From the NCBI GenBank assembly GCA_009773205.1, contig WPAE01000006.1:124001-188000 (forward strand): 64,000 nucleotides of DNA, read 5' to 3'. The stretch's first letter is position 1, and the number at the start of each line of letters is the position of its first letter. This document shows positions 1 through 64,000 of the stretch, piece after piece. The translations under genes and the position numbers were made by a program. A model generated the notes under the pieces. The model was not told the DNA's origin, made no database searches, and saw only the letters and a program-made list of their open reading frames with translations. The DNA is from Ignavibacteria bacterium. Its GTDB lineage: Bacteria > Bacteroidota > Ignavibacteria > Ignavibacteriales > Melioribacteraceae.

Positions 1-866
1 AGATAAAAGCTGCTATTCATCATCAGCCTGTTATTATTACAGAAAATGAAAGAAGGATTTACACTCCGCCAGTTCCAAATGAGCTTGATTTTTGCGGCGA
101 GAAAGTTCCAATGGAAGATTTTGATGTTCGCGAAAGAATTGAAAGAGAATTTCTTGTTAACACATATTGGCATTCGGCAACGCTTCTTTATATAAAAAGA
201 GCTAATAGATGGTTCCCGGTTATCGAGCCTATTTTGAAAGCGAATGGAATCCCCGATGATTTTAAGTATATGGCTGTTGCAGAAAGCGGATTAATTAATG
301 TAGTTTCGCCGGATGGCGCAACCGGTTTCTGGCAGTTTATGGAAAACGCTGCAAAGCAATATGGACTTGAAGTTTCCAAAGAAGTTGATGAACGATACAA
401 TGTAGAAAAATCTACACAAGCAGCGTGTGATTATCTGAAAGTAGCAAAAGCAAAACTTGGTAATTGGACTTTAGCCGGCGCTTCTTATAATTACGGAGTT
501 GCCGGTATTTCTAAGCAGATGCAGCGGCAAAACAGCAAAAATTATTACAATCTCTTTCTTAATGATGAAACCTACCGTTTTGTTGCAAGAATTATTGCCA
601 TTAAAGAAATCTTCAAAGACCCAAAGAGATATGGTTTTTATTTTGTTGAGGAAGAATTATATCCGAGAATTGAAACTACAGATTTGAAAGTAAATTACCC
701 GATTAAGGACTTGGCAAAATTTGCCAAGGGAAATGGGATCAACTACAAATTGCTTAAGATTTTTAATCCTTGGCTGCGGGATAATTTTCTACCAAACCGT
801 GATAGAAAAACTTATAATATTAAAATTTCTAAGCCGGGCGTAGTAAAAATTGCAGAAGAAGAGTAA
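1..866 (+). CDS. Lytic transglycosylase, 5' end outside the window
   Basis: The reading frame is open from the first complete codon at position 3, so the first in-frame ATG at 111 is internal and the true start lies upstream. The protein has an SLT-type lysozyme-like fold. The catalytic Glu is in the AESGL motif (codon at 282), followed by the family's GFWQFM and SYNYG motifs. The C-terminal part (YPIKDLAKF onward) looks like a degenerate LysM or MltD-type tail. The family cleaves the MurNAc-GlcNAc bond of peptidoglycan in the periplasm, forming 1,6-anhydro ends. A signal peptide cannot be judged because the N-terminus is missing. The stop is 77 bp before pyrG. The enzyme class is clear; the natural role (wall turnover or assembly of a trans-envelope machine) is not. 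Confidence 0.88.
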   Translation, partial: IKAAIHHQPVIITENERRIYTPPVPNELDFCGEKVPMEDFDVRERIEREFLVNTYWHSATLLYIKRANRWFPVIEPILKANGIPDDFKYMAVAESGLINVVSPDGATGFWQFMENAAKQYGLEVSKEVDERYNVEKSTQAACDYLKVAKAKLGNWTLAGASYNYGVAGISKQMQRQNSKNYYNLFLNDETYRFVARIIAIKEIFKDPKRYGFYFVEEELYPRIETTDLKVNYPIKDLAKFAKGNGINYKLLKIFNPWLRDNFLPNRDRKTYNIKISKPGVVKIAEEE

Positions 867-895
867 AATCCTTCCAAACTATTGATACGAAATAG

Positions 896-4053
<3,158 letters not shown>

Positions 4054-4151
4054 ATTGTTGTAAAATCCTTATAAAATCTTGATATAAACGAAGCTTTTAA
4101 TTGCTTATTTAACCTCATTTAGATAATTTTTTTCACCAAAAAACGTAATCT

Positions 4152-4739
4152 ATGTTTAATGTTGCTGTTTTCGCATCTGGACGCGGCTCTAACTTAAGGG
4201 TCTTGTTCGAAAAGATTTCTCCAGAGAACATTAAAATTTGCGCTGTTATAAGTGATAAAAAAGATTGCGGGGCAGTAGAATTTGCAGAACAAAATTCTAT
4301 CCCCGTTTTTTTTGTAAGCAGCATGCACAAAGATGGTTTTAATTCTTACAATTACGTTGCACAAGAGCTAAAAAAAATGTTTGTTGATTTAATTGTTCTT
4401 ACCGGATTTCTAAAAAAAATTCCGGATGAATTTATTGATGAGTTTGAAAAGAAGATTATAAACATTCACCCGGCGCTTCTTCCTTCTTATGGCGGAAAAG
4501 GAATGTACGGAATGAATGTTCACAGAGCAGTCTTTAATGCAAAAGAAAAATTTTCCGGAGCAACTGTTCATATTGTTGATAAGATTTATGACAACGGTGA
4601 AATTATAGCTCAGCGAAGTGTTGAAATAAGCAAGCTAACTTCTCCAGAAGAAATTGCAGTTGAGGTTTTGAAGATTGAACATGAATTATTACCGGAAGTT
4701 GTATTAAATTTTTCAAAAAGCAGTATCAAGATAAATTAG
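4152..4739 (+). CDS. purN: Phosphoribosylglycinamide formyltransferase
   Basis: Transfers the formyl group of 10-formyl-THF to GAR, the third step of purine synthesis. Family landmarks are present: N-terminal VFASGRGSNLR, the catalytic Asn104/His106 in NIHPALLPS, and the catalytic Asp147 in the VDKIYDNG loop. The length of 195 aa is normal for the folate-dependent enzyme. A 98-bp AT-rich gap separates it from the TPR gene, so a promoter may lie there. purH follows 31 bp downstream, and the two form a purine pair. Confidence 0.96.
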   Translation: MFNVAVFASGRGSNLRVLFEKISPENIKICAVISDKKDCGAVEFAEQNSIPVFFVSSMHKDGFNSYNYVAQELKKMFVDLIVLTGFLKKIPDEFIDEFEKKIINIHPALLPSYGGKGMYGMNVHRAVFNAKEKFSGATVHIVDKIYDNGEIIAQRSVEISKLTSPEEIAVEVLKIEHELLPEVVLNFSKSSIKIN

Positions 4740-4770
4740 TGCCGCAATGCGGTAAGCAAAAGGATGGAGT

Positions 4771-6288
4771 GTGAGTAAGTACGCTTTAATAAGTGTATCG
4801 GATAAGACTAATGTTGTGGAATTTGCCCGCGAATTAAATCTTCTCAATTATCAAATAATTGCTACAGGCAACACACACAAACTGCTAATTGAAAATGCTG
4901 TTAGCTGCATTGAGATAAAAGAATTTACAAAGTTTCCGGAGATTTTTGAAGGTAGAGTTAAAACTCTTCATCCAAAAATTTTTGGAGGAATATTAATGCG
5001 TCGTAATCATATTACAGACCACGGCGAAGCAGAAAAAAACGAAATTGAAGCCATAGATATTGTTTGCGTTAATCTTTATCCTTTTCCAAAAGTAGTTGAT
5101 AGAGATGATTTTTCTCTCGATCAAAAAATAGAGAACATAGATATTGGCGGACCTAGTTTGATTAGAGCTTCTGCTAAAAATTATAAGTTTGTAAGCGTAC
5201 TAACAGATTCTTCTCAATACTCTAACTTTCTAACAGAATTGAGAAACGGCTCTATTAGTTTGGAAACAAGACAAAAACTTGCTTACGAAGCTTTTGCATA
5301 TACATCTTACTACGATACATTAATTGCAAATTATATAGAAAAAGAATTCAATCAGCCGAAGCTTGATTTCCGCTTAAACTTACAAGCCAACTTTGGTTTA
5401 CGCTACGGAGAAAACCCGCATCAAAAAGCTTATCTGTTTGGCAATTTTCATAAATATTTTGAAATACTTAGCGGGAAAGAATTAAGCTACAACAACATTG
5501 TGGATTTAGCGGCAGCAGTTGATTTGGTTGATGATTTGGATGCAACCGCTTGCGCAATTATTAAGCACACAAATCCTTGCGGCGCTGCTGTAGGTAAAAG
5601 CGTTTTGGATTCTTACGCAAAAGCGCTTTCGTGCGATAACGTTTCTGCCTTTGGCGGAATTGTCGCTTTCAACGCCGAAGTTGATGAAGCAACCGCTGAA
5701 AAGTTGAATGAAATATTCTTGGAGATAGTTGTTGCGCCTTCGTTCACAAAAAAAGCTTTGGAAATTTTAGCTGAAAAGAAGAATAGAAGAATTGTAAAAC
5801 AAAGAACTAAACTTTCGGAATCAGACGTTCAAATCAAGTCCGTGCCGGGCGGAGTTTTGATTCAAGAAAAGGACAATTCGAAGATATCTGAAATTGAATT
5901 AAAAGTTGTAACCGAAAAACAAGTGGATGAAGATCAGTTAGAAGATCTAAAAATTGCTTGGACAGTCTGCAAGCATACAAAATCAAATGCGATAATTTTT
6001 GTGAAAGATAAAAAAACAATTGGTGTTGGTGCCGGACAAATGTCGCGTGTGGATTCAGCCCGTTTAGCTTCAGAAAAAGCAAAGCAGTTTGGGCTTAATT
6101 TGAATGGCGCTGTTGCAGCATCCGATGCTTTCTTTCCATTTGCAGATGGATTAATTCAAATTGCAGAACAAGGAATTACAGCAGTAATTCAACCGGGCGG
6201 TTCTGTTCGTGATGATGAAGTTATTAAAGCAGCAAACGAAAAAAATATAGCAATGGTATTTACCGGAATAAGAAATTTTAAGCACTAA
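4771..6288 (+). CDS. purH: Bifunctional AICAR formyltransferase / IMP cyclohydrolase
   Basis: Catalyses the last two steps of IMP synthesis. The N-terminal MGS-like cyclohydrolase domain (about 1-190) begins ALISVSDKTNVVEFA. The C-terminal formyltransferase domain has the catalytic Lys265-His266 in KHTNPCGAA, and conserved RYGENPHQ and SDAFFPF motifs. 505 aa, full length. Start is GTG at 4771 with AGGATGGAG immediately upstream. mreB begins only eight bases after its stop, so the rod-shape operon may be read through from the purine promoter. Confidence 0.97.
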   Translation: MSKYALISVSDKTNVVEFARELNLLNYQIIATGNTHKLLIENAVSCIEIKEFTKFPEIFEGRVKTLHPKIFGGILMRRNHITDHGEAEKNEIEAIDIVCVNLYPFPKVVDRDDFSLDQKIENIDIGGPSLIRASAKNYKFVSVLTDSSQYSNFLTELRNGSISLETRQKLAYEAFAYTSYYDTLIANYIEKEFNQPKLDFRLNLQANFGLRYGENPHQKAYLFGNFHKYFEILSGKELSYNNIVDLAAAVDLVDDLDATACAIIKHTNPCGAAVGKSVLDSYAKALSCDNVSAFGGIVAFNAEVDEATAEKLNEIFLEIVVAPSFTKKALEILAEKKNRRIVKQRTKLSESDVQIKSVPGGVLIQEKDNSKISEIELKVVTEKQVDEDQLEDLKIAWTVCKHTKSNAIIFVKDKKTIGVGAGQMSRVDSARLASEKAKQFGLNLNGAVAASDAFFPFADGLIQIAEQGITAVIQPGGSVRDDEVIKAANEKNIAMVFTGIRNFKH

Positions 6289-6296
6289 GGAATTAC

Positions 6297-7322
6297 ATGG
6301 GTATTCTAGATTTTTTCTCTACAGATGTTGCAATTGATTTAGGAACTGCAAACACATTAATTTACATAAAAGGAAAAGGCATCGTACTAAACGAGCCATC
6401 AATAGTTGCGTTTGATAGAAACACAAAAAAGATTATTGAGCTTGGAAATAAAGCTAAAGAGATGCAAGGACGCGAGCATAGAGAGATTCGCGTTACGCGC
6501 CCAATGCGCGATGGCGTTATAGCAGATTTTGAAATTGCCGAGGGGATGATTCGGGCGTTTATTAAAATGGTTACTCCAAACACATTTCAAAGCAAACGAA
6601 TTGTTATTGCAGTTCCAAGCGGTGTAACAGAAGTAGAAAAACGAGCAGTGCGCGATGCAGCCGAACATGCCGGCGCAAAAGAAGTTCATTTAATTGCCGA
6701 ACCAATGGCTGCCGCTATTGGAATTGGCATTGATGTTGAAGCTCCGGTTGGCAATATGATTATTGATATTGGCGGCGGAACAACCGAGATTGCCGTAATT
6801 GCTCTTGCCGGAATTGTGAATGAAGAATCTGTCCGCATCGCAGGCGATGAAATGAATAATGCTATTATGCAGTTCTTCAAAAAAAATTACAACTTGTTAA
6901 TTGGCGAACGCACTGCAGAATCAATTAAATGTGAAGTAGGAAGCGCAGTTCCACTTAAAGAGGAAGTTACAATTCAAGTTAAAGGAAGAGATTTGGTTGG
7001 CGGAATTCCTAAAACTGCCGAAGTTAGCTCTGTTGAAATTCGCGAAGCATTGAATGAAAATGTTTCGCAGATTGTAGAAGCAATTAAACAAACTTTAGAA
7101 AGAACTCCACCTGAACTATCGGCTGATATTCTAGACCGCGGTGTAATGCTTAGCGGTGGCGGCGCGCTTCTTAAAGGATTGGATGAAAGAATTAGAATGG
7201 AAACAAATCTTCCCGTTCACGTTGCAGATGATCCATTAACCGCTGTTGTACGAGGCGCTGGTAAAGCAATCGAAAATATTAACAAATATTCTAAGGTCTT
7301 TATTCGTAAAAGAACTTATTAA
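6297..7322 (+). CDS. mreB: Rod shape-determining protein MreB (bacterial actin)
   Basis: Actin-like ATPase that forms membrane-bound filaments positioning the elongation wall-synthesis complex. Diagnostic motifs: phosphate-1 loop IDLGTANT (13-20), phosphate-2 IDIGGGTTEIAVI, and the adenosine motif SGGGALLKGL near the C-terminus. 341 aa, normal. Start ATG at 6297 with AAGGA upstream. It is first of the tightly packed mreBCD-mrdA-rodA cluster: its stop shares one base with the mreC start (TAATG). Confidence 0.98.
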   Translation: MGILDFFSTDVAIDLGTANTLIYIKGKGIVLNEPSIVAFDRNTKKIIELGNKAKEMQGREHREIRVTRPMRDGVIADFEIAEGMIRAFIKMVTPNTFQSKRIVIAVPSGVTEVEKRAVRDAAEHAGAKEVHLIAEPMAAAIGIGIDVEAPVGNMIIDIGGGTTEIAVIALAGIVNEESVRIAGDEMNNAIMQFFKKNYNLLIGERTAESIKCEVGSAVPLKEEVTIQVKGRDLVGGIPKTAEVSSVEIREALNENVSQIVEAIKQTLERTPPELSADILDRGVMLSGGGALLKGLDERIRMETNLPVHVADDPLTAVVRGAGKAIENINKYSKVFIRKRTY

Positions 7323-8155
7323 TGATAAAGAATTTTCAAAGACTTGGTAATCAATTCAAAGAATACGTTTTACTCGTAGTTCTTGTTGTTGTTAGTTTAA
7401 TCTCAATCTCTCTTAGTGAAAATCCTCAAGCAAAAAAATTAAAAGCTTTTGCATTATCAAACTTTGCTGTGTTGAGCGAACTGGCAGAATCGGGGTCTTC
7501 TATTTTCTCAAAAGATGTTTCGCTTGAAGAACTGAAACTTGAAAACGCTAAAATGACTTTGGAGTTAAGCAGACTCAAAAATGCTGCTTTAGAAAACGAC
7601 GAATTACGCAGAATGATAAATATGCGCGATACATCCACTATCCCGCTAATTCCTGTGCGTATTGTCTCTAAGCTGGCAACCAAAATTCAAGGTAATTATA
7701 TTGTAAACCGCGGTTCAAGCTCCGGCATAATTAAAGGTATGCCTGTAATTAATTATCAAGGTCTTGTTGGTTTAATTATGGATGTTTCCGTAGATTACTC
7801 TGTAGTAAGAAATTTGAACAACAGCGGTTTAAATATTGCAGTTACTTTACAGCGTTCAAATGTAGATGGTATCCTAAGCTTCGACGGACGAAACTTAGTA
7901 ATGAAAAATATTCCTACTACTTACGATGTTAAAGTTGGCGACAGGATAGAAACATCGGATTTCAGCTCACTTTTCCCTCCTTCAATTCCAGTTGGAAAAG
8001 TTGCAAAGAAAGAATCTAATGAACTTGGTTTACTTCATAGCTTAGTTGTAAAGCCATACGCTTCAATTGAAGCAGCAAGCAGTCTTTTTGTAATTGGAAT
8101 TGTTCCAAGTAAGCAAATCAATCAGCTTGAAATGAATTTGTTAAAGAAACCATGA
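7322..8155 (+). CDS. mreC: Rod shape-determining protein MreC
   Basis: Periplasmic scaffold of the elongasome that links MreB, MreD and PBP2/RodA. One N-terminal membrane anchor (about residues 14-32), a coiled coil (about 65-100, ELKLENAKMTLELSRLKN), then the paired beta-barrel domain (IVNRGSSSGIIKGMPVIN, VKVGDRIETSDFSSLFPPSIPVG). 277 aa. The start overlaps the mreB stop and the end overlaps mreD by four bases, implying translational coupling. Confidence 0.95.
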   Translation: MIKNFQRLGNQFKEYVLLVVLVVVSLISISLSENPQAKKLKAFALSNFAVLSELAESGSSIFSKDVSLEELKLENAKMTLELSRLKNAALENDELRRMINMRDTSTIPLIPVRIVSKLATKIQGNYIVNRGSSSGIIKGMPVINYQGLVGLIMDVSVDYSVVRNLNNSGLNIAVTLQRSNVDGILSFDGRNLVMKNIPTTYDVKVGDRIETSDFSSLFPPSIPVGKVAKKESNELGLLHSLVVKPYASIEAASSLFVIGIVPSKQINQLEMNLLKKP

Positions 8156-8637
8156 GCAACTTTTTAAAACCAATATTGTATTTCTTTCCTTTGCTAATAT
8201 TACAGCTTACAGTCATTCCACTTATTTCAATTTTTGGCGTGGGTCCTAATTTGATAATCATTACAGCAATCTATTATGCTTTGCATGGCGGTCAGATTTA
8301 CGGAATGATGCTCGGATTTCTCTTCGGTTTTTTCTTTGACTTGCTTTCAGGTGGAGTACTCGGCGCTTCTATGCTCTCGATGACAATCGCTGTTTTCATT
8401 GCTGGGTATTTCTACAATGAAAATAGGGTTGATAATAATACCGCCAGTTACTTTTTCTTGGTAATACTTTTTATTGCAGCTTTTATTAATTCATTAATAT
8501 ATTCTTTCGCCGGTAATTTTAACCCAGAAGTTCGCTTTTCAGCTTTGCTGTTAGAAGGCGCTTTACTTCCAGCTTGTTATACTACGGTTATTGGCTTGGC
8601 TGTTGTTGCATTCAAAATGAGAAATGGAAGACTATGA
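8152..8637 (+). CDS. mreD: Rod shape-determining protein MreD
   Basis: Small integral membrane protein of the elongasome, 161 aa, with five or six predicted hydrophobic helices (including PILYFFPLLILQLTVIPLI and the GMMLGFLFGFFFDLLSGG segment typical of MreD). Recognition rests on this profile plus its position between mreC and mrdA. ATGA overlaps couple it to both neighbours. Confidence 0.92.
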   Translation: MSNFLKPILYFFPLLILQLTVIPLISIFGVGPNLIIITAIYYALHGGQIYGMMLGFLFGFFFDLLSGGVLGASMLSMTIAVFIAGYFYNENRVDNNTASYFFLVILFIAAFINSLIYSFAGNFNPEVRFSALLLEGALLPACYTTVIGLAVVAFKMRNGRL

Positions 8638-10427
8638 ATGATAATGCGTTTGGCTCTCCAGCTAGAAAAAGAATATTGTCTATCATCATAATTGGTTTTG
8701 TTGCGCTGATTGTAGCTCAGCTTTTTAATATGCAGATTATTAATTCTCCAACCTATGCAGAGCGATCGGATGATAATAGCGTAAAGCCAATTTATCAAAC
8801 CGCTCCTCGCGGAATCTTGTTCGATAGAAATGGAGAAGTACTAGTTGGAAATAAACCTTCTTTCACACTCAGAATTACACCTTCAGATTATAAAGATTCT
8901 CTTTCGCCATACATAGAAAACATTTTAGGCGTTGACTCTGGCTATGTACGCCGTATTCTAAAAGCAAATGAAAACTACTCGAAATATATTCCACGAAGAA
9001 TTGCTAAGGATGTAAGTTTCAATGTAATGGCATGGTACGAAGAAAACGCTAGCAAACTTCCGGGTGTAGATTATGTGATGGAAACACAGCGCGATTATTC
9101 TTTTGGTGTTGCAGGCGCGCATATGTTTGGTTATGCACGAGAAATTCCTATGAGCATTCTTCAAAAAAGAAAAGACGAATATTCTTTGGGAGATGAAATT
9201 GGGCTTGCCGGTTTAGAAAAAACTTACGAAGATATTCTGCGAGGCAAAAAAGGAATTCATTATGTTCTAGTTGATTCAAGGCAAAAAACAATTGGCAAAT
9301 ACAAAAGCGGAGAGGAAGATTTTTCTGCCATAAAAGGTTATGATTTAATTCTAACAATTGACAAAGCGGCCCAAAAAGCTGCTGAAGAGGCATTTAAGGA
9401 TAGACGAGGAGCTTTAGTTGCAATAGAACCTTCAACTGGAGAAATCTTAGCTTTTATTAGTTCACCTCAATATAACCTGGAAGATTTTTCTAAAGTAACA
9501 ACTTTAGCTAATTATAATGCGCTTCGTAATAACCCAGATAAACCAATGCTAAACCGCGCAACAATGGGTTATTACTCTCCCGGCTCAACCTATAAAATGA
9601 TTACTGCAATTGCCGCCCTTGAAGAAGGAATTATTGACGAAGAAACAAAAATAGGCTGCAGCGGCGGTTTTCAATTTGGAGACCGGTTCTTCAAATGTTT
9701 ACACGTTCACGGAGCAACTGACGTTGGAACTTCTATAGAAAAATCTTGCAACACCTTTTATTATTCTCTTGTTAACAAACTCGGATTAGACAGATGGTCA
9801 ATCTATTCTAAGAAATTTGGGTTCGGTAAAAATAGCAATGTGGATCTAGCTGAAGAAAAAGATGGTATTGTTCCTTCATCTGAATATTATAACAAAAGAT
9901 ATGGCAAAAGAGGATGGACGAAAGGTTTTGTTATCAGCTTAGGCATTGGGCAGGGTGAACTTAGTGTTACACCTTTACAGCTTGCGCAATACACAGCACT
10001 CTTTGCAAATTTTGGCAAATCTGCTAAACCTCATTTTCTAAAATCTTATTCTGATTCAAAAACTAAGGTAAGAACTGAAGTTAAGCCAAGCTATTTTGAT
10101 ATCGGAATAAGCCGGCGTTCTTTTGAAATTGTTAGGCATGGAATGTGGCGTGTTGTTAACGGCGCTGGCACAGCAGGTAATATTCGAAATCCGGAATTAG
10201 ACATTTCTGGAAAAACAGGAACTGCTCAAAACCCGCATGGAGATAACCATGCTGTTTTTGTTGGCTTTGCTCCTTATGATAACCCTAAAATTGCCATAGC
10301 TGTAATAGTTGAAAATGCAGGATATGGAAGCGCATCTGCCGCTCCAATTGCCCGCGATGTGATTGCCGCTTATATGAGAAAGACAATTCCTAACCAGCAA
10401 AACAATGAAGTTGCACAAGTGCATTAA
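8634..10427 (+). CDS. mrdA: Penicillin-binding protein 2, elongation transpeptidase
   Basis: Class B PBP that cross-links peptidoglycan during side-wall growth with RodA. 597 aa: cytoplasmic tail and membrane anchor (about 12-34), pedestal domain ([19 protein letters not shown]), then the transpeptidase domain with Ser318-x-x-Lys321 (STYK), Ser371-Cys-Asn373 and Lys527-Thr-Gly-Thr530. I set the start at the ATG at 8634 (MNDNAF) because it overlaps the mreD stop as ATGA. An in-frame ATG 60 bases upstream would add a cysteine-rich stretch that is just mreD read in another frame. Confidence 0.96.
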
Positions 10428-10438
10428 GGATATTTGCT

Positions 10439-11668
10439 TTGAAAATTAATTACAAATTACAAGATCAGTTTGATTTGGCTGTATTTATTCCAGTTCTTTT
10501 ATTAATAGGTTTTGGGTTGCTGGCTATTTACAGCTCTACACTTAATCTGCCTAACGCTCGCGCCGATTTTTACAAACAAATTGTTTTTGCAGTTATTTCT
10601 CTTGTAATTTTTTTGGTTGCTTATTCCCTGCCTCACCAAACAATTAAAATGACAGTAATTCCCGTTTATGGTATTTCCTTGTTCTTTTTGCTTGCTGTAT
10701 TAGCTTTTGGTAAAACTGTTTACGGCGCTAAAAGCTGGTTAAGTATTGGCGGATTTGGCTTTCAACCTTCCGAGCTTGCAAAGTTAGGAACCATTTTAAT
10801 GCTGGCTTATTGGCTCACTTACAAAAATCGCGATATAAATAATCTCATAGATTTAACAATCGCTTTAGGAATCGGGTTTGTCCCAATTTTTCTAATTATG
10901 CTTGAACCTGATATGGGCACGGCTATTGTATTTGGGCTTATCACTCTTGTAATGGTATTTTGGAGCGGTTTAAGTTTGTTCGGAATTTTTGTAGTACTTT
11001 CTCCTTTAGTCGTAATTTTTGTTTCATTATTCGGCACCATAGCTCTCATTATAGCGTTGCTTGTAATAATTGCAGCATTATTATTTTTCAAAAGAGATTT
11101 ATTTAACAGCGTTACAGTTTTTGTAATTAATCTGGCTTCAGGTTTTTTCTTCGATTATATTTTTAGGATTCTAAAACCGCATCAGCAAAAAAGAATTGAA
11201 TCGTTTTTAGACCCAATGGCAGATCCGCTTGGCGCAGGATATAATGCCATGCAAGCTAAAGTTGCCATTGGTTCTGGAGGAATGTTTGGAAAAGGTTTTC
11301 TTGAAGGGAACCAAACTCAGCTTAGATTTATTCCTAAACAATGGACAGATTTTATCTACAGTGTAATTGGTGAAGAATTTGGTTTTATTGGAAGCGTAAC
11401 TGTAGTTATTCTTTTTACTATTATTTTTATAAGAATGCTGAATATTGCCAGTTTAGCAAAGGACAAATTTAGTGCGCTTGTTGTGGTTGGTATTTTAACA
11501 TTGCTCTTTTCTCATTTTGCTCTAAATATTGGGATGGATTTAGGAATTACGCCGGTAATTGGTTTGCCACTTCCGTTTTTAAGTTACGGTGGAAGCTCTT
11601 TAATGATTAATATGCTGCTCGTTGGTTTAGCTCTCAACATTTACCGGAACAGAAAATTACACACTTGA
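10439..11668 (+). CDS. rodA: Peptidoglycan polymerase RodA
   Basis: SEDS-family glycosyltransferase that polymerises lipid II with PBP2. 409 aa with about ten membrane helices. Family signatures: [21 protein letters not shown], the [18 protein letters not shown] loop, and C-terminal [14 protein letters not shown]. Start is TTG at 10439, eight bases after AAGGA. The 11-bp spacing from mrdA fits one operon. RodA rather than FtsW because of the mre/mrdA context. Confidence 0.95.
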
Positions 11669-11683
11669 TTTTGTGAGGATAAA

Positions 11684-12493
11684 ATGACCGCACGTGAAAA
11701 ATTAGATACTAAGTTTGAAAATAATTTTCATGTTTGTGTTGGGCTGGATACGGATATAAATAAAATTCCCAAACATCTGTTATCCGAAAAAGATCCTGTT
11801 CTTCAGTTCAATAAAATTATAATTGAAAGCACATCGGAACATGCCGCTTGTTTTAAAATAAATTTTGCTTTCTACGAAAAGATTGGAGCAAAAGGATTTG
11901 ATGTCTTAGCCCAGACTTTAGAACTAATTCCCAAAGATATCTTTGTTATTGCGGATGCTAAGCGTGGCGATATTGGCAACACTTCCGAAATGTATGCAGT
12001 TGCTGTTTTTGATGAACTCAAGTTCGACTCAATTACGCTTCATCCTTATATGGGCTTTGATTCGCTGCAGCCATTTTTAAATTACAAGGACAAAATCAAT
12101 TTTATCCTTGCGCTTACTTCAAATAAAGGCGCACTTGATTTTGAAAAACAAAAATTGGAAGACGGTAGATTTTTATTCCAGCATGTTATTGAAAAGGCAA
12201 ATATTTGGAACGAACATAAAAACTGTGGAATTGTATTTGGCGCTACCAAAATTGAAGAGCTTAAAGAGAACATTGCTTCCTTTGATGATTTAGTTGTTTT
12301 ACTACCCGGAGTTGGTGCGCAAGGCGGCAGCTTAGAGGAAGTTGCCACTGTATTTAATCATCACAAGAACAATAACTTTCTGATAAACATTAGCCGCGCT
12401 CTTCTTTACTGCGATGAATCTAAGTCATTCCATACTAAAGTTATTGAGCAAATAAAAACTTATAATCAATCAGTCTTCAATTTAGTACTATAG
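11684..12493 (+). CDS. pyrF: Orotidine 5'-phosphate decarboxylase, type 2
   Basis: Makes UMP from OMP, the final step of de novo UMP synthesis. The catalytic Lys-Asp network is in DAKRGDIGNTSEMYA. The phosphate-binding end is LPGVGAQGG. At 269 aa it belongs to the longer type 2 group rather than the E. coli type (about 245 aa). Start ATG at 11684 with GAGGAT upstream, 15 bp after rodA. It is probably the last gene of the rod-shape transcript, though functionally a partner of pyrG. Confidence 0.95.
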   Translation: MTAREKLDTKFENNFHVCVGLDTDINKIPKHLLSEKDPVLQFNKIIIESTSEHAACFKINFAFYEKIGAKGFDVLAQTLELIPKDIFVIADAKRGDIGNTSEMYAVAVFDELKFDSITLHPYMGFDSLQPFLNYKDKINFILALTSNKGALDFEKQKLEDGRFLFQHVIEKANIWNEHKNCGIVFGATKIEELKENIASFDDLVVLLPGVGAQGGSLEEVATVFNHHKNNNFLINISRALLYCDESKSFHTKVIEQIKTYNQSVFNLVL

Positions 12494-12584
12494 ATTTTAT
12501 AATTGGATTTGTATGAATCAAATTGTAATTTGATCTCGAAATGGGGAGATGACAAATATTTCATTCAAAAATTTTGGCAAATAG

Positions 12585-14066
12585 ATGGGAAGGGAAACCA
12601 AAATAAAAGAAAATGTTTTGTACGAAATTTGGAATCATCATGGTTTCAAGAGCAAGCTGAGTACTCCTACCGGAGATGATATTGTAATCCTTGATAAAGG
12701 AACGCAAAACATCGAGGTCGGTGGACCTGATTTTCACAATGCCAGAATTGTAATTGGCAATCTCACTTATGTTGGTGATGTTGAAATAGACTGCGCTTAC
12801 TCAGATTGGAAAACGCACGGACATCACCTTGACAGTAAATATAATAGAGTAGTACTTCACGTAACATTGCTTAATAAAAACAATTATTCTCATGTTTACA
12901 CTAGAGATGGGAGGAAAGTCCCAACAGTTTGCTTAAAAGATTTTTTAGAACCAGAACTAACCGAATCCATTACACACGAATATGAAGAATCTCAAAAAAA
13001 TAGCGCCAAAGTATTAAAATGCGATGAAGTTAATGAATCTTTCCCTCGTGAAGAAAAAGAAAGGTTTTTGTCAGAACTCGGAATAATTAGATTTGAGAAA
13101 AAGTGCAAAAAAATTTATACACGTCTTAAAGAATTAGTATTCTTAAGTGAAATGAAAGTAAACGAGCCTGTTATATCTTACGAGTTAACTGGAAGATTTC
13201 AAGAAAAATCTTTTAGCCATAATGACTTTAGAATTAAAGATGTCTGGCAGCAGCTTATGTACGAATTAATTTTTGAAGCTCTCGGTTACTCAAAAAATAA
13301 AACTCAAATGGCAGATTTAGCTAAGCATGCCAATATTAAGTTTTTCTCTAAAATTGAAACTGATGGAGTTGTTATTGAGAAGTATGAATCAATTTTATTT
13401 TTCATAAGCGGGCTTATTCAAAACACAACGGCGGGCACCGGGGTTCAAACTAAAGAATATTTGGAACGCCTCAACTTTCACTGGAATTCTAGCCGCACAA
13501 TGTATGATGGTAAATTAATGGATGAAACCGAATGGCATTTTTTCCGTCTTCGTCCGCAGAATTTTCCAACAATACGGATTGCGGGCGGCGCAAGGATTCT
13601 ATTTTCACTTTTGCACGGCGAACTTATTCGAACAATGATCAAGAAGATTACAGAAATTCATAGTCATAACGTTTTAAGTAATTCCTTACGCTCGTTAATG
13701 ATTGTTAAGGCAGAAGGGTATTGGAAGAATCACTATGTTTTTGATGAAGCAGCTAATTCTGAATTGAAATACTTTGTAGGCGTTTCTCGTGCAGATGAAA
13801 TTGTTGTTAATGTTCTTATTCCATTCTTTACGGTATATTTTGATGTATTCGGCAATCAAAGCTTATCAAAGAAGCTGCTTAAAATGTACACAAGTTTTCA
13901 ACAGAAAGGTGAAAATCAAATTATTACAGAGGTTGCCGTATCGTTAAAGATTAATGAGTTGGTTAGAAAAACTGTAATTGCGCAAGGTTCGATAGAACTT
14001 TACAGAAATTATTGCTCAAGAAATAAGTGTTTGGAATGTAGGATCGGGAAATCAGTTTTCAGTTAG
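12585..14066 (+). CDS. DUF2851 family protein
   Basis: 493 aa. The N-terminal block LYEIWNHHGF, the GGPDFHNARI segment and VEIDCAYSDWKTHGHH are what I recognise as the DUF2851 family, widespread in Bacteroidota and relatives and without an established function. No signal peptide or membrane segment is evident. Many conserved His, Asp and Glu positions in the first 110 residues could suit metal binding, but that is inference. The C-terminus has three spaced cysteines (CSRNKCLEC). Start ATG at 12585 directly follows an in-frame TAG, so no longer frame is possible; no strong ribosome site. Convergent with the next gene, overlapping it by four bases. Confidence 0.75.
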   Translation: MGRETKIKENVLYEIWNHHGFKSKLSTPTGDDIVILDKGTQNIEVGGPDFHNARIVIGNLTYVGDVEIDCAYSDWKTHGHHLDSKYNRVVLHVTLLNKNNYSHVYTRDGRKVPTVCLKDFLEPELTESITHEYEESQKNSAKVLKCDEVNESFPREEKERFLSELGIIRFEKKCKKIYTRLKELVFLSEMKVNEPVISYELTGRFQEKSFSHNDFRIKDVWQQLMYELIFEALGYSKNKTQMADLAKHANIKFFSKIETDGVVIEKYESILFFISGLIQNTTAGTGVQTKEYLERLNFHWNSSRTMYDGKLMDETEWHFFRLRPQNFPTIRIAGGARILFSLLHGELIRTMIKKITEIHSHNVLSNSLRSLMIVKAEGYWKNHYVFDEAANSELKYFVGVSRADEIVVNVLIPFFTVYFDVFGNQSLSKKLLKMYTSFQQKGENQIITEVAVSLKINELVRKTVIAQGSIELYRNYCSRNKCLECRIGKSVFS

Positions 14067-14668
14067 TTCTGCAAGCCCGAAATTCTGTTGATCTCGTCTC
14101 TTAGTTTAGCGGCTCTTTCGTAATCCTCTTTTTCTAAAGATTCACGCAGCTGATTTTGCAAACTCGCCAATTTTGTTTCCTGTGTTTTACTTTTCTGTTG
14201 AGTTTCTTGCTCATCATATTCATCATCAACTGCCTGCCGAGATTCTTCCTGGTCTTCAGAAGATGGTACAAATGCTGCTGCTTTCATTACTGCTTCCGAA
14301 ACGAAAATAGGCGAACCGGTTCTCACTCCTAAAGCGATAGCATCGCTCGGGCGTGAGTCAATCTCATTTGTCATTGTAGAGTATTCAAGTTTTATCTTAG
14401 CGTAAAAAGTATTGTCTTTTAGCTCATCTATAACTACTTCTACAACTGTGCCGCCAAGATTATCAATAACATTTTTCAAAAGATCATGCGTAAGCGGGCG
14501 CGGTGGTTTTATGCTTTCCATTTCTAGAGCTATAGACTGAGCCTCGAAAGAGCCGATAATAATTGGCAGGCGGCGTACACCATAAATTTCCTTTAACAAT
14601 AATGCGTATGCGCCGCCAGCCGATGGACTTGCAGAAAGTCCTAATATTTCTACTTGTACTTTTTGCAC
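14063..14668 (-). CDS. Bifunctional nuclease family (DUF151) protein with UVR motif
   Basis: 201 aa. The N-terminal 140 residues are the BFN/DUF151 domain (PIIIGSFEAQSIALEME, SRPSDAIALGVR). An acidic, Gln-rich linker follows, then a UvrB/UvrC-type motif (LRESLEKEDYERAAKLRDEI), a helical hairpin used for protein contacts. DUF151 proteins have reported nuclease activity in plants and Mycobacterium; the bacterial role is unsettled. It lies two bases after etfA and is probably the last gene of the etfB-etfA operon. Confidence 0.85.
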   Translation of the reverse strand: MQKVQVEILGLSASPSAGGAYALLLKEIYGVRRLPIIIGSFEAQSIALEMESIKPPRPLTHDLLKNVIDNLGGTVVEVVIDELKDNTFYAKIKLEYSTMTNEIDSRPSDAIALGVRTGSPIFVSEAVMKAAAFVPSSEDQEESRQAVDDEYDEQETQQKSKTQETKLASLQNQLRESLEKEDYERAAKLRDEINRISGLQN

Positions 14669-14670
14669 TT

Positions 14671-15636
14671 TTATGATTTTACTTTCTTTATTTCATCAAT
14701 GAACTTTGGTAATACTTCAAAGACATCGCCTGCAATTCCATAATCGGCTATCTGGAATATTGGTGCGTCTTTATCTTTATTTATAGCAACAATGTATTTA
14801 GATGATCGCATTCCGGCTATGTGCTGAATTGCCCCAGAAATTCCTACTGCAATATAAAGCGTTGGAGAAACGACTTTACCAGTTTGACCAACTTGTTCAG
14901 AGTGAGGTCTCCAGCCAGAATCAACAACTGCGCGCGAAGCGCCAGTTGCAGCGCCTAACAACTTGGCTAATTCTTCTATCATTCCGAAGTGTTCCGGTCC
15001 CTTCATTCCACGTCCGCCGGCTACAATTGCATCTGCTTCTGATACATCTAATTTGCCTTCAGATTTTTTTACTTCAACTACTTTTACATTCAAATTCGGC
15101 GAATCAATAATTGTTACTGCAACTTCTGCTTTAGCATCGGTTGGTGTGCCAGCGCTAAAAACATTTGGACGAAGAGCAAAAACTTTTACTGAGGAAGTAA
15201 CTTTAACATCAACTAAAGCTTTGCCGGCGTAAACAGGGCGCGTTGCAATTATGTTTGAGCCTTCTACATTTAACGCAACACAATCAACAGCAAGACCAGC
15301 ATCTAATTTAGCTGCTACTCTTGGAGCTAAATCTTTTCCCATAGAACTTGCTGCCAAAAGAATTGAATCAAATCCATTCTCGGAAACAAATTTTACAACT
15401 GCTTGAGTGTAAGCAGAAGGTGAATAGTTAGTTACTGTTTCATTTTTAAGATGAGTTACTTTGTCAACTCCAAAACCGCCGAGCGATTCTAAATTAGAAA
15501 TTTCGCTTCCAACTGCTACAGCTTCAACCGAGCCGCCAAGCTTGGATGCTAAACCAGAGGCAGTTTTTGCAGCTTCAAAAGAGGACTTTTTAATTTGTCC
15601 GTTTCTTTGTTCAATGAATACTAAAAATTTTGTCAT
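14671..15636 (-). CDS. etfA: Electron transfer flavoprotein, alpha subunit
   Basis: FAD-carrying subunit of the ETF heterodimer that takes electrons from acyl-CoA dehydrogenases. 321 aa. The C-terminal FAD-binding domain shows AVVDSGWRPHSEQVGQTGK, then YIAVGISGAIQHIAGM and the KDKDAPIFQIADYGIAGD stretch. Seven bases separate it from etfB and two from the DUF151 gene. Its redox partner is not encoded in this window. Confidence 0.95.
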   Translation of the reverse strand: MTKFLVFIEQRNGQIKKSSFEAAKTASGLASKLGGSVEAVAVGSEISNLESLGGFGVDKVTHLKNETVTNYSPSAYTQAVVKFVSENGFDSILLAASSMGKDLAPRVAAKLDAGLAVDCVALNVEGSNIIATRPVYAGKALVDVKVTSSVKVFALRPNVFSAGTPTDAKAEVAVTIIDSPNLNVKVVEVKKSEGKLDVSEADAIVAGGRGMKGPEHFGMIEELAKLLGAATGASRAVVDSGWRPHSEQVGQTGKVVSPTLYIAVGISGAIQHIAGMRSSKYIVAINKDKDAPIFQIADYGIAGDVFEVLPKFIDEIKKVKS

Positions 15637-15643
15637 ATCAACC

Positions 15644-16390
15644 TCATATTACCTTTGCTTCTTCTCTTAATAAACGAACTAATTCCGGTACAGCGCTGGA
15701 ATCTGTTCCAACAATTTTTCCGGCTTGTTTTGCTGCCGGACGTTTCATAGCAATAACTTCAACAAAGTTGTTTGCTGGAGCAGGCTGCTTTTCAGCAATT
15801 TCTTTTTTCTTTGCAGCCATAATTCCTTTTAAAGAAGCATAGCGAGGTTCGTTTAAGCCTTTTTGCGTAGTAATTACAGCCGGTAGCGAAGTTTCAACTA
15901 CTTCTTTTCCTCCTTCTATTTCTCGTTCACAAGTAACTTTTGATCCATCAAGAGCAAAGCTAACAACAACTGATACGCAATTGTAGCCGAGAAGTTCTGA
16001 GGTCATTTGTCCAACTACAGAGTTATCAAAATCTACAGATTGCTTACCGAAGAAAACCAACTCTGCACCTTGAGTTTTAATTTCTTCTGCTAAAGCTTTC
16101 GCAACAGAAAGTGAATCACGGTAAGAATTATCTTTTAGCAATACGGCATTGTCTATTCCCATTGCTAATGCTTTACGAAGAGTTTCTTTGTGCGAATCTC
16201 CGCCAAGACTAATAGCAACAGTTTCACCGCCTAATTTTTCTTTTGTCTTTAACGCTTCTTCAATTGCATATTCATCGTATGGATTAACTACAAAAGTAAC
16301 ACCAGCCGGGTCAATACATTTTCCATCGCCGCCAATGCTAATTTTAGCTGCTGTATCCGGTACGTGGCTTACGCACACAGCAATTTTCAT
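15644..16390 (-). CDS. etfB: Electron transfer flavoprotein, beta subunit
   Basis: AMP-binding subunit of ETF, 248 aa. It starts KIAVCVSHVPDTAAK and contains NPYDEYAIEEAL and the SLPAVITTQKGLNEPRY signature near the C-terminus. Start ATG at 16390 is preceded by a near-perfect AGGAGG five bases away, the strongest ribosome site noticed in this window. First gene of the etfB-etfA-DUF151 operon and divergent from clpS. Confidence 0.95.
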   Translation of the reverse strand: MKIAVCVSHVPDTAAKISIGGDGKCIDPAGVTFVVNPYDEYAIEEALKTKEKLGGETVAISLGGDSHKETLRKALAMGIDNAVLLKDNSYRDSLSVAKALAEEIKTQGAELVFFGKQSVDFDNSVVGQMTSELLGYNCVSVVVSFALDGSKVTCEREIEGGKEVVETSLPAVITTQKGLNEPRYASLKGIMAAKKKEIAEKQPAPANNFVEVIAMKRPAAKQAGKIVGTDSSAVPELVRLLREEAKVI

Positions 16391-16434
16391 CTAACCTCCT
16401 AAAACTTTTTTTTGATTTATTTACACTTACAAAT

Positions 16435-16467
16435 CAAATATAAACAAATTTATTTTTGTGGAACAAT
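16435..16467 (-). promoter_or_regulatory. Candidate Bacteroidota-type promoter of etfB
   Basis: Read on the minus strand, ATTG (16464-16467) and TATATTTG (16435-16442) are separated by 21 bases, close to the TTTG-N19/21-TAnnTTTG consensus. It lies 45 bp upstream of the etfB start in the divergent gap with clpS. Confidence 0.4.
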
Positions 16468-16498
16468 TTTATAAATTTCTGCCGTACTTGGAATTAAT

Positions 16499-16786
16499 AT
16501 GGTTGAACAAAACCCTCAAGAAATTAACGAAATACAGAATGATGAAGATGTTGCTGTCCGGCAGCCGTTCAAAGTTGTACTTTTCAACGATGATTTTCAT
16601 TCGTTTGATGAAGTGATTTTTCAACTTATAAAAGCAATTAAATGCAGTTTTGAAGCTGCGCGTGATTTTGCTTTTGAAGCTCATGTGAAAGGTAAAGCAA
16701 TTGTTTTTAACGGAGCGCTTAATGAATGCCTGAAAGTTTCTTCTGTACTTGAAGAAATTGCGCTGCACACACAAATTCTTTCCTGA
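16499..16786 (+). CDS. clpS: ATP-dependent Clp protease adaptor ClpS
   Basis: Adaptor that delivers N-end-rule substrates to ClpAP. 95 aa: flexible N-terminus (1-22) and the ClpS core with VVLFNDDFHSFDEV (the Asn-Asp-Asp pocket that binds the N-degron) and AHVKGKAIVFNG. Start ATG at 16499 has no obvious Shine-Dalgarno. It stands alone, with no clpA beside it; clpP lies elsewhere in the window (29.2 kb). Confidence 0.93.
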   Translation: MVEQNPQEINEIQNDEDVAVRQPFKVVLFNDDFHSFDEVIFQLIKAIKCSFEAARDFAFEAHVKGKAIVFNGALNECLKVSSVLEEIALHTQILS

Positions 16787-16967
16787 AAAAGAATAAATTT
16801 TTTCCTCAAAAAGTATTCGTTGTTGTACAATAAATTGAGTAAGCGTTAAAATAGTTTATCGTTTCTTAAGTGCTATTGGCATTACGATTTCAATTATTCG
16901 AAATTTGTTTCTGCGCAACATATCTTAATTTTTTATTTTCGTATTTATAAATCAAAAAGGAAAAGCA

Positions 16968-18125
16968 TTGAACAACTTTATATTTTACAACCCAACAGTA
17001 ATTGTTTTTGGTAAAGACCGTTTACACGAGTTAACTAATTATATTCCCGCTGGCTCAAAAGTATTAATTACTTACGGTGGTGGAAGCGTTATAAAATCTG
17101 GTACGCTTCAAAAAGTAAAAGATGCTTTGCAAACAAATACTGTGTTAGAGTTCGGAGGAATTGAACCAAATCCAAGATTTGAAACATTGATGAAAGCTGT
17201 TGAACTGATAAAAAAAGAAAACGCAACTTTTCTTTTAGCAGTTGGCGGCGGCTCGGTTATGGATGGCACAAAGTTTATTTCTCTCGCTGTTAAGTATAAC
17301 GGTAACCCAGAAGATATACTTTATCATGGCTTCAAACCGGTTGATCTTAAAGAAGCCATGCCGCTTGGTAATGTGGTAACTCTGCCTGCAACAGGTTCGG
17401 AAATGAATATTGCTGGTGTTATTAGCTATAAAAAAGGAAAGTATGGCGTGTTAAGTCCATTAACATTTCCAAAATTTTCTTTTCTCGATCCAACGCTAAC
17501 TTATACCTTGCCGGAAACGCAAGTTGCAAATGGAGTTGTAGATACATTTGTTCATGTTATGGAGCAGTACTTAACATTTCCTGTAGAAGCCCGCTTTCAG
17601 GATAGAACTGCTGAAGGAATTTTGCAAACCTTAATTGAGATTGGCAGAAAGACTATTGATAATCCGCAAGATTATGATGCAAGAGCAAATCTTGTTTGGT
17701 GTTCTACAATGGCTCTAAACGGATTAATTGGCGCCGGTGTTCCTCAAGATTGGGCAACGCACATGATTGGGCATGAGCTTACAGCATCTTTCGGTATTGA
17801 TCATGCAAAAACTCTAGCTATAATTATGCCGGCTCTGTTAGAAGTCCGGTTTGAACAAAAGAAATCTAAACTTGTTCAGTATGCAGAGCGTGTTTGGAAA
17901 ATTGAAAATGGAAATGATGATGAGAAGGCAACTTTGGCAATCTCTAAAACCCGTGAATTTTTTGAAAGTCTTGGCGTTAAAACCAGATTGACAGATTATG
18001 GTGTAACTCAGTTTGCCTTCGATGATATTTTAACAGGGCTTGAGGAAAAGAAACTAACTGCTCTTTCTGAAACAAGAGATGTAACGCTTGATATATCGAG
18101 ACTAATTTTGGAAAAGGCTCTATAA
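16968..18125 (+). CDS. yqhD: NADPH-dependent aldehyde reductase / iron-type alcohol dehydrogenase, YqhD-like
   Basis: Group III metal-dependent alcohol dehydrogenase, 385 aa and collinear with E. coli YqhD as I remember it. It shares the nucleotide loops YGGGSV (about 36-41) and LLAVGGGSVMDGTKF, then LPATGSEMN and GVPQDWATHM. The four metal ligands are kept: Asp192, His196, His265, His279. YqhD reduces short-chain and lipid-peroxidation aldehydes using NADPH. Start TTG at 16968 with AAAGGA upstream. The 181-bp gap before it and the hairpin after it suggest a single-gene transcript. Confidence 0.93.
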   Translation: MNNFIFYNPTVIVFGKDRLHELTNYIPAGSKVLITYGGGSVIKSGTLQKVKDALQTNTVLEFGGIEPNPRFETLMKAVELIKKENATFLLAVGGGSVMDGTKFISLAVKYNGNPEDILYHGFKPVDLKEAMPLGNVVTLPATGSEMNIAGVISYKKGKYGVLSPLTFPKFSFLDPTLTYTLPETQVANGVVDTFVHVMEQYLTFPVEARFQDRTAEGILQTLIEIGRKTIDNPQDYDARANLVWCSTMALNGLIGAGVPQDWATHMIGHELTASFGIDHAKTLAIIMPALLEVRFEQKKSKLVQYAERVWKIENGNDDEKATLAISKTREFFESLGVKTRLTDYGVTQFAFDDILTGLEEKKLTALSETRDVTLDISRLILEKAL

Positions 18126-18132
18126 AATTATA

Positions 18133-18157
18133 CCGGACAGAAGAATGTTCTGTCCGG
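18133..18157 (+). terminator. Hairpin after the yqhD-like gene
   Basis: A perfect 10-bp stem (CCGGACAGAA / TTCTGTCCGG) with a 5-nt loop starts 8 bp after the stop. It lacks a run of T, so it is a likely transcript end or mRNA-stabilising hairpin rather than a textbook intrinsic terminator. Confidence 0.6.
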
Positions 18158-18293
18158 GCTTTCCTTACTCCAAAATTAGCCCGCTTGATACTTCCGATTA
18201 TTACTTGTTGAAGTGCTAATATTTTGCATTATAAAACCGCTAAATGATGTGACATTTTTTCTTAATATCGCTTGTAAAAAGAAGGGAAAAATT

Positions 18294-19052
18294 TTGTTCT
18301 CCAATCGAAAAATAAATTTAGTATTACTAATCTTATTTCTTACCGTATTATCGGTAGGAAACACCAAAGCAGCAAGTACTGGCGATAGTTTAAAAAAACT
18401 TTTACAGAAATCGGATCAGATAATTGTTGTTGTATCGGAGAATTGGGATTCCCCTAATGCAGTGATGACTTGCCTAGAGAAGAAAGACGGTAAATATGTT
18501 AAGATAGGAGAAGATGTAAATGTGTTTCTCGGAAAATCCGGCTTGGGCTGGGGAAGAGGACTAATTGAGTTTGTCGAAAAAGATGGCCCTATCAAACGAG
18601 AAGGCGATAAGAAAGCACCGGCTGGTGTTTTTTCACTTCCTTATGTATTCGGGTTATTGCCGCCGGACACCCTGAATTGGTTGAAATACACTTACAAGCA
18701 AGTTTCAAAAATAGACGAGTGCGTTGACGACACTACATCAAATTATTACAACAAGATTGTTAATACTTTGGAAACTGAAAAGAGCTGGAAAAGCTCGGAG
18801 AATATGGAAGACCCCGATTACAAGTATGGAATAGTAATAGACCACAATTATTCTGTAGTTGAAAAAGGATGCGGCTCTTGTATATTTTTTCATTTAACGG
18901 GCACAAAACCAAAGCCAACTGCAGGCTGCACTGCTATGGATGAAAAATCTTTTCTCACTCTTTTACGCTGGTTAGATGAAAAGAAAAAAACATTGTTAAT
19001 TCAATTACCTAAAATGGAATTTGATAAACTCAGAAGCGAGTTCTCTTTGTGA
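18294..19052 (+). CDS. Secreted L,D-transpeptidase (YkuD-fold) family protein
   Basis: 252 aa with a signal peptide (KINLVLLILFLTVLSVGNTKAA). YkuD-superfamily landmarks: GKSGLGWGRG, the DKKAPAGVFSLPYVFG segment, and a C-terminal block with His in FFHLTG and the probable nucleophile Cys in PTAGCTAM. The YkuD domain usually forms 3-3 peptidoglycan cross-links or attaches proteins to the wall; here the spacing between His and Cys and the missing SHGC form place it in a divergent subgroup, so activity is inferred. I start it at TTG 18294, seven bases after AAGGG. An ATG at 18213 is in frame but would add 27 residues ahead of the signal peptide. Confidence 0.72.
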   Translation: MFSNRKINLVLLILFLTVLSVGNTKAASTGDSLKKLLQKSDQIIVVVSENWDSPNAVMTCLEKKDGKYVKIGEDVNVFLGKSGLGWGRGLIEFVEKDGPIKREGDKKAPAGVFSLPYVFGLLPPDTLNWLKYTYKQVSKIDECVDDTTSNYYNKIVNTLETEKSWKSSENMEDPDYKYGIVIDHNYSVVEKGCGSCIFFHLTGTKPKPTAGCTAMDEKSFLTLLRWLDEKKKTLLIQLPKMEFDKLRSEFSL

Positions 19053-19127
19053 TGAAGTTCTTAAATATAATCTTATTGATTTTAATTGTGCCTTAATTTT
19101 GTGATGCAAATTTTTTGAACAATATTA

Positions 19128-19207
19128 GGTTGCCGCTAAAAACTTTTGTTTTAAAAATTCCATCCCGCAAAGCGGGGCGAAGGATATTGATATTTTTAGA
19201 GGCACCC
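19128..19207. repeat. MITE-like element, family 1, complete copy
   Basis: 80 bp bounded by imperfect inverted repeats: GGTTGCCGCTAAAAA on the left and the complement of GGGTGCCTCTAAAAA on the right. Flanked by a 4-bp direct repeat ATTA (19124-19127 and 19208-19211), which fits target-site duplication. Contains a small hairpin, CCCGC..GCGGG. No coding capacity. It fills most of the gap upstream of the DUF362 gene. Confidence 0.7.
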
Positions 19208-19269
19208 ATTAAATAGTTACAAAGTAATTGTATTAACGAGCTAATTAAATTTTATCAAGGTGAATAATT

Positions 19270-20328
19270 ATGAAAAATAACAAAACAAATTTTGAAAAAT
19301 CGCGCAGAGACTTTCTTAAAAAAACTTCCGCTGGATTAATTGGCGCAGCGCTGCTTGGAAACATTCCGGTTAGTTTAGCTAATTCTTTTTCACCATTCGA
19401 AACTTTAAAAAGCAAAGTTGTACTTGTTCGTCATTCTAAAGTGGTAGATCAAGAAGGCAATGTTAATTTAGAAATTTTAGCAGAGATGCTCGAAACTGCT
19501 CTTACAAGTTTTAACAATGGGAAAAATTCTGCTGACTTGTGGAATAAGCTGTTCATTCCTAAAGATATAATTGGTATTAAAGTTAATTTACTTGGGTTAA
19601 ACTCTATTGCTGGCAGCAGCAGTGTTAAACATTACGCTGCTATGATTGATACAGTTCTTAGGAGTGCAGGCAATGCTGGTTTGATAAGTGAAAACTTTAT
19701 TGTTTGGGATAGAAACAACGATGAGTTTAACGGATCCGGTTTGAGAATTCAAAAAGAAATTGGTAAAACAAAATATTATGGAACTTTAGCAACCAAAAAC
19801 GATGATATTGATGCTGTGTTTAGTGCAGAAGTTAAAGCAGGAGAAAAATTTACTAGAATTTCCAAAATACTTACAGAGTCTTGCACAGCATTAATTAATA
19901 TGCCAGTTATTAAAGACCACGGATTAGCTGGTATTACCGGCGCACTTAAAAATCACTACGGTACTATTAACAATCCAAGAGATTTTCATTCTAACAATTG
20001 CACAACTCCTGGAATACCAGAAATAAATGCTCTGCATCAAATTCGCTCCAAACAAAAATTAATTATTGTTGATGCGCTTATTGCTCTGTTCAACGGCGGT
20101 CCGCGCTGGAACAGAGATTATATGTGGAACTATGGAGGAATTCTTGTCTCTACAGATCCTGTTGCCATAGATAGAATTATGTTTGGTATTATTAATGAAA
20201 AACGGCAAGCTGAAGGTATGAATTTGATTTCTGAAAACACCGCCAAACACATTAATCTTTCTGCTGGACTTAAGTTAGGAACTGATGTTTTATCAGAAAT
20301 TGATTTTCAAAAAATTGAATTAGGTTAA
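19270..20328 (+). CDS. Tat-exported DUF362 family protein
   Basis: 352 aa. The N-terminus has a twin-arginine signal (KSRRDFLKK followed by a hydrophobic stretch to about residue 38), pointing to export of a folded, probably cofactor-bearing protein. The body matches DUF362 (IIGIKVNLLG, LINMPVIKDHGLAGITGALKNHYG, LIIVDALIALFNGGP, STDPVAIDRIM). This copy lacks the ferredoxin-type four-cysteine clusters that many DUF362 proteins carry. Function unknown. Start ATG at 19270 with AAGGTGA upstream. Confidence 0.8.
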   Translation: MKNNKTNFEKSRRDFLKKTSAGLIGAALLGNIPVSLANSFSPFETLKSKVVLVRHSKVVDQEGNVNLEILAEMLETALTSFNNGKNSADLWNKLFIPKDIIGIKVNLLGLNSIAGSSSVKHYAAMIDTVLRSAGNAGLISENFIVWDRNNDEFNGSGLRIQKEIGKTKYYGTLATKNDDIDAVFSAEVKAGEKFTRISKILTESCTALINMPVIKDHGLAGITGALKNHYGTINNPRDFHSNNCTTPGIPEINALHQIRSKQKLIIVDALIALFNGGPRWNRDYMWNYGGILVSTDPVAIDRIMFGIINEKRQAEGMNLISENTAKHINLSAGLKLGTDVLSEIDFQKIELG

Positions 20329-20510
20329 ATCTTTATACAGCTACCAAATATTAAGGACATCGTTGTGCTAATTAAGAAATAATTCTTGCATTGCATTTAA
20401 TGAAATACGAAATTGTCCTAGTACTTAAATAGAAAAGCACATTCCATTCTCTCTTCATCGCATTTCTATAAAGACCATTAAACAAAACTAAAATTAAGCT
20501 GGAGATAAAA

Positions 20511-22034
20511 ATGTTATTGCATCAACAGTTTGTAAAATCGGCAAAGAAATTTGAAAATAAACTTGCAATTGCAGATAGAACATTGAACCGAAGAGTTACA
20601 TACAAGCGGGCTTTAATAGGTTCACTAATTCTCATGAAGAAGTTCGAGAATTATGAGCCGGGCTTTTTGGGAATCATGCTGCCAAACTCAGCGGGCTCAG
20701 TGCTGTCTATTTTAGCTTCTCTAATGAGCGGTAGAATTCCTGTTATGATAAATTATTCTACCGGCGCTGCAGCTAACTGCGAATTTGCACAGAAGAAGTG
20801 CGCATTCAAAACAATTATAACTTCGAGAGCTTTACTGGAAAAAATTAACTGCAGGCATATTGATGGAATGGTCTATCTCGAAGACATAATGAAATCCGTA
20901 AATGTTTTTAATAAAATTGGAGCTGCATTAAAAGCAGCAGCATCCGTTGAAAAAATATTAAACAGCATCCACGCCGGAAATGAAGATGATACTTTAATGA
21001 TTTTATTTACAAGCGGAAGTGAAAAAGAACCTAAAGGAGTTCAACTCACACATAAAAACATTTCTTCAAATTACCAAAGCCTTGTGAAGGCATATAACTT
21101 TACAGGAGATGATATTTTTCTTGCTAACTTACCTTACTTTCATATTTTTGGGCAAACAGCTAACCTTTGGGTGCCGTTGATAGAAGGCATGACATTAGTT
21201 ACTTATGCTAATCCATTAGATTTCAAAAAAATTAGTGAGATTATTCGCGAAGAGAAAACAACACTTGTAGCTGGAACTCCAACATTTTTCTGGGGGTATT
21301 TGAGAAATTCTAAGCCGGGAGATTTTGAATCTGTACGAATTCTTTTATCCGGCGCCGATAAATGTCCCGATGCTTTACGGAAAGGATTTATGGAAAAACA
21401 TGGCAAAACTTTACTTGAAGCTTACGGCGCAACTGAAACAAGCCCGGCAATTACTGTAAACACTTTTGAAAACAACAGACCAGGCAGCGTTGGCAAACCA
21501 ATTGATAATGTTTTGGTGAGAGTTGAAAACTACGAAACAGGCGAAGAATGCAAAGCAGGGGAGATTGGTAAAATTCTTGTTAAAGGCGATAACGTAATGA
21601 AAGGGTACTTTGATGATTTTGAGCAGACTTCACTTAGCATTAGACATGGCTGGTACGATACCGGCGATATGGGCTATATGGATGAAGATGGTTATTTGTG
21701 GCATGTAGGAAGGCTAAAAAGATTTTTGAAAATTGGCGGTGAAATGGTTTCGTTGATTCGAGTAGAAGATGTATTAGAAAAAATTCTTCCAGCCGATGTA
21801 GAATGTTGCGTAGTAGAAGTACCAGATGCTATTAAAGGAGCTAAAATTGTAGCTGCTGTAACTCAACCAATTGATGATAAAGCTACAATTAAAAAAATGG
21901 CTGAACAACTGCCAAGCATTGCCTTACCAAACAAGTTTGTTGTTCTGCCGGAAATGCCAAAGACCGGAAGCGGTAAGATTGATTTTAGAGCCATAACAGA
22001 TAAAGTGAGAGATATTATTCAAAATAAATCGTAG
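20511..22034 (+). CDS. AMP-forming acyl-ACP/acyl-CoA ligase-like protein
   Basis: 507 aa, ANL superfamily. Motifs in order: P-loop LFTSGSEKEPKGV (about 164-176), YGATETSP, the hinge segment YDTGDMGYMDEDGYLWHVGR, and the C-terminal catalytic Lys in TGSGKIDFR. The overall pattern resembles the acyl-ACP synthetase half of Aas (lysophospholipid acylation and fatty acid recycling) but without the acyltransferase domain. The family activates a carboxylate as acyl-AMP and transfers it to a thiol; the fatty acid substrate is inferred. Start ATG at 20511 after GGAG. Confidence 0.82.
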   Translation: MLLHQQFVKSAKKFENKLAIADRTLNRRVTYKRALIGSLILMKKFENYEPGFLGIMLPNSAGSVLSILASLMSGRIPVMINYSTGAAANCEFAQKKCAFKTIITSRALLEKINCRHIDGMVYLEDIMKSVNVFNKIGAALKAAASVEKILNSIHAGNEDDTLMILFTSGSEKEPKGVQLTHKNISSNYQSLVKAYNFTGDDIFLANLPYFHIFGQTANLWVPLIEGMTLVTYANPLDFKKISEIIREEKTTLVAGTPTFFWGYLRNSKPGDFESVRILLSGADKCPDALRKGFMEKHGKTLLEAYGATETSPAITVNTFENNRPGSVGKPIDNVLVRVENYETGEECKAGEIGKILVKGDNVMKGYFDDFEQTSLSIRHGWYDTGDMGYMDEDGYLWHVGRLKRFLKIGGEMVSLIRVEDVLEKILPADVECCVVEVPDAIKGAKIVAAVTQPIDDKATIKKMAEQLPSIALPNKFVVLPEMPKTGSGKIDFRAITDKVRDIIQNKS

Positions 22035-22158
22035 TTGAGTAGTGTTTTTTTTGAATTATTTTCCGTGTTGAAGCATTCTAAGAAAAATTTTCTTTCTTTT
22101 CAGGTATATTTACTTCAGAGAAAGGCAATTTTATTCTTCACTCAATTCAAAAAAAATT

Positions 22159-23085
22159 ATGCACTTATTAAGAAACTTTACTATTTGTATGCTGATGATA
22201 TGTTCGCTTACTTTTTCGCAGAACCAAGGGGCAGACTCAGTTAAAATTGTATTTCTTAGCGATACTCAAGAACCAACGATATTTGAGAGAGTATTGCTAA
22301 GTTATAACAATAATGCTAAAGCAAGAGAACTTATTCTTAACAAGATTGCATCGGATTCGCCTAGAGTTGTTTTTCATTTGGGAGATTTAGTTGCTTCCGG
22401 ATTAATTTCGAGCTGGGAGGAAATTGACACTTTAGTCAGCATGTTAAAAAATCAAAGAGCGTACTTTTATCCTGTGCCTGGAAATCACGAGTACATTCCT
22501 TTTGGAGATGTGAGCGCAGCGAGTTACTTCAAGCGGTTTGGTGTGCTTTCTGGCATTTGTTACAGCACCAGAATAAATCAGTTGGGCGTAATTCTTATCA
22601 ACTCAAATTTCGATGAACTTTCTAAAAAAGAAAGAGATTTCTTGCTTAATAAGTATAGTAAGATACTTAGCCTCTACGAAAACGATTCTAACATTAAACA
22701 AATAATTGTAGCTTGTCATCATTCGCCTTTTACTAACAGCAAGATTGTTGCTCCATCGAAAGATGTACAGAAGTATTTACTACCTGGGTTTTTAAAATCT
22801 AAAAAGAGTGTGCTTTTTTTGAGCGGACATTCACATGCGTTTGAGCATTTCAAAATGTATGGGAAAGACTTTTTCGTAATCGGCGGTGGTGGTGGAATTC
22901 AGCATCCACTTTATCTTAACGAAGATGCTATTTACAAAGATCTATTTTCAAAGACCGAAGATAAAAGGATGTTTCATTTTATAGAAATCACCGTTAAAGA
23001 AAAGAATGTTACTATTAACCTAAACATGCTTAATGAAAATTTTGATGGCTTTAAGACTTCAACACTACTAAGATTCCCGAATTGA
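22159..23085 (+). CDS. Secreted calcineurin-like metallophosphoesterase
   Basis: 308 aa with a signal peptide (about 1-20, ending SLTFSQ). All five metal-site blocks of the family are visible: SDTQ (usual D-x-H replaced by DTQ), HLGDLV, PGNHE, CHHSPF and SGHSHAFEHF. It should hydrolyse a phosphoester in the periplasm or outside the cell using two metal ions; the purple acid phosphatase and 3',5'-nucleotidase branches are alternatives. The first-block Gln in place of His is the one unusual metal ligand. Confidence 0.85.
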   Translation: MHLLRNFTICMLMICSLTFSQNQGADSVKIVFLSDTQEPTIFERVLLSYNNNAKARELILNKIASDSPRVVFHLGDLVASGLISSWEEIDTLVSMLKNQRAYFYPVPGNHEYIPFGDVSAASYFKRFGVLSGICYSTRINQLGVILINSNFDELSKKERDFLLNKYSKILSLYENDSNIKQIIVACHHSPFTNSKIVAPSKDVQKYLLPGFLKSKKSVLFLSGHSHAFEHFKMYGKDFFVIGGGGGIQHPLYLNEDAIYKDLFSKTEDKRMFHFIEITVKEKNVTINLNMLNENFDGFKTSTLLRFPN

Positions 23086-23155
23086 AAATTCCTAATAACA
23101 AAATAGTTGTAGTATTTCTTATTTTTGCTTGAGTTCTAATTAATTATCTGGAATT

Positions 23156-24835
23156 ATGGAAGAGACAAAAAATACAAACGAAAATCCGGTAGAACGTAAA
23201 CCTAAAAATTTTATTTACGAAATAATTGATGAAGACAATAAGAATGATAAGTGGGGCGGTAGAGTTCACACAAGATTTCCACCGGAACCAAACGGCTATC
23301 TTCATATTGGACATGCAAAATCAATTTGTTTGAACTATGGAATAGCAAGAGATTACAACGGAAAATTTAATCTCCGCTTCGATGATACGAATCCCGAAAA
23401 AGAAGAACAAGAATACGTTGATTCTATTGTTGAAGATGTAAAATGGCTTGGCGGTGATTTTGGAGATCGCGTGTTTTACGCTTCAGATTACTTTGAGCAA
23501 ATGTATCAATGGGCTGTTGAATTAATTAAGAAAGGCAAAGCATATGTTTGCGATTTGAATGCTGAAGAAATACGTGCATCTCGCGGAACTCTAACTGAAC
23601 AGGGAAAAGAAAGTGCATACAGAAACAGAAGCGTGGAAGAAAATTTAGATTTACTTGAACGTATGCGAAAAGGCGAGTTTGAAAATGGTGCAAAAACATT
23701 GCGTGCAAAGATTGATATGGCTTCTCCAAATTTTAATATGCGCGACCCGATAATGTACCGCATCGTTCATGCAGACCATCACAGACAAGGAAAAGATTGG
23801 TGTATTTATCCAACTTACGATTGGGCGCACGGCAATGAAGATTCAATAGAAGGAATCACTCATTCCATTTGCACTTTGGAATTCCAAAATCACCGTCCGC
23901 TTTATGATTGGTTTTTAGATTCTCTTGGTGTTTATCATCCACAGCAAATTGAATTTGCAAGACTGAATCTTAGCTACACTGTAATGAGCAAGCGAAAATT
24001 GTTGCAGCTTGTAAAAGAAAATTTTGTAGATGGCTGGGATGATCCTAGAATGCCTACAATTTCTGGTTATAGAAGAAGAGGGTACACAGCAGAATCAATC
24101 AGAAACTTTGCCGAGATAATTGGCGTAGCAAAGCGCGATGCACTGACAGATATTTCGTTGCTTGAGTTTGCCGTTCGTGATGATCTAAATAAAAATGCTC
24201 AGCGGGCTATGGCTGTGTTAAAACCTATAAAAGTTGTTCTAACAAATTATGAAGGCGAAGAAAATTTAGAAGCTGTTAATAACCCCGAGAACCCGAATGC
24301 CGGAATGAGATTGGTTCCTTTCAGCAAAGAGTTGTACATTGAAGAAAACGACTTTATGGAAAATCCGCCAAAAGGATTTCATCGTTTAATCCCTGGCGGA
24401 GAAGTTAGACTTCGTTACGCATACATTATCAAATGTGAAGAAGTAATTAAAGATGATGACGGAAATGTTGTAGAACTTCGCTGTACTTACGATAAAGAAA
24501 CAAAGAGCGGCACAGGAACTAGCACTAAGAAAGTTAAAGGAGTAATTCACTGGGTTTCTGCAAAAGATGCCGTTGATGCGGAAGTAAGATTGTACGATAG
24601 ATTGTTTGTTGTTGAAAACCCCGGCACAGAAGAAGATTGGCTTAGTAAGATTAATCCACAATCGCTGGAAATAATCAGCAACGCTAAAATTGAACCATTT
24701 ATTAGGAATGCAAAACAACAGGACAAATTTCAGTTTGAAAGAATGGGTTATTTCTGCGTTGATACTAAATACACAACGCCGGGAAAATTAGTCTTCAACA
24801 GAACAGTAACACTAAAAGATAGTTGGAAAAAGTAA
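23156..24835 (+). CDS. glnS: Glutaminyl-tRNA synthetase
   Basis: Class I synthetase charging tRNA-Gln. The HIGH motif is in [12 protein letters not shown], the KMSKS equivalent is VMSKRKL, and GlnRS-specific FDDTNPEKE follows the HIGH block. The two beta-barrel anticodon domains occupy the last 200 residues. 559 aa, normal. The presence of GlnRS beside a GluRS suggests direct charging, although loss of the amidotransferase route cannot be judged from this window. It converges on gltX; both end at the same hairpin. Confidence 0.97.
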
Positions 24836-24851
24836 TCCTTTTATTTAAGGA

Positions 24852-24927
24852 ATAGAACGCGGATTTATTATGATCAGATATGATTATCATGATAGGTCAT
24901 AATAATCATATCTAATCGGCGTTCTAT
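24852..24927. terminator. Bidirectional hairpin between glnS and gltX
   Basis: A nested inverted repeat. The outer arms are ATAGAACGC (24852-24860) and its complement GCGTTCTAT (24919-24927); the inner arms are AGATATGATTAT (24876-24887) and ATAATCATATCT (24902-24913). The outer arm covers the gltX stop codon. It likely ends transcription from both sides, though no strong T run follows. Confidence 0.6.
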
Positions 24928-26375
24928 CTTAATGTATTTAATGCAGTATTAATTCTATTAATCACTTCGCCTTTTCCTAAGATAAAGAGAAGATCATACA
25001 TCCCGGGTCCGGTACTGATGCCAGAAAGTGCTAAGCGCAATGGATGAATTAGTTTTCCAGCGCTTATATTGAGTTCGGAAGCGGCTTGTTTTAATACTGT
25101 TTCGTAATCTTCTTTCGACGGATTATTTAGTTGTGTGAATTTATTTTTTAAGACTACTAATTGTTCTGGAGTTTCTGGCTTCCAATTTTTGAGTCTGCTT
25201 GCTTCTTCATATTCTGTCGGCGCTTCAAAGAAATAAGGAGATTTAGTTAAATACTCTTTAACAAAGTTAACCCTCTCTTTCATCGCATCAATAATTTGTA
25301 GTAGGTAGCTGTCGGAATAATTTTCAATTCTCAATTCTGAATTCTCAATTTCAAACTTCAGCAGAGTCAAGAGTTCTTCGTTGGATTTCTTGCGCAAATG
25401 TTCAGCATTAATCCAATTCAGTTTTTCGAAATCGAAAACTGCGCCGGAATTGTTAACTCTTTCAAGAGAAAAACTTTCTATCAATTCATTCATATAATAA
25501 AATTCTTTATCATTACCGGCGTTCCAGCCAAGCAGAGCAACAAAATTTACTAGAGCCTCTTTCAAAAAACCTTTTGCACGGTAGTCTTCAACAGCAACAT
25601 CGCCTTGCCGCTTGCTAAGTTTTGAACGATCCGGATTGAGAAGAAGTGGAAGATGTGCAAAAATTGGCTTCTCCCAGCCGAAGAAATCGTACAGCAAAAC
25701 ATGCTTAGGCGTAGATGAAAGCCATTCTTCGCCGCGGATTACGTGGCTAATCTGCATCATATGATCATCAACAACATTTGCCATGTGATAAGTCGGGTAC
25801 CCATCACTTTTAATCAAAACTTGATCGTCAACATTGTTGCTCTCAAACTCAACTCTCTTTCTAATTATGTCATCAAAAATAATTTTTTGATTTAGAATTA
25901 CATTAAGCCTTACTACATGAGGAATTCCGTTTGCAAGCTTATCTTCAATTTCATTTTTGGAAAGTGAAAGACAATGCTTATCATATTTTGCTTGAGGAAG
26001 CTTTTGCGCAGCTTGTTCTTCCTTAAGAGTTTGAAGTCGTTCCGGAGTGCAAAAACAAAAATAAGCGTGTTCTTTAGCAATTAAATCATCAGCGTACTTT
26101 TTGTATATATCTAATCTCTGCGATTGCATATAAGGACCAAACTCACCTGCTTTATCCGGTCCTTCATCATAATCTAATCCGCACCATTTTAAGGATTCAA
26201 TTAAGTTTTCCACTGCTCCTTCAACGTAACGGTTACGGTCTGTGTCTTCAATACGCAGAATAAATTTGCCATTATTCTTTCTGGCAAAAAGAAAATTGTA
26301 CAATGCAGTACGCAAGCCGCCAACGTGAAGATATCCAGTTGGGCTTGGCGCAAATCGCACGCGTGTTTCGCTCAC
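24924..26375 (-). CDS. gltX: Glutamyl-tRNA synthetase
   Basis: Charges tRNA-Glu. HIGH motif in SPTGYLHVGG at the N-terminus and KLSKRQGDV as the KMSKS equivalent; 483 aa. I place the start at GTG 26375 (SETRVRFAPSPTG) with GGAG five bases upstream. A longer frame to 26414 would start inside a MITE-like repeat and add residues unlike the family. At about residues 340-350 the protein contains ENSELRIEN, encoded by an AATTC-rich tandem-like tract (25321-25351) that looks like a small in-frame insertion in the anticodon-binding part. Confidence 0.96.
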   Translation of the reverse strand: MSETRVRFAPSPTGYLHVGGLRTALYNFLFARKNNGKFILRIEDTDRNRYVEGAVENLIESLKWCGLDYDEGPDKAGEFGPYMQSQRLDIYKKYADDLIAKEHAYFCFCTPERLQTLKEEQAAQKLPQAKYDKHCLSLSKNEIEDKLANGIPHVVRLNVILNQKIIFDDIIRKRVEFESNNVDDQVLIKSDGYPTYHMANVVDDHMMQISHVIRGEEWLSSTPKHVLLYDFFGWEKPIFAHLPLLLNPDRSKLSKRQGDVAVEDYRAKGFLKEALVNFVALLGWNAGNDKEFYYMNELIESFSLERVNNSGAVFDFEKLNWINAEHLRKKSNEELLTLLKFEIENSELRIENYSDSYLLQIIDAMKERVNFVKEYLTKSPYFFEAPTEYEEASRLKNWKPETPEQLVVLKNKFTQLNNPSKEDYETVLKQAASELNISAGKLIHPLRLALSGISTGPGMYDLLFILGKGEVINRINTALNTLR

Positions 26376-26408
26376 AAAATCTCCAAATTTTGGTGCAAAT
26401 ATAATAAA

Positions 26409-26505
26409 GGGCACCTCTAAAAATTAGTTTTATAAAAATTTACCGCAGTGTTCACAAAGAAAACTAAAAAGTTCGCAAAGTATATTGGTATTTTTAAAGG
26501 CGCCC
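26409..26505. repeat. MITE-like element, family 1, complete copy
   Basis: 97 bp. Ends are GGGCACCTCTAAAAA and the complement of GGGCGCCTTTAAAAA. A 4-bp direct repeat TAAA flanks it (26405-26408 and 26506-26509). The left edge is 5 bp from a CAAATATA box (26396-26403; TATATTTG on the minus strand) that could be the -7 promoter box of gltX, so the upstream half of that promoter would now lie inside the element. Confidence 0.75.
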
Positions 26506-26546
26506 TAAAGATGCTGATGGATTTGAGATGCTTGTTGAGAGCAGAT

Positions 26547-26569
26547 AAAAAAAATCCCTCAAAGAGGGA
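26547..26569 (-). terminator. Intrinsic terminator of the hybrid kinase gene
   Basis: Six bases after the stop, on the minus strand: stem TCCCTC / GAGGGA with a 3-nt loop, followed by eight T. Classic rho-independent form. Confidence 0.8.
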
Positions 26570-26574
26570 AATTT

Positions 26575-28968
26575 TTAACTAAGTGTGTTCGTGTAATATT
26601 TTACTTTGTCAATAAACTCTTTGCTATCAATTGGCTTTGGAATATAATCGGTAGCGCCAGATTCTATACATTTTTCACGGTCCCCTTTCATAGCGAACGC
26701 TGTTAGCGCAATTATTGGTGTTTCTTTGTAAGAGGCAATTTCACGAATTTTTTCTGTAGCTTCAAATCCGTTCATAATTGGCATTTGCATATCCATCAGA
26801 ATCAAATCAAATTTTTGATCGCGAGCCATCTTAAAAGCATCTTCACCGTTTTCAACAACAACAATGCTTTCAAAGCCGTTCTTTTTGAGTAGTCGCGTTA
26901 CAATAATCTGTGAGTGTTTATAATCTTCGGCTAATAAAATCTTTAACCCGCCTTCACTTTTAATAACTTCAGCAGCAGGAGGAGGAGTTTCGTAGCGGTT
27001 TATCATTGCGTTTATAGTTTCGGCAAGATCTTCAATATTTGTTGAGCGTTTGTCTAATAAATCTTCAAACAAACCTTCAATCTGTTTTAAATCTTCTTGA
27101 TAATTTTCTTTACCAGTATAAATTATAATTGGAAGTCTTGCGAAGCGTTTTTCAGATTTTATGAGTTTTATCAATTCAAAACCGTTTGGAGTAGGCATAT
27201 CCAAATCTACAATGGCAAGATCAATATCTTTGTCTTTAATAACTTCCATTACTGCTGCAGAAATATTTATTGCAACCGCATTAAAACCGGCTTGCTCTAT
27301 AGCTTGCTTTACCAAATTTAGAGTTGGTAGATCATCATCAACACAAAGCACGTTTGAATTTTTTCTGAGTTTGTAGCTTGTAAGCACTTCTACCAAATAG
27401 TTGTAATTAATTGGCTTAATAAAGTACTCAACAGCGCCCATTAAAAATGCTTTTTGCTGTTCGGGTTCAACAGAACACACAATAACCGGAATGTTTTTTG
27501 TCTTAGGATGATCATGCATTTTTTTTAGCATTTCCAAACCGTTTGCCGTCGGTAATTCAATATCGAGAATTACTGCAAGCAAAGTTTCCTTTTCAATAAC
27601 GCTGAATGCTTGAGATTCTGTGCTTACTATAGTAGGATCGTAACCCCATTTGTTAAGATAGTTGCTCAACAATTTAGAGGTTGCGTAATCATCTTCGATA
27701 ACGAGCACTTTGTTTTTTGTTGAAGGCTTTGGAAGCTGTGATAGGGTTGATTCGAAATCCGGCATTACTTCTCCACTAATTGTGAAAATGAATGAGTTTC
27801 CTTTTTCGTTTTTACCGGCGGAAATTTCGCCGCCCAGATAGTTTACAAAACTTTTTACTAAAGTAAAACTAAGTCCGGTAATGTTTGTTGCTTTGAACTC
27901 GCTTTTGTTAGCAACTACAAAAGGCTCAAAGAATTCTGATAGCGTATTGGCATCAAGTTGATTACCTGTATCAGATATTTCAAAACGAAGTTTGCTGTCT
28001 TTTGAAACACTAACTTGAACAGAAATTTCTCCTTGCAAAGTAAGTGTAGTAGAAACAAACAAAAGCATTGAAATTATATACTTGAGTTTTTGTTCATCAA
28101 GTTCAACAGGGCGAAGAAGAGGTTTATCCAATAAAACATTGAAATTAATTTTACGTGTACCTAAACGACTTCTAAAGTTTTCAACAATTTCATTTAACAG
28201 TACATTTAAGTCAACCTGTTTCAGATACTTGGTTAAATTATTCTTATCTATCTTAGCAAGTTCATTAAGATCATTAATATTCAACGAGATGCTTTGTGCG
28301 TTTTTTTTAATTGAAGAAATATACTCTTGCTGCGATGATGTTGGATTTTCATTTAGTAGATAGGAAAGAAACCCAACTATAGAATTAGCATTGGCTTTTA
28401 ATTCACGCGCTGTTTCTTCAACTACGTGGGAAAAACCTACTGATGGTTTATATGAAGTAGATTTGGAAACTTTCCAAGTTGAAATAAGCAAAGAAACAAT
28501 ATGGAGAGATCTTTCAAACTGTTCTTGTTCGTTCTTAGTGAAAGCAGATTTTTTGCCGATCTTAACCAAAACTTTTTCTGCTGTAGTAAGCGAAAAGAAA
28601 CCGCATCCTTCGTAAGTCATAAAATCTGAAACTTGAATAGTACATTTTGAATCGAAGAAAAGTTTATTGAATTCGTTGCTGTGAATAGCCGTGCACGAAT
28701 TGCAATAATGTGTTGAACCGCTCTTAAAATTTTTCTTGGCAGATGCAGATTTTCCGATTACTTCAAGTACTTTGCCATCTTTTAGATCAAATAAAACGAG
28801 TGCAGAAAGATCAAATTCAATGCATAGGAAATTACATAGTTCGTCTGGAAAGAAAACATCACCTTTCTGGGAGAGGTTTACTAATTCATTTAATTTTTGT
28901 ATTAACTCAAATTTTGCGCCGACCAATATTTTCTCGAATAATTGACAAGATTCTGTTTCTATTATCAC
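26575..28968 (-). CDS. Multi-receiver hybrid sensor protein with a degenerate histidine kinase core
   Basis: 797 aa, no signal peptide or membrane helix. Order: GAF-like region (about 1-165, with cysteines 89, 92, 109 and 122), HisKA-like helices (about 178-240), HATPase-like domain (about 255-400), then three receiver domains (420-530, 539-650, 676-793). Phosphoacceptor Asp469, Asp588 and Asp726 are present, with receiver Lys and Ser/Thr positions largely kept. In the kinase part the expected SHEL motif reads AREL, putting Arg188 where the His should be. The N-box Asn is absent (MLLFVSTTLT) and the second glycine box reads GLSFT. It probably cannot autophosphorylate and may act as a phosphate sink or scaffold for another kinase. 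Start GTG 28968 is tentative; no clear ribosome site. Confidence 0.85.
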   Translation of the reverse strand: MIIETESCQLFEKILVGAKFELIQKLNELVNLSQKGDVFFPDELCNFLCIEFDLSALVLFDLKDGKVLEVIGKSASAKKNFKSGSTHYCNSCTAIHSNEFNKLFFDSKCTIQVSDFMTYEGCGFFSLTTAEKVLVKIGKKSAFTKNEQEQFERSLHIVSLLISTWKVSKSTSYKPSVGFSHVVEETARELKANANSIVGFLSYLLNENPTSSQQEYISSIKKNAQSISLNINDLNELAKIDKNNLTKYLKQVDLNVLLNEIVENFRSRLGTRKINFNVLLDKPLLRPVELDEQKLKYIISMLLFVSTTLTLQGEISVQVSVSKDSKLRFEISDTGNQLDANTLSEFFEPFVVANKSEFKATNITGLSFTLVKSFVNYLGGEISAGKNEKGNSFIFTISGEVMPDFESTLSQLPKPSTKNKVLVIEDDYATSKLLSNYLNKWGYDPTIVSTESQAFSVIEKETLLAVILDIELPTANGLEMLKKMHDHPKTKNIPVIVCSVEPEQQKAFLMGAVEYFIKPINYNYLVEVLTSYKLRKNSNVLCVDDDLPTLNLVKQAIEQAGFNAVAINISAAVMEVIKDKDIDLAIVDLDMPTPNGFELIKLIKSEKRFARLPIIIYTGKENYQEDLKQIEGLFEDLLDKRSTNIEDLAETINAMINRYETPPPAAEVIKSEGGLKILLAEDYKHSQIIVTRLLKKNGFESIVVVENGEDAFKMARDQKFDLILMDMQMPIMNGFEATEKIREIASYKETPIIALTAFAMKGDREKCIESGATDYIPKPIDSKEFIDKVKYYTNTLS

Positions 28969-29059
28969 AAATAAAAATAAAGATTTTAACTAATAGTTGA
29001 AACAATATGATTGTGAATTATAGAGTAAGAAAAAGAAAAAAATAATTCTGGTTTATAAT

Positions 29060-29157
29060 AGGCATCTCTAAAAATTGTCATTCTAAATCCGCTTTAGCAG
29101 ATAAAGAATTTCAGCTTTGTCTATTTGAAAGAAAACGAAGATTCTTCGTCGCTCCGT
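29060..29157. repeat. Partial family 1-like repeat with a conserved body
   Basis: Begins with AGGCATCTCTAAAAA, matching the family 1 end, then has a body (GTCATTCT..AATCCGCTTTAGC..GATTCTTCGTCGCTCCGT) shared with 49282-49379. No matching right-hand inverted end is found. It lies between the hybrid kinase promoter side and the clpP terminator. Confidence 0.55.
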
Positions 29158-29162
29158 AAAGC

Positions 29163-29189
29163 AAAAAAGGGCAACAACGTTGCCCTTTT
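29163..29189 (-). terminator. Intrinsic terminator of the tig-clpP operon
   Basis: Perfect 11-bp stem AAAAGGGCAAC / GTTGCCCTTTT with a 3-nt loop. On the minus strand it is followed by a T run (TTTTTT). It lies 9 bp after the clpP stop. Confidence 0.85.
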
Positions 29190-29197
29190 AAGGTAAA

Positions 29198-29863
29198 CTA
29201 TTTCTTAGTGTTATTAGTGGGTGTTGCCCGCTGAATCAAAATATTATCTATTAACTTGTATTCCTTTGCTTCTTCGGAAGTCAAATAATAGTCTCTATCA
29301 CAATCTTTCATAATCTGCTCAAAAGGCTTACCAGTTGCTTCTGCTAAAATGTTGTAAAGAGTATCGCGGGTTTTTATCATTTCCTTAGCATGAATTTCGA
29401 TATCGGTTGTTTGTCCTTGTAAACCGCCAATCCAAGGCTGATGAATCATAATTTTAGAGTGAGGAAGTGCAGATCTTTTGCCAGATTCTCCGCCAGCTAA
29501 TAAAACTGCGCCCATGCTTGCAGCTAACCCAACGCAAATTGTAGAAACTTTCGATTTGATGTAATTCATTGTATCGTAAATTGCAAGTCCAGCAGAAACA
29601 CTTCCTCCTGGAGAATTGATGTACAAGTTAATATCTTTTTCCGGGTCTTCAGCTTCTAAGAAAAGCAATTGAGCAATTATTAAACTTGCAACGTGATCAT
29701 CTACAGCAGTACCAAGAAAAATTATTCTTTCGCGTAGAAGACGTGAGAAAATATCCATTCCGCGTTCGCCGCGGCCGGTTTGTTCAATTACATAAGGTAC
29801 CAACTGATTCATAATTTGCGGCTGCTTGAGATATTCTTGGTAACTGCGAATTTTAGTGTTCAT
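29198..29863 (-). CDS. clpP: ATP-dependent Clp protease proteolytic subunit
   Basis: Self-compartmentalising serine protease. Catalytic triad: Ser116 in [10 protein letters not shown], His141 in MIHQPWIGG and Asp191 in [11 protein letters not shown]. The N-terminal propeptide-like extension (about 1-22) precedes the [16 protein letters not shown] block. 221 aa. It overlaps the end of tig by 11 bp, the common tig-clpP arrangement; no clpX follows here, since the operon ends at a terminator. Confidence 0.97.
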
Positions 29864-31160
29864 GTTTGTGTCCTTTCTTCACTTTCATTTTTTCAGCGGC
29901 ATCAATTTCGGTAATCTTGGCATTATCTATCAAGAACCTAATCACTTTTTCTTCAAGAAGCATTTCTGCGCGGCTAGTATCTTCATAATATTTCATAAGC
30001 TTAGCAACAGTAATGCCTGTTTTTTCAGATTCCTTCTTAGCAAGTTCTTCAAGTTCGCTTTCTTCAACTTTGATGTTTTCTTTTTCAGCTAAAGCTTCCA
30101 TAATTATCTGCCACTTAGCATTCCATTCAGCACGAGGTTTTAAGTATTCGGAAACAGCAGCTTCATCGAAATTAGTGGCTTTGTAGCGTTTTGCGTTTTC
30201 TCTTTCAGAATCAACCATTCTTTTTTGAAGAGTTTTTACGTAGCCTTGTGGTGCAGTAAAATCATTATTCTTCACAACTATATCTAACAAATTGTTGGTA
30301 ACAATTTCTTCTGTTTGCTTTGTGTAGTAATCTTCAAAATTCTTAGTAACATATTCTTTCAACTCATCAATGTTAGAAGCTTTATTTCTGGAAATTTTCT
30401 TAATGAGTTCTTCTGTCAATTCCGGTTTTACAACTTTTTCAACTCTTATTAAATCAGCCTGGTATTTAAATTCTTCTTTGTGAAGTTCTTCGCCGCGATA
30501 ATGTTCATCTGTGAATACGAAATCAAATTCTTCGCCTACTTTTTTGCCGATTGCGTTTTCTTTAATCTGCGGATTAACTTTTGCATCGCTCAAATCTATC
30601 TGAATATTTTCGCTGCGTGAGCCAACCATTGGCATTCCTTGCTCATCCATTCGCTGTAAATCAACTGTAATTCTGTGCTGGTTATCTGCAACTAGTTCGG
30701 TTTCTTCAAACTTGCAATGCGGCTTTAGCATAAAATCAATTTCTTTGTCAACATCGGCAGCTTCAAATTTGAATATCGGCTTCTCAACTTCAATTCCCGT
30801 ATAATCTTTCAATTCAATTTTAGGCTTTATTTCATATCCAACTTTGAAATAAAGTTTTTCTCCAGGTACAAAGTTGATATCCAGTAATTCGGGCTTACTT
30901 ATCGGTTTCAATCCTTCTTGCTCAACAGCATCCCAAAATTTTTTGGAAGAAATATCTTCGCTTGCTTTGTATTCAATGGCTTCACCGTAAAGCTTTTTAA
31001 TCATTCCCATAGGAGCTTTACCTTTTCTAAAACCATCAATAGTAAGTTTTTTAGCCTCGTCTTTGTATGCTTGCTGAATTTCCGGCAGTATTTCGTCGTA
31101 GGATAAGGTTACTTCAATTTCTTGTTGATAGCCGCTAGGTTGGGTTACTTGTACTTCCAA
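29853..31160 (-). CDS. tig: Trigger factor
   Basis: Ribosome-associated chaperone and prolyl isomerase. The ribosome-binding signature is GFRKGKAP; the N-terminal domain is followed by a PPIase-like middle region (about 150-250) and a long helical C-terminal arm. 435 aa. Start is TTG at 31160 ([12 protein letters not shown]), five bases after GAGGA. The frame stays open further upstream, but that part reads through the tRNA-Leu gene and is not protein. Only 34 bp separate this start from the tRNA 3' end, with no terminator between. Confidence 0.95.
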
Positions 31161-31193
31161 ATGTTCCTCGGTTTTATTCTTATGATGTGATTT

Positions 31194-31277
<84 letters not shown>

Positions 31278-31290
31278 TTTTTTTGGCTCG

Positions 31291-31321
31291 CAAAATTAGT
31301 TATGTTTTATATAATATCAAA
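31291..31321 (-). promoter_or_regulatory. Promoter of tRNA-Leu (tig-clpP), Bacteroidota type
   Basis: On the minus strand TTTG (31318-31321) and TAATTTTG (31291-31298) are separated by 19 bases, an exact fit to TTTG-N19/21-TAnnTTTG. The -7 box ends 13 bp before the mature tRNA 5' end. Confidence 0.65.
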
Positions 31322-31460
31322 GAATAGCAATAAATAATAAGTGAAAGTTGAAGTGTGAAATAGTGCATTTTTCTTTTGAATCCTAAGTTTTCCAACCTTC
31401 TACAAAACTTCTCAATTTTCAACATTTTAAATAAATTGCCCCTAATTCCATTGCGGACTG

Positions 31461-31711
31461 ATGAATCCTTTTATTATTGAGCAAAATAGAATAGAGTTAC
31501 TTAATTCACTGCCAAATTCTTTTGGTATGACTAAGAGCTTTGGCTGTTATTAGCTTTCTATAAAACCCTAATTGAAGCAAATAATCAAATTCTTTTTGAT
31601 GCTTATGCCGATGAATTTCTGGATGAATTCCAGTCAGAGTTAAATCAACCCAAATTTTCCGTTAGGAAAATTTGCCCTTTGGGCCGACAGGCATTAAGTC
31701 ATTTAGAGTAA
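31461..31711 (+). pseudogene. Possible decayed gene next to tRNA-Leu
   Basis: Two short open stretches in different frames. 31461-31553 reads MNPFIIEQNRIELLNSLPNS and on to a TAG. 31556-31711 reads FYKTLIEANNQILFDAYADE and on to a TAA. Residue composition looks protein-like, so this may be one gene broken by a frameshift. I do not recognise a family. The rest of the 31278-32174 gap holds a hairpin (31759-31785), two fused repeats (31862-32030) and an inverted repeat before the ATPase gene. Confidence 0.3.
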
Positions 31712-31758
31712 ATAGGTTATGTCGAAATTCTCAATTTTCAACACTATCGGCCTTCGGC

Positions 31759-31785
31759 AAAAAATTCATTTCTAATGAATTTTTT
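31759..31785. terminator. Symmetric hairpin, terminator-like
   Basis: Perfect 12-bp stem AAAAAATTCATT / AATGAATTTTTT with a 3-nt loop TCT. Ends in T6 on both strands, so it could stop transcription in either direction. No intact gene ends nearby; it may belong to the decayed ORF upstream. Confidence 0.5.
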
Positions 31786-31861
31786 GGGTCAATATAACAC
31801 GTTTTATCAAACGCCTAAGTTTTCCGAATCATTAATTGAACTCTCTGACAAATTGCATCAA

Positions 31862-31943
31862 GGGCATCTCTAAAAATTAGTATTTCAAAAATTTTAATCC
31901 CGCAAAGCGGGACAAGAAAAAGGAAAGTCCGTAAAGGATATTG
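31862..31943. repeat. Family 1 MITE-like element, right end lost
   Basis: Left end GGGCATCTCTAAAAA is intact and the interior (CCCGCAAAGCGGG, then AAAGGATATTG) matches the copy at 19128-19207. Where that copy continues into its right inverted end, this one runs straight into a family 2 element at 31944. Confidence 0.6.
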
Positions 31944-32030
31944 ATGAGCCGAATCTAACCCGCCTGCCTCTTTAGACCAAACATGGCGGGCAGGTAAGTC
32001 GAAAACTCATGGCTTTTGGAGCAGGCTCAT
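31944..32030. repeat. Family 2 MITE-like element, short form
   Basis: 87 bp from ATGAGCCGAATCTAA to the inverted end GGCTCAT. The first 50 bp match the copy at 46596-46766; the middle hairpin arm is missing, as if deleted between two GCAGG words. Fused to the truncated family 1 element on its left. Confidence 0.6.
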
Positions 32031-32128
32031 TCTCTTCGCTCTATTGGAAAATTTGGTAAGTTATTCGACATTTTGCCTCGGCTAATTATTTGCAAGGCTC
32101 TTCTTTGCCTATTCCACTAATTATCCTA

Positions 32129-32155
32129 AATTTATGGAGTACAATTCCATAAATT
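32129..32155. promoter_or_regulatory. Inverted repeat before the first DUF4143-type ATPase
   Basis: Perfect 10-bp arms AATTTATGGA / TCCATAAATT with a 7-nt spacer, ending 19 bp before the ATPase ATG. Position and symmetry suggest an operator for a dimeric repressor; no regulator is identified. Confidence 0.4.
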
Positions 32156-32174
32156 ACTTGTAATTATAAGAATT

Positions 32175-33302
32175 ATGATAAATAGACTATTCAAGCTCCA
32201 AGAGTTACTGCAAAACCAGAAGGCATTAGTTATTTACGGACCAAGACGAGTAGGCAAAACAACACTCTTAAAGGATTACCTTAAGCGCACACAACTAAAA
32301 TATAAGTTTGATTCCGGTGATAATATTACTATTCAGAACTTGTTTAATTCTCAAGATTTCGAAAAAATAAATGCTTATGCAGGTGGCTATGAACTAATAG
32401 CAATAGATGAGGCACAGCAGATAAAAAATATTGGAATGGGATTAAAAATTCTTGTAGATAATAATCCTGAGCTTAAAATAATTGTTACCGGTTCATCATC
32501 ATTCGATCTCTCTCAAAAAATTGGGGAGCCGCTAACCGGCAGAAAAAAGACCATTCTTCTTTATCCATTTTCTCAACAAGAACTATTAAACAAATACAAT
32601 AAGCATGAGCTTAAAGAAAAACTTTCTGACTTTCTGATTTTCGGAAGCTATCCAGAAGTTATCACAACAGAAAAGCAGTCTGACAAAATTGAAATTCTTA
32701 CGGAACTTGTAAATTCTTATTTGCTTAAAGATATACTTTCTCTAGGCGGCATTCGCGGCGCTAAGGAACTTCTGGATTTACTAAAACTTCTGGCATTTCA
32801 AGTTGGCAGCGAAGTTTCTCTTAATGAACTTGCCACTCAAATAAAGATGGATGTTAAAACGGTTGCCCGCTATATAGACATTCTCGAAAAAGGATTTGTT
32901 ATTAAACGGTTAGCAGCTTTTAGCCGTAACTTAAGAAAAGAAATTGCGAAAAAATCTAAGTATTACTTTTGGGATAACGGAATTAGAAATGCTGTTATCC
33001 TTCAGTTTAATGGATTGAGCGATAGAAACGATATAGGCAGTTTGTTCGAAAATTTTATTATGATGGAAAGAACAAAATACATTTCTAATAATTTCATTTA
33101 CACTAATTCTTATTTTTGGCGGACGTATAACGGAAATGAAATTGACATAATTGAAGAAAGGGATGGAAAGTTAAATACATATGAACTTAAATACGCAGAA
33201 AATGCCAAAGTAAAACAGCCAAAAGAGTTTTTTAATGAATATAGTGAAGCGCAGTTCCACTTTATTAATTCTGCTAACTATTTGAATTTTATTTTACCGT
33301 GA
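32175..33302 (+). CDS. AAA-family ATPase with DUF4143 C-terminal domain
   Basis: 375 aa. Walker A YGPRRVGKTT (21-30), Walker B LIAIDEAQ with Asp78-Glu79, and the VTGSSSFDLS plus GEPLTGRK blocks characteristic of this ATPase group. The C-terminal part has a winged-helix-like segment (LNELATQIKMDVKTVARYIDIL) and a DUF4143 end with a nuclease-like ELKYA pattern (YWRTYNGNEIDIIEERDG, then TYELKYA). Such proteins are abundant and poorly understood; the fold of the last domain resembles restriction-type nucleases, so DNA-directed activity is an inference. It is a distant paralogue of the gene at 34614-35750. Confidence 0.85.
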   Translation: MINRLFKLQELLQNQKALVIYGPRRVGKTTLLKDYLKRTQLKYKFDSGDNITIQNLFNSQDFEKINAYAGGYELIAIDEAQQIKNIGMGLKILVDNNPELKIIVTGSSSFDLSQKIGEPLTGRKKTILLYPFSQQELLNKYNKHELKEKLSDFLIFGSYPEVITTEKQSDKIEILTELVNSYLLKDILSLGGIRGAKELLDLLKLLAFQVGSEVSLNELATQIKMDVKTVARYIDILEKGFVIKRLAAFSRNLRKEIAKKSKYYFWDNGIRNAVILQFNGLSDRNDIGSLFENFIMMERTKYISNNFIYTNSYFWRTYNGNEIDIIEERDGKLNTYELKYAENAKVKQPKEFFNEYSEAQFHFINSANYLNFILP

Positions 33303-33486
33303 AAAACCAAGAAGAGATCTTGTTAATTGGTTTGCTGAAACGGATCAACTTAATTGATGATGGGCGTTCGGGTTATATTAAAAGGCTATTTGATTTCTCT
33401 TCTTAAATAGCGCTCAAGTTTCTTCGCCGCCTTTAAGTTGCTTTGAGTGCAATTATTAAATAGATTAGAAACAAAAATTATTGTTT

Positions 33487-33711
33487 ATGGAAAAGCTAAC
33501 CGAAAGAATTACGATAAATCCCAATCAATGCGGCGGCAGACCTTGCATTAGAGGGATGAGAATAAGAGTAGTTGATGTATTGGATCTATTCGCTGCCGGC
33601 TTGAGTGCCGAACAAATTCTGATTGAACTTCCCGATTTAGAAATTGAAGATTTGGCTGCTTCACTTTTATATGCACGAAAGAAAATTGACCATCCTGTTA
33701 TAGCAGCATGA
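33487..33711 (+). CDS. DUF433 antitoxin-like protein
   Basis: 74 aa. The family pattern is clear: ITINPNQCGGRPCIRGMRI, then VLDLFAAGLSAEQILIELPDL and LLYARK, a helix-turn-helix fold found in VapB-like antitoxins. DUF433 genes usually precede a PIN-like (DUF5615) toxin gene. None follows here; the next gene, 24 bp on, is an MNT nucleotidyltransferase. Start taken as ATG 33487 rather than the in-frame TTG six bases earlier. Confidence 0.85.
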   Translation: MEKLTERITINPNQCGGRPCIRGMRIRVVDVLDLFAAGLSAEQILIELPDLEIEDLAASLLYARKKIDHPVIAA

Positions 33712-33735
33712 AAATCGAAAGGATATACAATTAAT

Positions 33736-34050
33736 ATGTTATCTCAAAATGAATTAGATTTTATTAAAACCCGCCTCTCTCTAAAGTTTGATCCGGATAA
33801 AGTAATTTTATTTGGCTCTCAAGCAAGAGAGCAAGACGATAAGTTTAGCGATGTTGATTTATTAGTTTTAACAAATCCGAATGGCAGCCGCCGAAAATTA
33901 ATGCTTGCAATGGATAGGGAATTGCGCGGTTTAAACTACGCCAGAGATATTGTTATACTTTCTACTGAAGAATTTGAAAGGGATAAAGATATAGTTGGCA
34001 CAATTGCCCGGTATGCGAACAAGGAAGGCAAAGTAATTTATGCAAGATGA
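33736..34050 (+). CDS. MNT-type minimal nucleotidyltransferase, antitoxin partner of HEPN
   Basis: 104 aa, a single nucleotidyltransferase domain. The signature is FGSQAREQDDKFSDVDLLVL, which supplies the GS motif and the two metal-binding Asp of DVD. MNT proteins of this kind silence an adjacent HEPN toxin, in studied cases by adding nucleotides to it. It overlaps the HEPN gene by 11 bp, consistent with a two-gene module. Confidence 0.88.
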   Translation: MLSQNELDFIKTRLSLKFDPDKVILFGSQAREQDDKFSDVDLLVLTNPNGSRRKLMLAMDRELRGLNYARDIVILSTEEFERDKDIVGTIARYANKEGKVIYAR

Positions 34051-34432
34051 AAAGAGCAGAAAAGTAATGAGATGGATTCAATATGCTGAAGAAGATATAA
34101 AACTTGCCGAGCATAGTTTAACTTTGGAAAGCTCATGTCCGTACCGTTTAACGGCATATCATGCACAGCAATGTGTTGAAAAGTACTTAAAAGCAGTATT
34201 GGTTCATCATCAAATTGATTTTCCATACACCCACAGTATAACCCGGCTATTAGAGCTGTTACAGCCAGTGCTGAGCAGTACAGAATATTCAGATGCCGAA
34301 ATGCTTTCTGCTTATGCAATAACTACAAGGTATCCCGGAGAAGATGAAGAAGTAACAAAAGATGAAGCCGTGGAAGCCATCAAGATTGCAAAAACCACAG
34401 TAGAGCAAATCCGTAGTTTGATGAAATGGTAA
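34040..34432 (+). CDS. HEPN domain protein, probable toxin
   Basis: 130 aa, all-helical HEPN domain. The YRLTAYHAQQCVEKYLKA block is typical; it contains R-x4-H (RLTAYH), the motif used by RNase-active HEPN toxins, followed by a second conserved His in YTHSI. The MNT gene upstream would be the antitoxin. Whether it cleaves RNA is inferred from family knowledge. Its last 22 codons recur as a fragment at 35975-36046. Confidence 0.85.
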   Translation: MQDEKSRKVMRWIQYAEEDIKLAEHSLTLESSCPYRLTAYHAQQCVEKYLKAVLVHHQIDFPYTHSITRLLELLQPVLSSTEYSDAEMLSAYAITTRYPGEDEEVTKDEAVEAIKIAKTTVEQIRSLMKW

Positions 34433-34497
34433 ACAAGCTCTGACTGAAATCCAAACCGCCTTTCCAATCTCTCCCAAAAACTTTTTCCCAGCATCCA
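34366..34497 (+). repeat. Direct repeat, copy A (HEPN 3' end and flank)
   Basis: About 132 bp covering the 3' end of the HEPN gene and the following 65 bp, nearly identical to 35980-36111 (constant offset of 1614 bp). After it, to 34613, the sequence consists of CCAGCATCCAG-like short repeats and no gene. Confidence 0.8.
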
Positions 34498-34613
34498 GAA
34501 TCCAGCATCCATTATCCAGTATAAAGTAACCAGCATCCAGTTGTTGCAGATTCCTATATTGCTGAAGCAAGGAGAATTTTAGATGTACTGAGTATTCGTC
34601 ATCGCATAAAAAG

Positions 34614-35750
34614 CTAACCGTTTACCACCCAATCAAAATAGTTCTCTTGAGAAATAACATCAAAGCCTGCATCGGGATATGATTTTTTCCATGCAGCGGG
34701 AGCTTTAATTTTATCTGCTTTCCATTTGAACTCATAACCATATAAATTTCCACCACGCTCTTCAACAAGGTCAATTTCTTGCTGATCATAAGTTCGCCAG
34801 AAGTAATTGTTTGTTATCATACCTGAATAGGTTTGGTGCTTAATTCTTTCACTCATTATGTAATTTTCCCATAGCATTCCGGTATCGCTGCGTAAATTCA
34901 ATGGACTAAAATTTGCGATTACAGCATTCCTAATCCCATTGTCATAAAAATACCATTTTGAATGCTTCACAATTTCTTTTCTAAGGTTCCGGCTAAATCC
35001 TTCGAGCTTGTATAACACAAAAACCTTAGATAACAAATCAAGATATTTCTCTACAGTTGCACGGTTAATCTGTAACTGAGAGGCTAACTCTTGGATTGAC
35101 ACCTGACTGCCAACTTGAAAAGATATTAACCTTAGCAAGTTTATTATTCGTGATGAATTCTTAATATTCTCGAACATCAGAATATCTTTTAGGAGATATG
35201 AATTAATTATTTCTTTTAAGTACTCAGATTTCTCTTCCAAATTTTTAATTAATGTTACTTCGGGATAATTTCCATAAATCAATCGTAAATGAAGGTTTTC
35301 TCTTCTCTCGATTATAGTGTCAGTGTGCATAAGTTCTTGCTCTGAGAAGGGAAATAGAGTGAAAGTAATTTTTCTTCCGGTTAATGGCTCTCCGGTCTCT
35401 CCAAGAATATCAAATGCTGATGAACCCGTTATAATGATCTTTATATTTTCAATCTCATCAACCATCAATTTCAATTTTGTACCTATACCTGGAATTTTTT
35501 GAGCTTCATCTATAAACAGCAACCGCTTATTACCAATCAGTTGCTTATAATTTTGTACCGTACGTTTTTCAAGGAGATCATGTGTGGAAAAGTCTTCTCC
35601 ATTTAAAATGAGATATGGCTCATCAATAGTTTCTGTAATTTGCTTTAGAAGGATTGTTTTTCCAACTCTACGTGGACCTAGAAGCAGAATAACTTTATTT
35701 GGTTTTAACGAGCTAATTAATTTTTTCTTAATTGACCTATCGAGTCTCAT
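34614..35750 (-). CDS. AAA-family ATPase with DUF4143 C-terminal domain
   Basis: 378 aa, same architecture as the gene at 32175: Walker A LLGPRRVGKT (23-32), Walker B LLFIDEAQ, the ITGSSAFDIL and GEPLTGRK blocks, a winged-helix segment (IQELASQLQINRATVEKYLDLL), and a terminal EIDLVEERGG / YGYEFKW pattern. It faces the opposite way, so the two ATPases enclose the DUF433 and MNT/HEPN genes. Start: ATG at 35750; an in-frame TTG two codons earlier is also possible. An inverted repeat covers the start region. Confidence 0.84.
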   Translation of the reverse strand: MRLDRSIKKKLISSLKPNKVILLLGPRRVGKTILLKQITETIDEPYLILNGEDFSTHDLLEKRTVQNYKQLIGNKRLLFIDEAQKIPGIGTKLKLMVDEIENIKIIITGSSAFDILGETGEPLTGRKITFTLFPFSEQELMHTDTIIERRENLHLRLIYGNYPEVTLIKNLEEKSEYLKEIINSYLLKDILMFENIKNSSRIINLLRLISFQVGSQVSIQELASQLQINRATVEKYLDLLSKVFVLYKLEGFSRNLRKEIVKHSKWYFYDNGIRNAVIANFSPLNLRSDTGMLWENYIMSERIKHQTYSGMITNNYFWRTYDQQEIDLVEERGGNLYGYEFKWKADKIKAPAAWKKSYPDAGFDVISQENYFDWVVNG

Positions 35751-35755
35751 TATCA

Positions 35756-35783
35756 AAATTCCGCTGTTTTGCTGGCGGAATTT
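35756..35783. promoter_or_regulatory. Inverted repeat at the start of the second ATPase
   Basis: Perfect 9-bp arms AAATTCCGC / GCGGAATTT with a 10-nt spacer, directly upstream of the ATG at 35750. The sequence differs from the repeat upstream of the first ATPase, but the placement is similar. Possible autoregulatory operator. Confidence 0.4.
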
Positions 35784-35854
35784 ACATTAATTCCTATACT
35801 GAAACAACGGAATTCTTAAAATTTTGTTGGAAGTGAGCGAAAAACCCAACTTAA

Positions 35855-35973
35855 TGGCACATCTAAAAACTGTTGTTTTAAAAAAAATCACGCTAAGTTC
35901 GCAAAGAAAAATCAATCCGCCTATCGGCGGACGCAAAGTCCGCCGCGGCGGATAGATGTTTTTAGAAGTGCCC
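35855..35973. repeat. MITE-like element, family 1, at a rearrangement point
   Basis: 119 bp with ends TGGCACATCTAAAAA and the complement of GGGCACTTCTAAAAA. The interior has a strong GC hairpin (ATCCGCC..GGCGGAT). Flanks are TTAA and AGAA, so there is no target duplication, unlike the copies at 19128 and 26409. Its right edge abuts the HEPN gene fragment. Confidence 0.65.
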
Positions 35974-35974
35974 A

Positions 35975-36046
35975 GAAGAAGCTGTTGAAGCCATCAAGAT
36001 TGCAAAAACCACAGCAATGAAAATCCGTAGTTTGATGAAATGGTAA
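35975..36046 (+). pseudogene. 3' fragment of a second HEPN gene
   Basis: Reads EEAVEAIKIAKTTAMKIRSL then MKW and stop: the last 23 codons of a HEPN gene closely related to the one at 34040-34432 (two or three codons differ). The rest of the gene is missing; the family 1 element at 35855-35973 sits at the break. Confidence 0.8.
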
Positions 36047-36102
36047 ACAAGCTCTGACTGAAATCCAAACCGCCTTTCTAATCTCTCCCAAAAACTTTTT
36101 CC

Positions 36103-36215
36103 CAGCATCCAGCATCCAAAATAGAAGCAAGCACAAAATCTTAAATCCAAATTCCAAATTCCAAATTCCAAAATTAAATCCAGCATCAAGCATCAAGTAA
36201 CCAGCATCCAGTATC
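36103..36215 (+). repeat. Short-word tandem repeat tract
   Basis: Runs of CAGCATC/CAAGCATC words and of CCAAATT repeated several times, related to the tract after the HEPN gene (34488-34550). Non-coding. The gap continues without a gene to 36315; copy B of the 132-bp direct repeat is 35980-36111. Confidence 0.6.
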
Positions 36216-36315
36216 ATAAATAGTGTCATTCAATCAATGCCTTGCAAAAACCACGCTTTCAGTTTTTCAATCAACACATTTTATTATATTGCATTAAAAT
36301 TTTGCGATATTTTTT

Positions 36316-38229
36316 ATGGAAAACTTGATCGGGAAAGTGATTGATAACTTTCGTGTTGTTTCCGTTCTCGGTAAGGGAGGAATGGGAATTGTATATAAAG
36401 CCTACGATACCAGATTAGACCGTTATGTTGCCATTAAACTGCTAAGCTCTTCTGTAATTGATAAGGACCGTTTTGTTGAACGATTCAAGCGAGAAGCTAA
36501 AAACCAAGCAAAGCTAACTCATCCAAATATTGTTGCCGTGTACGGTTTTATAGAGTATTCCAATCTGCTTGGAATTGTTATGGAGTATGTTGAAGGTGAA
36601 AGTCTTGAAAAGGTGATTGATATACAGGGCAGATTCAACCTCCAAGATGTTGTTTACATTTTAAAACACTTGCTTCAAGGCATTGGTTACGCCCACCAAA
36701 AAGGCTTTATTCACCGCGATATAAAACCATCCAACATAATTCTTAACAAAGAGGGAATTACTAAGATAATGGATTTTGGAATTTCCAAATCCTTATTTGA
36801 TAATAATATGACCCAAACTGGGTCTAAAATTGGTACAGTTTATTATATGAGTCCAGAGCAAATTCGCGGGCATGATGTAACTAATAAAAGCGATATTTAT
36901 TCTATTGGCTGCGCAATTTACGAAATGATTGTTGGTCAGCCTCCTTTTGATTTTACAAGCGAATATGAGGTTATGGATGGGCATCTTAAAAAGACAGTTC
37001 CTAAGATTAGCGAGCGAGTAACTGGAATACCAGAAAAATTGGAAAAGATACTTACCAAAGCGCTTCAAAAAGACCCTAATGCAAGATATTCTAATTGCGA
37101 AGAAATGTACAACGAAGTTTTGGCTATAGATAAACAGCTTTCCAAAATTCAAACAAGTTATTTTGAAAAAATACCTCCGAGAAGTAAAAAATATAAATTC
37201 TTTGCAGTGTCTACATTTGCCGGCTCCGGAGTTTTTCTTCTTGTATTAATGTACTTTGTTATAAACCAAGTTTCGGCAATTCTTGAAAGCAACGAATTAG
37301 AAAAGTTTAAGAAATATAGCATTCAGACTTTGTTTGAATCTGAAAACAAAAAAATGAAGTTATCTGAAATAACAAGAGTACCAAGTGGAGTTATTGCCAA
37401 CTTGAATTCTATTTCTTTCGCCTCCGATGTAAACTATGCTGTTATAGTTGGAGATTCCAGTTCAGTCTTAACTTCTAAAGATGGCGGGGATACTTGGCTT
37501 AAGAAACTAACTTCGCGAAAATTGAATCTGAGTGATGTTCATTTACTTCGCAACGGAAATGCTGTTCTTGTTGGGGATTCATCTGCAATTTATTTAGGAA
37601 TTAATAATCTCGATTCGCTAATTCAAATTTCTCAACCTCAAGGAACTACTTTTTTTAGGGTAAAGTTCTTTAACCAAACTGGATATATTACAGGAAACAA
37701 AGGCGTAATTCTTAAATCTTTAGATGGTGGTTATTCTTGGACAAGAACCAAAACAAATACAAACGAGATCTTGTTTGATATTTCTTTCTTCAATGATAAA
37801 AAAGGGTTTGCTGTTGGATGGAACGGAACTATTCTAGCTACTACAAACGGGGGAGATAGCTGGTACAAAGTTAAGATTGAGGATGCTGCAATAGAAAATA
37901 ATTATTTGAAATCTATTGATCTTAACTATAAAGGATACGGATTAATTGTAGGGGGTGATGGAACAATCCTTCGTACAACAAATTTTGGCAATAGCTGGGA
38001 AAAACTTGATATTAAATTTTCCGGCGGGTTCCAGAAAGTAAAATTTATTAATGAAGATTTCAGCTTAATAATTGGCAGCAAAGGTGTTATTCTTGTTTCA
38101 AAAGATAAAGGTGAAACTTGGAATGTAGTTGACTCGCGTATTTACTCTAATCTTAACGGAATTTCTGTTAGCGCTTATGGAAAAATTTTCTTGGTAGGCA
38201 TTAATGGAATGATTTATAGAATTCAATAA
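36316..38229 (+). CDS. Membrane Ser/Thr protein kinase with Ycf48-like extracytoplasmic domain
   Basis: 637 aa. Cytoplasmic Hanks-type kinase (about 12-270): glycine loop GKGGMG (19-24), Lys41, HRDIKPSN with catalytic Asp135, DFG 153-155 and SPE in place of APE. One membrane helix (about 295-320, FAGSGVFLLVLMYFVI). The outer part has five blades of the BNR/Ycf48 type, each ending in a Gly/Asp-x-x-Trp turn (DGGDTWLKK, DGGYSWTRT, NGGDSWYKV, NFGNSWEKL, DKGETWNVV). The kinase looks fully active. Such a propeller in place of PASTA repeats suggests sensing of an envelope ligand or protein; the signal is unknown. murA starts 10 bp downstream. Confidence 0.9.
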   Translation: MENLIGKVIDNFRVVSVLGKGGMGIVYKAYDTRLDRYVAIKLLSSSVIDKDRFVERFKREAKNQAKLTHPNIVAVYGFIEYSNLLGIVMEYVEGESLEKVIDIQGRFNLQDVVYILKHLLQGIGYAHQKGFIHRDIKPSNIILNKEGITKIMDFGISKSLFDNNMTQTGSKIGTVYYMSPEQIRGHDVTNKSDIYSIGCAIYEMIVGQPPFDFTSEYEVMDGHLKKTVPKISERVTGIPEKLEKILTKALQKDPNARYSNCEEMYNEVLAIDKQLSKIQTSYFEKIPPRSKKYKFFAVSTFAGSGVFLLVLMYFVINQVSAILESNELEKFKKYSIQTLFESENKKMKLSEITRVPSGVIANLNSISFASDVNYAVIVGDSSSVLTSKDGGDTWLKKLTSRKLNLSDVHLLRNGNAVLVGDSSAIYLGINNLDSLIQISQPQGTTFFRVKFFNQTGYITGNKGVILKSLDGGYSWTRTKTNTNEILFDISFFNDKKGFAVGWNGTILATTNGGDSWYKVKIEDAAIENNYLKSIDLNYKGYGLIVGGDGTILRTTNFGNSWEKLDIKFSGGFQKVKFINEDFSLIIGSKGVILVSKDKGETWNVVDSRIYSNLNGISVSAYGKIFLVGINGMIYRIQ

Positions 38230-38239
38230 TGGAGTTGTA

Positions 38240-39505
38240 GTGGATAAGTTTGTAATACATGGCGGCAAAAAATTATCTGGAAGGGTTAAAGTAAGCGGCG
38301 CAAAAAATTCTGTATTGGCTTTACTTCCAGCAACTCTATTAAACTCTGGAATAAATACAATTGATAACGCGCCGCAGGTAAACGATGTTTATACAATGAT
38401 CAAATTGCTCCATCAATTAGGGGTTGCTTCTGAGTTTTCTGAACATACTGTTAAGTTAGATACTTCTGGAATTAACAGTATGTTTGCGCCTTACGAACAC
38501 GTTAAGAAAATGCGAGCATCGGTTTATGTACTTGGTCCGCTGCTTTCCCGCTACGGATATGCAAAAGTTTCTATGCCCGGCGGATGCGCTTGGGGGCCGC
38601 GCCCAATTAATCTTCATCTTGAAGCTATGAAAAAGCTTGGCGCTGAAATAGAACTTGAAGAAGGTTACATAATTGCAAAATCTAATAAACTTATTGGTAG
38701 TAGAATTCATTTTGATGTTTCATCTGTTGGTGCAACCGGCAACGCAATGATGGCTGCTGTTTTGGCAAAGGGCGCAAGTTACATTTCTAACGCTGCAATT
38801 GAGCCGGAAATAACTCAGCTTGCTGAATATCTCAACTTGATGGGCGCAAAAATTAATGGTGTTGGAACAACTGTTCTCGAAATTGAAGGAGTTGACGAAC
38901 TTAAACCAGCTTCGATCTCAAATATTTCTGATAGAATTGAAGCGGGCACGCTTCTATGCGCTGCAGCAATAACAAAAAGCAATATCCAACTCGAATACAA
39001 TTCGCCCGAACATATTGATTCTGTAATTGCTAAACTTGCTGATAGCGGAGTTCAAACTTCTTTTAATGATGGAATATTAAGTTTATCCGCACAGATCACT
39101 TCGGCAAGTAGTGTTGATGTAACTACTTCAGTTTATCCAGGTTTCCCAACAGATATGCAGGCACAATGGATGTCGTTTATGTCGCTTGCTGAAGGTACAT
39201 CAACAGTAACCGATAATATTTACCATGATAGGTTTAACCACGTTCCAGAGCTTGTTAGATTAGGCGCAAAGATTGAAGTTAACAATAACAGCGCAATAGT
39301 AAAGGGTGTAAAATCTTTACGCGGCGCTAAAGTTATGAGCACAGATTTACGTGCGAGCGCTTGTTTAGTTATTGCAGGACTTGCTGCAGAAGGAACTACC
39401 GAAGTATTGAGAATTTATCATCTTGATCGCGGTTATCAAAAAATAGAAGAAAAACTAAAAACGCTTGGCGCAGATATCCAAAGAGAAACAACTACGGAAT
39501 TTTAG
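38240..39505 (+). CDS. murA: UDP-N-acetylglucosamine 1-carboxyvinyltransferase
   Basis: First committed step of peptidoglycan precursor synthesis (PEP to UDP-GlcNAc). The catalytic, fosfomycin-target cysteine is kept as Cys116 in PGGCAWGPRP; N-terminal SGAKNSVLALLPA and C-terminal DLRASACLVIAGL are family signatures. 421 aa. Start GTG at 38240 after GGAG. Closely follows the Ser/Thr kinase gene, which invites the idea, unproven, that the kinase regulates wall synthesis. Confidence 0.97.
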   Translation: MDKFVIHGGKKLSGRVKVSGAKNSVLALLPATLLNSGINTIDNAPQVNDVYTMIKLLHQLGVASEFSEHTVKLDTSGINSMFAPYEHVKKMRASVYVLGPLLSRYGYAKVSMPGGCAWGPRPINLHLEAMKKLGAEIELEEGYIIAKSNKLIGSRIHFDVSSVGATGNAMMAAVLAKGASYISNAAIEPEITQLAEYLNLMGAKINGVGTTVLEIEGVDELKPASISNISDRIEAGTLLCAAAITKSNIQLEYNSPEHIDSVIAKLADSGVQTSFNDGILSLSAQITSASSVDVTTSVYPGFPTDMQAQWMSFMSLAEGTSTVTDNIYHDRFNHVPELVRLGAKIEVNNNSAIVKGVKSLRGAKVMSTDLRASACLVIAGLAAEGTTEVLRIYHLDRGYQKIEEKLKTLGADIQRETTTEF

Positions 39506-39506
39506 A

Positions 39507-41720
39507 TTGCCATTATTTTTTAAAATTAGATACAGGAGAACAATACCATACGCTTCTCTTATTCTGATTAATATTTTCCTAATCAATTTGCCTCTTACAA
39601 ACTCTCTTGGATATGAGTTTGTTGTGGTAAATTCAATTCTTCTGTTTTTCCAAATCGGGTTTTATACTTCGAGAAAACTGAAATCTGACCCACACGCAAA
39701 ATTTTTCAGTTTTATAAAATCGAATTATTTGGAATTAATAGCTTACTTGTTAATCCCGATTGTTATTGGTACGCTTTCAAGTCTGCTAAACTCACACTGC
39801 CCGGTTAAAGATGGATTTGCTTTCTGCGCTGCAATTTTTCTTCCCTCATTTCTGCTCGGAATTGTATTAGCTTTTTATTCTTCATCCATTACTTTGAAGT
39901 ACAACAGATTTGTTTTTTCGTTTATAGCTGTTCTTCTTCTGCTTACTTCTTTGCTCGAATTTTATTTACTGCCACAAATTTATTTTTACAATCCGATATT
40001 TGGCTTCTTCCCCGGAACAATTTACGATGAAGATATAGCTGTAAATCTAAAACTAATTCTATTTCAGCTTTTCAATTTCTCATTATTTGGTTTTGGGTTT
40101 TTTCTCACTTTGAAAATGAAAAACAAATACAAAGCAGTTCGAACTTTTGTACTAATGCTGCTTCTTGTTTCTTTCTACGTATTTCTAAAGCCGTTGCTTG
40201 GTTTTTCTACGAACAAATCTAAACTCGAAACTGAGCTGAGTAATAAAATAATAACTGAGCATTTTGAGGTATTCTTAGGAGACAGTGTAAAAAAACCCGA
40301 GTATGAATTTATAGCGCTGCAGCATGAATATTATTACGAAAGAGTTATAGAGCAATTGCAGTTAAACGAAACGCCAATAATTACTTCGTATTTCTTTGAT
40401 GATAAAAACCAGAAGAGAGAATTATTTGGCGCTGGGAGCGCTGATGTTGCCAAGCCTTGGATGAATATGATATTTTTGAACTACTCAAATTATAAGTCTT
40501 CCTTAAAGCATGAAATTGTGCATTCGGCTGCAGCTAAGTTTGGTGTAACTCCTTTCAAAGCTGCCGATAACATAAATAGTGCTCTTATAGAAGGATTGGC
40601 TATGTTTATCGAAAATGACTTTGCCGGCTTTCCTGTAATCTATGGCGCAAAACTTGCTTTCAACAATAATTACAAAGTGAATATGAACGATGTGTTTAAT
40701 ACAGGAAAGTTTTTTACTAGCTATTCTTCTCTCTCTTATATTTACTCAGGAGCATTCTTAGAGTTTCTTTCAAATAGGTTTGGGGTTGAAAAAGTAAAAG
40801 AGCTTTACACCAATTTAGATTTTGAAGAAGTTATAGGAGAGAAATTCGATACGTTAAGTTTACAATTTGAATTATATCTAACCGACTCTGCTTTTAACGG
40901 AAAACAAAATGAAGCTCAACTTTATTTTGGAGGGCAGACAATTTTCAAAAAATTTTGCCCAAGAATGGCGTCTAACGATATAAAAAAAGCTCAAGCTGAG
41001 TTTAGTAAACAGAATTATAATTTTGCTGCGGAGCAGTACTTAGCTGTTTATAAATATGCTTCATCTGCCGGAGCATTGAGTGGATATATTGCTTCGCTTA
41101 AAAAGGAAAAGAAGTATGAGCTGGCTGTTTCTGTTTTAGAGAAAGAGATAAAGCATTTTAGCAAGAGCCACTCGCTTTACAATTTGGAATTGCAGCTTGC
41201 GGATTGTTACTTGTTAAGCGGCGATACTACAAAAGCAAATTTTTATTATGATTTGATTTTAACACAAAATCCTCATCAAAACTTTGTTAATTGGCTAAAT
41301 GTGCTTAGGCTGATCTGGAATTACAATGGTGTTGAATTTGTGAAAGAATTCTTAACTGAAGATGAAACGGAAAGAAGAAATACTTTGTTTAATCTTTACG
41401 AGAAAACAAAAAATATTTTGCTTCTTCCTTATTTGCTGGATACGGAGGAAGAAAATTTACCCCAGATAATTGGAGCGATTAACAAGCTGAAGAAAGAACT
41501 TAGCATTTCTGATTATGCTTCCAGAAAAGCTGCTGTTGATATTTCTCAGTTTCTGTTGATGAAAAAGGATTATGCAAGCGCAAAATTCTTTGCTGTTAAA
41601 GCAGTTGAAAATTTCACGGACGATTTTAAAAAACATAGATTGGTAGAGAATTTAAGAATGGTTAATTGGTTTGTAAATTTTGCAAATGAAACAAAGCTGA
41701 GAGTAGAACATATCAAATGA
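39507..41720 (+). CDS. Polytopic membrane protein with gluzincin-like peptidase motif and TPR tail
   Basis: 737 aa. About seven or eight membrane helices in the first 250 residues, then a domain with HEIVH (His335-Glu336...His339) and a downstream Glu362 in ALIEGLAMF, the HExxH-x22-E arrangement of MA-clan zinc peptidases. From about residue 490 there are TPR-like helical repeats. I recognise no named family. Start set at TTG 39507, just after the murA stop; a TTG at 39465 would overlap murA by 41 bp. The stop overlaps the cca start as ATGA. A role in membrane or envelope protein turnover is inference from the motif alone. Confidence 0.7.
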   Translation: MPLFFKIRYRRTIPYASLILINIFLINLPLTNSLGYEFVVVNSILLFFQIGFYTSRKLKSDPHAKFFSFIKSNYLELIAYLLIPIVIGTLSSLLNSHCPVKDGFAFCAAIFLPSFLLGIVLAFYSSSITLKYNRFVFSFIAVLLLLTSLLEFYLLPQIYFYNPIFGFFPGTIYDEDIAVNLKLILFQLFNFSLFGFGFFLTLKMKNKYKAVRTFVLMLLLVSFYVFLKPLLGFSTNKSKLETELSNKIITEHFEVFLGDSVKKPEYEFIALQHEYYYERVIEQLQLNETPIITSYFFDDKNQKRELFGAGSADVAKPWMNMIFLNYSNYKSSLKHEIVHSAAAKFGVTPFKAADNINSALIEGLAMFIENDFAGFPVIYGAKLAFNNNYKVNMNDVFNTGKFFTSYSSLSYIYSGAFLEFLSNRFGVEKVKELYTNLDFEEVIGEKFDTLSLQFELYLTDSAFNGKQNEAQLYFGGQTIFKKFCPRMASNDIKKAQAEFSKQNYNFAAEQYLAVYKYASSAGALSGYIASLKKEKKYELAVSVLEKEIKHFSKSHSLYNLELQLADCYLLSGDTTKANFYYDLILTQNPHQNFVNWLNVLRLIWNYNGVEFVKEFLTEDETERRNTLFNLYEKTKNILLLPYLLDTEEENLPQIIGAINKLKKELSISDYASRKAAVDISQFLLMKKDYASAKFFAVKAVENFTDDFKKHRLVENLRMVNWFVNFANETKLRVEHIK

Positions 41721-43126
41721 ACCTAAAAGAAACTCTTGCTCAATTTTCGTTTATATCAAAATTAACTGAGGTTGCCTCCACTCGTAATGAACAGGTTTAT
41801 CTTGTTGGCGGATTTGTACGCGATATTTTACTTGGCAGATTAAAAAATGAGATGGATTTTTTAATTGTTGGAGATGGTACTGCATTTGCAAAAGAATTAG
41901 CAGATACACTTGGAGTTAATGAGGTTGTAATATTTAAAAACTTTGGCACGGCACATTTTGATTACGAAGGTATAGATTTGGAATTTGTTGGCGCTAGAAG
42001 AGAATCTTACAACAAAGGGAGCCGCAATCCAAAAGTAACTGGCGGAACTCTTGATGATGATTTAGACAGAAGAGATTTTACAGTTAATACGTTAGCTGTT
42101 TCAATTAACAAGAAAGATTTTGGCGAACTGCTTGATAAATTTAATGGTTTGGAAGACCTCAAGAAAAAAATTATTAAGACTCCCCTTAATCCGTTAAAAA
42201 CTTTTGATGACGATCCGCTGCGTATAATGCGTGCATTCCGTTTTGCTTCGCAGTTAAATTTTGAAATAGAGCCGCAAGTTCTTGAAGCTGCTTCGCAAAT
42301 GGCCGAAAGACTTACAATAGTTTCACAAGAAAGAATTACAGATGAATTTCTTAAAATTCTTGAATCACCAAAGCCAAGCATTGGATTAAAACTTTTATTC
42401 GAAAGCGGTGTGATGAAGGTTATTTTTCCAGAAATACACAATCTTGGCGGTGTTGAGCAGCGAAAAGATTTTCATCATAAAGATGTTTTCTATCATACAT
42501 GCAAAGTTGTTGATAATGCTGCTAACGTAAGCAGCAATGTTTGGCTTCGCTTTGCTGCGCTTGTTCATGATATTGCTAAGCCGCCGACCAAAAAATTTGT
42601 AGAAGGCATCGGCTGGACATTTCACGGGCACGAAGAACTTGGCGCGCGAATGATGAAAAGTATTTTCAATAGAATGAAACTTCCTCTTGCAAAACTTGAG
42701 TACATCGAAAAACTGATCCGACTTCACCTTCGCCCAATTGCTTTAGTTGATGAGCTTGTAACGGATTCTGCAATAAGAAGATTGATAGTTACAGCAGATG
42801 AAGATTTGGAAGATTTGATTACACTTTGCCGTGCTGATATTACAAGCAAGAACCCGGCAAAAGTAAGCCGCTACTTGGAGAACTACGAAATTGTTATGCA
42901 AAAAGTTCGGGATGTAAAAGAGAGAGATCAACTTCGCGCTTTTCAATCTCCGGTTAGAGGAGAAGAAATTATGTTTGTTTGCGGTATCAAGCCATCCAAA
43001 CTTGTGGGCGATATTAAAACAGCAATTGAAGATGCAATCTTAGATGGAATAATCGGGAACAATTACTCTGAAGCACATGCTTATTTCATGCAAATCAAAG
43101 ATGAATTCTTGAATAAACAAAAATAA
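41717..43126 (+). CDS. cca: CCA-adding enzyme / tRNA nucleotidyltransferase with HD domain
   Basis: 469 aa. Class II nucleotidyltransferase head (LVGGFVRDILLGR, then DFLIVGDG carrying the catalytic acidic residues), the RRDFTVNTLA and DDPLRIMRAFRFA blocks, and a C-terminal HD phosphohydrolase domain (HDIAKPPTK, FHGHEELGA). Adds or repairs the 3' CCA of tRNAs, needed here because the tRNA-Leu gene lacks CCA. A poly(A) polymerase role cannot be excluded by sequence. ATGA overlap with the preceding gene. Confidence 0.93.
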   Translation: MNLKETLAQFSFISKLTEVASTRNEQVYLVGGFVRDILLGRLKNEMDFLIVGDGTAFAKELADTLGVNEVVIFKNFGTAHFDYEGIDLEFVGARRESYNKGSRNPKVTGGTLDDDLDRRDFTVNTLAVSINKKDFGELLDKFNGLEDLKKKIIKTPLNPLKTFDDDPLRIMRAFRFASQLNFEIEPQVLEAASQMAERLTIVSQERITDEFLKILESPKPSIGLKLLFESGVMKVIFPEIHNLGGVEQRKDFHHKDVFYHTCKVVDNAANVSSNVWLRFAALVHDIAKPPTKKFVEGIGWTFHGHEELGARMMKSIFNRMKLPLAKLEYIEKLIRLHLRPIALVDELVTDSAIRRLIVTADEDLEDLITLCRADITSKNPAKVSRYLENYEIVMQKVRDVKERDQLRAFQSPVRGEEIMFVCGIKPSKLVGDIKTAIEDAILDGIIGNNYSEAHAYFMQIKDEFLNKQK

Positions 43127-43203
43127 TATTTGATGTAACTTTTCACACGTTAAATTCGTCTTAAATGTTGGTTAATTAAAAAATATTCTCAAAGGAGAAT
43201 CTT

Positions 43204-44550
43204 ATGAAGAAGTACTTTCTGATTGTCTCAGCGCTCTTAGTTACTATTCCAACGTTTGCGCAGAAGCAGTTATCACTTGATGAAGCCGTTAGAATTGCTT
43301 TACAGAAAAACCCAAATCTTATTAAACTTAAAAACAGTCTTGATGGTGCAAAAGCACAGTTAAAGAGTGCTTACGGTGATTTGCTTCCAAGTTTAGGAGC
43401 GCAGGCAAATTTTAGCTGGCAAAGAATTGAAGATGCCGGAAGCAGCCAGAGAAATTTTCTTGGAGAATTAGTTCAAATAGCTCCTTCAAATGTTGAAAAC
43501 AGAAGCTACAGTGCTGGTATTGGCGGAGGCGTTACTTTGTTTGATGGGCTTGCTAATTATGCAAACATCTCTCAAAAACAAAACAGTTTAGAATCTTCGC
43601 AATACAATATTGCTAAACTTAAACAGACTATAGTTTACCAAACAACGGATTTCTACTATGTTGTTCTTAATGCAGAAGACTTGATGCGCGTGCGAGAAGA
43701 AAATGTTAAGTACTTCCAGAAATTTTACGAAAGTGTAAACGAAAGAAATAAACTTGGCTCTGTTGCGGTTGCTGATGTTTATGGCGCTCAAGTTCAACTT
43801 GGCAATGCAGAGCTTGCACTCATTCAAGCACAAAACGCTTACGACCAAGCTAAAAATGGTTTGTTAAGCTATTTAGCTCTTAATGTAATGGAGGATTATC
43901 TTTTAGTTAATCCTTTTGGCACAGATAGAGTAATTGACACAAATGCCTTTCTAAAGAATTTTGAAGATATGAAGACTTTAGTAAGTGTAGCCTTAGATAA
44001 AAGATTCGATTTCAAGAGCCAGCAATTAGAAGTGAAATCTGCTGTTAAAGGAGAAACAATTGCCTTTGCAGGAGTACTTCCTTCTCTTTCTGCAAATTAT
44101 AATTATGGCACAGGCGCAGTTTCTATGGACAAATTGATGGATAGAACAACACTCAATGTAAATATGTCTTTGAACATTCCTATTTTTTCAAGATTCGCAA
44201 CCGAAACGGCAATTCAACTTGCCGAAATTAATACAATGAATGCTAAAGAAGATTTGCTTGCTCTTGAAAGACAAATTAAAATTGAAGTTAAGCAAGGTTA
44301 TAACGATCTAATTGCTTCGAAGAAAAGTTTAGAAGTAGCTTTGAAAAATGTAACTGCCGCAGAAGAGAATAGAAAGATTAACCAAGAAAGATACAACTTA
44401 GGTTCTGCTACCATTCTTGAAGTTCTTCAAGCTAATAGAGATTATGTGGATGCACAAAGAAATAAAATTAATACAGTTTTCGATTTCTACCGCCAGTATG
44501 ATAAGCTAAACAATGCAATCGGTAGATTAGACTTTTCTAAATTCGAATAA
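43204..44550 (+). CDS. TolC-family outer membrane efflux protein
   Basis: 448 aa with a signal peptide (ending TFAQ, about residue 19) and the duplicated helical hairpin pattern of TolC (LSLDEAVRIALQKNPNL; later YNLGSATILEVLQANRDYVDAQ). Forms the outer-membrane channel of a tripartite exporter. First gene of an operon with the adaptor, ATPase and permeases that follow. Start ATG 43204 after AAAGGAGAA. Confidence 0.93.
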   Translation: MKKYFLIVSALLVTIPTFAQKQLSLDEAVRIALQKNPNLIKLKNSLDGAKAQLKSAYGDLLPSLGAQANFSWQRIEDAGSSQRNFLGELVQIAPSNVENRSYSAGIGGGVTLFDGLANYANISQKQNSLESSQYNIAKLKQTIVYQTTDFYYVVLNAEDLMRVREENVKYFQKFYESVNERNKLGSVAVADVYGAQVQLGNAELALIQAQNAYDQAKNGLLSYLALNVMEDYLLVNPFGTDRVIDTNAFLKNFEDMKTLVSVALDKRFDFKSQQLEVKSAVKGETIAFAGVLPSLSANYNYGTGAVSMDKLMDRTTLNVNMSLNIPIFSRFATETAIQLAEINTMNAKEDLLALERQIKIEVKQGYNDLIASKKSLEVALKNVTAAEENRKINQERYNLGSATILEVLQANRDYVDAQRNKINTVFDFYRQYDKLNNAIGRLDFSKFE

Positions 44551-44570
44551 AAAATTATATAAAGGAGTAA

Positions 44571-45863
44571 ATGGAAATGGCTAATGGCAAAAAAAACAAA
44601 AAGAAATTTTTCATTTTCGGCGGATTGGCGCTGCTTGTTGTTGTAATACTTCTCTTAGTTGTTTTTGGCGGTGATAAAGAAAAGATTGTTTCTGTTCAGA
44701 CCGAGAAAGTAGAAAAAAGAACTATTACACAAGTAGTTTCTGCAACAGGTAAAATAAATCCGGTTTACCAAGTAATGATTAGCGCAGAAGCAACCGGCGA
44801 AATTGTTTACTTAGGAGTTAAAGAAGGCGATGTTGTTAAGAAAGGGCAATTACTTGTTAGAATTAAACCAGATATTTATGAAGCACAGCGCAACAATTCT
44901 GCTGCTCGTTTAGATCAAGCTAAGGCTTCTTTAAGTTCTACAAAAGCACAATTGGATAAAGTTGAATCTGATTATAAACGTATTCAAGGTTTGTTCCAAA
45001 AGAAACTTGCCAGCGATTCTGAACTCGAAACTTCTAAAGCTGTATATTTGCAAACGCTCGGCAGTTTTGAATCGCAAAAATCTTTTGTAGTTCAATCCGA
45101 AGCGGCTTTAAAAGAAGCTAATGAAACATTAAACAAAACTTATGTTTACGCACCTATGAACGGGACAATTAGCAAGCTTAATGTTGAATTAGCTCAACGC
45201 GTACTTGGAAGCAACTTTAGTCCCGGAACAGAAATTTTAACAGTTGCAGATTTAAGTCAAATGGAAGCCCGTGTAGATGTTGATGAAAATGATGTAGTTT
45301 TAGTTTCAGTTGGTGATGATGCAAAAGTAAAAGTAGATGCTTTTGGTGACAAAGAGTTCAGCGGCAAGGTTACACAAATTGGAAACAGCGCTGTTTCAAG
45401 AGGTTTAGGAACGCAAGATGAAGTCGTTAACTTTCAAGTTAGAGTTCAGATCGAAGACCCTGATAAACAATTACGCCCTGGAATGTCTTGCGATGCCGAT
45501 ATCAAAACAGAAACAAAAGATGGAGTAATTGCTGTTCCAATTCAAAGTGTAACTGCAAGAATGGATAAGCCAATTATGATGGAAGGTGAAGGAGAAAGTG
45601 ACGAGCAGACGCAAACTGAAAAACCAAAGAATGGAAAAGCCAACAAAGCCAAAGAAGTAGTTTTTTTATCTAAAGATAATAAAGCTAAAATGGTAGAGGT
45701 TAAAACCGGAATTAGCGATGACACATATATTGAAATAGAGAGTGGATTAAACGGCGGCGAAGAAGTTATTAATGGGCCTTACAGAGCAATCTCTAAGGAA
45801 TTAGAAGAAGGAACAAAAATTTCGATGCAATCCAAGCGCAAAGGCGAAAAAGAGAAAAAATAA
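44571..45863 (+). CDS. MacA/HlyD-type periplasmic adaptor
   Basis: 430 aa. Short cytoplasmic tail, one membrane anchor (about 13-32), a lipoyl/barrel-sandwich half (VSATGKINPVYQVMISAEATG), a coiled-coil hairpin (about 105-180), then beta-barrel domains. An unusual Lys/Gln/Glu-rich insert (DEQTQTEKPKNGKANKAK, about 345-362) interrupts the membrane-proximal part. Bridges the inner-membrane ABC part and the TolC channel. Start ATG 44571 after AAAGGAG. Confidence 0.92.
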   Translation: MEMANGKKNKKKFFIFGGLALLVVVILLLVVFGGDKEKIVSVQTEKVEKRTITQVVSATGKINPVYQVMISAEATGEIVYLGVKEGDVVKKGQLLVRIKPDIYEAQRNNSAARLDQAKASLSSTKAQLDKVESDYKRIQGLFQKKLASDSELETSKAVYLQTLGSFESQKSFVVQSEAALKEANETLNKTYVYAPMNGTISKLNVELAQRVLGSNFSPGTEILTVADLSQMEARVDVDENDVVLVSVGDDAKVKVDAFGDKEFSGKVTQIGNSAVSRGLGTQDEVVNFQVRVQIEDPDKQLRPGMSCDADIKTETKDGVIAVPIQSVTARMDKPIMMEGEGESDEQTQTEKPKNGKANKAKEVVFLSKDNKAKMVEVKTGISDDTYIEIESGLNGGEEVINGPYRAISKELEEGTKISMQSKRKGEKEKK

Positions 45864-45905
45864 TTTCTTTGCAGAACTGGATTATTAAATAAAACGAGAA
45901 AGAAA

Positions 45906-46610
45906 ATGAATATCATAAACATAGAACATATTGCAAAAATATATCAGGTTGGTTCGGAAGAAGTTCATGCGCTTGCTGATGTTTCTTTGAAGATTGATAA
46001 AGGCGAATACGTTGCTATAATGGGCCCATCCGGCTCAGGCAAATCAACTTTAATGAACATATTAGGATGCCTCGATACGCCGACAAAAGGAATTTATAAT
46101 TTTAACAAAGTTAATGTTAGCCAGATGAATGATAACGAATTAGCAAAAGTGAGAAATAAAGAGATCGGGTTTGTATTTCAGACATTCAATTTGCTTCCGA
46201 GATCAGATGCACTTCATAACGTTGAACTTCCGCTGATTTATGCCGGAATCTCTTCGGCAGAAAGAAAAGAAAGATCCAAAGAGGCTCTAGATCATGTAGG
46301 ACTTTCCGATAGAATGCATCACAAACCAAACGAACTATCCGGCGGGCAGCGCCAGCGCGTAGCTATTGCAAGAGCGCTTGTAACAAAGCCATCAATTATT
46401 TTAGCAGATGAACCAACAGGCAACCTTGATACAAAAACCGGCGAAGACATTATGGCTTTGTTTAACGAAATTTCTGGGCAAGGTAACACAATAATTCTTG
46501 TAACTCACGAAGAATATATTGCCGAACACGCCGAAAGAATATTAAGAATTAGAGACGGATTAATTGAAAAAGATGAGTATGTGAAGAAAAGATTTATGAG
46601 CCGAATCTAA
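45906..46610 (+). CDS. MacB/LolD-type ABC transporter ATPase, 3' end overwritten by a repeat
   Basis: 234 aa. Walker [11 protein letters not shown]-loop [10 protein letters not shown], signature [15 protein letters not shown], Walker [13 protein letters not shown]-loop VTHE. All catalytic motifs are intact. The last four codons (MSRI) and the stop codon come from the family 2 element that starts at 46596; the normal C-terminus has been lost or replaced just after the conserved RIRDG segment. This trimming is probably harmless, since the family varies there. It powers the permeases downstream. Confidence 0.93.
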
Positions 46611-46766
46611 CCCGCCTGCCTCTTTAGACCAAACATGGCGGGCAGGAAAGGTCATTTTGACAATTTCTGGTTCCGATTTCCTGCCCGCCAAGATTAGACT
46701 GATGAGGCAGGTAAGCCGAAAACAACATTTTTTAATAATGATCATGGCTTTTTAGAGTAGGCTCAT
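46596..46766. repeat. Family 2 MITE-like element, long form
   Basis: 171 bp from ATGAGCCGAATCTAA to the complement of ATGAGCCTACTCTAA. Inside are two GC-rich hairpin arms (CCTGCC..GGCAGG and CCTGCCCGCC..GAGGCAGG). It overlaps the last 15 bp of the ABC ATPase gene. The same sequence is present inverted at 50984-51206. Confidence 0.75.
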
Positions 46767-46808
46767 TTATTCCAAAGAAAAACGGTGAATCTAAAATCTA
46801 AGGAAAAT

Positions 46809-48047
46809 ATGAAAGACATTTTATTTGAATTGAGAGAAGGATTGTTAATTTCCTTGCGTGCAATACGCGCAAATAAAATACGATCAATCCTTACAACATT
46901 AGGCATTATTATTGGCGTAACTTCCGTTGTGCTAATGTCAACAGCAATCAGAGGTATTGATAATGCTTTCCAAACCGGTGTTGCTTCACTTGGTTCCGAT
47001 AATCTTTATGTAGATAAATGGGAATGGTTTAATAACGACATTCCGTGGTGGGAATTACGTAACCGCAAAAACTTAGATTTAGATGACTTTAAAAAATATA
47101 AAGAATTAGCAAAGCTGCCTCTTGCCGTAGCTCCAACTGTTTGGTCTAATCAATCTATAAAGAACAAAGAAAAGGCAGTTGATTTTGTAATGATACAAGG
47201 TACTAATGAAGATTACATTAAAACTACAAATCTTTCTTTTAGCGAAGGCAGATTCTTTAACGAACTTGAAAGCAACGGCGGAAGAAATGTTGTTGTTTTA
47301 GGAAGTGAAATTTCTAAAACTCTTTTTCCGCAAGGTTATGCTTTAGATCAAGAAGTAAAAATTAAAGGGCGCAAGTTTAAGGTAGTTGGTGTTTTGGAAG
47401 AGCAGGGAAGCTGGGTTATGGGAAATTATAATCCCGATAAACAAGCTTTCATACCAATACAAAATGTGTTTAAATATTTTCAAGCACAAAACTTCCGCAG
47501 CGTTACAATCAACATCCGCGCTCGCAACAGCCAATTAGTTGAAGCTACAAAAGAGGAAGCTGTTGGCTTAATGCGGCGGGTTCGCGGTTTAGCTTACAAC
47601 GAAGAAAATAATTTTTCCATAAACCAGCAGGAAGGTTTGCTTAACACTATCAATGAAACTGTCGGAGTTATACAAATTGCAGGTTTGTTTATTACGGGTC
47701 TCTCTTTATTTGTAGGCGCAATAGGAATTATGAACATCATGTTTGTTTCTGTAAAAGAAAGAACCAAAGAAATTGGAATACGCAAAGCAATTGGCGCTAA
47801 GCGTAGAGCAATTCTTGGGCAGTTTATAACAGAATCGGCTGTAATTTGCTTGCTTGGCGGTTTAGCCGGTCTCGGAATTGCTATCTTATTAAGTATGGTC
47901 GTTAATCAGTTCCTTCCTACATCTGTACAGGTTGATACTGTTATTCTTGCAATAGTTATTTCTATAATTACCGGTGTTCTTTCCGGTTTTGCACCGGCTT
48001 ATACTGCCGCAAAAATGGACCCGGTTGAAGCGTTGAGGTACGAATGA
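46809..48047 (+). CDS. FtsX/MacB-type ABC permease 1
   Basis: 412 aa. One N-terminal membrane helix (IRSILTTLGIIIGVTSVVLM), a large MacB-type periplasmic domain (about 45-285), then three C-terminal helices around ALRYE at the end. The block IMNIMFVSVKERTKEIGIRKAIGAK is the family hallmark. ATG 46809 is preferred over an in-frame GTG at 46785 because AAGGA lies six bases upstream. Couples mechanically to the ATPase and adaptor to push substrates (peptides, drugs or lipoproteins) out. Confidence 0.92.
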   Translation: MKDILFELREGLLISLRAIRANKIRSILTTLGIIIGVTSVVLMSTAIRGIDNAFQTGVASLGSDNLYVDKWEWFNNDIPWWELRNRKNLDLDDFKKYKELAKLPLAVAPTVWSNQSIKNKEKAVDFVMIQGTNEDYIKTTNLSFSEGRFFNELESNGGRNVVVLGSEISKTLFPQGYALDQEVKIKGRKFKVVGVLEEQGSWVMGNYNPDKQAFIPIQNVFKYFQAQNFRSVTINIRARNSQLVEATKEEAVGLMRRVRGLAYNEENNFSINQQEGLLNTINETVGVIQIAGLFITGLSLFVGAIGIMNIMFVSVKERTKEIGIRKAIGAKRRAILGQFITESAVICLLGGLAGLGIAILLSMVVNQFLPTSVQVDTVILAIVISIITGVLSGFAPAYTAAKMDPVEALRYE

Positions 48048-49273
48048 AAATTTTCGAAGTTATTTTAGTTGCGCTTTCATCTTTGCGCGCAAATAAATTA
48101 CGTTCAGCACTTACATTACTTGGTATTGTGGTTGGAATATTTTCAATCATTGTAATTAGCACGGTAATAGAAATGCTGCAAACAAGTATTGAAAAAGGAG
48201 TTTCTCAGTTAGGACAAAATACTTTTCAAATTCAGAAATGGCCAGCTGTTAACGAAGGAGGTAACAACAGGGCAAGGTTTAGAAACCGTCCGGATATTAC
48301 TTTAGAAGAATACTATGCTTTGAAAGAAAAACTAAATGAAGCAAAATATGTTGGTGCTGAGCAATGGAATTTTGGAGTTCAAATTAAAGCTGGCGGAAGA
48401 GAAACCAACCCGAATATTCAAATAAGCGGAGTTACACCCGAAGCGTTTCCAAACAACAAATGGGAAGTTGAAGATGGAAGAGCTATCAGCGATAGAGATG
48501 TTCAGAGCTATCAAAATTATATTGTGTTAGGCCCAGATATCTCAAAAAAACTTTTTCCAAATATCAGCGCATTAGATCAGTACGTTAATGTAGATGGGAA
48601 AAAACTAAAAGTTATCGGCATTCTAGAATCTCAAGGAGATGTATTTGGGCAAAGCCGCGATAACTTTGCAATAATGCCGCTTACTACTTTTCAATCTATT
48701 TACGGGAAACGAAACCGCAGCATTAACATAACGGTAATGGGTTTTGAAGATGCTTCTTACACAGATTTAATGGAATCCGCTTCCGGCTATTTTCGAACAA
48801 TTAGAAAAGTAAAACCAGGCGAGCCGGATAACTTCGATATTTTCTCTAATGAAAGTGTTCTCTCACAGATTAATGATATTACAAGCGGTGTTAGAATTGG
48901 CTCGCTCGTTGTTGCCGGAATTGCCCTGCTTGCCGCAGGCGTTGGTATTATGAACATCATGCTTGTTTCCGTTACAGAAAGAACTCGCGAAATAGGAATA
49001 CGTAAAGCAATTGGCGCTCGTAAAACTAACATCCTTTTTCAATTTTTAAGCGAAGCTGTTGTGCTTAGCTTGTTGGGAGGTTTTGCAGGTATCTTTCTCG
49101 GCATTTTTGTCGGCAACTTTGCCGGCTCGTTTCTTAATGCAGATGCAGTTATACCAATTGATTGGGTTATCATTGGTGTCATACTATGCGTAGTAATTGG
49201 AATTACATTTGGGACTTACCCTGCTTACAAAGCTTCTAATTTAGATCCAATTGAAGCACTTAGGTACGAGTAA
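48044..49273 (+). CDS. FtsX/MacB-type ABC permease 2
   Basis: 409 aa with the same plan as permease 1 (N-terminal helix, periplasmic domain, three C-terminal helices, IMNIMLVSVTERTREIGIRK, final ALRYE). It overlaps permease 1 by four bases. Two different permeases plus a single ATPase suggest a heterodimeric transporter. Tandem duplication of an ancestral permease is likely. Confidence 0.92.
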   Translation: MKIFEVILVALSSLRANKLRSALTLLGIVVGIFSIIVISTVIEMLQTSIEKGVSQLGQNTFQIQKWPAVNEGGNNRARFRNRPDITLEEYYALKEKLNEAKYVGAEQWNFGVQIKAGGRETNPNIQISGVTPEAFPNNKWEVEDGRAISDRDVQSYQNYIVLGPDISKKLFPNISALDQYVNVDGKKLKVIGILESQGDVFGQSRDNFAIMPLTTFQSIYGKRNRSINITVMGFEDASYTDLMESASGYFRTIRKVKPGEPDNFDIFSNESVLSQINDITSGVRIGSLVVAGIALLAAGVGIMNIMLVSVTERTREIGIRKAIGARKTNILFQFLSEAVVLSLLGGFAGIFLGIFVGNFAGSFLNADAVIPIDWVIIGVILCVVIGITFGTYPAYKASNLDPIEALRYE

Positions 49274-49281
49274 AATTTAAT

Positions 49282-49379
49282 GGGCATCTCTAATAACTGT
49301 CATTCTGAATCCGCTTTAGCGGATGAAGAATCTTCGTTTAGCTTTTAGAAAGAAAAATGGAGATTCTTCGTCGCTCCGT
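49282..49379. repeat. Partial family 1-like repeat, second copy of the conserved body
   Basis: GGGCATCTCTAATAACTG at the left, then the body shared with 29060-29157 (CATTCTGAATCCGCTTTAGC..GATTCTTCGTCGCTCCGT). No right inverted end seen. It separates permease 2 from the broken permease 3; the remaining gap to 49567 shows nothing else. Confidence 0.55.
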
Positions 49380-49567
49380 GTCTCAAAAGATCAAATGTCA
49401 TTTCATGCTTGCCACGGTTAAGCCGGTCATGTCGAGAAATGAACTTTCGCTACAATTACCATACAACTCTGCTCTGTGTGGCTCTTAAAACGAATTTTGA
49501 GACCGACTATTTTTTCGTTTTACAGCTACCTTCATTATATTGCAAAAGAAAAACATAAGTCCAGCAA

Positions 49568-50781
49568 ATGAAGAATTTCTTTATTGAGTTTGGGGAAGTT
49601 TTGGCAATAGCTCTTAGAGCAATTAGAGCCAATAAACTTAGATCGATTCTTACTACACTCGGAATTATTATCGGCATCGTTGCAGTTACTACAATGTCCA
49701 CTGCTATTGTTGGTTTGCGGGAAGCTTTTCTTTCCTCTATTTCTTCTTTAGGCAGCGATGTTCTTTACGTTAGTAAAACTCCATGGGCTACAATTGGTGA
49801 TTGGAGCCGCTACAGAAACCGCAAAGATATTACTCTTGATCATTACGAAAAGCTAAAATCTATAATTAAGAATTATGAAGCCATTGCGCCAACAATTTCT
49901 ACATTTGGAATGAAAGTTAAGCGCGGCTCTAAATCGCTTACTTCTACTGTCGTTTATGGTTCTACAGAAAACTTCCAGCGCACTTCACAAATAGAACTTG
50001 AGAACGGTAGATTTATGAACGAAATGGAAGTTGATGCCGGAAGAAAAGTTTGTATGATTGGGCAGGATATTGTAAACGAACTTTTCCCGTTTGAAAATCC
50101 GGTTAATCAAGATATTAGAATTAATAATGTGCCTTTTAACAAGGGAGTGGATTTTTAGGCTCGTTCAGTATGGATGGAATGATAATAATGCCGCTAAAAA
50201 CTTTTGAAACTGTTGCCGGAGAAGCAAGAGCAAGATTACGTATTGATATTAAAGTTGGCGATGTAGATAAACTTGAAGATGCAAAAGAAGAAGTAATTTC
50301 AGCAATGCGCGTTGTTCGCAAAGTTCCACCCGGCAAAGAAGATGATTTTGCCGTTAACCAGCAAGAAGCTTTCAAACAGATGTATGATCAAACTGTTGGC
50401 GTTATTGCTTATGCTGGTATTGTAATTACGGCGCTTTCTCTTTTTGTAGGCGCTATAGGTATTATGAACATCATGTTTGTTTCTGTAACCGAACGCACTA
50501 AAGAAATTGGAATACGCAAAGCTATTGGCGCTAAAACTTGGTCTATTCTATTACAGTTTTTAGTGGAAGCTGCTTTACTCTGCCTGCTTGGCGGGCTTAT
50601 CGGGCTTGTGGTTTCTTTCCCTATAAGTTTGATTGTAAATCAATTCTTGCCTACTTCATTACCTTGGACAGTGGCTGCAATGGCGCTTATCATCTCGGCA
50701 ATAGTTGGTGTTATATCTGGATTTTTACCTGCCTGGAAAGCTTCAAGATTAGACCCAGTAGATGCACTGAGGTACGAATAA
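49568..50781 (+). pseudogene. FtsX/MacB-type ABC permease 3, frameshifted
   Basis: Two halves of one permease. 49568-50158 ends NNVPFNKGVDF at a TAG; the family then continues in another frame, visible from QGSGFLGSFSMDGMIIMPL and on to the ALRYE terminus at 50781. Compared with permeases 1 and 2 (FKVVGVLEEQGS, LKVIGILESQGD), about seven codons are missing at the junction near 50139, best explained by a deletion of about 22 bp that shifts the frame. The rest of the protein (IMNIMFVSVTERTKEIGIRK) is well preserved, so the loss is recent or an assembly error. Confidence 0.85.
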
Positions 50782-50954
50782 TGCAAATTCTCGAAATCCT
50801 ACTTCATACTGCCTCAAATGGGCCCGCACGATAGAAACAAACGCAACAGAAAAAACTAACGCTTAAAGAATGTGAGAAGTTAATAGAAATTACTTCGCTG
50901 CCAAGCGTAATTGGAATTTCAGTTGGCAGAGAAGAAGGGCAAAAAGTTGCTTAA
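50781..50954 (+). pseudogene. Possible small gene with an in-frame stop
   Basis: An ATG overlapping the permease 3 stop (TAATG) opens a 58-codon frame interrupted by one TAG after 17 codons; after it the frame reads KQTQQKKLTLKECEKLIEIT and ends GREEGQKVA. The protein-like second half and the overlap suggest a former operon gene. No family recognised. Confidence 0.3.
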
Positions 50955-50983
50955 CTTAATACGTGGGCAAACTCAAAGTATTC

Positions 50984-51206
50984 ATGAGCCTACTCTAAAA
51001 AGCCATGAACATTATTAAAAAATGTTGTTTTCGACTTACCCGCCCAACCCTCCAGAAAACGGCGGGCGGACAAGATGGCGGACAAGCCCGCCTGCCTCAT
51101 CAGTCTAATCTTAGCGGGCAGGAAATAGTAACCAGAAATTGTCAAGATGACCTTTCCTGCCCGCCATGTTTGGTCTAAAGAGGCAGGCGGGTTAGATTCG
51201 GCTCAT
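50984..51206. repeat. Family 2 MITE-like element, inverted and longest copy
   Basis: 223 bp, reverse orientation to 46596-46766: starts ATGAGCCTACTCTAA and ends at the complement of ATGAGCCGAATCTAA. Extra GC-rich palindromic sequence (CGCCCAACC..GGCGGGCGG) makes it longer. With the copy at 46596 it brackets the permease genes in inverted orientation. Confidence 0.75.
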
Positions 51207-51270
51207 TCATTATTAGTATGAGCCAAAATAGTTGCAAATAGTCTGCTTCAAAATTCGATAAATGAAAAGT

Positions 51271-51483
51271 GTGGAGAGCGTTAACTCGCCGAGTAAAAGG
51301 CAAGTACAAATATAACTTTTTAATGTGATTGGGGAGAAAATAGCAGATATTTTTAACGGTGAACTTGTACAGGGCGCTAACAATTTTCCTATAGTATCAA
51401 ACAAGCTGAATAGTGGTATTTATCTAGTTGCCATTAAAGCAAATAATAAAGTTAACAGAATTAAAATAGTTCTTATAAAGTGA
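51271..51483 (+). pseudogene. Remnant of a type IX secretion C-terminal sorting domain
   Basis: In one frame the sequence reads SPSKRQVQI, a TAA, then LFNVIGEKIADIFNGE, and finally KLNSGIYLVAIKANNKVNRI and KIVLIK before TGA. This matches the pattern of the type A (Por) sorting domain that ends T9SS cargo proteins. The passenger domain is gone and a stop codon interrupts the start of the domain, so this is a fragment. Most of the 50782-51588 gap is otherwise accounted for by the small decayed ORF, the family 2 element and the aspS promoter. Confidence 0.7.
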
Positions 51484-51524
51484 TCTGCATAATTATTCAT
51501 TAAAATTGTTTAAGTATTGCTAAG

Positions 51525-51556
51525 TTTGAACGACCCTTAATAAATGTTTATCTTTG
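51525..51556 (+). promoter_or_regulatory. Promoter of aspS, Bacteroidota type
   Basis: TTTG (51525-51528), a 20-nt spacer, then TATCTTTG (51549-51556), an exact match to TTTG-N19/21-TAnnTTTG. It lies 32 bp upstream of the aspS ATG, leaving room for the AAGGAG ribosome site. Confidence 0.65.
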
Positions 51557-51588
51557 CGCCAAAATTCAAATGAAGGAGTATTTTTTTA

Positions 51589-53370
51589 ATGAAGTTTATG
51601 AAAAGAACGCATACTTGCGGAGAACTTAGAGAATCTAACATTGGCGAAAGTGTTGTACTTAACGGATGGGCCGCAATTCGGCGAGATTTAGGCGGCGTGA
51701 TCTTTATTGAATTGAGAGATAGATTCGGTTTAACGCAAGTTGTATTTGAACCATCATATAACTCCGAAACACACGAACTTGGCAAAAAACTGAGAAGCGA
51801 ATTTGTTATTTCTGTTGAAGGAAAAGTTAGGAAGCGCCCGGAAGGCACTGAAAATTTCGCATTGCCTACCGGCAGTATTGATGTTATGGTTGATCATCTC
51901 GTAATATTAAATTATGCTGAAACACCGCCTTTCCCTATTGAAGATAATATAGATGTGCATGAAGATTTGAGACTAAAGTATAGATATCTTGATTTACGCA
52001 GACCCGAAATGCAAAAAAACCTTTTGCTTAGGCACAAAATGTATCTGCTAACAAGACAGTATTTTGATCAAAATGGATTTGTTGAAGTTGAAACTCCTAT
52101 CTTGATGAAAAGCACTCCTGAAGGTGCAAGAGATTTTTTAGTCCCAAGCAGATTGCACAAAGGAAAGTTTTATGCTTTGCCACAATCTCCGCAAACTTAT
52201 AAACAGATTTTAATGGTTTCGGGGTTAGACCGTTATTTTCAAATAGTAAAATGCTTCCGTGATGAAGATCTGCGTGCTGACCGCCAGTATGAATTTACGC
52301 AGATTGATGTTGAAATGTCTTTTGTTGATGTAGAAGATATTTTTGAAATGGTTGAAGGTTTAATGAAGGTGTTTTATAAAGAAGTTTTATCTATAGAATT
52401 AGAAACACCAATTAAGAGATTAACTTTTGATGAAGCAATGGAAAAGTATGGAAGTGATAAACCTGATCTTCGCTTCGATTTGGAAATGGTTACACTTAAT
52501 AAAGTTTTTGAGAAATCTGATTTCCGTGTGTTTAGAGAAGCCTTAGATGGGAATGGAATTGTAACCGGCATAGTTGCAAAGGGCTGCGGCGATTATACAC
52601 GCAATCAACTAGATGTTATAACCGATTATGTTAAAAAGCTTGGTGCAGGAGGTTTAATTTGGATGCGCGTTAAAGAATCATCCTCAGGCAGAGATCTCGA
52701 AGCGCCTATAGCAAAATTCTTAACAGATGATGAAAAGAAAGATTTAATTAGTGCATTTAATGCCGTCCCAGGCGATTTATTGTTATTGCTAAGCGGAAAT
52801 AAATTAAAGACACTTAACATAATGGGGCACTTACGCTTAGAAATGGCTAAGCGTATGAATCTAATTAAGCCAGACTCTAAACCTGCGCTGCTGTGGGTTA
52901 CAGACTTTCCACTTTTTGAATGGGACGATGAAAGTAAACGCTTTTATGCAATGCATCATCCGTTTACATCTCCAAAAGTTGCAGATATTCCTTTGATGGA
53001 TACCGAGCCTGCTCAAGTTAAAGCGCGAGCTTACGATTTAGTACTTAATGGTAACGAGATTGCTGGTGGAAGTATCAGAATTCACGAGTCTAACCTGCAA
53101 GCAAAAATGTTCAAGACTTTGGGTATTACCGAAGAAGAAGCTCAAGAAAAATTCGGTTTTCTAATGGGTGCTTTTAAGTATGGCGCTCCGCCGCACGGAG
53201 GAATTGCCTTCGGTTTTGATAGACTCGCTATGCTCTTTGCAGGCAAACATTCAATTCGCGATGTAATTGCTTTCCCTAAAACTTCCAGCGGTTTTTCTCT
53301 TATGGATGAATCGCCTTCCTTAGTCGATGAAACCCAACTTAAAGAACTTCACATTAAAATTAAACAATAG
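51589..53370 (+). CDS. aspS: Aspartyl-tRNA synthetase, bacterial type
   Basis: 593 aa class II synthetase. N-terminal OB-fold anticodon domain (about 1-110), class II motif 2 FRDEDLRADRQYEFTQID, the bacterial-specific GAD insertion (about 290-420), and motif 3 GIAFGFDRLAM. Start ATG 51589 follows AAGGAG. Discriminating versus non-discriminating AspRS cannot be settled by eye. Confidence 0.97.
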   Translation: MKFMKRTHTCGELRESNIGESVVLNGWAAIRRDLGGVIFIELRDRFGLTQVVFEPSYNSETHELGKKLRSEFVISVEGKVRKRPEGTENFALPTGSIDVMVDHLVILNYAETPPFPIEDNIDVHEDLRLKYRYLDLRRPEMQKNLLLRHKMYLLTRQYFDQNGFVEVETPILMKSTPEGARDFLVPSRLHKGKFYALPQSPQTYKQILMVSGLDRYFQIVKCFRDEDLRADRQYEFTQIDVEMSFVDVEDIFEMVEGLMKVFYKEVLSIELETPIKRLTFDEAMEKYGSDKPDLRFDLEMVTLNKVFEKSDFRVFREALDGNGIVTGIVAKGCGDYTRNQLDVITDYVKKLGAGGLIWMRVKESSSGRDLEAPIAKFLTDDEKKDLISAFNAVPGDLLLLLSGNKLKTLNIMGHLRLEMAKRMNLIKPDSKPALLWVTDFPLFEWDDESKRFYAMHHPFTSPKVADIPLMDTEPAQVKARAYDLVLNGNEIAGGSIRIHESNLQAKMFKTLGITEEEAQEKFGFLMGAFKYGAPPHGGIAFGFDRLAMLFAGKHSIRDVIAFPKTSSGFSLMDESPSLVDETQLKELHIKIKQ

Positions 53371-53400
53371 CGCTCCGCAAATTCTACTTGTAAAAATTTC

Positions 53401-53434
53401 AAAGTGAGTTAAACTTACATTTAACTCACTTTTC
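53401..53434 (+). terminator. Intrinsic terminator of aspS
   Basis: Perfect 13-bp stem AAAGTGAGTTAAA / TTTAACTCACTTT with a 6-nt loop, ending in a short T run; 30 bp after the stop. Confidence 0.75.
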
Positions 53435-53594
53435 TATTTGCTTTAGGTAAATCCTTTAGTATATTGTTTCATAAATAGTTAGAAATTTTTATGCTTTTTT
53501 TTCTAGTTTGGTTCGATAGTTGTCAATTATCACTAAGTCCTTTATTGGCAATTAAATTGTGGAAATAATTACTGAAATCTGGTTTGGAGCTAAC

Positions 53595-53975
53595 TTGGGA
53601 CAGCAACAACTTCTTCTTATAGTTTTAGGAATTTTAGTGGTTGGTATGGCTGTATTTGTTGGTATTTCACTTTTTAGAGCAAGTGCAATAGAAAGTAAGA
53701 GAGCAATAATAACTAATGAACTGGTCAACTTGGCGGCAATGGCACAGCAATATTATTTAAAACCAAGTTCTCTTGGCGGCGGAAATAGAAAATTTACTGG
53801 CTGGGTTATACCACCAGAATTACTTAATACAGCAGCTGGGCATTACACGGTTAACATCTTTCAAGATAGTGCAATAATTTCTGGAATTGGGAACGAAGTA
53901 GTAACAAACAATGATTCTTTGAAAATGCAGATTAATGTAAGACATGGTTCATATAAAACAATAATCATCAATTAA
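53595..53975 (+). CDS. Type IV pilin-like protein 1, non-canonical N-terminus
   Basis: 126 aa. Starts (M/L)GQQQLLLIVLGILVVGM: a leader of at most two residues followed at once by a hydrophobic helix (about 6-27), then a polar alpha stretch (SKRAIITNELVNLAAMAQQYY) and a small beta-rich head containing GGGNRKFTGW and SGIGNEV. The pilin layout is clear, but the GFTLIE signature and the Glu at mature position 5 are absent. TTG 53595 is chosen because it aligns with the ATG of the paralogue at 53991 and has GGAG five bases upstream; GTG 53559 is the longer alternative. Next gene is 15 bp on. Confidence 0.7.
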   Translation: MGQQQLLLIVLGILVVGMAVFVGISLFRASAIESKRAIITNELVNLAAMAQQYYLKPSSLGGGNRKFTGWVIPPELLNTAAGHYTVNIFQDSAIISGIGNEVVTNNDSLKMQINVRHGSYKTIIIN

Positions 53976-53990
53976 CAAAAGGAGAAACAA

Positions 53991-54377
53991 ATGGGTCAGC
54001 AGCAATTATTACTTATCGTATTAGGCGTTATCATTGTTGGTATAGCCGTAGTAGTTGGTATTAATGTATTTACAGCAAGCAGTTCACAAGCCAACAGAGA
54101 TGCAGTAACAGCAGATTTAACAAACTTAGCAAGCTTAGCTCACACTTATTACAGAAAACCAACTGCGTTAGCTGGCGGTGGAAATACATTTACTGGCTGG
54201 ACGGTACCTGCTCCTATTGATACAACAGGTAATGGAAGATATACTGCAACAGTCGGAGCTCAATCTGTAACTATAGTTGGTATTGGAAATGAAACCGGAA
54301 ATGATGGTACTGGAAAGGTCCAAGTTACAATGATTGTTGGACCAGATAAAATTACATCAACTACTGTAAATAATTAG
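53991..54377 (+). CDS. Type IV pilin-like protein 2, non-canonical N-terminus
   Basis: 128 aa paralogue of the preceding gene: MGQQQLLLIVLGVIIVGIAV, then ASLAHTYYRKP, the shared GGGNTFTGW and VGIGNET motifs, and a Thr-rich tail. Strong ribosome site (AAAGGAGAAAC before ATG). An intrinsic terminator follows, so the two pilin genes can be transcribed apart from the machinery. This copy is the better candidate for a major subunit, because of its strong translation signal. Flp-type pilin or an unrelated small membrane protein are alternatives; the pil genes downstream favour a pilin. Confidence 0.72.
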   Translation: MGQQQLLLIVLGVIIVGIAVVVGINVFTASSSQANRDAVTADLTNLASLAHTYYRKPTALAGGGNTFTGWTVPAPIDTTGNGRYTATVGAQSVTIVGIGNETGNDGTGKVQVTMIVGPDKITSTTVNN

Positions 54378-54402
54378 TTTTTAGTGTAATTTTTCTTAAT
54401 TT

Positions 54403-54435
54403 AAAGCCGATAGAAATACTTATCGGCTTTTTTTA
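54403..54435 (+). terminator. Intrinsic terminator after the pilin pair
   Basis: Perfect 10-bp stem AAAGCCGATA / TATCGGCTTT, 8-nt loop, then TTTTT. It lies 26 bp after the second pilin and 18 bp before pilC, so read-through would set the level of the machinery genes. Confidence 0.85.
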
Positions 54436-54452
54436 TAAACAGTTGGCACTAA

Positions 54453-55796
54453 ATGGTTGAAGTAAGATTTACAGCTATCAAAAATAATGGACAGATAATT
54501 AGCGGAACGCTGACCGAGCCCTCTTTTTCTCTAGCAAAAAAGAAAGTACGCAAACTTGTTGAGAAAAATCAACTTAAAATTCAAAGTATTGAAAAAAAAG
54601 TTACTTATCTATATAAAATCAAAAAAGGAAAAGAAAAGCCAATAGCTGGCGAGCAGAGAGCATTTAACAAAGAAGAAGTTGCCAGCGCTCTTAGAAAATT
54701 GGGCTACGAAGTTGTTTCCATTAACAGAAAACTTTTTGAACTTGCTTCGAAACCACCACAGCAAGAAATAGTTTCTTTTGTAAAGATTAGCGCTGAACTG
54801 CTCGAACAGAAACTTCCTTATTCAGAAATATTAACATTGCTTATCAGCGATATTCAGAATAAAACACTTAAAGAAACATTGAAGCAGATAAACAACGAGT
54901 TAAAAAGAGGTGCAGACAGCGAAGCTGTATTTTTACGTTATCAATCGATCTTTGGAAAGTTTACTGCATATATGCTTGGGTTAGCATCTAAGAGCGGTAA
55001 TATGACGGAAATTTATAAAGCAACAGCAAAGTTCTTAGAGCGGCAGCAAGAATTTAAGAAGAATATGAAGAGCGCTTTAATATCTCCTATGGTTACAATT
55101 TTTATTTTAATGTTAGCAGTACTTTTTTATGTCGGCTATATTTTTCCAGAAACAGCTAAACTCTTTGTAAAATTCAAAATTGAATTACCGCCTATGACGG
55201 CATTTACTCTTGCTCTGAGTGATTTTCTTACTAACAATCTTGTTTCGGTTTTACTGTTTATGATTATTCCACCAATTATTCTTATTAGGTTAGCCAAAAC
55301 TAAAAAGGGCAAGTTGTTGGTGGATAAGTACATTATGAAAATACCTATTATGGGTCCACTAATTCATAAGACCAACATAGAAGTTTTTTGTAGAGTATTT
55401 TATACTTTATACAGCGGCTCGGCAGAAAGTATAGAGCCAATTAGAATAGCGGCCGAGGCAACCGATAACGATTACTTTGAGCAAAGAATTAAAAATGTTG
55501 CAATACCTATGATGATTAAACGCGGTATTGGTATTACAGAAGCGTTTGAAGCAAGTGGTGTTTTTACCGAAACTGCTATTTCAAGATTTCACTCCGGCGA
55601 AGAAACCGGAACAATAAAAAATACTGCTTTACAGTTAGCAAATTATTATGAAAGCGAAACTGTATATCGCTTGAAAAATATTATAGAAATGATTCAAGTT
55701 TTTATTGCTATGATAATTATGATTGTAATGATTGGATTAACTTTGGTTTCAGCAGAAACAGCTACAATAAGCCCTAAACCACCTGTAATGAATTAA
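54453..55796 (+). CDS. pilC: Type IV pilus inner-membrane platform protein PilC/GspF-like
   Basis: 447 aa. The N-terminal 110 residues are a divergent charged region; then two T2SSF repeats (about 110-235 and 300-425), each with the helical bundle preceding a membrane segment. Three membrane helices are seen (SPMVTIFILMLAVLFYVGYI, LVSVLLFMIIPPIILIRL, VFIAMIIMIVMIGLTLV). The platform anchors the assembly and retraction ATPases that follow. Start ATG 54453 lies just after the terminator. Symbol given by role; GspF is equally valid by sequence. Confidence 0.88.
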   Translation: MVEVRFTAIKNNGQIISGTLTEPSFSLAKKKVRKLVEKNQLKIQSIEKKVTYLYKIKKGKEKPIAGEQRAFNKEEVASALRKLGYEVVSINRKLFELASKPPQQEIVSFVKISAELLEQKLPYSEILTLLISDIQNKTLKETLKQINNELKRGADSEAVFLRYQSIFGKFTAYMLGLASKSGNMTEIYKATAKFLERQQEFKKNMKSALISPMVTIFILMLAVLFYVGYIFPETAKLFVKFKIELPPMTAFTLALSDFLTNNLVSVLLFMIIPPIILIRLAKTKKGKLLVDKYIMKIPIMGPLIHKTNIEVFCRVFYTLYSGSAESIEPIRIAAEATDNDYFEQRIKNVAIPMMIKRGIGITEAFEASGVFTETAISRFHSGEETGTIKNTALQLANYYESETVYRLKNIIEMIQVFIAMIIMIVMIGLTLVSAETATISPKPPVMN

Positions 55797-55806
55797 GGAA
55801 AGTTAG

Positions 55807-57594
55807 ATGTTAGAAGCTCAACTTGAAATGACAGATAAGATTGGTTACTTACTTCTTAAGAAAGGAATAATTGATCTTAAGATTTTGGAACAAGCTCTAA
55901 AAATAAAAGATTCAGATCAAGCAAAGCTGAAAAGAAACTTAGCTCAAATATTGGTTGATGAGTTTGAGTTTGATCACGATATAATTTTTAGGGAAGTTGC
56001 AGTTTTATATGCTTTCAAAGAATTAAACTTTCCTATAGAAGAACTTCCAGAAGAAAGAATAGCTGAAATGAAAAATATGATGACTAAGCAGGGTGAAGAA
56101 ATCAAAAAGCTCCTGCTGGAACATCGTGTTATTCCATTCAAGTTTGATGATAAAATTCGTGATAAATTAATTCTTGCAGCAGTTGACCCTACAGATAGAG
56201 CTTTAGCAAAAATTGCTTACGCACTTAACATAAAAAAATTTGAAATAAACTATTTGCGTAAGAAAGATTATGAAAAGTTAATAGGTCTATTGATTTCTAC
56301 CGAAAACGAATTTCTAAAAATGATGCAGGAAAGCCACGAAGAAATTCATGTTGCCGAAGATGAGTCTTCGGTTAACGAAGAAGAGTTAGATGCAGAAATA
56401 AACAAGAGTGCTTTAATCAATTTGATTGAAGCTGCTTTAATTGAAGGTACACGCAGAGGCGTTAGCGATATTCACTTAATACCAAAATCCGGCAATAAAA
56501 CAGAAATACATTTTAGGTTGGATGGCAAACTTGCGCTCTGGCATACTCAAGAAAATACACTCCCCGAAGCTGTAATGGCTGTTGTTAAAGACCGTTCTAA
56601 AGGGATGGATAGATTTGAAAGAGAAAGAGCTCAGGATGGTTTTATTCAAAGAGAAATTGATGGACATATTATTCGCTTTCGTGTTTCTGTTCTTCCAACA
56701 GTTGGCACTGAACTAAAAAATAAATTTGAAAGCATTGTAATTAGAATTCTCGATGATAGAAAAGTTATAAAAGATTTAAGCAAACTTGGTTTAGTCGGCT
56801 ATTCTCAACAAGCATTTGTTAAAGCAATCTCTGCACCGCAAGGAATGATTATTCTAACCGGACCAACAGGCAGCGGTAAATCAACTACGCTAATTGCAGC
56901 TTTGTATCAAGTTATCAATCCAACTAAAAATGTTTTAACGGTAGAAGACCCAGTTGAGTACGTTATTGAAGGTGCGCGCCAGCTGAAGATTGGCTATAAA
57001 ATGAATTTTGAGCAGGCTATTAGATCAATTTTGCGCCACGACCCAGATATTGTTCTTGTTGGTGAAATGCGCGATAAAGAAACCGCCGAAACAGCTATTA
57101 AACTTGCTAACACAGGGCACTTAACTTTTTCTACACTTCATACAAACGATGCTCCAAGTGCAGTTGCACGATTGTACAAAATGGGTGTTGAACCTTTCTT
57201 GATTGCATACGCAATCAACATTATTGTAGCTCAGCGCCTTATCAGAAAATTGTGCGAGGTTTGCAAGAAAATAGTAATTAACATCGAAGAACATGTTTCA
57301 TTATCTGGCTTAGATCCAAAAGAATGGATTGGCAGCGAAATATTTGAGCACGTTGGCTGCGATAAATGCAATCAGACAGGTTACAAAGGCAGAATGGCTA
57401 TACACGAAGCACTTTACTTTACTAAGGAAGTTAGAAAGTTAATTGTGCACTCCGGCGAAGAAGTTGATGAAGAAGCTATTAGAGAGCAAGCAAGAAAAGA
57501 TGGAACTTTAAGTTTGCGAGATGCAGGCTTTCAAAAAGCAAAAATGGGCCTTACTTCTATTCATGAGGTAATTGGCGCAACTATGGAAGATTAA
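55807..57594 (+). CDS. pilB: Type IV pilus/type II secretion assembly ATPase PilB/GspE-like
   Basis: 595 aa. N-terminal MshEN-type domain (about 1-150), then the secretion ATPase core: Walker A GPTGSGKS (352-359), Asp box TVEDPVEYVIEGARQL, Walker B ILRHDPDIVLVGEMRD, His box STLHTNDAPSAVARL. A four-cysteine zinc module (CEVCKK and CDKCNQTGYKGR) typical of PilB/GspE follows. All catalytic motifs are present, so it should drive fibre extension. 11 bp after pilC. Confidence 0.95.
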   Translation: MLEAQLEMTDKIGYLLLKKGIIDLKILEQALKIKDSDQAKLKRNLAQILVDEFEFDHDIIFREVAVLYAFKELNFPIEELPEERIAEMKNMMTKQGEEIKKLLLEHRVIPFKFDDKIRDKLILAAVDPTDRALAKIAYALNIKKFEINYLRKKDYEKLIGLLISTENEFLKMMQESHEEIHVAEDESSVNEEELDAEINKSALINLIEAALIEGTRRGVSDIHLIPKSGNKTEIHFRLDGKLALWHTQENTLPEAVMAVVKDRSKGMDRFERERAQDGFIQREIDGHIIRFRVSVLPTVGTELKNKFESIVIRILDDRKVIKDLSKLGLVGYSQQAFVKAISAPQGMIILTGPTGSGKSTTLIAALYQVINPTKNVLTVEDPVEYVIEGARQLKIGYKMNFEQAIRSILRHDPDIVLVGEMRDKETAETAIKLANTGHLTFSTLHTNDAPSAVARLYKMGVEPFLIAYAINIIVAQRLIRKLCEVCKKIVINIEEHVSLSGLDPKEWIGSEIFEHVGCDKCNQTGYKGRMAIHEALYFTKEVRKLIVHSGEEVDEEAIREQARKDGTLSLRDAGFQKAKMGLTSIHEVIGATMED

Positions 57595-57599
57595 GTATA

Positions 57600-57802
57600 A
57601 GAAACATCTGAAATATTTACTCTAAGTCATGGTGATCATTCGGCAAGCTCATGACAGGGTTTGTCGAACCATGACACTACAAACGAAATTGCCACACTTC
57701 CTGCCTCCCGTCTCGCCTACGGCTAGCCGAGGCGGACGCCGTCGGCTCATCAGGCGGGCGACAGGCTCAGTGTGACAATAGATTAATTATTCAGATGTTT
57801 CT
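57600..57802. repeat. MITE-like element, family 3, between pilB and pilT
   Basis: 203 bp with perfect 13-bp terminal inverted repeats AGAAACATCTGAA / TTCAGATGTTTCT and a 3-bp direct repeat ATA on both sides (57597-57599, 57803-57805). Inside: a TCATGGT..ACCATGA palindrome and GC-rich arms, against the AT-rich background. No coding capacity. It starts 5 bp after the pilB stop. Confidence 0.75.
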
Positions 57803-57845
57803 ATAAATAACACAATTGTTAATTTAATTTTATCAAGATTACATT

Positions 57846-59072
57846 ATGATATCTGAAGCAAAACAAATATTAACTGCATTTGCCTCACTCGTTCCTTCTA
57901 CTGTTTTGGGAGCAGAGAGAGTTCGTTACATTGCAGAGCATATACAAGAATTACAAATAGATCATAAGCTGATGCTTTTGAATTTGCTTAATAATATTTT
58001 AGCTGCAATGATTGACCGGCAGGCATCCGATGTTGAAATTGGCGGCTTTGGCGCACAGAACTCTGTTTGGTTCAGAATTTTTGGCAAAAAAGAAAGAGTT
58101 TTAGATTTACCACAATTTAGTGAAGATGAAGCTTCAACGCTAATTATTTCGATTCTCAATAAAAACCAAATTGCAGCACTTCTAGAAAACAGAAATTTAG
58201 ATTTTAGTTATACTTTTAAGTATGATAAAATTCAGAAGCAATTAAGATTTAGGTGCGATGCATACTTTGATCTTGACAGCATTACAATGAATATGAGAGC
58301 AATTCAAGCGAGCATTCGTCCTTTAGAAAGTTTGGATTTTCATCCTTTTGCAGTAAAGATTATGAGCCATAACTATATCAAGTTTGGGCTTTCGCTTGTA
58401 ACCGGCATTACCGGCTCAGGCAAATCTACCACTCTTGATGCGATAATAGATTTCCACAATGATTTTGACCAGAGCCATATTGTAATAATTGCTTCGCCTA
58501 TAGAGTTTGTTCACCGCTCTAAAAAAGCAATAATAAAACATAGAGAAGTTGGCAAAGATGTTCCTTCTTTTAAGGATGGTGTAATTCAATCACTTCGCCA
58601 AGACCCAGATATAATTGTAATTGGAGAAATGCGCGACCCTGAAACTATATTAGCAGCGCTTGAAGTTACGGATACAGGACACAAAGTCTTTTCAACTCTT
58701 CATACATCAAGTGCTGTAGAATCTATTGATAGAATTATCGCAGAAGTTCATCCTAACGAGCAAGAACGTGTCCGAAACCGCTTGGCAGACGTTTTAATTT
58801 CTGTTGTCTCTCAAAAATTAGTCCCAAGTCTCGATGGTAAACGTGTATTAGCAAAAGAAGTGTTAATTGTAACGCCGAGTGTAAGAGCGGCAATAAAGAA
58901 CAATAATACAAGTGAAATTTACATGATGATTAACCAAGGCGGTCCACAAGGCATGGTTACTATGGAACAAGATTTGCTAAGGTTATTCACAGAGAGAAAA
59001 ATATCGAAAGAAAATGCTATTTCTTATGCAAATAATAAAACAAGAATACTACAGTTGATGAAGGGCAATTAA
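57846..59072 (+). CDS. pilT: PilT-family retraction ATPase
   Basis: 408 aa. PilT-type N-terminal domain (about 40-150), Walker A GITGSGKS (187-194), Asp box region HREVGKDVPSFKDGV, Walker B LRQDPDIIVIGEMRD, and His box STLHTSSAVESIDRI. The PilT-specific AIRNLIRE motif is not obvious (ASYANNKT-like end instead), and the protein is longer than typical PilT (about 345 aa), with an extra N-terminal 40 residues. It would depolymerise the fibre, giving a dynamic pilus; assignment as PilT versus PilU is open. Confidence 0.88.
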   Translation: MISEAKQILTAFASLVPSTVLGAERVRYIAEHIQELQIDHKLMLLNLLNNILAAMIDRQASDVEIGGFGAQNSVWFRIFGKKERVLDLPQFSEDEASTLIISILNKNQIAALLENRNLDFSYTFKYDKIQKQLRFRCDAYFDLDSITMNMRAIQASIRPLESLDFHPFAVKIMSHNYIKFGLSLVTGITGSGKSTTLDAIIDFHNDFDQSHIVIIASPIEFVHRSKKAIIKHREVGKDVPSFKDGVIQSLRQDPDIIVIGEMRDPETILAALEVTDTGHKVFSTLHTSSAVESIDRIIAEVHPNEQERVRNRLADVLISVVSQKLVPSLDGKRVLAKEVLIVTPSVRAAIKNNNTSEIYMMINQGGPQGMVTMEQDLLRLFTERKISKENAISYANNKTRILQLMKGN

Positions 59073-59074
59073 TT

Positions 59075-60658
59075 TTGAAACCGATTGTTTGCCTATACTG
59101 CGAAGGAACAGACGCAAAAATTGCCGTTCTTTTAAAAGATAAAACCGGCATAAAAATTTTGCGTACTGCCTCGCTTACTTTGAGCAGAGTTTCTCAATTA
59201 TCTGGCGCGCATGGCAGAACAACAGCGTTGGCTGAAATTGAAAAACAAGCAATGGGCAGCTTAACTGCTGATGAGCTTGGTTTTGATGCTTTAGATGCAG
59301 CAGATGGAATAAGCCCGCAGCGTGATCTTGAAGATGCTTCGGATGTGGCATCTTTCAACGCTGCGTTAAAAGGGTTACAAGTTACAAAAATGGATTACAT
59401 TCCAATTGTAACAGAACCAATTGTTAATTATCATCATTACGAAGGCGCTCCGGGAAGCAATAAGAAAAAATTAATTCAATATGTAATTGCAGATATTCAT
59501 TCAACCAAAGGCATAACAGTTGAACCGGACCTAATTGATGTAGTTAGTACAAATGATAACTCGGTACTAGGGTTGTTCCTTGAAGGAGATATTAACTGCA
59601 TTGGACTTGTAAATCAGTTAGCAAATTTGAATAACAAGCGCTTTCTAAAAATTCCTACTATAAAATGTTCTGAACTTGCGCTTTCCTATTATGTTTCAAA
59701 AACAACTAAGTTTTTTCCAGAAGATTTTTCTTTAATTGTTTATATAGGTAAAGAATACAGCAAGCTTATTTTCTTAGAAGGGCAAAAACTTAAGCATATT
59801 GGAAGTACTTTAGATATTGGGACAAAAAACTTACATACGTACGATGTTTATTTCTCCAAAATTTTGTTGGAGATGGAAAACGGGGCAATTCCTAAGTTAG
59901 ATAATATTATTATCTGCGGAGAAGACCGTTCAGAAAATTTGATTCTTTCATTCTTCGGCACATTTCCAGAAGCAAATGTAACCGAGCTGAAATTCGAAAA
60001 TTTTGATACAAGTAATCTAAAGGAAGAAGAAGCACATAACTTAGCTTTATATGCAATGCCAATATCTGTTGGAGTTGAATATTTTGATGAGCTCTCTAAG
60101 CAGCATACGGGCGCTAACTTTTTACCAAAATATGTTCTAGAAAATCAAAAAACATTTCAGTTTGCTTGGCACGGCTATTTATTGGCAGTTCTTTTGTTTG
60201 CAGCAACTTTGTTCTTTACAATTGATATACTAGATAATGTTAAGGTTCTTAAAGACAAAGATTACGAAATAGAAAGATTAATGCAGCGCAAATCCTTAGA
60301 TCAATCTCTTGTTGATGAAATTAACCCGCTGGCGGCAAGAATAAATACTTTCGATGCTACACAAGGAATTATTGATTCTGCAGCAATTGGATCCGGTCTT
60401 TGGAATAAAAATCTGTCTAAACTATCGGATTTTATTGAAAGAAGAAGAAGCTTTTGGTTTACTAAAATCGAGCCTGCAAATCCTGAAGAATTAAAACTTT
60501 CTGGTTTTTCTTTATCAAGAAGTGTATTGACTGAATTTGCCGAGCAAAACAAATCCTCTATTCTTAAAAATATACATTACGAACCGCTACGCGAGAAAAG
60601 TGCTTTCTCATTCTCTATGGATTACAGAATTGAAGGAGACACTTCAAAGGTAAAATGA
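59075..60658 (+). CDS. PilM-PilN-like fusion, pilus alignment subcomplex
   Basis: 527 aa. The first 340 residues look like a divergent actin-like PilM domain (LCYCEGTDAKIAVL-type start; SLIVYIGKEYSKLIFLEGQKL with the phosphate-loop-like glycine). A membrane helix (about 366-388, LLAVLLFAATLFFTIDIL) is followed by a short coiled coil and a ferredoxin-like C-terminal domain, the plan of PilN/GspL-C. Normally PilM and PilN are two proteins that bind through the N-terminal tail of PilN; GspL is the fused equivalent in type II secretion. Start TTG 59075, two bases after pilT. Homology is inferred mainly from layout and synteny. Confidence 0.68.
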   Translation: MKPIVCLYCEGTDAKIAVLLKDKTGIKILRTASLTLSRVSQLSGAHGRTTALAEIEKQAMGSLTADELGFDALDAADGISPQRDLEDASDVASFNAALKGLQVTKMDYIPIVTEPIVNYHHYEGAPGSNKKKLIQYVIADIHSTKGITVEPDLIDVVSTNDNSVLGLFLEGDINCIGLVNQLANLNNKRFLKIPTIKCSELALSYYVSKTTKFFPEDFSLIVYIGKEYSKLIFLEGQKLKHIGSTLDIGTKNLHTYDVYFSKILLEMENGAIPKLDNIIICGEDRSENLILSFFGTFPEANVTELKFENFDTSNLKEEEAHNLALYAMPISVGVEYFDELSKQHTGANFLPKYVLENQKTFQFAWHGYLLAVLLFAATLFFTIDILDNVKVLKDKDYEIERLMQRKSLDQSLVDEINPLAARINTFDATQGIIDSAAIGSGLWNKNLSKLSDFIERRRSFWFTKIEPANPEELKLSGFSLSRSVLTEFAEQNKSSILKNIHYEPLREKSAFSFSMDYRIEGDTSKVK

Positions 60659-61551
60659 GTACGAAAACAAAAAATACTATCATTATAGCTGTAATTCTCA
60701 TAGTTATAGTACTCTCAGCAGGGGTTTATGATTTTATTTTTCAAAAAAATAAAATCGAAGAAAAGGAACAGCAAATAAAAGAGCTTACTCAATATCAATA
60801 TGATACTAAAGTTTTAGAAAGCCAATTAGCCAGCATGAAAGTGAAGATTGGTCAGTTGGATTCTATACTTGCAAACAGAAAGTATGCAATTCCAGTAAAC
60901 ATATCTCAAGCAAATTTTTTCGAGTTTGTTAATAAAGTAAGCTATAGCTTTTCTTCGGATTCTTATGTCAATATCGAATATGTTGATATGGAGACTTTCC
61001 CGAACTTTAACATCTACAATTATAATATATTTGGAATTGCACGGTACGCTGATTTTTACCGGTTGATTTACGGTATAGAAGAAAGTAAGAATCTCAAAAA
61101 AGTTGTTAATGTTGAGCTCTCGAGTAATGTTAAAGTTGATGAAGAGGGAATACCTGTTTACTTAGTTAATTATAAATTTAATGCTAAGGTTTACTTTTCA
61201 AGCGATGATAGATTCTCGTTTAAGGGTGGAACTGAAAATTCGCTTGTTCCTAATCAGGCTTATGATATTTTTTATCCTCTTGTAAGAAACGAAATTCCGC
61301 CGAACATTAATGCTCTGCTCGATGTACAATCTGCCCAGCTATTGGCGTTAATACCAGATGGCGCATTTTTATCTGATGCAAGCGGAAACACTTACTTGCT
61401 TTGGGAAGGAGATAAAATCTATTTAGGATATTTGACGAATATTGATTACTTAAACAACCGTGTAAATTTTGTATTGAACAAAGGCGGCGTAATTGAAAAT
61501 GTTTCACTTCAACTACAAAAAGAAAAGAAAGAGAATAAGACAGGCAAATAA
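60655..61551 (+). CDS. PilO-like pilus alignment protein
   Basis: 298 aa. One N-terminal membrane helix (about 8-28, TIIIAVILIVIVLSAGVYDFI), a coiled coil (about 33-75), a ferredoxin-like domain, and a C-terminal extension (SGNTYLLWEGDKIYLGYLTN) resembling a PilP-type beta domain. PilO pairs with PilN in the periplasm and PilP links to the secretin, so this protein may combine both. Overlaps the PilM-PilN gene by four bases. Low sequence identity families; call rests on order and architecture. Confidence 0.62.
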   Translation: MSTKTKNTIIIAVILIVIVLSAGVYDFIFQKNKIEEKEQQIKELTQYQYDTKVLESQLASMKVKIGQLDSILANRKYAIPVNISQANFFEFVNKVSYSFSSDSYVNIEYVDMETFPNFNIYNYNIFGIARYADFYRLIYGIEESKNLKKVVNVELSSNVKVDEEGIPVYLVNYKFNAKVYFSSDDRFSFKGGTENSLVPNQAYDIFYPLVRNEIPPNINALLDVQSAQLLALIPDGAFLSDASGNTYLLWEGDKIYLGYLTNIDYLNNRVNFVLNKGGVIENVSLQLQKEKKENKTGK

Positions 61552-61552
61552 A

Positions 61553-62821
61553 ATGAAAAAGATTTTGATAATGCTCGTACTTCTTGGGCTCACATTTCCG
61601 GCGTTTGCCCAAATTGATTTTAAAGATAAGTTGAAAGGTTCTGTAAACCCTGAAGAAATTGTTTCTCTTTCAGAATCTTTGCCGTTCAATCAAGCAGTAG
61701 AAGTTTTAAGCAAGGTAAGCGAAAAGCTTACCGGGAAAAAAATAGTTTCTTTAGCGCCTATCACTACTCCTATTGGTGTTGAAATTGATAAGATGCAATA
61801 TAAAAAAGCACTCTTCATAATTGTGCAGTATCTTAATCTTGTAGTTGATGAAACAGAAATGAATATAGTTGTTAGAAAGAAAGATGCTTCTAAAGAAGCA
61901 TTAACCAAAGATGTTTATGTGCCTGTTACAGAAAGGGAAGTAAAAATTTCTGCGCTGATATTTGAAGCCAACACAAAGGATATGACAGAGCGGGGTGTAA
62001 ACTGGGAATATTTTTTATCGCGTTCCGGTTTAAGTATTGGAGGTAAAATTGTAACATCTCAAACTGCATCTGTAAATCAAAATTCCAATGCGGGCACTCA
62101 AAACCCGCCAGAGTTTAGCATAACGCCTAAGATAGATTTTACGATGGGGAAGTTTGATGGAACTGCAACCGGTTTATTCAGATTTTTTGAAACAGAAAAC
62201 CTTGGAAAAATTTTATCTAGACCAACAATATCTACGGTTAATGGAGTCCAAGGAAGAACACAAGTTGGTTCTGAGTTTTCTATTAAGGAAAGAGATTTTG
62301 CCGGCAATCTAATTGATAAATTCTATCAGAGCGGAACTATTATCGAAGTTACTCCGCACATCATTAACGAAGATGGCGTGGATTATGTGCTTTGCAAAGT
62401 CAAGATTGAAAAAAGTACGGTAATTCCGGGTGCTATTACAACAGAAAAACCTAAAACTGAAGTTACAACATCCTTGCTTTTGCTCAACGGAGAAGAAGCT
62501 GCAATTGGCGGATTGTTAGTAAATGATGTTACAATAGAGAGAAGAGGAGTTCCAATATTAAAAGACTTACCGTGGTGGGTACTTGGTTTACGTTACTTAT
62601 TTGGCTACGATGCTCAGACAGAATCTACTAAAGAGATTATAACTTTACTTAAAGTTGAAATTTTGCCTTCTCTAAAAGATAGATTGAATGTTAAAAAGAC
62701 TGATTTACTAAGAAAAGAGATTATAAACCAGCAAAACGAAATGAAAAATTTTAAGGACCAGGTTAAAAATGCAAGTTCGGAATTAAAAGAAAAGGAGAAA
62801 TTAGAAGAAGAAAATAATTAA
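61553..62821 (+). CDS. Short secretin, PilQ/GspD-like outer membrane channel
   Basis: 422 aa with a signal peptide (ending FPAFAQ). One N-domain (about 30-115) precedes the secretin domain (EVKISALIFEANTKDMTERG, LSRPTISTVNGVQGRTQVGSE, then VTTSLLLLNGEEAAIGGLLVND and RGVPILKDLPWW). These are the conserved secretin and gate motifs. It is shorter than PilQ or GspD (600-750 aa) because the usual multiple N-domains are missing. The C-terminal tail is a charged coiled coil. ATG 61553 is chosen since the signal peptide starts there; the frame upstream would overlap the PilO-like gene. Confidence 0.88.
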   Translation: MKKILIMLVLLGLTFPAFAQIDFKDKLKGSVNPEEIVSLSESLPFNQAVEVLSKVSEKLTGKKIVSLAPITTPIGVEIDKMQYKKALFIIVQYLNLVVDETEMNIVVRKKDASKEALTKDVYVPVTEREVKISALIFEANTKDMTERGVNWEYFLSRSGLSIGGKIVTSQTASVNQNSNAGTQNPPEFSITPKIDFTMGKFDGTATGLFRFFETENLGKILSRPTISTVNGVQGRTQVGSEFSIKERDFAGNLIDKFYQSGTIIEVTPHIINEDGVDYVLCKVKIEKSTVIPGAITTEKPKTEVTTSLLLLNGEEAAIGGLLVNDVTIERRGVPILKDLPWWVLGLRYLFGYDAQTESTKEIITLLKVEILPSLKDRLNVKKTDLLRKEIINQQNEMKNFKDQVKNASSELKEKEKLEEENN

Positions 62822-62847
62822 CAGTATAACTCAATCCAGTGTGCTTC

Positions 62848-62868
62848 CTAAAAAGCAATTCTTTTTAG
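62848..62868 (+). terminator. Weak hairpin after the secretin gene
   Basis: 8-bp stem CTAAAAAG / CTTTTTAG with a 5-nt loop, AT-rich, followed by CTTTAT. It could end the pil operon weakly. Confidence 0.35.
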
Positions 62869-62897
62869 CTTTATATAAAATATAAGGTCTATCTCAA

Positions 62898-64000
62898 ATG
62901 AAATTGAATGTACGATTTCTCTTAACAACTTTTGTAATTGTGCTTATCATCTCAATTTCATCCACATTTATTTTTTATTCGCTGGCAAATCGATTGCTGA
63001 TGAACCAGCAGTCTAAAACATTAATTAATGCAACTACAAATTTAGCTTTCAGTTTACAGACGGAACTGCAAAATACTGATGAAGAATTCAGAAGGTTAGT
63101 TCCTAAAATATCAAATTTCAGTTCGATCGAATTAGATTCTTTTGAAATAGATTTTTTATTTACACTTGTAAATGATTCTTTAATAAATACAAAAGAGTTC
63201 AAAGTCAAGTCGAACTCTTATCTTAATCTTAGATCATCGTCTTTCAAAAAGTTCTTCACAGATAATCAAGCCTCTTTCTTACGCTATGCACAACTTAAAG
63301 ATGGAAAAACATATTATTATGGAAGGGTAATCTCAACAGATTTTTTGAACAAGTTAAGAGTAAAAATTAATGCTGAGATTGCCTTAGTAGTTAATGAATC
63401 ACCAATCGAAGTTTCAATGTATGATGGAAATCAGATATGGTTACAAAGTGTTATTAATTCTGCTAAAGACTTAAAGCAGAAAAACAATTTTGATTTATAT
63501 AGTGAAGAATTGGATGATGCGGACTTTGTTTCAGCAATTTACTCACCAAGATTTGTTTCTGTTTCTGATCTGGAAGTAAACTTCATAGTATTTCAGGTAT
63601 TTAAGGAAGGAGTAGATTTTAGAAATACTTTGCAAATGGTGATGTTTTTAATTGTACTAGCCGGAACAGCTATTACATTTATTATTGTAGTTGTTTCAAC
63701 TGCAAAACTGCGTAAACAAATTGAAGCGTTAAGTATTGCCGCCGAAGAAACAAGAAAAGGGAATCTGGAACACCGAGTGCCTGTTATTACAAAAGATGAG
63801 ATTGGACATTTCGGCGAAACTTTTAACAAAATGCTCGATGAATTAGCGAGAAACAAGAAAGCAGAAAAAGAATATTCGGAATTTTTAGCGCTTATTAATC
63901 AAAAGCCTACACTTAAAGAAATTGCAGATGCTGCTTTATCGAAAATTATTAAATCAACGCATCTTACTTTTGGCGCTTTATATTTTGTTGAAAATAAAAA
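62898..64000 (+). CDS. Membrane sensor protein with HAMP domain, 3' end outside the window
   Basis: Open from ATG 62898 to the window edge (367 codons), starting MKLNVRFLLTTFVIVLIISI. First membrane helix about 7-29, periplasmic sensor region about 30-240, second helix about 246-267, HAMP linker about 268-320 (KGNLEHRVPVITKDEIGHFG), then the beginning of a GAF-like domain (TLKEIADAALSKIIKSTHLT). It is likely a histidine kinase or a cyclase/phosphatase regulator; the output domain is cut off. Its position after the pilus operon suggests, weakly, control of pilus or surface behaviour. Confidence 0.82.
   Translation, partial: MKLNVRFLLTTFVIVLIISISSTFIFYSLANRLLMNQQSKTLINATTNLAFSLQTELQNTDEEFRRLVPKISNFSSIELDSFEIDFLFTLVNDSLINTKEFKVKSNSYLNLRSSSFKKFFTDNQASFLRYAQLKDGKTYYYGRVISTDFLNKLRVKINAEIALVVNESPIEVSMYDGNQIWLQSVINSAKDLKQKNNFDLYSEELDDADFVSAIYSPRFVSVSDLEVNFIVFQVFKEGVDFRNTLQMVMFLIVLAGTAITFIIVVVSTAKLRKQIEALSIAAEETRKGNLEHRVPVITKDEIGHFGETFNKMLDELARNKKAEKEYSEFLALINQKPTLKEIADAALSKIIKSTHLTFGALYFVENK

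What the first reader, a model, noticed from the sequence alone, without database searches (positions are those of the whole stretch)
53595..54377. Tandem pilin-like proteins without the GFTLIE signature in a full type IV pilus-like locus
Seen: both proteins begin (M/L)GQQQLLLIVLG, so the hydrophobic helix starts almost at residue 1. There is no GFxxxE, and no Glu at mature position 5. They share a GGGN..FTGW..GIGNE head unlike pilins I know. Known: canonical bacterial type IV prepilins need a basic leader, Gly-1 and Glu+5; some archaeal pilins carry Gln at +1. Inference: these are the structural subunits of an unusual fibre or pseudopilus, possibly processed with only a Met-Gly leader. This is the best candidate here for an undescribed system.
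Basis: partly seen in the sequence, partly recalled or inferred. Interest (0 to 1): 0.78.

Follow-up and report, generated by a model that had tools for sequence, protein, structure and literature searches.

The report
Leaderless pilins without a prepilin peptidase
A large group of bacteria appears to build type IV pilus-like fibres from subunits that start directly with the membrane helix, with no leader to cut off and usually no gene for the peptidase that all known systems of this kind use to trim their subunits; this is predicted from genomes, not tested.

Summary
Both proteins start at M/L-G-Q-Q-Q-L-L-L, lack GFxxxE and Glu at +5, and head an intact pilus locus: pilA1-pilA2-pilC-pilB-pilT-pilMN-pilOP-pilQ. 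AlphaFold2 predicts a type IV pilin shape (helix 3-55 plus a four-stranded sheet, pLDDT 86).

The survey goes beyond the finding. I collected about 200 homologues from Ignavibacteria, Kryptonia and distant families of the phylum. All but two of those inspected start (M/V/L)G-x-QQ, and in 15 distinct genes a stop codon directly precedes the start codon, so a leader is excluded.

The window's genome (99.95% complete) has no A24 prepilin peptidase. Of 130 genomes with this pilin, 113 have none, including single-contig genomes. The 15 with a clear A24 gene all carry ordinary GFxxxE pilins within about 1.3 kb of it.

Three further leaderless pilin-like families (I-J-K order) exist; the window's genome has I, J and two K copies.

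Best reading: a type IV pilus variant whose subunits are made at mature length, with at most the initiator Met removed. No fibre has been seen; processing, topology and assembly are inferred.

The parts
53595..53975 (+). pilA1: leaderless pilin, TTG start, LGQQQLLLIVLG..., 126 aa
   Evidence: GGAG 5 bases before TTG; 46% identical to pilA2
53991..54377 (+). pilA2: leaderless pilin, ATG start, MGQQQLLLIVLG..., 128 aa; AF2 model has helix 3-55 plus a 4-stranded sheet
54453..55796 (+). pilC: inner-membrane platform protein (T2SSF)
   Evidence: PF00482, E 3e-27; below equivalog cut-offs
55807..57594 (+). pilB: assembly ATPase with MshEN-like N-terminus
   Evidence: PF00437, E 1e-101; TIGR02538, 407 bits, below the equivalog cut-off 675.65
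57846..59072 (+). pilT: retraction ATPase
   Evidence: TIGR01420, 331 bits, above cut-off 319
59075..60658 (+). pilMN: N-terminal part in PilM position fused to a PilN-like part (TM near 375, PilN match at profile positions 363-480)
   Evidence: profile vs Myxococcus PilN 3jc8, E 7e-7; PF05137 PilN in 4 members. The PilM part is inferred from position and sequence look, not matched
60655..61551 (+). pilOP: PilO-like with a C-terminal part resembling PilP
   Evidence: profile vs Myxococcus PilO 3jc8, E 0.005; PilP part inferred
61553..62821 (+). pilQ: secretin with its own signal peptide (MKKILIMLVLLGLTFPAFAQ)
   Evidence: PF00263, E 5e-21; MshL/GspD/PilQ models, all below cut-off

Best explanation
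The two proteins are pilins of a type IVa-like pilus whose subunits carry no leader peptide. Translation starts directly at the membrane helix; at most the initiator Met is removed (Gly2 is a favourable residue for methionine aminopeptidase). The helix inserts as an uncleaved N-terminal anchor. PilB, PilC and PilMNOP extract and stack the subunits, the secretin PilQ lets the fibre out, and PilT retracts it. A24 prepilin peptidase, and with it N-methylation of the new N-terminus, is dispensable and usually absent. Three further leaderless pilin-like families, I-J-K, probably form the priming tip. Shown by computation: leaderless starts, conserved locus, predicted pilin architecture, absence of A24. 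Inferred: Met removal, membrane orientation, assembly, fibre formation, retraction and the role of I-J-K.
For: (1) No leader: 197 homologous ORFs share the M-G-x-Q-Q-L start; 15 distinct genes have a stop codon immediately before the start codon and most others only 1-9 upstream codons, with an SD-like AGGAG in front. The same holds in distant families. (2) No peptidase: no PF01478 match in the own genome at E<=1, with 12 of 14 control genomes ringing; none in 113 of 130 pilin-bearing genomes, several of one contig. A profile built from relatives' own A24 proteins finds no credible gene in 75 genomes and recovers all five positive controls. (3) A24 goes with canonical pilins: all 15 pilin genomes with A24 over cut-off also have N_methyl pilins (15/15 against 3/115, Fisher p 5e-17), each within about 1.3 kb of the A24 gene. 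(4) Context: identical order C-B-T-MN-OP-Q in 43 of 54 loci. (5) Architecture: AF2 helix 3-55 plus sheet, pLDDT 86; four of the six weak PDB profile matches are type IV pilins (E 0.08-0.58), and GspG aligns without gaps over 44 residues. (6) I-J-K families are leaderless too; the own genome has I, J, K1 and K2 with 2, 4, 1 and 3 codons before a stop. (7) M. roseus: pilT/Q/B/C reported, pilA and pilD not found (PMC3534657).
Against: No fibre or N-terminus has been observed. No PDB match is significant on its own: profile E >= 0.08, and Foldseek's best is an Acinetobacter type IV pilus at E 0.36. No Pfam or NCBIfam pilin model matches the window's pilins. The N-terminus has no positive charge to hold it inside (mean net charge 0 over residues 1-8), so the N-in/C-out orientation needed for a pilin is not explained by the positive-inside rule. 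Foldseek does not match the J model to any pseudopilin.
Confidence: 0.78

Rival explanations
1. The pilins are processed after all, by an unknown peptidase unrelated to A24 that removes a Met-Gly dipeptide and exposes Gln+1.
Against: No extra gene is conserved in the locus. No A24 in most genomes. The helix register places canonical residue 1 at Gln4, not Gln3. I and J families share no single cleavage motif; position 2 varies N/S/Q/G.
Confidence: 0.1
2. The proteins form a short pseudopilus for protein secretion (T2SS-like, or like the divergent Bacteroidetes 'T2SS' of Cytophaga) rather than a long retractable pilus.
For: The secretin matches MshL/GspD/PilQ models about equally. Denise et al. 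2019 note that the Bacteroidetes 'T2SS' branches with T4aP and has a very divergent major pilin (PMC6668835).
Against: A PilT of the retraction family scores above its curated cut-off in the window, and pilT is in the conserved order of 43 of 54 loci; T2SS has no PilT (established knowledge).
Confidence: 0.1
3. Artefact: the true start lies upstream and a leader is missed, or A24 is missed because the assemblies are incomplete.
For: pilA1 of the window has an in-frame GTG 12 codons upstream.
Against: Stops directly before the start codon in 15 distinct genes; upstream residues unconserved. A24 is also absent from single-contig genomes (G003, G030, G073, G124, G132, G179, G188, G236, G295, G303).
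Confidence: 0.02

Closest known systems
Type IVa pilus (PilA/PilB/PilC/PilT/PilMNOPQ)
   Same: Full machinery in one operon: platform, assembly and retraction ATPases, PilN- and PilO-like proteins, secretin; pilin with long N-terminal helix and beta-sheet head (predicted).
   Different: No leader, no Glu5, no GFxxxE, no PilD in the locus or usually in the genome; PilM/N and PilO/P appear fused; pilins unmatched by Pfam/NCBIfam.
MSH pilus / type II secretion (GspG-K, PilV-W-X-like minor subunits)
   Same: I-J-K order of three pilin-like genes; J has L-E-x-D-L after the helix. [quoted passage not shown]
   Different: MSH is thought to use another system's peptidase in the same genome (PMC6668835); here the genome has none. 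I-J-K have no significant match to solved minor pilins.
Melioribacter roseus type IV pilus genes (PMC3534657)
   Same: pilT, pilQ, pilB, pilC reported in a relative; pilA and pilD reported as not found.
   Different: The authors read it as a probably incomplete pilus set; here the pilins are identified and the missing pilD is shown to be the rule.
Archaeal type IV pilins with Gln at +1
   Different: Archaeal pilins have leaders and a PibD-type A24 peptidase (established knowledge); none here.

Membership tests
Type IV filament superfamily, T4aP-like | Assembly ATPase and platform protein next to the pilin | tested here: met
Type IV filament superfamily, T4aP-like | PilT retraction ATPase | tested here: met
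   TIGR01420, 331 bits against cut-off 319
Type IV filament superfamily, T4aP-like | PilMNOP alignment complex and secretin | tested here: met
   PilN-like (E 7e-7), PilO-like (E 0.005), secretin. PilM and PilP parts not matched
Type IV filament superfamily, T4aP-like | Subunit with about 50-residue N-terminal helix and beta-sheet head | tested here: met
   AF2 model, (pLDDT 86, pTM 0.68)
Canonical type IV prepilin | Class III leader ending in Gly-1 | tested here: not met
Canonical type IV prepilin | Glu at +5 | tested here: not met
   the aligned residue is Leu8; no acidic residue in positions 1-12
Canonical type IV prepilin | N_methyl motif PF07963 | tested here: not met
Canonical type IV pilus system | A24 prepilin peptidase (PilD) in the genome | tested here: not met
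Canonical type IV pilus system | Surface fibre assembled from the subunit | not testable with these tools
   needs microscopy and proteomics
GspI/J/K-type minor pilins (for the I-J-K families) | Sequence or fold match to known minor pilins | tested here: inconclusive
   no significant match; J model has helix 2-57 and a beta head at pLDDT 94; a weak profile match of J to the Thermus pilin-like TTHA1219 (E 0.72)

The most novel reading that the evidence does not exclude
A whole branch of the type IV filament superfamily has done away with prepilin processing. Major and minor subunits are translated at mature length, the N-terminus is set by the start codon instead of by PilD, and neither Glu5 nor N-methylation is used in the major pilin. 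Leader cleavage, Glu5 and PilD are then not universal requirements for building a type IV filament.
Probability: 0.72. Interest if true: 0.9.

Novelty: new variant of a known kind. Interest (0 to 1): 0.82.

Why it matters
All type IV pili, type II secretion systems, archaella and competence pili described so far are taken to depend on a prepilin peptidase (Denise et al. 2019 place it in the ancestral system). A widespread system without leaders or peptidase would show that the cut is not needed for subunit extraction, and that Glu5 can be replaced. It would explain why such genomes are reported to have pilT/Q/B/C but no pilA or pilD. It also opens a direct test: why do other systems cleave at all?

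Tried and rejected
Hidden leader or wrong start: rejected by stop codons next to the starts. Divergent A24 peptidase missed by Pfam: rejected with a profile from relatives' own A24 proteins; the faint hits are short fragments, all but one in frames with internal stops. Assembly gap: rejected by single-contig genomes. The G001 pilin hit (E 0.003) was dropped because the larger profile does not find it. MGQQQ presence and A24 absence across the phylum are not associated as such (Fisher p 0.75), because most of the phylum lacks A24 anyway; the informative comparison is A24 with N_methyl inside the pilin-bearing set. Foldseek against PDB and viral libraries gave nothing significant for the pilin or J. 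Pfam/NCBIfam scans gave no family for I-J-K or for the window's pilins; of 91 pilin homologues one matched PilE_C weakly (E 0.0015) among other scattered chance-level hits. An ECF-sigma/anti-sigma neighbourhood was sought at lone pilins of other genomes and not found. Paper searches for leaderless or peptidase-free type IV pili found nothing on point; the library holds open-licence PMC papers only.

Full report
Check of the observation. The two ORFs lie exactly where stated. pilA1 starts at TTG 53595 and pilA2 at ATG 53991, each with GGAG just upstream. Both begin (L/M)GQQQLLLIVLG, with no GFxxxE and no acidic residue near the start, and share the head G-G-G..(F)TGW..GIGNE. Neither matches a pilin model in Pfam or NCBIfam.

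The locus. Downstream follow pilC, pilB, pilT, a protein with a PilN-like C-terminal part (profile match to Myxococcus PilN, E 7e-7), a PilO-like protein (E 0.005) and a secretin. PilT scores above its curated cut-off. This order is identical in 43 of the 54 homologous loci that have pilC and at least 9 kb of sequence downstream. The other 11 show a truncated set; in most of them the fetched stretch ends first or larger gaps intervene. 65 of 84 pilin loci with room have pilC directly downstream; 19 are lone extra pilins. The genome belongs to the genus of Stygiobacter sp. RIFOXYC2_FULL_38_25 (same-genus genome G035 and locus L035 share coordinates), in the Melioribacteraceae, Ignavibacteria.

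Leaderless starts. 197 homologous frames in fetched loci start M/V/L-G-x-Q-Q (ATG 159, TTG 22, GTG 16). In 15 distinct genes the codon before the start is a stop; most others leave room for one to nine residues, unconserved and carrying the ribosome-binding site. Homologues from other families of the phylum have the same start, with two exceptions among partner pilins (MANKEIIII and MGNRELLL), which are also leaderless. In 91 sequences under 80% identical, M1, G2, Q4, Q5 and L7 are invariant.

No peptidase. The own genome (4.14 Mb, 99.95% complete) has no Peptidase_A24 and no N_methyl match at E<=1, while 12 and 10 of 14 control genomes ring. In 396 genomes of the phylum, 131 have the pilin; one weak hit was dropped, leaving 130. 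Of these, 113 have no A24 at E<=0.01, two have sub-threshold hits and 15 have A24 over cut-off. All 15 also have canonical N_methyl pilins, against 3 of the other 115 (Fisher p 5e-17), and in each the A24 gene lies within about 1.3 kb of an N_methyl pilin (coordinates). Where positions of the MGQQQ pilins are printed, these lie on other contigs or at least 50 kb away. So the A24 enzymes most likely serve another system. A profile built from the A24 proteins of pilin-bearing relatives finds no credible gene in 75 A24-negative genomes, ten of them single-contig, and recovers all five positive controls. Of 24 named genomes with the locus, 20 have no A24 over cut-off, including Kryptonium thompsonii.

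Are they pilins? AlphaFold2 on 91 sequences gives a helix 3-55 and a four-stranded sheet at pLDDT 86. In PDB, four of the six weak profile matches are type IV pilins, but at E 0.08-0.58 they are not significant alone. Foldseek's best hit is an Acinetobacter type IV pilus at E 0.36. The ungapped profile alignments to GspG and PilE1 have an offset of three: canonical residue 1 falls on Gln4, Glu5 on Leu8 and residue 14 on Gly17. Identity as pilins thus rests on architecture, register and locus together.

Minor subunits. Between pilB and pilT in distant members, or in a separate cluster in Ignavibacteria, lie three further families (alignments). I proteins often start M-x-x-x-Q and carry an F-D-D-x-D-D-Y-N motif; J start M...L-D..G and carry L-E-x-D-L after the helix; K often start M-G-K/R. 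In J and K the start codon is mostly preceded by a stop within one to seven codons. The own genome has I, J, K1 and K2 at G000:C436 with 2, 4, 1 and 3 codons before a stop. AlphaFold2 gives J a helix 2-57 and a beta head at pLDDT 94. Foldseek matches it to no pseudopilin, so the equation with GspI/J/K is an inference from order and layout.

Mechanism. Shown: leaderless starts, conserved machinery, pilin-like predicted fold, absence of A24. Inferred: Met removal; insertion as an uncleaved anchor; extraction and polymerisation by PilB/C/MNOP; exit through PilQ; retraction by PilT; I-J-K as tip. An open problem is orientation: the first eight residues of the pilins carry no net charge, so what keeps the N-terminus inside is unexplained.

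Relation to the literature. Denise et al. 2019 list the prepilin peptidase among the key, probably ancestral parts of the superfamily and note that MSH loci may borrow one from another system (PMC6668835). The M. roseus genome paper found pilT, pilQ, pilB and pilC but not pilA or pilD, and thought the set probably incomplete (PMC3534657). The present result offers an explanation of that report. No paper describing leaderless type IV pilins was found in the open-licence library; subscription papers and preprints were not searched, so priority cannot be claimed.

Noticed in passing
L178 (G000:C467) 5597-7697 +: Third paralogue (MGSQQLLLVVVG..., stop directly before its ATG) in an apparent operon with an ECF-sigma-like protein (5983-6492) and a FecR/anti-sigma-like protein (6489-7697), named from sequence look only. 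No such neighbours were found at lone pilins of other genomes.
   Followed up: partly
L177 (G000:C436) 5635-9030 -: Own-genome cluster of leaderless pilin-like I, J and two tandem K proteins (K1, K2), on a different contig from the main locus.
   Followed up: yes
window 49568-50781: A MacB-like ABC permease appears as two ORFs in different frames (49568-50158 and 50170-50781), suggesting a frameshift or sequencing error.
   Followed up: no
L159 about 9556, L150 about 2030: Two partner pilins start MANKEIIII / MGNRELLL instead of MGQQQ, with an acidic residue at position 5.
   Followed up: no
alignment A6 (J family): J proteins keep an acidic residue near position 6 (an acidic residue occurs in positions 1-12 of 21 of 24), whereas the major pilins have none.
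   Followed up: no
L157 4444-4944, L160 13404-13940, L162 13543-14082, L170 3405-3920: A cyclic-nucleotide-binding-like protein (by sequence look) sits between pilB and pilT in several distant members.
   Followed up: no
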